Virus record (IMG/VR): IMGVR_UViG_3300043395_001174
Span: 1 to 21,024 of that record
Strand: one strand, 5' to 3'
Origin: a virus
DNA length: 21,024 nt
Below the pieces are notes generated by a model. It was not told the DNA's origin. It saw only the letters and a list, made by a program, of their open reading frames with translations, and did no database searches. Made by a program: the position numbers and the translations under genes. Positions 1-21,024 of this stretch are shown piece by piece. The stretch's first letter is position 1. Each line of letters starts with the position of its first letter.

Positions 1-255
1 GACATAACAGCTCTTGCAGCAGCTATTACGTCAATGACAACTAACCTTTCTGGAACACCTACAAACGGTCAGAAGCTTACTATCCGCTTTAAGGATAACG
101 CTACGCCTCGTGCAATAACTTGGGGCGCTTCATTTGAAGCTTGTGGTGCAGCACTTCCCACAACTACAGTAACAAGCAAACGAACAACTGTCGGTCTTAT
201 ATGGGACTCAACAACAAGTAAATGGGGCAGTGTATCTGTCGTAACGGAGGTTTAA
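1..255 (+). CDS. C-terminal end of a phage fibre or virion surface protein (5' partial)
   Basis: The frame is open from the first base and stops at TAA 253-255, so only the last 84 residues are present and the true start lies outside. The visible part is rich in Thr, Gly and small residues with alternating hydrophobic positions, as expected for beta-strands. It contains a GQKLTIRFKDNATPRAITWG stretch and ends in a strand around SKWGSVSV. Segments of this style (a gap-filled 'GQ.L.I.KDN...R.ITWG' pattern) occur near the C-terminus of many phage tail-fibre, spike and head-fibre proteins; this is recalled from such proteins, not searched. The next gene begins directly at the base after its stop, so they are probably co-translated. 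Exact role (fibre tip or decoration) cannot be told from the fragment. Confidence 0.6.
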   Translation, partial: DITALAAAITSMTTNLSGTPTNGQKLTIRFKDNATPRAITWGASFEACGAALPTTTVTSKRTTVGLIWDSTTSKWGSVSVVTEV

Positions 256-450
256 ATGTTTGAAGAAACACCAAAAGTAGACTTTACCGTAAAAGATGCA
301 GAAGGAAATGTAGTCTATAGAGATGCTATTGTCTACAGCTCAATGGCAGAGTTGCGAGCAGACAGCGCTGCAGAACGTCAGGCTAAGTTTCAAGAACGCT
401 ACGACAACTGGGTAGCTACTATAGAACAGCAATCAGTAGAGGAGCAATAA
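256..450 (+). CDS. Small acidic protein of unknown function, between two fibre-type genes
   Basis: This 64-aa reading frame starts with ATG directly after the preceding TAA, with GGAGG at 246-250 as its ribosome-binding site. The first half (MFEETPKVDFTVKDAEGNVV) looks like beta-strands, and the second half (SMAELRADSAAERQAKFQER) looks like a charged amphipathic helix that could form a coiled coil. No cysteine pair, membrane segment or catalytic motif is visible. Its place between two fibre-type genes suggests a small fibre accessory or chaperone, but that is inference from position only. The next gene's ribosome-binding site (GAGGAG) lies inside its last codons. Confidence 0.7.
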   Translation: MFEETPKVDFTVKDAEGNVVYRDAIVYSSMAELRADSAAERQAKFQERYDNWVATIEQQSVEEQ

Positions 451-451
451 C

Positions 452-2365
452 ATGGCTAACTTGTTCTGGGTTGGTGGGTCAACAGCCTATGATGGCGTAA
501 CTAATCGGCTGGCTACAACCTCTGGTGGTGCTGCTTCGGTTGCGGTGATTGCTGCTGCTGACACTGTTACTTTTGACACAAACTCAGGTGCTGCTGCCGT
601 TACAACTAGTGCAAACATCTCATGTACGACAATGACTTTTTCAGCAGGCTTTACTGGCAGTTTAACAATGTCGAATACCCTTACGGTATCGGGAACGTTT
701 ACTATCAACCAGGGTACTTTGAATACTAATGGGCAGACCTGTTCATTCGGTCAGTTCAACTACGGCAACGCCACTGCTAGAACAGTCACATTTGGCTCAT
801 CAGCCATCACGGTCACAAACACTTCTACAGCATTTACTGGAACAGCCGTAACAAACCTTACTGTAACCGCAAATACTGCTACTGTAACCGCTACTGGTGT
901 CGCTACTACTGCCAACCTCTTGAACCTCTCCACAAAAAACTGGAATGGTCTGAGTTTCGTAATCACTGGCGGAACGAGCACAAACGTTGCTACTATATCT
1001 TCTGCTGGAGCGTCAGTAAACAACCTTACAATTACTGGAACAGCCTCACAAACAGATACCTACAGTTTTAACGGAAGTCTTACTGTTACTGGGACGTTTA
1101 CGGTGAACGGGAACTCAGCTGTTAACCGAGTAGTGTTGCAATCAAGTACACTTGGGACAGCCAGAACAATCACCGCCGCAGCAACGTCATTGTCAAATCT
1201 TGATTATGCAGATATTACTGGTGCAGGAGCGGCAACCTGGGCGATTACTTCTGGCGTAGCTGGAGATAGGGGTGGTAATTCAGTAGTGACAACAACGACG
1301 CCAGCAACCCAAACAAGAGACTCAACCTCTGGTTCGGCGTGGAGTGTAGCAGCCCGTTGGACAAGTCGTGTGCCACTTCCACAAGATAATGTAGTTATAA
1401 ACGGTTCATCTGGCAACATATCCGCAACTGATGTTTTGGTTCTTGGTAAAGACATAGACTTTACAGGTTACACAGGTACAATTACCCAAACTACCAATGC
1501 CTCTGCATACGAAATATTCGGAAGTCTAACCGCAAGTTCTGGTATGAGCTTTGGCGCAGCAGTAAATACGTTCAGCATAAATTATCGAGGACGTGGTTCT
1601 CATACTCTAACATGTAATGGAAAGACACTGTTTCCAGCTTCATCTAACGCTGTCCATACTGTAAACACTGCTGGCGGTACATACACACTAGCCGACGCAT
1701 ATACTATGTCTTCTACTGCAGCTATGAGCTTTAACATTATTTCAGGCACATTCGATTCGTCTAGCTACAACATAACAACGGGTCGACTGGTTACGTCGGG
1801 GTCTCTCACTCGCTCAATAACATTAGGAACAACAATATTTTCTCTCGGAGCGAACAGCGTATCAACCATCATATCTATTGCAACTAGTGGGTTGACTTGG
1901 AGTGGCTCATCTGCAACATTTAATATAACAAGTACAACCACCAACACCAGAACACTCGATTTACAAAACCAGCCAATCGGAACATTTACCTATACCGTGG
2001 CTAACACTGGACAGTTGACACTGTCAAGCGCAGCAACGTTTAGTACGGCATTTGCAGTTAGTGGAGCAGCTCGGACTGTTCAATTCTTAGCTGGTGCAAC
2101 CTACACAATACCGTCTGGTTCTGGCTGGCAGGTGAACGGCACGGCAGGAAACCTTATAACGATTCAGTCGTCATCGGCTGGAAGTGCTGCAACAATTTCT
2201 TGTGCTTTTGGAACTGCATCGTCTGATTACCTGTCGTTGAAAGATTCTGCAGCTACTGGAGGGGCGTCATTCTTTGCTGGAGCTAACACAACGAATGTAT
2301 CTGGAAATACGGGCTGGACATTCAGTGCACCAACAAACGCTGGTGATATGTTATTAGTATTTTAA
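452..2365 (+). CDS. Large Ser/Thr/Gly-rich beta-repeat protein, probable tail fibre or adhesin
   Basis: The 637-aa product is almost entirely short beta-strand units rich in Thr, Ser, Gly, Ala and Asn, with no long helix and very few cysteines. It opens with MANLFWVGGSTAYDGVTNRL. Related phrases recur along the chain, for example LTVSGTFTINQG near residue 82 and LTVTGTFTVNGNS near residue 208, as expected of a beta-helix or stacked beta-sandwich. A second unit starts around residue 285, where a Trp-containing SAWSVAARWTSRVPLPQDNV segment precedes another VVINGSSG strand series. The C-terminus (DYLSLKDSAATGGASFFAGA, then NTGWTF) resembles endings of phage structural proteins. Start: ATG 452 with GAGGAG upstream. 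It most likely forms an elongated surface fibre that contacts the host, but enzymatic polysaccharide binding or a head fibre cannot be excluded. No catalytic residues are recognised. Confidence 0.65.
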   Translation: MANLFWVGGSTAYDGVTNRLATTSGGAASVAVIAAADTVTFDTNSGAAAVTTSANISCTTMTFSAGFTGSLTMSNTLTVSGTFTINQGTLNTNGQTCSFGQFNYGNATARTVTFGSSAITVTNTSTAFTGTAVTNLTVTANTATVTATGVATTANLLNLSTKNWNGLSFVITGGTSTNVATISSAGASVNNLTITGTASQTDTYSFNGSLTVTGTFTVNGNSAVNRVVLQSSTLGTARTITAAATSLSNLDYADITGAGAATWAITSGVAGDRGGNSVVTTTTPATQTRDSTSGSAWSVAARWTSRVPLPQDNVVINGSSGNISATDVLVLGKDIDFTGYTGTITQTTNASAYEIFGSLTASSGMSFGAAVNTFSINYRGRGSHTLTCNGKTLFPASSNAVHTVNTAGGTYTLADAYTMSSTAAMSFNIISGTFDSSSYNITTGRLVTSGSLTRSITLGTTIFSLGANSVSTIISIATSGLTWSGSSATFNITSTTTNTRTLDLQNQPIGTFTYTVANTGQLTLSSAATFSTAFAVSGAARTVQFLAGATYTIPSGSGWQVNGTAGNLITIQSSSAGSAATISCAFGTASSDYLSLKDSAATGGASFFAGANTTNVSGNTGWTFSAPTNAGDMLLVF

Positions 2366-2377
2366 TAAGGAGGAAGT

Positions 2378-2497
2378 ATGAATAAGGAAGAAGCAATACA
2401 AATCATCAAACAAGCCTGCGCTATGGTAGTGGCTAACCTAGAGACGCACCAAAAGATTCAAGAGGCTATTCAGGTTATAGAAAAAGAGAAGAAATAA
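2378..2497 (+). CDS. 39-aa charged helical protein of unknown function
   Basis: A short frame, ATG 2378 to TAA 2495-2497, preceded by an excellent ribosome-binding site (AAGGAGGAAGT ending one base before the ATG). It encodes a 39-residue peptide beginning MNKEEAIQIIKQACAM and ending IEKEKK, predicted to be one continuous amphipathic helix with charged ends and a single cysteine. It lies between the large fibre-type gene and the portal. The strong translation signal argues that it is really made. No family is recognised. It might be a small oligomeric accessory protein, but no function can be assigned. Confidence 0.65.
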   Translation: MNKEEAIQIIKQACAMVVANLETHQKIQEAIQVIEKEKK

Positions 2498-2552
2498 ATA
2501 GTGCTGGTAAATCTCGCAAGAAAAAGTAATATACTAATATAAGGAATAAACC

Positions 2553-4379
2553 ATGAGCGATAAAGCAAACACTTGGCAACGAAGGTTCGAGAAAGCAGAA
2601 GAGGCACAAACACCTCTGTTTCGAAGAACTTCAAAATATTATGACATTATGTACGCAGTTCAAAACACAGACAACATAGCCCCTTGGCGCAGTAAGGTGT
2701 ATATACCAGTATTAGCTAGTAAAGCTTGGGACCTAATTTCCCGCTTATCTAACGTAGTGCCTTTCTTTCAGACTAAGATAGATGAACTCGAGCTAGAAGA
2801 AGCTGGTTTTGTAGTGCCTGAAGACGTGCAAAAGCGACAGATGCGCTTAGATGCCAAACTAAAGTATGATTATTCAAACGCACCAGATGAACCAATAAAG
2901 TTTAAAGTTGCAGATACTCTAACAGATGCAGTAGTAGCTGGCACAGGATGGGCTAAACTTTCTTGGGAAGTTAAAACCGAAAAGGTCTATTCAAAACAGA
3001 TTGATGAAGACGGAATGGTCAAGAACCCAGACAAAGATATAGAAGATTCTTACACTAAGGGCTGTAACCAGTTTGAGCCACTCAACTTTTTTAACGTATT
3101 TGTATCACCTAACTCACCTAGCTGGTCTAAAGCCAACTATATGATTGTCAGATACTTTAAACCATTTGAAGACCTAAAGGCTGACGGGAAGTACGATTTA
3201 TCTAAACTATTTGATAAACCTAATTACACAACTTTTGATAACTACAACAATGCTCGAAACAAAGTAGTTAACTCACAGATGACTTTCCAGACAGATGATA
3301 CTGTTAAAACAGCTACCATATATGAGTGCTATGAACGTAAAGCTGATGGCATTTACTTAACAACCTATGCTGAAGGTAAGGGACATTCATGGGTTGAGAT
3401 TCGCTCAGAAGCTAAGCGTTACTGGCACAAATACTTCCCAATAGTTCCTTTTTATATACGCAAGAAGACCTTCTCTCCTTGGGGTGAATCACTGTTCGAG
3501 AACAACGCTACACTTCAGTCTGCTACTAACGATGTCTTTAACCACTACATGGATAACTTAAACGTATCCCTAGATTCTATGATTATGTATGAAGACGGAA
3601 CTTTGACTAACGACTTCATTGTAGAACCAGGTGGAGAGATTTCGTTCACGGGTGCGCCTCCTACACAATTTAAATTCCCAGAACCTAATCCTGCTCAAAT
3701 TGCCCAAGTAAACAACGTTCTTAACGCAGCTATTGAACAAGCGACTGTACCACAGTATATCTCTGGTGTACCGAACAGCTCTACTGACAAGACCGCTGGT
3801 ACTGCCAAGGGTATATCCCTAATTACCGAAGCTGCTACCGAGAAGATAGGATTCATGCGGGATAACTTCAAACAATCTATGTCTATAGTCGGAAAGATTT
3901 GGCTTTCTAACTTGGCTCAGTTCCAAGACCAGCCAGAAATGGTTGAATACCAACAGGACGGGGAACAAAAGCCAGACATTATCCTCCCTTCTGACTACCA
4001 AGGAAAGATTGAACTAACTATAGATGACGACTCACTATTGCCATTAACCAAGGACGAGCGAAGAGACATAGCTCTCCAATTCTTAGTACAAGTAGGTCAA
4101 ACACAGAAACTAGCTATAGAACAAGCACGGTTCTTCCAAGACCCAACTTCTGTACCTAAGATTAAGTATGGTGAGTTCATAGAGGAACTAGCCCAATACT
4201 TCTCAGTTAAAGATGTATCACGTTACTTAGAGAAAGCTGTAGCTCCTATGGAGAGTGTCGTACCAGAACAAGAAGAAGGACTCCCTCAGCTTGGCGGCGG
4301 TCAATCTCCTGAAGAGGCAGCTATCCAAGGCATGCAGGGCGCAACTCAAGGATTTGAAAGTTCAGTAGGAGGAATGTAA
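2553..4379 (+). CDS. Portal (head-tail connector) protein
   Basis: This 608-aa protein is the right size for a podovirus portal, the dodecameric ring through which DNA is packaged and ejected. The N-terminus is helical and basic (MSDKANTWQRRFEKAEEAQT) and is followed by a segment seen in this class (APWRSKVYIPVLASKAWDLI, residues ~43-62). The middle is mixed alpha/beta; a helical stretch around residues 370-460 (QIAQVNNVLNAAIEQATVPQ, then TAGTAKGISLITEAATEKIG) fits the portal stem and tunnel-loop region. The C-terminus is Gln/Gly-rich and acidic. ATG 2553 has AAGGA at 2541-2545. It precedes scaffold and capsid genes, the normal order in tailed phages. Assignment rests on overall pattern and position; no short diagnostic motif exists for portals. 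Confidence 0.8.
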   Translation: MSDKANTWQRRFEKAEEAQTPLFRRTSKYYDIMYAVQNTDNIAPWRSKVYIPVLASKAWDLISRLSNVVPFFQTKIDELELEEAGFVVPEDVQKRQMRLDAKLKYDYSNAPDEPIKFKVADTLTDAVVAGTGWAKLSWEVKTEKVYSKQIDEDGMVKNPDKDIEDSYTKGCNQFEPLNFFNVFVSPNSPSWSKANYMIVRYFKPFEDLKADGKYDLSKLFDKPNYTTFDNYNNARNKVVNSQMTFQTDDTVKTATIYECYERKADGIYLTTYAEGKGHSWVEIRSEAKRYWHKYFPIVPFYIRKKTFSPWGESLFENNATLQSATNDVFNHYMDNLNVSLDSMIMYEDGTLTNDFIVEPGGEISFTGAPPTQFKFPEPNPAQIAQVNNVLNAAIEQATVPQYISGVPNSSTDKTAGTAKGISLITEAATEKIGFMRDNFKQSMSIVGKIWLSNLAQFQDQPEMVEYQQDGEQKPDIILPSDYQGKIELTIDDDSLLPLTKDERRDIALQFLVQVGQTQKLAIEQARFFQDPTSVPKIKYGEFIEELAQYFSVKDVSRYLEKAVAPMESVVPEQEEGLPQLGGGQSPEEAAIQGMQGATQGFESSVGGM

Positions 4380-4675
4380 TGCAAAGTGAGAGAGAAAAGT
4401 ATATCGCAGCACTAGAAGCTAAACTACAACAAGCTGGTAAGGCTAAAAGATTCGTAGATAGTGAAGATGGAGCTATAGTTACCGAATACCTACAAGCACA
4501 GATTAATAATCTAATTAAGGTTATTGGTGGCAAAACATACATAAACGACCACAATGCTTATGTATACGACACTGGTCAATTAGCTATGGCACAGAAACTA
4601 CTTAATACCATAAACAGTACAGTAGATGTTGAAGATATTAATAACAGGTTAACCGAAGCACGAAACGATGGATAA
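4379..4675 (+). CDS. 98-aa helical protein of unknown function in the head module
   Basis: The ATG overlaps the portal stop by one base (TAATG), and AGGAGG in the end of the portal gene gives a strong ribosome-binding site, so the two genes are translationally coupled. The first 25 residues (SEREKYIAALEAKLQQAGKA) form a clear heptad-like amphipathic helix. A second helical part (LAMAQKLLNTIN) follows a short central strand region. No cysteines or membrane segments are seen. Small helical proteins between portal and scaffold occur in many podoviruses, and a role in head assembly is plausible from position only. The gene's end overlaps the start of the next gene by eight bases. Confidence 0.65.
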   Translation: MQSEREKYIAALEAKLQQAGKAKRFVDSEDGAIVTEYLQAQINNLIKVIGGKTYINDHNAYVYDTGQLAMAQKLLNTINSTVDVEDINNRLTEARNDG

Positions 4676-4892
4676 CAAACCGCTTGACTTTAATACGGGT
4701 TCAACGGAGAATAATGACATAAATGGTTACGATGAGGTCATCGACCTAAGAGAGCTAAAACCAATAAACGATACAAAATGCGAACACGAGTTCGTTAAAG
4801 AAAAAGGTGACGAGTTCGAAGGATTCACACCTTGGACGTGTCGGAAATGCGGTAGAGGCACCTACTTACCAGATGGCGTACAAATAACTTAA
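4668..4892 (+). CDS. Small zinc-ribbon protein
   Basis: The 74-aa product has an acidic, Asn-rich N-terminal half followed by a probable zinc-binding knuckle: Cys38 and His40 (KCEHEF), then Cys58 and Cys61 (WTCRKCGRG). This CxH...CxxC spacing fits a treble-clef or ribbon fold binding one zinc ion. The frame overlaps the preceding gene by eight bases, with ATG 4668 inside the end of that gene. Its place between portal and scaffold is unusual for a zinc-ribbon protein. It might bind nucleic acid during packaging or bind a protein partner; neither can be decided from sequence. An imperfect palindrome begins at its stop codon. Confidence 0.65.
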   Translation: MDNKPLDFNTGSTENNDINGYDEVIDLRELKPINDTKCEHEFVKEKGDEFEGFTPWTCRKCGRGTYLPDGVQIT

Positions 4893-4911
4893 TACTCTTG
4901 CAAGAGCATTA
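4890..4911. repeat. 22-bp imperfect palindrome upstream of the scaffold gene
   Basis: TAAT at 4890-4893 pairs with ATTA at 4908-4911, and the 12-base core CTCTTGCAAGAG at 4895-4906 is a perfect palindrome with no spacer; only the 4894/4907 position mismatches. It overlaps the stop of the zinc-ribbon gene and lies 13 bases before the scaffold ribosome-binding site. A spacerless palindrome fits a dimeric DNA-binding protein site better than an RNA hairpin. It could also be chance. Confidence 0.4.
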
Positions 4912-4923
4912 GCTCAGCATAAT

Positions 4924-4928
4924 GGAGG
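4924..4928 (+). promoter_or_regulatory. Ribosome-binding site fixing the scaffold start at 4934
   Basis: GGAGG at 4924-4928 lies five bases before ATG 4934. An earlier in-frame ATG at 4922 overlaps this site and has no Shine-Dalgarno sequence of its own, so 4934 is the better start. Confidence 0.65.
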
Positions 4929-4933
4929 ACAGA

Positions 4934-5599
4934 ATGGATAATGATGATGCCACAAAGGCACCTATAGTTGACGATACACAAATCGAAAACACAAACGAGC
5001 CAGAGGTTCAAGAGCAACCAGTTGCAGAACCGATAGCTGAAGGAGCAGAGGCTCCAACTGACCAAGAGCCTGTAGAGGAAGAAGGTCAAGCAACATTAAC
5101 AACTGAAGCTGAAGAAGAAGACAGTCCAGTTGACTATCAACTTCCTACACAGCCTTATGAGTTCCAAGCACAGGACGGATATGTAGACCCTAATACGGTT
5201 GCACAAGAAATCCATAACCGTGTACTTGAGCAAGTAAGATTCGAGCGAGCAGAGGCTAAGGCCTGGGAAAAGATTGAACAGAAGTACCCTCAAGTCAAGA
5301 ATGACAAAGAGTTACGTGAAATCATCCTTAACCAAAGAGTTGCAAATGCCTACCAAGGTAAAAACGTAGCTCTGCCTAAAATAGCAGACTCTATTATGTC
5401 TCGATTCACTACTGCAAAGAGTGAGGGACGAGCAGAGGCTAATGTGTCGAGGAAGATTCAAAAAGCAGCTTCACTAGAGACATCTACCGCTAACCAGGGT
5501 GATTCTAAGCAAAATGATACATGGGACCGCATTTCAAACGGCGACACCCGTGCAGCAGACGACTTATTCTCGCAATGGATAAAAGAAGGTAAGATTTAG
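4934..5599 (+). CDS. Scaffold-like capsid assembly protein
   Basis: The protein is 221 aa from ATG 4934 (GGAGG five bases upstream; the in-frame ATG at 4922 has none). The N-terminal ~90 residues are very acidic and Pro/Gln/Glu-rich, with no expected fold. The middle (~residues 100-180) is helical and charged (EIHNRVLEQVRFERAEAKAW). The C-terminus mixes basic and polar residues and ends in a short helix (FSQWIKEGKI). Scaffolding proteins of tailed phages are acidic, elongated, mostly helical, bind the capsid protein through a short C-terminal helix and are encoded directly before it. Position between portal and capsid genes agrees. The scaffold acts inside the procapsid and is then lost. No protease motif is seen. 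Confidence 0.7.
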   Translation: MDNDDATKAPIVDDTQIENTNEPEVQEQPVAEPIAEGAEAPTDQEPVEEEGQATLTTEAEEEDSPVDYQLPTQPYEFQAQDGYVDPNTVAQEIHNRVLEQVRFERAEAKAWEKIEQKYPQVKNDKELREIILNQRVANAYQGKNVALPKIADSIMSRFTTAKSEGRAEANVSRKIQKAASLETSTANQGDSKQNDTWDRISNGDTRAADDLFSQWIKEGKI

Positions 5600-5612
5600 A
5601 AAGAGGTAGTAT

Positions 5613-6032
5613 ATGGCAGGTTCATATATGGACAGTCAAGCTACTTATGTCGATAGAGATGCTATGTTGGGTCTTACCAACGTAATATCAACAGCCGCTG
5701 ACACTCGAACAATGACAATTGAAGAGTCAAACAGCGTTGTGATAGCTACGAAGACTTCAGCAACTCAGACGTTTACTCTACCAGCAGTTCAGGCAGGACT
5801 AACCTATACATTCATCTGTGATAACGCAGCAAGTGAAATACTAGTAAACCCTACTGGCTCAGTAGTATTTAACATAAAAGCATCTGAAGGCGGTGCCTCT
5901 GTTGTTACAGCAGCAGGTACTGGCATCAAAAACACAGCAGCGACTAATGTAAAAAGCGATAGGATTACTCTAGTAAGTGATGGAACCGCTTGGTACTCAA
6001 TCCTGCAATCGGGCATTTGGGCTTCACAATAA
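5613..6032 (+). CDS. Small beta-rich head protein (probable decoration or head-fibre protein)
   Basis: The 139-aa product starts at ATG 5613 with GAGGTAG just upstream. After a polar N-terminus (residues 1-30) it is a run of beta-strands: SNSVVIATKT, TQTFTLPAVQAGLTYTFI, SEILVNPTGSVVF, and a closing SDRITLVSDGTAWYSIL. The pattern 'TFTLPA...G..YTF...N...I.V.P.GS...' followed by 'ITLVSDGTAWY' recurs in small phage virion proteins, including head decoration and tail-spike modules (recalled, not searched). The gene sits between scaffold and capsid, where decoration or stabilisation proteins are commonly encoded. It probably binds the outside of the capsid as a trimer; a fibre role is the alternative. 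Confidence 0.55.
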   Translation: MAGSYMDSQATYVDRDAMLGLTNVISTAADTRTMTIEESNSVVIATKTSATQTFTLPAVQAGLTYTFICDNAASEILVNPTGSVVFNIKASEGGASVVTAAGTGIKNTAATNVKSDRITLVSDGTAWYSILQSGIWASQ

Positions 6033-6059
6033 ACTAACTAATTAAAAAGGAATAAAGAA

Positions 6060-6989
6060 ATGGCAACTAACGGCGTAAACTTTACTTACCCAGATGTAGG
6101 GCGAAGAGAATCCCTACTTGACGTACTTACGTTAATCGCACCAGTACAATACCCATTGGTAACTGGTCTAAAGAAATCAAAAGCAACAAACACACTACAC
6201 GAATGGATTCAGAAATCTGTCGAAACTGTAGGTAACAACGCACAGTTTGAAGGTGGCGATGCACCAACTGACGCTGCTAACGACCCAAGTCGTCTACAGA
6301 ACGTTACTCAAATCTTTGCTAAGACTGCTAAAATCACTGGCACAGAGCTTGGTGTTGACCGTGTTGGCGGCGACCGAATGGCTGAAGAAATCCGTGAGAA
6401 GACAATGGCTCTAAAGAACGACATGGAATACGCTATCTTGCGTGGTTCTATCGCTTCTGGTGTAGCTTCTGTCAGTGGCTCTGGTTCTGCTCGACAATTG
6501 AAGGGTATCAAGAACTGGATTACAACTAACGTTTCAAACTACTCTGGTGCAACTCTTACTGAGACTGTACTTAACGACATGTTTGAAGCTACCTGGACTC
6601 AGACTGGTGAAATGGTTGACGCTGTTTACACCTCTATGAAGGGTAAGCGACGTATCTCTGGCTTTACTGCTGGAAACACGAAAAATATCGATGCTAACGA
6701 CAAGCGACTTGTCAACGCTGTTGATATTTACGAAGCTGACGCAGCTCACAACGTTAAGTTGTTTGCACACCGTCACGTTACTGTAAGTGGTGACTATGGT
6801 ACTACTGCAACTCCTGGCTTTGACGTTATCGCTGTCAAAGAAAACACTTGGGGTCTTGCATTCTACCGTGACCCATTCACAAAAGACCTAGCGGAAACTG
6901 GTGACTTTAAGGCTAAAGAAATCATCACTGAGGTGACTCTTGAAGCTTTGAACGAGAAGGCTAACGCTTTAGGCCGCGTATTCTTTTAA
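6060..6989 (+). CDS. Major capsid protein (SU10-type, DUF5309 family)
   Basis: The 309-aa product has the marks of the DUF5309/SU10-like major capsid family, an HK97-fold shell protein. Near the N-terminus 'GRRESLLDVLTLIAPVQYPL' (residues 14-33) is followed by 'SKATNTLHEWIQKSV' (40-54), the family's 'ked..dii..iaP..tPf...l.k.ka.nt.heW..d' pattern. An acidic insert (EGGDAPTDA) and a helical region with REKTMALKNDMEYAILRGSI (spine helix) follow. The C-terminus ends ALGRVFF. AAGGAATAAAGAA precedes ATG 6060, matching the portal leader. Arginine codons are nearly all CGN, the bias expected of a highly expressed gene. It follows the scaffold gene and is followed by strong hairpins. Confidence 0.88.
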   Translation: MATNGVNFTYPDVGRRESLLDVLTLIAPVQYPLVTGLKKSKATNTLHEWIQKSVETVGNNAQFEGGDAPTDAANDPSRLQNVTQIFAKTAKITGTELGVDRVGGDRMAEEIREKTMALKNDMEYAILRGSIASGVASVSGSGSARQLKGIKNWITTNVSNYSGATLTETVLNDMFEATWTQTGEMVDAVYTSMKGKRRISGFTAGNTKNIDANDKRLVNAVDIYEADAAHNVKLFAHRHVTVSGDYGTTATPGFDVIAVKENTWGLAFYRDPFTKDLAETGDFKAKEIITEVTLEALNEKANALGRVFF

Positions 6990-7005
6990 CATAAAATGGT
7001 TAAAA
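6984..7005 (+). other. A/T hairpin at the capsid gene stop
   Basis: TTTTAAC at 6984-6990 is the exact inverted repeat of GTTAAAA at 6999-7005, with an eight-base loop. The left arm includes the capsid stop codon TAA (6987-6989). On its own the stem is A/T-rich and weak; with the downstream GC hairpin it may shape the 3' part of the capsid transcript. Confidence 0.4.
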
Positions 7006-7022
7006 GGCAAGTACTTTGCTAC

Positions 7023-7042
7023 GGGGGGACTTCGGTCCCTCC
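7023..7042 (+). other. Strong GC hairpin with UUCG tetraloop after the capsid gene
   Basis: GGGGGGAC at 7023-7030 pairs with GTCCCTCC at 7035-7042 (eight base pairs, one G-T wobble) around a C(UUCG)G loop, an exceptionally stable RNA tetraloop. It lies 33 bases after the capsid stop. No run of T follows, so it is not a standard intrinsic terminator. It could slow or partly stop transcription, protect the capsid mRNA 3' end, or be a processing site. The next gene's ribosome-binding site begins two bases after the stem. Confidence 0.65.
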
Positions 7043-7043
7043 C

Positions 7044-7050
7044 AAGGAGA
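7044..7050 (+). promoter_or_regulatory. Ribosome-binding site fixing the next start at 7061
   Basis: AAGGAGA at 7044-7050 lies ten bases before ATG 7061. An upstream in-frame TTG at 7016 would place the UUCG hairpin inside the coding region and has no such site, so 7061 is the chosen start. The hairpin ends just before this site and may affect ribosome access. Confidence 0.65.
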
Positions 7051-7060
7051 GTATCCAATT

Positions 7061-7456
7061 ATGAGAGTATCAAACACAACCACCACTACAGCCCTAGACA
7101 AGTACAATAACCTCCAGAAAGAAGCGAGGGACATTCAGAGTCTTCCGCTGTCTGCTAGATTAAAAAGTATTAAGAGATTATTGTTTAAGATTCACCCAGA
7201 CTTTATCTACGCCGATAGCCAACACTGTGCTGCCGTAGCTGACATTCGTAACGCTAATCCGTTTAATGACTTCCAACAGAGTGAACAGAAGTCCATGAGA
7301 CACTTGTTTAAAGTCCCAGAGTATATCTGGCACGCTTTAAAAGCAGACATAGAATTTGACCGACTACAGAACAGCCACAAGAAAGAGGACGCTGTTAAAT
7401 TACATAAAGCACTTTGGGACGCATTTCCAGAGTACAGGGTGGCTAACCGCTACTAG
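7061..7456 (+). CDS. 131-aa helical protein of unknown function, between capsid and adaptor
   Basis: Chosen start ATG 7061 (AAGGAGA upstream) gives MRVSNTTTTTALDKYNNL; a longer version from TTG 7016 would read through the UUCG hairpin. After a Thr-rich leader the protein is mainly helical: SARLKSIKRLLFKIHPDF (residues ~30-47), then KSMRHLFKVPEYIWHALKAD (~78-97) and EDAVKLHKALWDAFPEYRV. It is basic, with no membrane segment. The small protein between capsid and head-tail adaptor in podoviruses is sometimes a head-completion factor, but I do not recognise this family. It ends nine bases before the adaptor gene. Confidence 0.65.
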   Translation: MRVSNTTTTTALDKYNNLQKEARDIQSLPLSARLKSIKRLLFKIHPDFIYADSQHCAAVADIRNANPFNDFQQSEQKSMRHLFKVPEYIWHALKADIEFDRLQNSHKKEDAVKLHKALWDAFPEYRVANRY

Positions 7457-7465
7457 AAAGGCACT

Positions 7466-8107
7466 ATGAAATACATAACTGATTTCTTACTAACAGTAGC
7501 TTACCTAAACGGAGAGCGAACTGTTCAGTCTGCTACTACTGCTGTTAGGACTAACTTTGTTCATAACACCCTTAAAGAGATATACAGAGCCTACCCTTGG
7601 CCCTTTGCACAAGTGAACCTAGAACTAACCGTAGCTTCTGGTATAGCCTCATTACCATCTACATTTGATTACCAACATAAATTACAGGCTTATTTCTATG
7701 AGGGTGACACCCAAGTCCTCGTAGATGAGGTAAACCTAATTGACCAAACAGGGTACATAGACGGAGACAACAAACTCTGGCTAGAAGCACAATCAGATGG
7801 CACTTATCTCTTGAGAACAAAAGACTCTAGCATAACAAACATATTTACAAAATTTCAGTCTAAGGCTCCAGAGATAAATGCTTCTATAGGAACTCCTTTT
7901 GAAGACGATGCTGTGGTAGCGCAAGGTGTAAGACGATTTATTAAACTAGCACAAGACCCTAACGCAGACATATCTCAAGACGAAGCGTTATTCCAGAAAC
8001 GACTTACTGAATCAATAGCTGCCGTACAAGGCTCCCGACCTAAACGGAAGATGCGTAAGATAAGTGACGCTAACAACTACCGTATAGGCGGCGGCTACGA
8101 TGTCTAA
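7466..8107 (+). CDS. Head-tail adaptor (tail tubular protein A-like)
   Basis: The 213-aa product begins MKYITDFLLTVAYLNGERTV and has the look of the adaptor that docks under the portal ring in podoviruses (T7 gp11 / P22 gp4 role). An N-terminal helix bundle contains 'NTLKEIYRAYPWPFAQ' (residues ~35-50), the 'reiyr.ypW.fl..' pattern common in these proteins. Beta-strands follow (LELTVASGIASLPSTFDYQH). The C-terminal part is helical, basic and tail-like (RPKRKMRKISDANNYRIGGG). GAAAGG lies just before ATG 7466. It overlaps the nozzle gene by eight bases, as is usual for adaptor-nozzle pairs. Confidence rests on the Trp motif, size and gene order. Confidence 0.72.
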   Translation: MKYITDFLLTVAYLNGERTVQSATTAVRTNFVHNTLKEIYRAYPWPFAQVNLELTVASGIASLPSTFDYQHKLQAYFYEGDTQVLVDEVNLIDQTGYIDGDNKLWLEAQSDGTYLLRTKDSSITNIFTKFQSKAPEINASIGTPFEDDAVVAQGVRRFIKLAQDPNADISQDEALFQKRLTESIAAVQGSRPKRKMRKISDANNYRIGGGYDV

Positions 8108-9719
8108 AAGGCAGACTAACATACCATCTCGCCGACCGAGGGCTATTAATCGCCAAGTAGTCTACAACCCATCAAAGGGTTTTAATAATCTTGTATCTCC
8201 CTCTCTCATAGACGACAGGGAGTTTTCAGACTCCCAGAACATTGAGTATGATGAGGGCGGTGTAGCTCGAAAGAGAAGTGGCTATAGTGCTGCCCTAACT
8301 GGTTTGACCGCTGCTAAGGGGCTTGGTAACTTTGTTACAGAAACCTACCGACATATATGTACTGTAGACGGTGGTACATTTAAATACGCATCTGCTGGGG
8401 CTTTCTCTTCAAACACATCTGTATCGTTTAGCTCATCTGCTGAAATAGGTATGACTACTGCTGTAGATGACCTCTACATATGGGACGGAGTATCTGGTGG
8501 AGCTAAGTGGACAGGCACAGTACTATCACGACCAGGAACACTTCCGAGAGCTAAGTTTTCTATATATTACCAATCAGTCCAAATAGCTGCGGGAGTTTTA
8601 GGACAACCTAACCGCTTATTTATCTCTGCTACAGACGACCCAGGAATGTTTACTAGAAGTGCTACATTACTTAACAACTCTACTGAAGTACCAGGAGCAA
8701 CTGTATTCACTGACGCAACCCCTCCACAGGCTAACTATATAGATGTTCGTAAGAATGACGGAGATAGAATAACGGGGTTAGCTCGCTATCAGGATATAGT
8801 TTTAGTCTTTAAGGAGCGTTCTATTTACCAGTTCTACTTTGATAATAACGGCGACCCAGTAGTGTCACTTGTGACTGGTTCTACTGGATGCGTAGGGCAC
8901 CAAACTATCGAAGCTGTAGAAAATGACATCTACTTCCTTTCTCGTGAAGGTGTTCGTGTAATCGGAAACGAACCTAACTTCTTTACCTCTATTCGTACTA
9001 ATGTATTATCTGTTAGAATCCAGCCCACAATAGACTCTATTAATCCTCAATACTACGAGAAGTGCAAAGCACACTACTACGACAACAAGTACTTCCTGTC
9101 AGTCCCAACTACCAGTTCTACGATAGCTCTTACGCTAGTATATGACCGCAGGTTCCAGTCATGGAGCAAGTGGACTAACTTTAACGCTACTGGATATATT
9201 AAATATGTCGATACAAGCAATGATGAACACTTCTACTTTCTAAGCTCTGATGGTACTAAAATATACGAGTTCGAACCTGGTACCTATAACGATGATGGTA
9301 CAGCTATAGATGCTTTTATAGTCTCTAAGGCCTTTGATGCTAAGAATCCTGACATTATGAAGTATTGGGTAGATATAGGTTTAGTATTTAGGCGACTAGC
9401 AGGACAGGTTGATATTACAGTTTACACAGACGGCGGAGCCTTGCTAGGCACAGGAACTATATCCCAGGGTTCTGTGGACGGGATGGGGCTCTTGCCGCTG
9501 GGACAACAAGGACTTGGGTTTGGAACTATGGAGACATCTGAAGATACGTTGTTCTCAGATGAGCCACAAAGAGTAGTAGTTAACACTAACTCTCGTACAG
9601 TTAAGTTTAAGATTCAGAATGACCGCCTTAATGAGAACTTCGTTTTCCTGGGGTATATCCTTGCCTACTTCCCATTCACACATTATGTTTTCGACAGTTC
9701 ACGAAAGATATACTTATGA
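8100..9719 (+). CDS. Tail nozzle protein (tail tubular protein B / beta-propeller-like)
   Basis: The 539-aa protein follows the adaptor with an eight-base overlap. Its N-terminal 'GFNNLVSPSLIDDREFSDSQ' (residues ~27-46), then 'YDEGGVARKRSGY', is characteristic of podovirus tail nozzle or stabilisation proteins, in which several blades of a beta-propeller form the lower part of the short tail. Propeller-type strands continue (DDLYIWDGVSGGAKWTG; ARYQDIVLVFKERSIYQFYF at ~225-245; KYFLSVPTTSS; FYFLSSDGTKIYEFEPG). The C-terminal 150 residues are a beta-sandwich-like region. It ends at TGA 9717-9719. Role: tube through which DNA passes; acts in the virion. Confidence 0.75.
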   Translation: MSKRQTNIPSRRPRAINRQVVYNPSKGFNNLVSPSLIDDREFSDSQNIEYDEGGVARKRSGYSAALTGLTAAKGLGNFVTETYRHICTVDGGTFKYASAGAFSSNTSVSFSSSAEIGMTTAVDDLYIWDGVSGGAKWTGTVLSRPGTLPRAKFSIYYQSVQIAAGVLGQPNRLFISATDDPGMFTRSATLLNNSTEVPGATVFTDATPPQANYIDVRKNDGDRITGLARYQDIVLVFKERSIYQFYFDNNGDPVVSLVTGSTGCVGHQTIEAVENDIYFLSREGVRVIGNEPNFFTSIRTNVLSVRIQPTIDSINPQYYEKCKAHYYDNKYFLSVPTTSSTIALTLVYDRRFQSWSKWTNFNATGYIKYVDTSNDEHFYFLSSDGTKIYEFEPGTYNDDGTAIDAFIVSKAFDAKNPDIMKYWVDIGLVFRRLAGQVDITVYTDGGALLGTGTISQGSVDGMGLLPLGQQGLGFGTMETSEDTLFSDEPQRVVVNTNSRTVKFKIQNDRLNENFVFLGYILAYFPFTHYVFDSSRKIYL

Positions 9720-9775
9720 TATTATGTAGTAAAAATGTAACCATGAACATTAACTTTTAAACAGGAATTAAAATC
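9713..9775 (+). other. Short gap before the internal-virion genes, mostly featureless
   Basis: Between the nozzle stop and ATG 9776 there are 56 A/T-rich bases. AGGAATT at 9763-9769 is the ribosome-binding site for the next gene. A loose sigma-70-like pair (TCGACA ... 18 bases ... TATGAT, ending near 9720) overlaps the nozzle 3' end, and a weak inverted repeat AATGT/ACATT is present. Neither is strong enough to call a promoter or terminator. Confidence 0.25.
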
Positions 9776-10804
9776 ATGGGAGTAAGCGTAGCAACACCAG
9801 GCACTCTATCAGGAGTATCTGCCATACAAACACAAAGAATAAGGAACACTGGAGTAAGCGGCTCACAGCCAGCTCTTAACGTAGTTGGTAGTTCAGGTTC
9901 ATACACTCAATACGGTGGCGGAGTTCCTAACACACAAACTTCATCACCAATTAACACATATGACCCACAGCAAGCTGGAACCAACACTAGTGGTACTTTA
10001 GGTGCTACAGACTCTTACGGTGGATACACTGGTGATGGCGGCGGTTATGTAGACCCAGCTATATCAGCAGAAGCAGAACGTCAAGCTAAACTAGCAGAAG
10101 GCCGTGCAGCAGTTACTAACCTAGTGGGTTCTATCACTGGAGTATACGATGCTCTTTATGGAGATATTGGTACAGTAGCTCGTGAGAAAACTGGACAACT
10201 AGAAAGCAAGTATGGACGAGAAATTGAAAACTACACTGGCGAGTTTAACGACCAGTTCCCAGTTATCGGACAGAGCTATGCAGCTAGAGGAGCTTACGAT
10301 AGCTCATACCGTCAAGACAAAGAAGGTATTGCTACTAGAGGATTCCAGCGTGGTCTTGGTGATATTCAAGCTAACAAGCGAGAAGACCTTGCCAAGGTTG
10401 GTCAATACATATCTCAGACTCAGGCTGATATTAACGCTCAAAAGGGCGGCACTCAAGCCATCTTAGACCAACTAGCAGCTATAGAAGACGAGAATACTCT
10501 TACTAACCTACGAAACGAACTAGATACTAAACTACGAACACTACAGGCTTCACGAGCTGGAAACCAGTCACAGGCTGCTTACATGAACACCCTTAACACA
10601 ACAGTTCCAGGTGCTTCACGAATGGGTTCTATTAAAGCTAACCTAGACAACGTTCTTAAATCAGCTATCCCTACAGCACTAAAACGCTCAGTAGTTACAC
10701 AACTGGTGAATAACGCAGGACTAGCTTCAGAAGACGCTCAGAAACTGTTAGGCGAATTAAACTTACAACTATCACAAGAAGAAAAACAAGCACAGGCGGT
10801 TTAA
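9776..10804 (+). CDS. Probable internal virion (ejection) protein, coiled-coil
   Basis: The 342-aa product has a disordered Gly/Ser/Thr/Asn-rich N-terminal third (residues 1-95, with GSSGSYTQYGGGVPN). The rest is helical: SAEAERQAKLAEGRAAVTNL (~95-115), EKTGQLESKYGREIENYTGE, GDIQANKREDLAKVGQYISQ, and DENTLTNLRNELDTKLRTLQ. It ends with LGELNLQLSQEEKQAQAV. There are no cysteines, catalytic motifs or clear membrane segments. A helical, Ala/Gln-rich protein after the nozzle gene and before a giant protein matches the place of podovirus internal core proteins (functional analogues of T7 gp14/gp15). It is probably packed in the capsid and ejected into the cell ahead of DNA. Family not recognised. 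Confidence 0.55.
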   Translation: MGVSVATPGTLSGVSAIQTQRIRNTGVSGSQPALNVVGSSGSYTQYGGGVPNTQTSSPINTYDPQQAGTNTSGTLGATDSYGGYTGDGGGYVDPAISAEAERQAKLAEGRAAVTNLVGSITGVYDALYGDIGTVAREKTGQLESKYGREIENYTGEFNDQFPVIGQSYAARGAYDSSYRQDKEGIATRGFQRGLGDIQANKREDLAKVGQYISQTQADINAQKGGTQAILDQLAAIEDENTLTNLRNELDTKLRTLQASRAGNQSQAAYMNTLNTTVPGASRMGSIKANLDNVLKSAIPTALKRSVVTQLVNNAGLASEDAQKLLGELNLQLSQEEKQAQAV

Positions 10805-10808
10805 ATAA

Positions 10809-13800
10809 ATGGACTTACAGGGTTCTAACCAAGATGAGTTGAGGAGACTCAGACTGCTTCGCCAATCACAGGGGAGGCCTCTTCAAGTTACCACAGCTCC
10901 AGAAAGAACCCTTAGAAGCGTTGATGGCGGCTCTGTTATTCGCAGAAACCCAAACATGGTTGCTACCAGAATTCAACCAAAACCAAAAGTAGCACTAGAC
11001 CTCAAATCACTCATTGGTGGATATAGTACGGTTGGAGAGGGTATTGCTCGGGCGTTGGGTGCTGGTGAGTCTCTTAGGAAAGCCCAGGAAAAGGCAGCGG
11101 ATGTTGAACTAAAAAACACGCTACTCGCCTCCGATATACAGAAAAATGCCAGATTTAAAAAGAATGACTATTCATCGTTGTTTAGGCAGTCAACGCCAGC
11201 TGAAGCTGCAAAGACAGCTAAAGAAGTAGAATCAGGTACAAATAAGCGAAAATTCTTGGCTGGTACCGCAGAGGTTGGTCTGGATATAGTTACTGCTGGT
11301 ACGGTTGGTAGTGCTGCTAAAGGAGCAAGACCAGGTGTTATAGCTGCCAAAAAGATTGCAAGTGGTGCTGCACAGGGAGCTGGTAGCGGCTTCTTGGGGG
11401 CATACTCTACACGGGAAAATCCGACTAAACAGGAGGTAATTAATAGCACACTTACTGGTACTCTGTTTGGTGGTGGTCTAACTGCTGGTGGTGAGTTAGC
11501 TGGCAAGGTTTGGCAGTACGCAAAAGACCCAACCTCAAGACTACTTGCCAAAACAACCGACCCAGAAGTAGCCAGAATCATACTTAAAGAATCAACAGAA
11601 CTGCCAGATAACCAGATAGACAAAATACTAGACAGTGTAGTAAACGAAAAGAAGTCATCTAATATTAGAAGATTGGTTGATGAGGCATCCACTTCGGTAG
11701 ACACAAGTCCAGTTCCCCGTGGTGAGCGTGGCAGCGTACCCGTAGACAGCCTGACTGACAGCAAAATTGGCAAGTTGATAGACGAAGCAGAACTTGTTCC
11801 ACGACCAGCTGGTACAACTAGACTATTCCAGGTGGTTGGCGACGGACAAACCAGTGACTATTTCTTTACTAACATAGATGACCTTGCTTTTAGACAGAAT
11901 AATATTACTGGTCAAGCAGACAACTTCCAATTTATAGACGTACCAAATAATATGGTCGAACAAGTTAAGAACAAGGCTGGCGTTGCAAAAATTAGGGAGG
12001 TAGTTGATAACGCTATCCCAGACGTTGCTCCTATACAGCCACAGAAAGCCCTAGAACAGGCCGTAGAAGACCTTCCAGCACAATCTAACATCTCACAAGC
12101 TCCGATAGCTCAGACAGCCCCAGAAGGCGTACCAAGCACTGCTGCTGACATAGCTCAAGGTCAAATAGTCCAGCCGAAGGGTCAAAACATAAAAACTAAT
12201 CTTGGCCAGAAGTTTATAGATGACGACTATTACATTATTGAAGAGTTAAAGAATATAGAAAAACAGACTGGAGAAAAAGGTCTCGTTGATAAGTTTATGT
12301 ATGAGAGTGGTCTTGCTCGTAGAGCCAATTCAGTTGGTGCAGTTAGATTTACACAATCTCCAGAGATTCAGGCAGCGTTAAGTGGCCTAGACGGTCAAGG
12401 GCTCAAAGATTTCAATATTTATGCTGCGGCCAGGAGAGAACTAGCTAACGCCAGAGAGGGCTTACCGACATCACGTTCTGTAGAGGAATTACAGGCTATT
12501 GTCCAACAGGGCGGAGAATTTGAAACAAGGTATAACTCATTGAGAGATTACTACTTTGGTCTAGCTAAGGACATGAGGGACAATGGGATTATTGGTGAAG
12601 AGAAATTCCAACAATTTATATCTGACCCAGATTATGTAAGGCTTCAACGTGACTTTGAAGACGTATTCCAAACTGGGCAACAAGGAAAATCATACCAATT
12701 AGGTTCCACCATAGCTTCTCAAAAGAGAACTGGTTCACAGAGAGAGGTGCTCCCAGTCGGTGAGACTGCTCTCGAATATACCCAAAAGATACAAACCGAG
12801 ATTCAAAGGAATAAGGTTGGCAAGGGTCTTGTTGAGGTTTTAGTAGATAGTGGCCAAGCTAAAGAAATTTCCCAGAGTGAAGCAGCAAGAAGAAACGTTA
12901 TCAAAGTACTAGATGGTGGAAGTCCAAGATACTTTGAAGTCTCCAAAGACATGAAAGAAGCAGTGCAGAGAATATCACCATTCCAGTTGGATATAGTTGG
13001 TAAGATATTTGCTGCTCCAGGAAGACTATTTAGAGCTGGTACGACAGGCCTTAACCCAGTATTCGTGACCAAGAACTTAGTAAGAGACCAAGCCACTCAG
13101 GCAATTATGTCTAAGAATGCACCTGCTACGAGTAAGTACTTCTTAGACGGCTTGTGGGGTGCTATGAAAGATTTCGGGGTAAGCAATGATGACCCCGTTT
13201 GGAATAAGTTCCTTTCAATAGCTGGAGACACTACCTCCTTCGACCTTACCAGAAACTTAAAAAAGACATCTCAAGTAGTTGGAGAGGTAGCTGGTTCAAA
13301 AAGTAAGTATGGGCAAGCAGTACTGCATCCAATTCGTACCCTAGAAGACTTTGCATCTGTAACTGAAAAAGCGACAAGATTCCAAGGATTTAAGGGAGTA
13401 TACGAGAAAGCAATAAAAGATGGCCTATCAGAAGAAGATGCACTGATGCAAGCTACTCTAGCGGCATGGCAGAATACGGTTGACTTTAACCGTGCTGGTC
13501 AATGGGGCCGTGTAGCTAACCTCGTATTTCCATACTTTAACCCAGGAGTGCAGGGTTCTCGTCAGCTGATTAAAAGAGTCGGCGAGGCACCTGCTAAAAC
13601 GCTTATAAAGGGTACCGCTTTTGTTGGAGTACCACTTGCCACTGCGACGGCCTGGAACATGTCAGATGAAGATAGAAAAGCAGTCTATAACAATATCCCA
13701 GAATATGAGAAACAAAACAGCCTCATACTCGTACCGCCAGGAACAAAACAGAACGAAGACGGTACATATGACGTTATAAAAATACCGCTTCCTCCAGGAG

Positions 13801-15377
13801 TATCTAATCTTTACCAACCTTTCCGCAGGGGTACGGAAGCAGCTCTTGGCAATACTGTAGACGCAGTAAAAGTATTTGCAGATATGGCAGAGGCATTTAG
13901 TGGCCCAATTAAACTGTCAGAACCATCACAAAATGTTTCTACCTTTACACCACAGATTATTAAGCCAGTACTTCAGGGGGCTGCGAACAGAGACCTCTAT
14001 ACTGGCAATGAGATAGTACCTGGATATATAGAGAATTCAGATGTTGAAGCTCAGGACAAGGCATTTAAAAACACGTCGGGGACTGCAAGATTTATAGGTG
14101 ATATATTAAACAAATCTCCAATAAAAGTAGAGCGATTCATAAAAGACACATTTGGTACCGTGGGTTCTCAAGCACTTAATGCAGTAGACAGAGGCCTTGT
14201 AAAATTAGGCAGAATACCTGAAGAGCAAGTTGGTGGTCAGTCTGTATCGGAGGGATATGCTAGGGCGTTCTCTAAGGCACAGGGAATTGAGAACTACAAT
14301 AAATCTGAAGGGGCTAAATTCTATGACAACGTAGCAGCTGCGACAAAAGGTCTTAACAAAAATGAAAAGGCTGCCTTTGAAGGCACCATTATGCCAACTA
14401 GAAAAGGCTTTGATGGTGTTGAGCTTAATGACAAAACCTACTATGATTCAGCCGCTAAAGCTACTACATGGCTTAAATACCCTAAAGTGTTTGAAGCCTC
14501 AAGGAATCTAGATAAACTTCAACGAAACCAGGGTAAACCAGGAGACCCACTATTTGACCTTCCACCAGACCGCCTTAAGATAGTTCTAAACATGATGGCC
14601 AATTATTCGCCTGGTAACTACGAAGAGAAGGCTATAAGAGAACTAAACCCATGGATAGATGACTTCAATAAAAAACGCAGTGAGTACTTTGATAAAGTTA
14701 TCCCAGCCGATAAGAAGAACCAGAAAGACCCTATGGGGCTCACTATCCCACAAGCGTCTAAAGAGCTACAGACTAAAATAGACAGACTAAAGACGCTAAA
14801 TGGTGAAGCAAAGGCACAGTTCTATGCCGATAACCCAGACGTTACCGAATACTACCAAAAGACAGAGAACTACCAACGAGCAAAGAGAAGCTTCCTTGGC
14901 CTCCCACAGTTTGACCGCTATCCTAAGGCATCACCAGAGGTGCAACAGTGGATGAATGAGTTTAACGCTCTGCCTAAAAATAATGGAAAACTAAAGAAAG
15001 ATGGCACCCTATCTTCACCTGCCAGAAGTGCCTGGATTAAGGCTAACCAAGATAAATGGAATCAAATGACGGCGTTTTGGAGTTCATTAGACACCTATAA
15101 GCTACAGGAAGCTGGTGCAAAGGCTGTTTACGAGGGAATAGATTTTACAGAAGATGACCTAAAGAGCATACAGGACCTAGCAAAGAGCATGGGTATGTCA
15201 ACTGGCCAGTTTAGCAGCCAGTTCTTCGATAAAGAGACTCAAATTAACCTCGCTAAACTCCTTAGTGGAGACAAGAGTTACGAACCTCCTTCAGTCAATA
15301 CTAAACGTAAGGTACAGAAGGTAAGGTATAAGATACCAAAATCTATTAGAAAAAAAACTAAAGTTAAGTTAGGATAA
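10809..15377 (+). CDS. Giant virion protein, likely ejected internal protein (LPD38-like, ART-like segment)
   Basis: The 1522-aa product is the largest in the window. A basic N-terminus (residues 1-70) precedes a Gly/Ala-rich hydrophobic stretch (~155-235, GLDIVTAGTVGSAAKGA and SGAAQGAGSGFLGAY) that looks membrane-active. Residues ~330-390 carry TTRLFQVVG (Arg338), YFFTNIDD (351-358) and FIDVP (375-379), like the R...FFT...vDVP frame of ART-like phage domains; a catalytic Glu is not evident. Residues ~700-1010 (FAAPGRLFRAGTTGLNPVFV, then TKNLVRDQ) resemble the LPD38 domain of large polyvalent phage proteins. The C-terminal 500 residues are helical, ending in a very basic tail (RKKTKVKLG). It follows the other internal-protein candidate by four bases. 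Arginine codons are mostly AGA/AGG, unlike the capsid gene. Likely injected into the host; domain labels are by eye. Confidence 0.6.
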   Translation: MDLQGSNQDELRRLRLLRQSQGRPLQVTTAPERTLRSVDGGSVIRRNPNMVATRIQPKPKVALDLKSLIGGYSTVGEGIARALGAGESLRKAQEKAADVELKNTLLASDIQKNARFKKNDYSSLFRQSTPAEAAKTAKEVESGTNKRKFLAGTAEVGLDIVTAGTVGSAAKGARPGVIAAKKIASGAAQGAGSGFLGAYSTRENPTKQEVINSTLTGTLFGGGLTAGGELAGKVWQYAKDPTSRLLAKTTDPEVARIILKESTELPDNQIDKILDSVVNEKKSSNIRRLVDEASTSVDTSPVPRGERGSVPVDSLTDSKIGKLIDEAELVPRPAGTTRLFQVVGDGQTSDYFFTNIDDLAFRQNNITGQADNFQFIDVPNNMVEQVKNKAGVAKIREVVDNAIPDVAPIQPQKALEQAVEDLPAQSNISQAPIAQTAPEGVPSTAADIAQGQIVQPKGQNIKTNLGQKFIDDDYYIIEELKNIEKQTGEKGLVDKFMYESGLARRANSVGAVRFTQSPEIQAALSGLDGQGLKDFNIYAAARRELANAREGLPTSRSVEELQAIVQQGGEFETRYNSLRDYYFGLAKDMRDNGIIGEEKFQQFISDPDYVRLQRDFEDVFQTGQQGKSYQLGSTIASQKRTGSQREVLPVGETALEYTQKIQTEIQRNKVGKGLVEVLVDSGQAKEISQSEAARRNVIKVLDGGSPRYFEVSKDMKEAVQRISPFQLDIVGKIFAAPGRLFRAGTTGLNPVFVTKNLVRDQATQAIMSKNAPATSKYFLDGLWGAMKDFGVSNDDPVWNKFLSIAGDTTSFDLTRNLKKTSQVVGEVAGSKSKYGQAVLHPIRTLEDFASVTEKATRFQGFKGVYEKAIKDGLSEEDALMQATLAAWQNTVDFNRAGQWGRVANLVFPYFNPGVQGSRQLIKRVGEAPAKTLIKGTAFVGVPLATATAWNMSDEDRKAVYNNIPEYEKQNSLILVPPGTKQNEDGTYDVIKIPLPPGVSNLYQPFRRGTEAALGNTVDAVKVFADMAEAFSGPIKLSEPSQNVSTFTPQIIKPVLQGAANRDLYTGNEIVPGYIENSDVEAQDKAFKNTSGTARFIGDILNKSPIKVERFIKDTFGTVGSQALNAVDRGLVKLGRIPEEQVGGQSVSEGYARAFSKAQGIENYNKSEGAKFYDNVAAATKGLNKNEKAAFEGTIMPTRKGFDGVELNDKTYYDSAAKATTWLKYPKVFEASRNLDKLQRNQGKPGDPLFDLPPDRLKIVLNMMANYSPGNYEEKAIRELNPWIDDFNKKRSEYFDKVIPADKKNQKDPMGLTIPQASKELQTKIDRLKTLNGEAKAQFYADNPDVTEYYQKTENYQRAKRSFLGLPQFDRYPKASPEVQQWMNEFNALPKNNGKLKKDGTLSSPARSAWIKANQDKWNQMTAFWSSLDTYKLQEAGAKAVYEGIDFTEDDLKSIQDLAKSMGMSTGQFSSQFFDKETQINLAKLLSGDKSYEPPSVNTKRKVQKVRYKIPKSIRKKTKVKLG

Positions 15378-15380
15378 GAA

Positions 15381-15393
15381 AAGGATAAACACT
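15381..15393 (+). promoter_or_regulatory. Structural-gene-type leader now in front of the HNH gene
   Basis: AAGGATAAACACT directly precedes ATG 15394. It closely matches the leaders of the portal (AAGGAATAAACC, 2541-2552) and capsid (AAGGAATAAAGAA, 6047-6059). The downstream tail fibre instead uses a site within the end of the HNH gene. This suggests that the leader originally belonged to the tail-fibre gene. Confidence 0.45.
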
Positions 15394-15873
15394 ATGGCAA
15401 GCGAATTACTTTCATCAACATGGGAACCAGAGACAGATTCTGTTCTATGGAACAGGATAGTCGAGCGTACCACTGTGACCACCGACTGTTGGTATTGGAC
15501 TGGCAAGCCAGCTAACACGGGCTATGGCCAGATAAGCCGAAACCATGTGGTGAGAAATCCTCACAGAATTGTTTATGAGATGTTGATAGGTGAGATACCA
15601 GAAGGACTACAACTCGACCATTTATGTCGAAACAGGATTTGTGTTAATCCGAGACACCTTGAGCCAGTTACTCAAAAAGAAAATCTATTGAGGTCTCCAA
15701 TTACTGTTCCGTCTTTGAACAGAGCAAAAACACACTGTCCAAAAAACCATGAATATAGTGCAGGGAATACTAGGATAGAAAAAGATGGTAGCCGTAGATG
15801 TAAACAATGTTCTTATACTAGAAAAAAAGCTTGGAGAAAAAGATTACAAGCAGAAGGAAAGAGGTACTCATAA
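15394..15873 (+). CDS. HNH homing endonuclease (HNH_3 type)
   Basis: The 159-aa product shows the HNH_3 pattern: CWYWTGKPANTGYGQI (residues 32-47), HRIVYEMLIGEIPEGLQLDH (57-76), then CRNRICVNPRHLE (78-90), with His76, Asn85 and His88 as the likely metal/catalytic residues and Cys78/Cys83 in the knuckle. A C-terminal zinc site is likely from Cys115, His119, Cys136 and Cys139 (HCPKNHEY; CKQC). Such free-standing enzymes cut unoccupied target DNA and spread by repair. The first 13 residues (MASELLSSTWEPE) resemble the tail-fibre start (MATGLLSADWESE, 8 of 13 identical). Its stop overlaps the fibre ATG by one base. It is intact, with no frameshift or missing key residue. Confidence 0.88.
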   Translation: MASELLSSTWEPETDSVLWNRIVERTTVTTDCWYWTGKPANTGYGQISRNHVVRNPHRIVYEMLIGEIPEGLQLDHLCRNRICVNPRHLEPVTQKENLLRSPITVPSLNRAKTHCPKNHEYSAGNTRIEKDGSRRCKQCSYTRKKAWRKRLQAEGKRYS

Positions 15874-17585
15874 TGGCTACTGGTTTATTAAGCGCCGATT
15901 GGGAAAGTGAGAATTTTTACACAGCGTATTTAACAGCTGATTGCACGGATACAGACACGGATATATTTCTAGACATCATACCCACTAACAGTGAGGGTAC
16001 TCTAGTTATAGACCCTGACTCTACTACTAATCGTGAGATTATATACTACTCATCTAAGACAGCCACTAAAGTAGTATGTCCTGGTAACGGACGTGGCTAC
16101 GATAACTCTACAGCTATCGCTCACACTACTGGTACTAAAGTAATCATGGCTCCTATAGCTGACTGGTTTAACTCACTTAAGACTCTGTTCACTACTACAC
16201 CTCAAGGTTGGTCAGACCTCGCTGATGTACCTGACACAGTTACCTACAACGGCAACCGTTCTTACGACCTAGTATTTAACTCTAACGACCTTACAGACAC
16301 TGTATCAAACGGTATGAGACTTAAACTAACAAGAACAGTAACAGCTCCTACTCAGTGTACTGATTTAGAGAGTGGTAGTTCACAGTATTGGTCTAAGACT
16401 TCACCAGCAGGAACTACATTTACAGACGACTTCTGTGTTGGAGCTTGGATAAAGCTAGAGAGTTATACATTGGGTGGGATTATCTCTCGTTTCAATGGTA
16501 CTAGTGGTTGGCTGTTGGCCGTAAATGCTGACGGAACAATTCAACTTGGTGGATATAACGCCAACGTAGCAAATGTAAGCAAGGTGACTTCTTACCAGTC
16601 CATACCTCTCAACAAATGGGTGCATGTCGCTGCACAACTAGACATGTCAGCCTTCACAGCTACTACAACTACTTCTTACATAATGATTGACGGTGTAAAT
16701 GTACCTGCCGTAGTCTCAAGAGGTGGCACAAACCCTACAGCTCTAGTCCAGGCTGGCGATTTGAATATTGGGGCATATAATAGTGGTACGACATTTGACG
16801 GCAAAATCGCTCAAGCCTGGTATTCATCAGCTAAAATCACTCAATCCACAATTCAGACATTCATATCTCAAGGTATGACTGGCTCAGAGACTTCTATTGT
16901 TTCACTGTTCTCATTCAACGGAAACGGCAACGACTCAAACGCCAACGCTAACAACCTATCAGCTAACGGTGGAGCTTTAGCTACAGCTACAGACACCCCG
17001 TTCGCTGGTGGAGCTACAGGAACAACTGAATACGGAATAATCACCGCCAACGCTTTCTCTACTAACACTACCCTAACAGTTCAAGTACCAGAAGGTTACG
17101 CTATCCCTACAAGTGGTGGAGTTTCAAGTATGTCTTACAGTACACAAGATGTGCCGTATGGTTTTCCTAGAGATAAGGGTAAGTGGATTGTGGAATCCCG
17201 CTACCGAATACAACAAGCTGAAAAAACTAACACAACTTACGCACAGTGGTATGGTGACCAGATACTTGCACCTACTGGTGTATGGAACTTGATTGGCACT
17301 ATACCTTTTTATATGCCTGCGTCGGCTACCGCTGCATCTGGTGACTACGCTATCTCAACATCAACAAGTGCTGTTGAAACTGGCGATGTTACGGCCAATA
17401 TTAGGGTCACAAATAATACTACAGTAATCGCAAGGGCCACTCCTGCAACCATCTCTAAGTTCATATCCCCAACGAGTGCAACAACATACTACGGTATAGC
17501 AAAAACCACTAACGCAGCTGGTACATATGGGTTGGACTCAGATGATGTTACACAGTCGATACAACTGGTATTTAACTACATCTAG
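15873..17585 (+). CDS. Tail fibre with central LamG/concanavalin-like lectin domain
   Basis: The 570-aa frame begins at ATG 15873, one base into the HNH stop, with GGAAAGAGG upstream; an in-frame ATG at 15831 lies inside the HNH gene without a reason to be used. The N-terminus (residues 1-110, MATGLLSADWESENF ... IADWFNSLKTLF) is a virion-attachment type domain. Residues ~150-370 have LamG/concanavalin features: QYWSKTSPAGTTFTDDFCVG, AWIKLESYTLGGIISRFNG, WLLAVNADGTIQLGGYN, WVHVAAQLDMS, GDLNIGAYNSGTTFDGKIAQ. A C-terminal beta-rich part with IVESRYRIQQAEKTNTTYAQ follows, likely trimeric. The lectin domain likely binds host surface glycan. Confidence 0.75.
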   Translation: MATGLLSADWESENFYTAYLTADCTDTDTDIFLDIIPTNSEGTLVIDPDSTTNREIIYYSSKTATKVVCPGNGRGYDNSTAIAHTTGTKVIMAPIADWFNSLKTLFTTTPQGWSDLADVPDTVTYNGNRSYDLVFNSNDLTDTVSNGMRLKLTRTVTAPTQCTDLESGSSQYWSKTSPAGTTFTDDFCVGAWIKLESYTLGGIISRFNGTSGWLLAVNADGTIQLGGYNANVANVSKVTSYQSIPLNKWVHVAAQLDMSAFTATTTTSYIMIDGVNVPAVVSRGGTNPTALVQAGDLNIGAYNSGTTFDGKIAQAWYSSAKITQSTIQTFISQGMTGSETSIVSLFSFNGNGNDSNANANNLSANGGALATATDTPFAGGATGTTEYGIITANAFSTNTTLTVQVPEGYAIPTSGGVSSMSYSTQDVPYGFPRDKGKWIVESRYRIQQAEKTNTTYAQWYGDQILAPTGVWNLIGTIPFYMPASATAASGDYAISTSTSAVETGDVTANIRVTNNTTVIARATPATISKFISPTSATTYYGIAKTTNAAGTYGLDSDDVTQSIQLVFNYI

Positions 17586-17594
17586 GACAAAACA

Positions 17595-17843
17595 ATGACC
17601 GCTAAAGAACTAAAAGAAAACAACGCAGAACTCGTCCTTTACCGTTTAGACGCTATTGACACGAAGTTAAAGGAACTTGATAAAAAGGTTGACCATAACT
17701 TTGTTAATAAAGACACCTACAACGTAGAGGTTGGTTCACTGAAAGATGACGTTAAGTATCTTAAAAACCTAGTTTATGGGGCAGTCGGTACATTTATAGC
17801 CCTAGCTATAGCAGCAGCTACAGCAGGAAGGTTCATGAAGTGA
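17595..17843 (+). CDS. XhlA/holin-like small membrane protein
   Basis: The 82-aa product has a charged heptad-repeat helix (residues 5-58, YRLDAIDTKLKELDKKVDHN and VEVGSLKDDVKYLKNL) and one C-terminal hydrophobic segment (~60-77, VYGAVGTFIALAIAAATAG) with a basic end (RFMK). This is the layout of XhlA/BhlA-type lysis proteins: N-terminus inside, one transmembrane helix. It is followed by another membrane protein and an M23 peptidase, so a holin or holin-partner role is likely. Start ATG 17595 has AGGACA upstream, nine bases after the tail-fibre stop. Its stop overlaps the GTG start of the next gene by three bases (GTGA). Confidence 0.7.
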   Translation: MTAKELKENNAELVLYRLDAIDTKLKELDKKVDHNFVNKDTYNVEVGSLKDDVKYLKNLVYGAVGTFIALAIAAATAGRFMK

Positions 17844-18298
17844 CACGGACTGAGCGCATTATCGTCAGGTGGCTGACAGCTTTCTTATACGGCGCAGCAG
17901 GATTCATCATGATTGGCATTGGTATGTGGTTCTTTCCTAGACAGGTAGTTAAATCAGCGACCCTCATGGAAACCAATAAATCAGAATACGACCTTAACGA
18001 GCCAATTATCGTTTCAGGTGAAACTTGGACAAACGTAGACAGCGCAGCTAACTTTGATGTTCGACTTATCTGTAATGGAGTGAAGTACGCCTACACCCAG
18101 ATAAACGACCTACAAGTGAGTAAACAAGTCGCACCAGTTAAGTATAAGTTCTCTTACGGAAAAGTACCTGAGTATATCCCTAACGGCTCAACCTGCCGTA
18201 TAGAAACTACCGCAGATTACACAGTACAAGTTCTCCCTCTACTAAACAGACACTACCAGTACAAGTTCAACAGTAACGGTTTTCAAATAAAAGAATAG
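17840..18298 (+). CDS. Single-pass membrane protein with external beta domain, in the lysis cassette
   Basis: The frame uses GTG 17840 as its start (AGGAAGG upstream; GTGA overlaps the previous stop). Residues 1-10 are basic and residues 11-32 are a transmembrane segment (WLTAFLYGAAGFIMIGIGMW). The ~120 remaining residues (SEYDLNEPIIVSGETWTNVD and onward) look like a beta-sandwich with two cysteines (in RLICNG and STCRIE) that could form a disulfide. By topology it is a signal-anchored protein with its domain outside the cytoplasmic membrane. Its place between the XhlA-like protein and endolysin suggests a lysis accessory or regulator. It lacks a lipobox, so it is not a typical outer spanin. 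Function not recognised. Confidence 0.65.
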   Translation: MTRTERIIVRWLTAFLYGAAGFIMIGIGMWFFPRQVVKSATLMETNKSEYDLNEPIIVSGETWTNVDSAANFDVRLICNGVKYAYTQINDLQVSKQVAPVKYKFSYGKVPEYIPNGSTCRIETTADYTVQVLPLLNRHYQYKFNSNGFQIKE

Positions 18299-18307
18299 GA
18301 GTAGGTA

Positions 18308-19150
18308 ATGAGACGACCAGTAGACTCACCGTACACCATAACAACGGAGTTCGGTGTACCAGATTCAAACGCTAAGTTCGGGTATCACTCGGGTGTGGAT
18401 TATTCAAAGGCCACAGGGAGTAATGTATTCGCCCCAGTATCAGGAACTTTAACTCAAGTAGTCAGCCCAACAGGTGGCAACATGGTAGTTATTCGTGACA
18501 ATCAGGGCTTTACCCACCGACTCATGCACAACTCTCAGTTCATTAAACCAAACGGAGCAGTTTCAGAAGGTGAGATAGTCGCTAAATCAGGTACTACGGG
18601 TCTCTCTACAGGCCCACATGTTCATTGGGATATTAATAAAGAGGGTACTTATCCTTCATCATTCGCAGCATTTATACCGCCAGCAGACTGGCTTGCTGGT
18701 AAATATAACCAAGTAACGCCACCAGTGGCAGGAGGAAACAATATGTTCCAAAACGACGCAGAAGTCCAAGAGGCTTATCTATTACTAAGAGGCAATCCTG
18801 GTACAGCAGCAGAACGAGCTGGCTGGATAGGTCAAAGCAAGCAAAGGTTTTTCCAAGTTGCAAAACCAGAAGCCGATAGTTACCGCACTCAATTAACGAA
18901 CGCCCAGAACTCAGTCAAAGCACTCACAACGCAAGTAACTTCACTAAATGCTAAAGTCGCACAATTAACGACGCAAATAACTACCCTTACCAACCAAGTA
19001 AACCAACTCACTACTACAGTAGCAGCTAAAGATAAAGAAATAGCCACGCTCAAAGCCCAAGTAGCTACAGGCAGCGGTGAAGACACAGCCCTATTAAATG
19101 GATTCGGTGAATTGTTAAGAAAACTAATAGTACGATTAGGAGTAAAATAA
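18308..19150 (+). CDS. Endolysin: M23 metallopeptidase with coiled-coil C-terminus
   Basis: The 280-aa product has an M23 (LytM/lysostaphin) peptidase domain at residues ~1-125 that would cut peptidoglycan cross-links. The zinc residues are visible: His27 and Asp31 (YHSGVDYS), His70/His74 (HRLMH), and His104/His106 (GPHVHWD). A linker (~130-145) leads to a small domain (residues ~146-190, AEVQEAYLLLRGNPG) resembling repeat modules seen beside phage lysins, then a Thr/Gln heptad coiled coil (~205-252, LTTQVTSLNAKVAQLTTQIT) and a C-terminal amphipathic end (LRKLIVRLGVK). There is no signal peptide, so release needs the membrane proteins beside it. Start ATG 18308 has TAGGAG upstream. A second strong start is found at 18743. 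Confidence 0.85.
   Translation: MRRPVDSPYTITTEFGVPDSNAKFGYHSGVDYSKATGSNVFAPVSGTLTQVVSPTGGNMVVIRDNQGFTHRLMHNSQFIKPNGAVSEGEIVAKSGTTGLSTGPHVHWDINKEGTYPSSFAAFIPPADWLAGKYNQVTPPVAGGNNMFQNDAEVQEAYLLLRGNPGTAAERAGWIGQSKQRFFQVAKPEADSYRTQLTNAQNSVKALTTQVTSLNAKVAQLTTQITTLTNQVNQLTTTVAAKDKEIATLKAQVATGSGEDTALLNGFGELLRKLIVRLGVK
18730..18735 (+). promoter_or_regulatory. Internal ribosome-binding site inside the endolysin gene
   Basis: AGGAGG at 18730-18735 lies seven bases before in-frame ATG 18743, a perfect spacing and the strongest such site within this gene. It falls exactly at the boundary between the peptidase domain and the C-terminal domain. Confidence 0.55.
18743..19150 (+). CDS. Possible separate C-terminal subunit of the endolysin from an internal start
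   Basis: Initiation at in-frame ATG 18743 (residue 146 of the M23 protein) would make a 135-aa product beginning MFQNDAEVQEAYLLLRGNPG that lacks the peptidase and holds the small domain, the coiled coil and the basic end. AGGAGG seven bases upstream supports real use. Dual-start endolysins, where an internal start makes extra copies of the wall-binding domain that assemble with the full protein, are known in Clostridium and Enterococcus phages. The coiled coil would provide the assembly surface. Production is inferred from the signal, not shown. Confidence 0.5.
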   Translation: MFQNDAEVQEAYLLLRGNPGTAAERAGWIGQSKQRFFQVAKPEADSYRTQLTNAQNSVKALTTQVTSLNAKVAQLTTQITTLTNQVNQLTTTVAAKDKEIATLKAQVATGSGEDTALLNGFGELLRKLIVRLGVK

Positions 19151-19326
19151 TGTTTAATCTACCAACCCCACAAACAGCCCTCGGTAAAGCAGCAGAGCGA
19201 GCTATCCTCGTCTGTGTCGCTACTATCATCGCAGCCGTCCTACAAGACGCTAAGATTGGTCCAGTTGTCTACTTCGCTCTCAAGACTACCCTCGATGTTC
19301 TAAACAGCAACATCAATAACTTATAG
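19150..19326 (+). CDS. 58-aa membrane-associated protein, possible holin or holin partner
   Basis: A short frame, ATG 19150 (one base into the endolysin stop, TAATG) to TAG 19324-19326, with TAGGAGT just upstream inside the endolysin gene. The peptide (MFNLPTPQTALGKAAERAIL ...) has a hydrophobic run at residues ~18-32 (AILVCVATIIAAVL) and a second, weaker one around 37-50 (GPVVYFALKTTL), so one or two membrane segments are possible. Size and place at the end of the lysis cassette fit a small holin or antiholin. No family motif is visible. Confidence 0.6.
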   Translation: MFNLPTPQTALGKAAERAILVCVATIIAAVLQDAKIGPVVYFALKTTLDVLNSNINNL

Positions 19327-19341
19327 TATTGACTCGTAGAG

Positions 19342-19347
19342 TATAAT
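19342..19347 (+). promoter_or_regulatory. Possible -10 element (TATAAT) in the gap after the lysis genes
   Basis: The 43-base gap 19327-19369 is A/T-rich and contains a perfect TATAAT at 19342-19347. A TTGACT sits only seven bases upstream (19329-19334), far too close for a standard sigma-70 pair, and nothing -35-like occurs at 16-18 bases. It could drive the genes from 19370 onward through a weak or non-standard promoter, or be chance in A/T-rich DNA. Confidence 0.2.
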
Positions 19348-19369
19348 ATAACCATAAGAAGGGACAACA

Positions 19370-19543
19370 ATGGAAATAGACAAAATAGACTTCAAGATAG
19401 ACCTCTTCCCGAGGGTAACGAAGGTAGCTCAGGCTATAGGAAGATTCCTGACACCTTTTAACGGTCCAGTAGAACCCTACATGAGCGACCACTACCGACC
19501 AGTTCAAGAAACTAACCAACCAGAACTGCCGTTCGGGGAATGA
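19370..19543 (+). CDS. 57-aa protein of unknown function
   Basis: ATG 19370 to TGA 19541-19543, with GAAGGG at 19358-19363 as the likely ribosome-binding site. The peptide starts MEIDKIDFKIDLFPRVTKVA and ends QPELPFGE; it has alternating charged and hydrophobic residues at the N-terminus and a Pro-rich C-terminus. No cysteine pair or membrane segment is visible. The 'ELPFG' end resembles short sliding-clamp-binding peptides in a general way, but this is weak. It is one base from the next gene, so both are probably co-translated. Function unknown. Confidence 0.6.
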   Translation: MEIDKIDFKIDLFPRVTKVAQAIGRFLTPFNGPVEPYMSDHYRPVQETNQPELPFGE

Positions 19544-19544
19544 T

Positions 19545-20000
19545 ATGGAGTCCATCCGTCCTATCGACCTCAGAGAAGCAACTCACGAGCACAGATGGAT
19601 TAACAGGGACAAGAGATTACTTAAACACTCAGAGGTAAACTTTCACCACGTTATGTGGGAGCGAAGATACTACCAGACATCAGCAGAACGTCGTTACAGA
19701 CAAATAGGAGGACTTGTACTGCCTTTAGAGGTTAGTTGGCATGATGAACTACACGCTAACATTAGACCGCCCCTAAAGCCCTGTAGAACGCTCATAGACC
19801 ATACATTAGAATACGCCCACGAACAGACGAGCCCAGATATGTATAAGAGGTTCGAGGAATTAAGCAACTTTTTTTCAGGCGTAGCTATGGACGACCAGCG
19901 CCCGAACATAGCAGACCAAGCGTTACGAATAGCAAATAACATGCAGCTTCAGGCTGCTTTTATATTTTTAGGGGGTGTGGAAAGGTATGAAAAACAATAA
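19545..20000 (+). CDS. Basic, His/Arg-rich protein of unknown function
   Basis: The 151-aa product from ATG 19545 (GGGGA about seven bases upstream) is rich in His and Arg: IDLREATHEHRWINRDKRLL, VNFHHVMWERRYYQTSAERR. A striking central segment SWHDELHANIRPPLKP (residues ~65-80) is followed by RTLIDHTLEYAHEQ. Such His/Asp/Glu clusters could bind metal or nucleic acid, but I recognise no catalytic pattern. The C-terminus (ADQALRIANNMQLQAAFIFL) is helical. A terminator-like hairpin lies inside its last 20 codons. Its end overlaps the exonuclease start, so the two may be coupled. Confidence 0.65.
   Translation: MESIRPIDLREATHEHRWINRDKRLLKHSEVNFHHVMWERRYYQTSAERRYRQIGGLVLPLEVSWHDELHANIRPPLKPCRTLIDHTLEYAHEQTSPDMYKRFEELSNFFSGVAMDDQRPNIADQALRIANNMQLQAAFIFLGGVERYEKQ
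19943..19969 (+). terminator. Intrinsic-terminator-like hairpin inside the coding region
   Basis: GCAGC at 19943-19947 pairs with GCTGC at 19953-19957 around a five-base loop, and TTTTATATTTTT follows at 19958-19969. Stem plus T-rich tract matches an intrinsic terminator, although the stem is short. It lies within the last codons of the 19545-20000 gene, just upstream of the exonuclease start, so transcription may partly stop there. Confidence 0.35.
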
Positions 20001-20745
20001 GTTTCTTCTGTACGACATAGAGACGAGTCCGATAATATCGTATAACTGGGGGATATGGGAACAGAACGCTATAGAGGTAATCGAGGATTGGCAGATACTT
20101 TGCTTCGCCTATAAGTGGCTGGGAGAAAAGAAGACCCATGTGGTAGCGCAAGACGACTTCAGGGACTACAGACCAGGTGTGAATAACGACAAGAACGTAT
20201 GTAAAGCGCTATGGAAGCTATTTGATGAGGCGGACGTGATTATCGGGCATAATAGTATGAGTTTCGACGACAAGAAATCTAACGCTCGATTTATCCAACA
20301 TGGACTTACTCGACCATCACCGTTTATACAAGAAGACACCAAACGTATGGCTAAAAAACACTTCGCATTCACATCTAATAAGCTATCTGACCTTGCTAAA
20401 TACCTAAAAGTAGAAGATAAGGGCTCTCCTGGGGGCTTTGAGACTTGGAAGAAGTGTGTCGCTGGAGAGAAGAAAGCGTGGGCTACTATGAAGAAATACA
20501 ATAAACAGGACGTAGTAGTTACTGAACAGATATATCTTAAACTCAGGGGCTGGGGTACGAAAGCTCCTGCCAACATATTCATGGACGTACCAGATGGTTG
20601 TGTTGTTTGCGCTGGCACTAACTTACAAGCTCGTGGATTTGCTACTAATAAAACAGGCAGATACAGAAGATACCAGTGTATGGATTGTGGTTCATGGTGC
20701 AGAGGACGTAATCACCAGAAATTATATAATGACTATGTGAGTTAA
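19987..20745 (+). CDS. DnaQ-like 3'-5' exonuclease with C-terminal zinc ribbon
   Basis: From ATG 19987 the product is 252 aa. An RNase H-like exonuclease core is clear: Exo I Asp10/Glu12 (FLLYDIETSP), Exo II Asp94 in GHNSMSFDDK (85-96, with His88/Asn89), and Exo III Tyr171/Asp175 in KYNKQDVVVTE. These acidic residues bind two metal ions to remove nucleotides from a 3' end. The C-terminus has a zinc ribbon: Cys205/Cys208 (GCVVCAG) and Cys231/Cys234 (QCMDCGSWC). Likely a replication proofreading or DNA-processing enzyme. A GTG at 19975 would add MWKG; neither start has an ideal ribosome-binding site (GGGGG at 19971-19975, GGAAAGG just before the ATG). It overlaps the preceding frame by 14 bases. 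Confidence 0.8.
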   Translation: MKNNKFLLYDIETSPIISYNWGIWEQNAIEVIEDWQILCFAYKWLGEKKTHVVAQDDFRDYRPGVNNDKNVCKALWKLFDEADVIIGHNSMSFDDKKSNARFIQHGLTRPSPFIQEDTKRMAKKHFAFTSNKLSDLAKYLKVEDKGSPGGFETWKKCVAGEKKAWATMKKYNKQDVVVTEQIYLKLRGWGTKAPANIFMDVPDGCVVCAGTNLQARGFATNKTGRYRRYQCMDCGSWCRGRNHQKLYNDYVS

Positions 20746-20747
20746 TT

Positions 20748-21024
20748 ATGTATGTAAATATATTCGGTGAACGATATGAGTTCGACAAAGACAACACAAT
20801 GTACTTTACTGGTGAAACTCTTATACATGGATTGTATGCGGATATAAACGAAGATGACTACTTATATGTTCCAACTGACCTTATGGAACATCCAGAAGAA
20901 ATACTAGACGCTATTGTTGATGAACGAATACCAGTTATTGACCTGGTTTACTACGACCCAGAAGAACCACCGTTTTGTTTCATTATAAATGCCATGTGCC
21001 GATTGTTTAGCCATGAAATAGATG
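20748..21024 (+). CDS. Acidic protein of unknown function (3' partial)
   Basis: ATG 20748 follows the exonuclease stop by two bases and the frame stays open to the window edge (at least 92 residues). It begins MYVNIFGERYEFDKDNTMYF and is rich in Asp, Glu and Tyr with beta-like stretches (DDYLYVPTDLMEHPEE; IPVIDLVYYDPEEPPF). No good ribosome-binding site is seen, so it is probably translated by coupling to the exonuclease. No motif is recognised. Confidence 0.55.
   Translation, partial: MYVNIFGERYEFDKDNTMYFTGETLIHGLYADINEDDYLYVPTDLMEHPEEILDAIVDERIPVIDLVYYDPEEPPFCFIINAMCRLFSHEID

Follow-up and report, generated by a model that had tools for sequence, protein, structure and literature searches.

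Endolysin gene and lysis cassette

The window analysed here, a stretch of 21,024 nucleotides, comprises a 21-kb record from a tailed, uncultured phage and encodes a portal protein, a major head protein, and an LPD38 protein. An open reading frame (ORF) with an ATG start, located at 18308..19150 on the + strand, codes for a 280-amino-acid endolysin composed of an M23 endopeptidase and a helical C-terminal tail. The peptidase domain, residues 26-114 (18383..18649, +), matches Pfam PF01551 (Peptidase_M23, E=1.4e-19) with a score of 70.5 bits, against a curated cut-off of 28.7. Residues H27, D31, H74, H104, and H106 are invariant in this protein and in the lysins of three relatives, L001, L046, and L016; we take them to be the metal/catalytic His and Asp residues, as in LytM-type enzymes. 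With a score above the cut-off and these residues in place, the window lysin belongs to peptidase family M23, and its peptidoglycan hydrolase domain is N-terminal, as in type II lysins.

The surrounding genes form a lysis cassette, where genes of type II lysins are also expected. Upstream, an XhlA-like membrane protein (17595..17843, +) matches PHROG 1193 hemolysin with E=2.2e-5. Downstream, the start of a gene for a 58-amino-acid putative holin (19150..19326, +) overlaps the lysin stop region; the protein itself has no family match, but its counterparts in L001, L016, and L046 match r1t holin or PHROG 443 holin, and its assignment rests on this homology and on position. The cassette also contains, at 17840-18298, a gene with a GTG start for a 152-amino-acid protein with an N-terminal hydrophobic stretch, which is absent from L001, L016, and L046 and has no match in Pfam, PHROGs, or phage records. 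A resemblance of this protein to the neighbour of another M23 lysin gene (L047) was considered and rejected, as the two share no sequence similarity.

M23 domains of this kind also have matches among phage tail and internal virion protein families, and a tail-fibre-like gene with a Laminin_G_3 domain is located upstream, as might be expected if the protein were a virion-associated peptidoglycan hydrolase and not an endolysin. However, at all four loci the protein is compact (253-288 amino acids), is encoded between XhlA-like and holin-like genes, and does not belong to a tape-measure or internal virion protein. We consider a virion function very improbable and refer to the protein as an endolysin below. 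Elsewhere in the window, an HNH endonuclease gene is located between the LPD38 and tail-fibre-like genes (15394-15873); a similar-looking ORF occupies the same place in L016 (1949-2371), and this gene is probably a homing insertion.

The internal start site and its conservation

As noted in a sequence-only reading of this DNA, the sequence AGGAGG (18730..18735, +) precedes an ATG within the lysin gene by seven bases (AAACAAT). The ATG, at 18743-18745, is codon 146 and is in frame; the predicted short product, encoded by 18743..19150 (+), is 135 amino acids long, with a mass of 14.6 kDa. The description of this start as strong also held. AGGAGG-N7-ATG occurs once in the window when both strands are searched (10 of 100 dinucleotide shuffles of the window contained at least one occurrence). 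The anti-Shine-Dalgarno (anti-SD) energy at ATG 18743, -10.3 kcal/mol, is the lowest among 726 intragenic start codons (168 in frame and 558 out of frame), and slightly below that of every gene start listed in the window (the best of those, at 4379, has -10.2). In a simplified RBS model that takes local folding and spacing into account, ATG 18743 (-3.9) tops the 155 internal in-frame starts of the window and lies slightly ahead of the start of the lysin itself (-3.0); four gene starts are stronger. The same gene list contains a TTG start that is probably wrong, that of 7016-7456, where ATG 7061 with AAGGAG upstream is far stronger.

The site had been placed exactly between the M23 domain and a coiled coil. 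It does lie at a domain joint, after the peptidase and before a small helical head (residues ~150-173), but ca. 30 residues ahead of the coiled coil.

Taken alone, the window site is weak evidence and is not significant by itself. When the protein sequence was held fixed, an equal or better SD at codon 146 was found in 18% of synonymous shuffles, and an equally good in-frame start anywhere in the lysin gene in 29%. The site could thus be a by-product of a Gly-Gly-Asn-Asn linker coded by frequent codons, with little or no short protein made or used, since Gly-Gly written as GGA-GGN easily yields such a string. In a published lysin survey (PMC9430671), internal starts are also predicted in 15% of portal genes, where none is known, and these were taken as false positives. 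For both reasons a single gene would not settle the matter, and it is the comparison with relatives that carries weight.

IMG/VR was searched for homologues with several seeds, namely the lysin and its alignment, DNA patterns for the joint and the HxH motif, and, from other genes, the XhlA-like sequence, the LPD38 protein, and the exonuclease encoded downstream; only three close relatives were obtained. The L001 lysin is 62% identical to the window lysin over residues 1-224; L016 was retrieved through the downstream exonuclease gene, and L046 is 48% identical to L016. Nine of the ten matches to the joint pattern (L004-L012) encode no relative and were dropped.

All three relatives have an in-frame start with its own RBS between the catalytic and the non-catalytic part, the arrangement that defines type II lysins and that is also found in the window. 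The joint reads ACAGGAGGTAACAAC-GTG in L001 and GCAGGAGGAGCAAAC-GTG in L046 (AGGAGG, 7 nucleotides, and GTG in both cases), and ATTAAGGAGACAAGT-ATG in L016 (AAGGAG, 6 nucleotides, and ATG). The check proposed for the internal start, conservation in homologues, therefore came out in its favour in three of three cases. By the RBS model, the joint site is the best internal start in each of the four lysins and is stronger than the lysin's own start each time (-3.9 versus -3.0 in the window; -5.7 versus -2.9, -3.4 versus +2.1, and -8.6 versus -4.6 in the relatives). When 324 in-frame internal starts from 40 genes of the four loci were pooled and the best site of each gene was ranked, the lysin joints took ranks 1, 3, 4, and 5. 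By counting, four given genes fall in four of the top five places among 40 with a chance of 36/658008, or ca. 5e-5, a number that is a guide and not a P-value because the lysin genes are related. The second rank (-7.2) belongs to ATG 8157 of L001, 51 codons into a long ORF (8004-9284), which points to a wrongly placed gene start or to a further two-product gene.

With the protein fixed, the chance of both a start codon and an SD at the joint was 0.18 in the window, 0.004 in L001, 0.018 in L046, and 0.07 in L016; the four lysins constitute two closely related pairs and hence are not independent. An SD of equal strength alone appeared in 23% of the synonymous shuffles for L046, which, like the 18% in the window, is in keeping with a by-product of the linker. 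Yet L016 has AAGGAG and ATG at the same joint without a Gly-Gly linker. The start residue is Met in the window and Val in L001, yet both have a start codon, and L001 and L046 use GTG, a minority Val codon (chance 0.13 and 0.07, respectively), and not the commoner ones. The ranks of the joints among the 40 genes also argue against a by-product, and, however it arose, an SD this strong next to a start codon would bring about some initiation. We therefore regard the linker explanation as unlikely.

Tail structure and tail exchange

The window lysin and its predicted short product were modelled with AlphaFold2 as single chains on shallow alignments; the full-length model, with a mean pLDDT of 57.8, is of too low quality to support a fold search. 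The predicted tail consists of the helical head, a long helix, and a short C-terminal helix. The long helix, a predicted coiled coil, spans residues 178-253 (18839..19066, +; residues 33-109 of the short product); block means in its central part are above 90, every one of its nine a positions is V, I, or L, and Leu is found at six of the eight d positions. Generic coiled-coil matches in Pfam and NCBIfam (ATG16, FlgK, SMC, and similar) were set aside as convergent. The coiled coil is not shared by the whole group, as in its place L001 and L046 carry a stalk that contains proline, with the motifs PP and KEV.KIVEK. The earlier suggestion that a Thr/Gln coiled coil offers the assembly surface is thus unlikely to apply generally. 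The C-terminal helix of the window lysin (residues 257-276; 19076..19135, +) is amphipathic and has the highest hydrophobic moment of the tail, and the last 14-20 residues form an amphipathic helix with a similar hydrophobic moment in all four lysins. Common to the four are, therefore, the internal start, a helical or stalk-like tail, and this terminal helix. None of the four tails has a specific Pfam or INPHARED match or a match to a known cell-wall-binding domain.

To compare the modules, each of the four proteins was split at the internal start and the parts were compared by blastp. The peptidase parts fall into two pairs, window/L001 (77% identical) and L046/L016 (79%), with ca. 42% identity between the pairs. 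The tails do not follow this pairing. L001 and L046, whose peptidase parts are 43% identical, have tails that are 56% identical over 57 amino acids, while the tails of L046 and L016 show no significant similarity (blastp E=1.4). We conclude from these comparisons that tails have been swapped across the joint while the internal start persisted.

A start located exactly at the junction of unrelated tails could also be a relic, left when an M23 gene was fused to a downstream tail gene with its own RBS; a short product would then be possible, but not needed. A layout of this kind exists in Arthrobacter phage Mariposa (Decurrovirus), where a small M23 lysin gene, gp16, overlaps a second lysis gene, the amidase gp17 (the two genes together at L051 2489-3573), and a holin gene follows. 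Mariposa gp16 is 40% identical to the L016 lysin over residues 1-144 but, unlike the window lysin, is a separate gene unfused to a tail. The gp17 gene has a very strong internal start of its own, AGGAGG-N5-ATG at codon 156 (score -8.8 versus -2.2 for its own start), which predicts a free C-terminal product of 58 amino acids. A fusion origin has also been proposed for type I internal starts (PMC12203907). However, a search for a stand-alone tail gene found none, and a relic would be expected to decay, while the site is strong in two lineages whose peptidase parts have diverged to the level given above. A mere relic seems to us improbable, even more so than a by-product of the linker. The first copy of the internal start could nevertheless stem from fusion of a gene with its own RBS, as a fusion origin and present use of the start are compatible. 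On the basis of these alignments, nothing argues more strongly for use of the free tail than retention of the start despite tail exchange.

A probable two-product M23 endolysin

Two-product lysins of type II are already known, and the two-start coding layout of lysins has experimental precedents (PMC9430671, PMC12203907). Lys170, LysIME-EF1, CTP1L, CD27L, and LysP7951 (PMC9430671, PMC7098653, PMC4777826) have, like the window lysin, one N-terminal catalytic domain. They also share with it an in-frame internal start with its own RBS ahead of the C-terminal part, so that the short product is the C-terminal part alone, as predicted in the window. They differ in the catalytic domain, which is M23 in the window and in none of those named, and in the tail, which in the window is a helical head followed by a long helix or stalk and an amphipathic helix, with no match to known binding domains. 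A literature search confined to main texts, including that of a survey of 3,780 lysins, found no description of an M23 type II lysin.

Among M23 lysins, the closest precedent is Ply2638A of staphylococcal phage phi2638A, which is type I. Like the window lysin, it has an N-terminal M23 endopeptidase; its internal start, downstream of this domain, was shown by experiment, and its two isoforms together speed progeny release (PMC12203907). In contrast to the window, its internal start is TTG, its short form carries an amidase and an SH3b domain, and the isoforms pair via the amidase domain (PMC12203907). The earlier suggestion that an M23 two-product lysin would be a less usual version thus holds less well, since Ply2638A provides a precedent, albeit of type I.

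Mycobacteriophage LysA proteins with M23 (e.g., Nadezda and Paito) likewise have M23 first, with only ca. 26-28% identity to the window domain, but are built as type I lysins, which also carry a second catalytic domain and end in a peptidoglycan-binding-like C terminus. Internal starts are known in Ms6 LysA (PMC3314691), and Nadezda LysA (L057) has AGGAGGT before TTG at codon 154, at the joint of M23 and amidase (anti-SD energy -11.6); this is a possible type I internal start, although local folding gives it a poor model score. The control M23 genes, Moonbeam peptidase, Kovu endolysin, and L047, a related M23 protein with a short tail, lack a strong start at the joint, and an internal joint start is therefore not general to M23.

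The sequences themselves provide the ORF, its peptidase, the internal site, conservation of this site at the joint in four phages, and the exchange of tails across it. Together they make it quite probable that the window gene is a type II two-product endolysin, an M23 enzyme with a free tail subunit produced by means of two translation starts. Initiation at ATG 18308 would yield the 280-amino-acid M23 peptidoglycan endopeptidase, while initiation at ATG 18743, directed by AGGAGG, would yield the non-catalytic helical tail, of which there would probably be at least as much as of the enzyme. That the two proteins are both produced and assemble with each other, and that the tail attaches to an envelope component, is our inference. 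Free tails would most likely join the tail of the full-length enzyme by way of the helical stalk, the amphipathic helix at the C terminus, or both; of the two, the terminal helix seems the likelier contact, since it is common to all four lysins. The resulting complex would contain one or few catalytic domains and several tails, which would raise binding to the cell wall or envelope in the manner of Lys170, LysIME-EF1, CTP1L, and LysP7951; known stoichiometries of lysins with free subunits are 1:3, 2:2, and 1:5 (PMC9430671).

More tentatively, and with considerable doubt, the free tail can be pictured not as a compact cell-wall-binding domain but as a helical stalk of ca. 11 nm that ends in an amphipathic basic helix. 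Several such tails might form a bundle with a single M23 enzyme and make contact with the membrane or envelope, and whole tail modules might be exchanged at the internal start, so that the lysin would be a two-gene system collapsed into one frame.

If the two-product reading is true, an uncultured phage group whose lysins have an M23 type II layout would join the known cases of two-product lysins, and the group would offer a natural case of an internal start kept while the tail behind it is replaced. This would bear on why internal starts in lysin genes are retained, and would favour the need for a free subunit over the persistence of a fusion relic.
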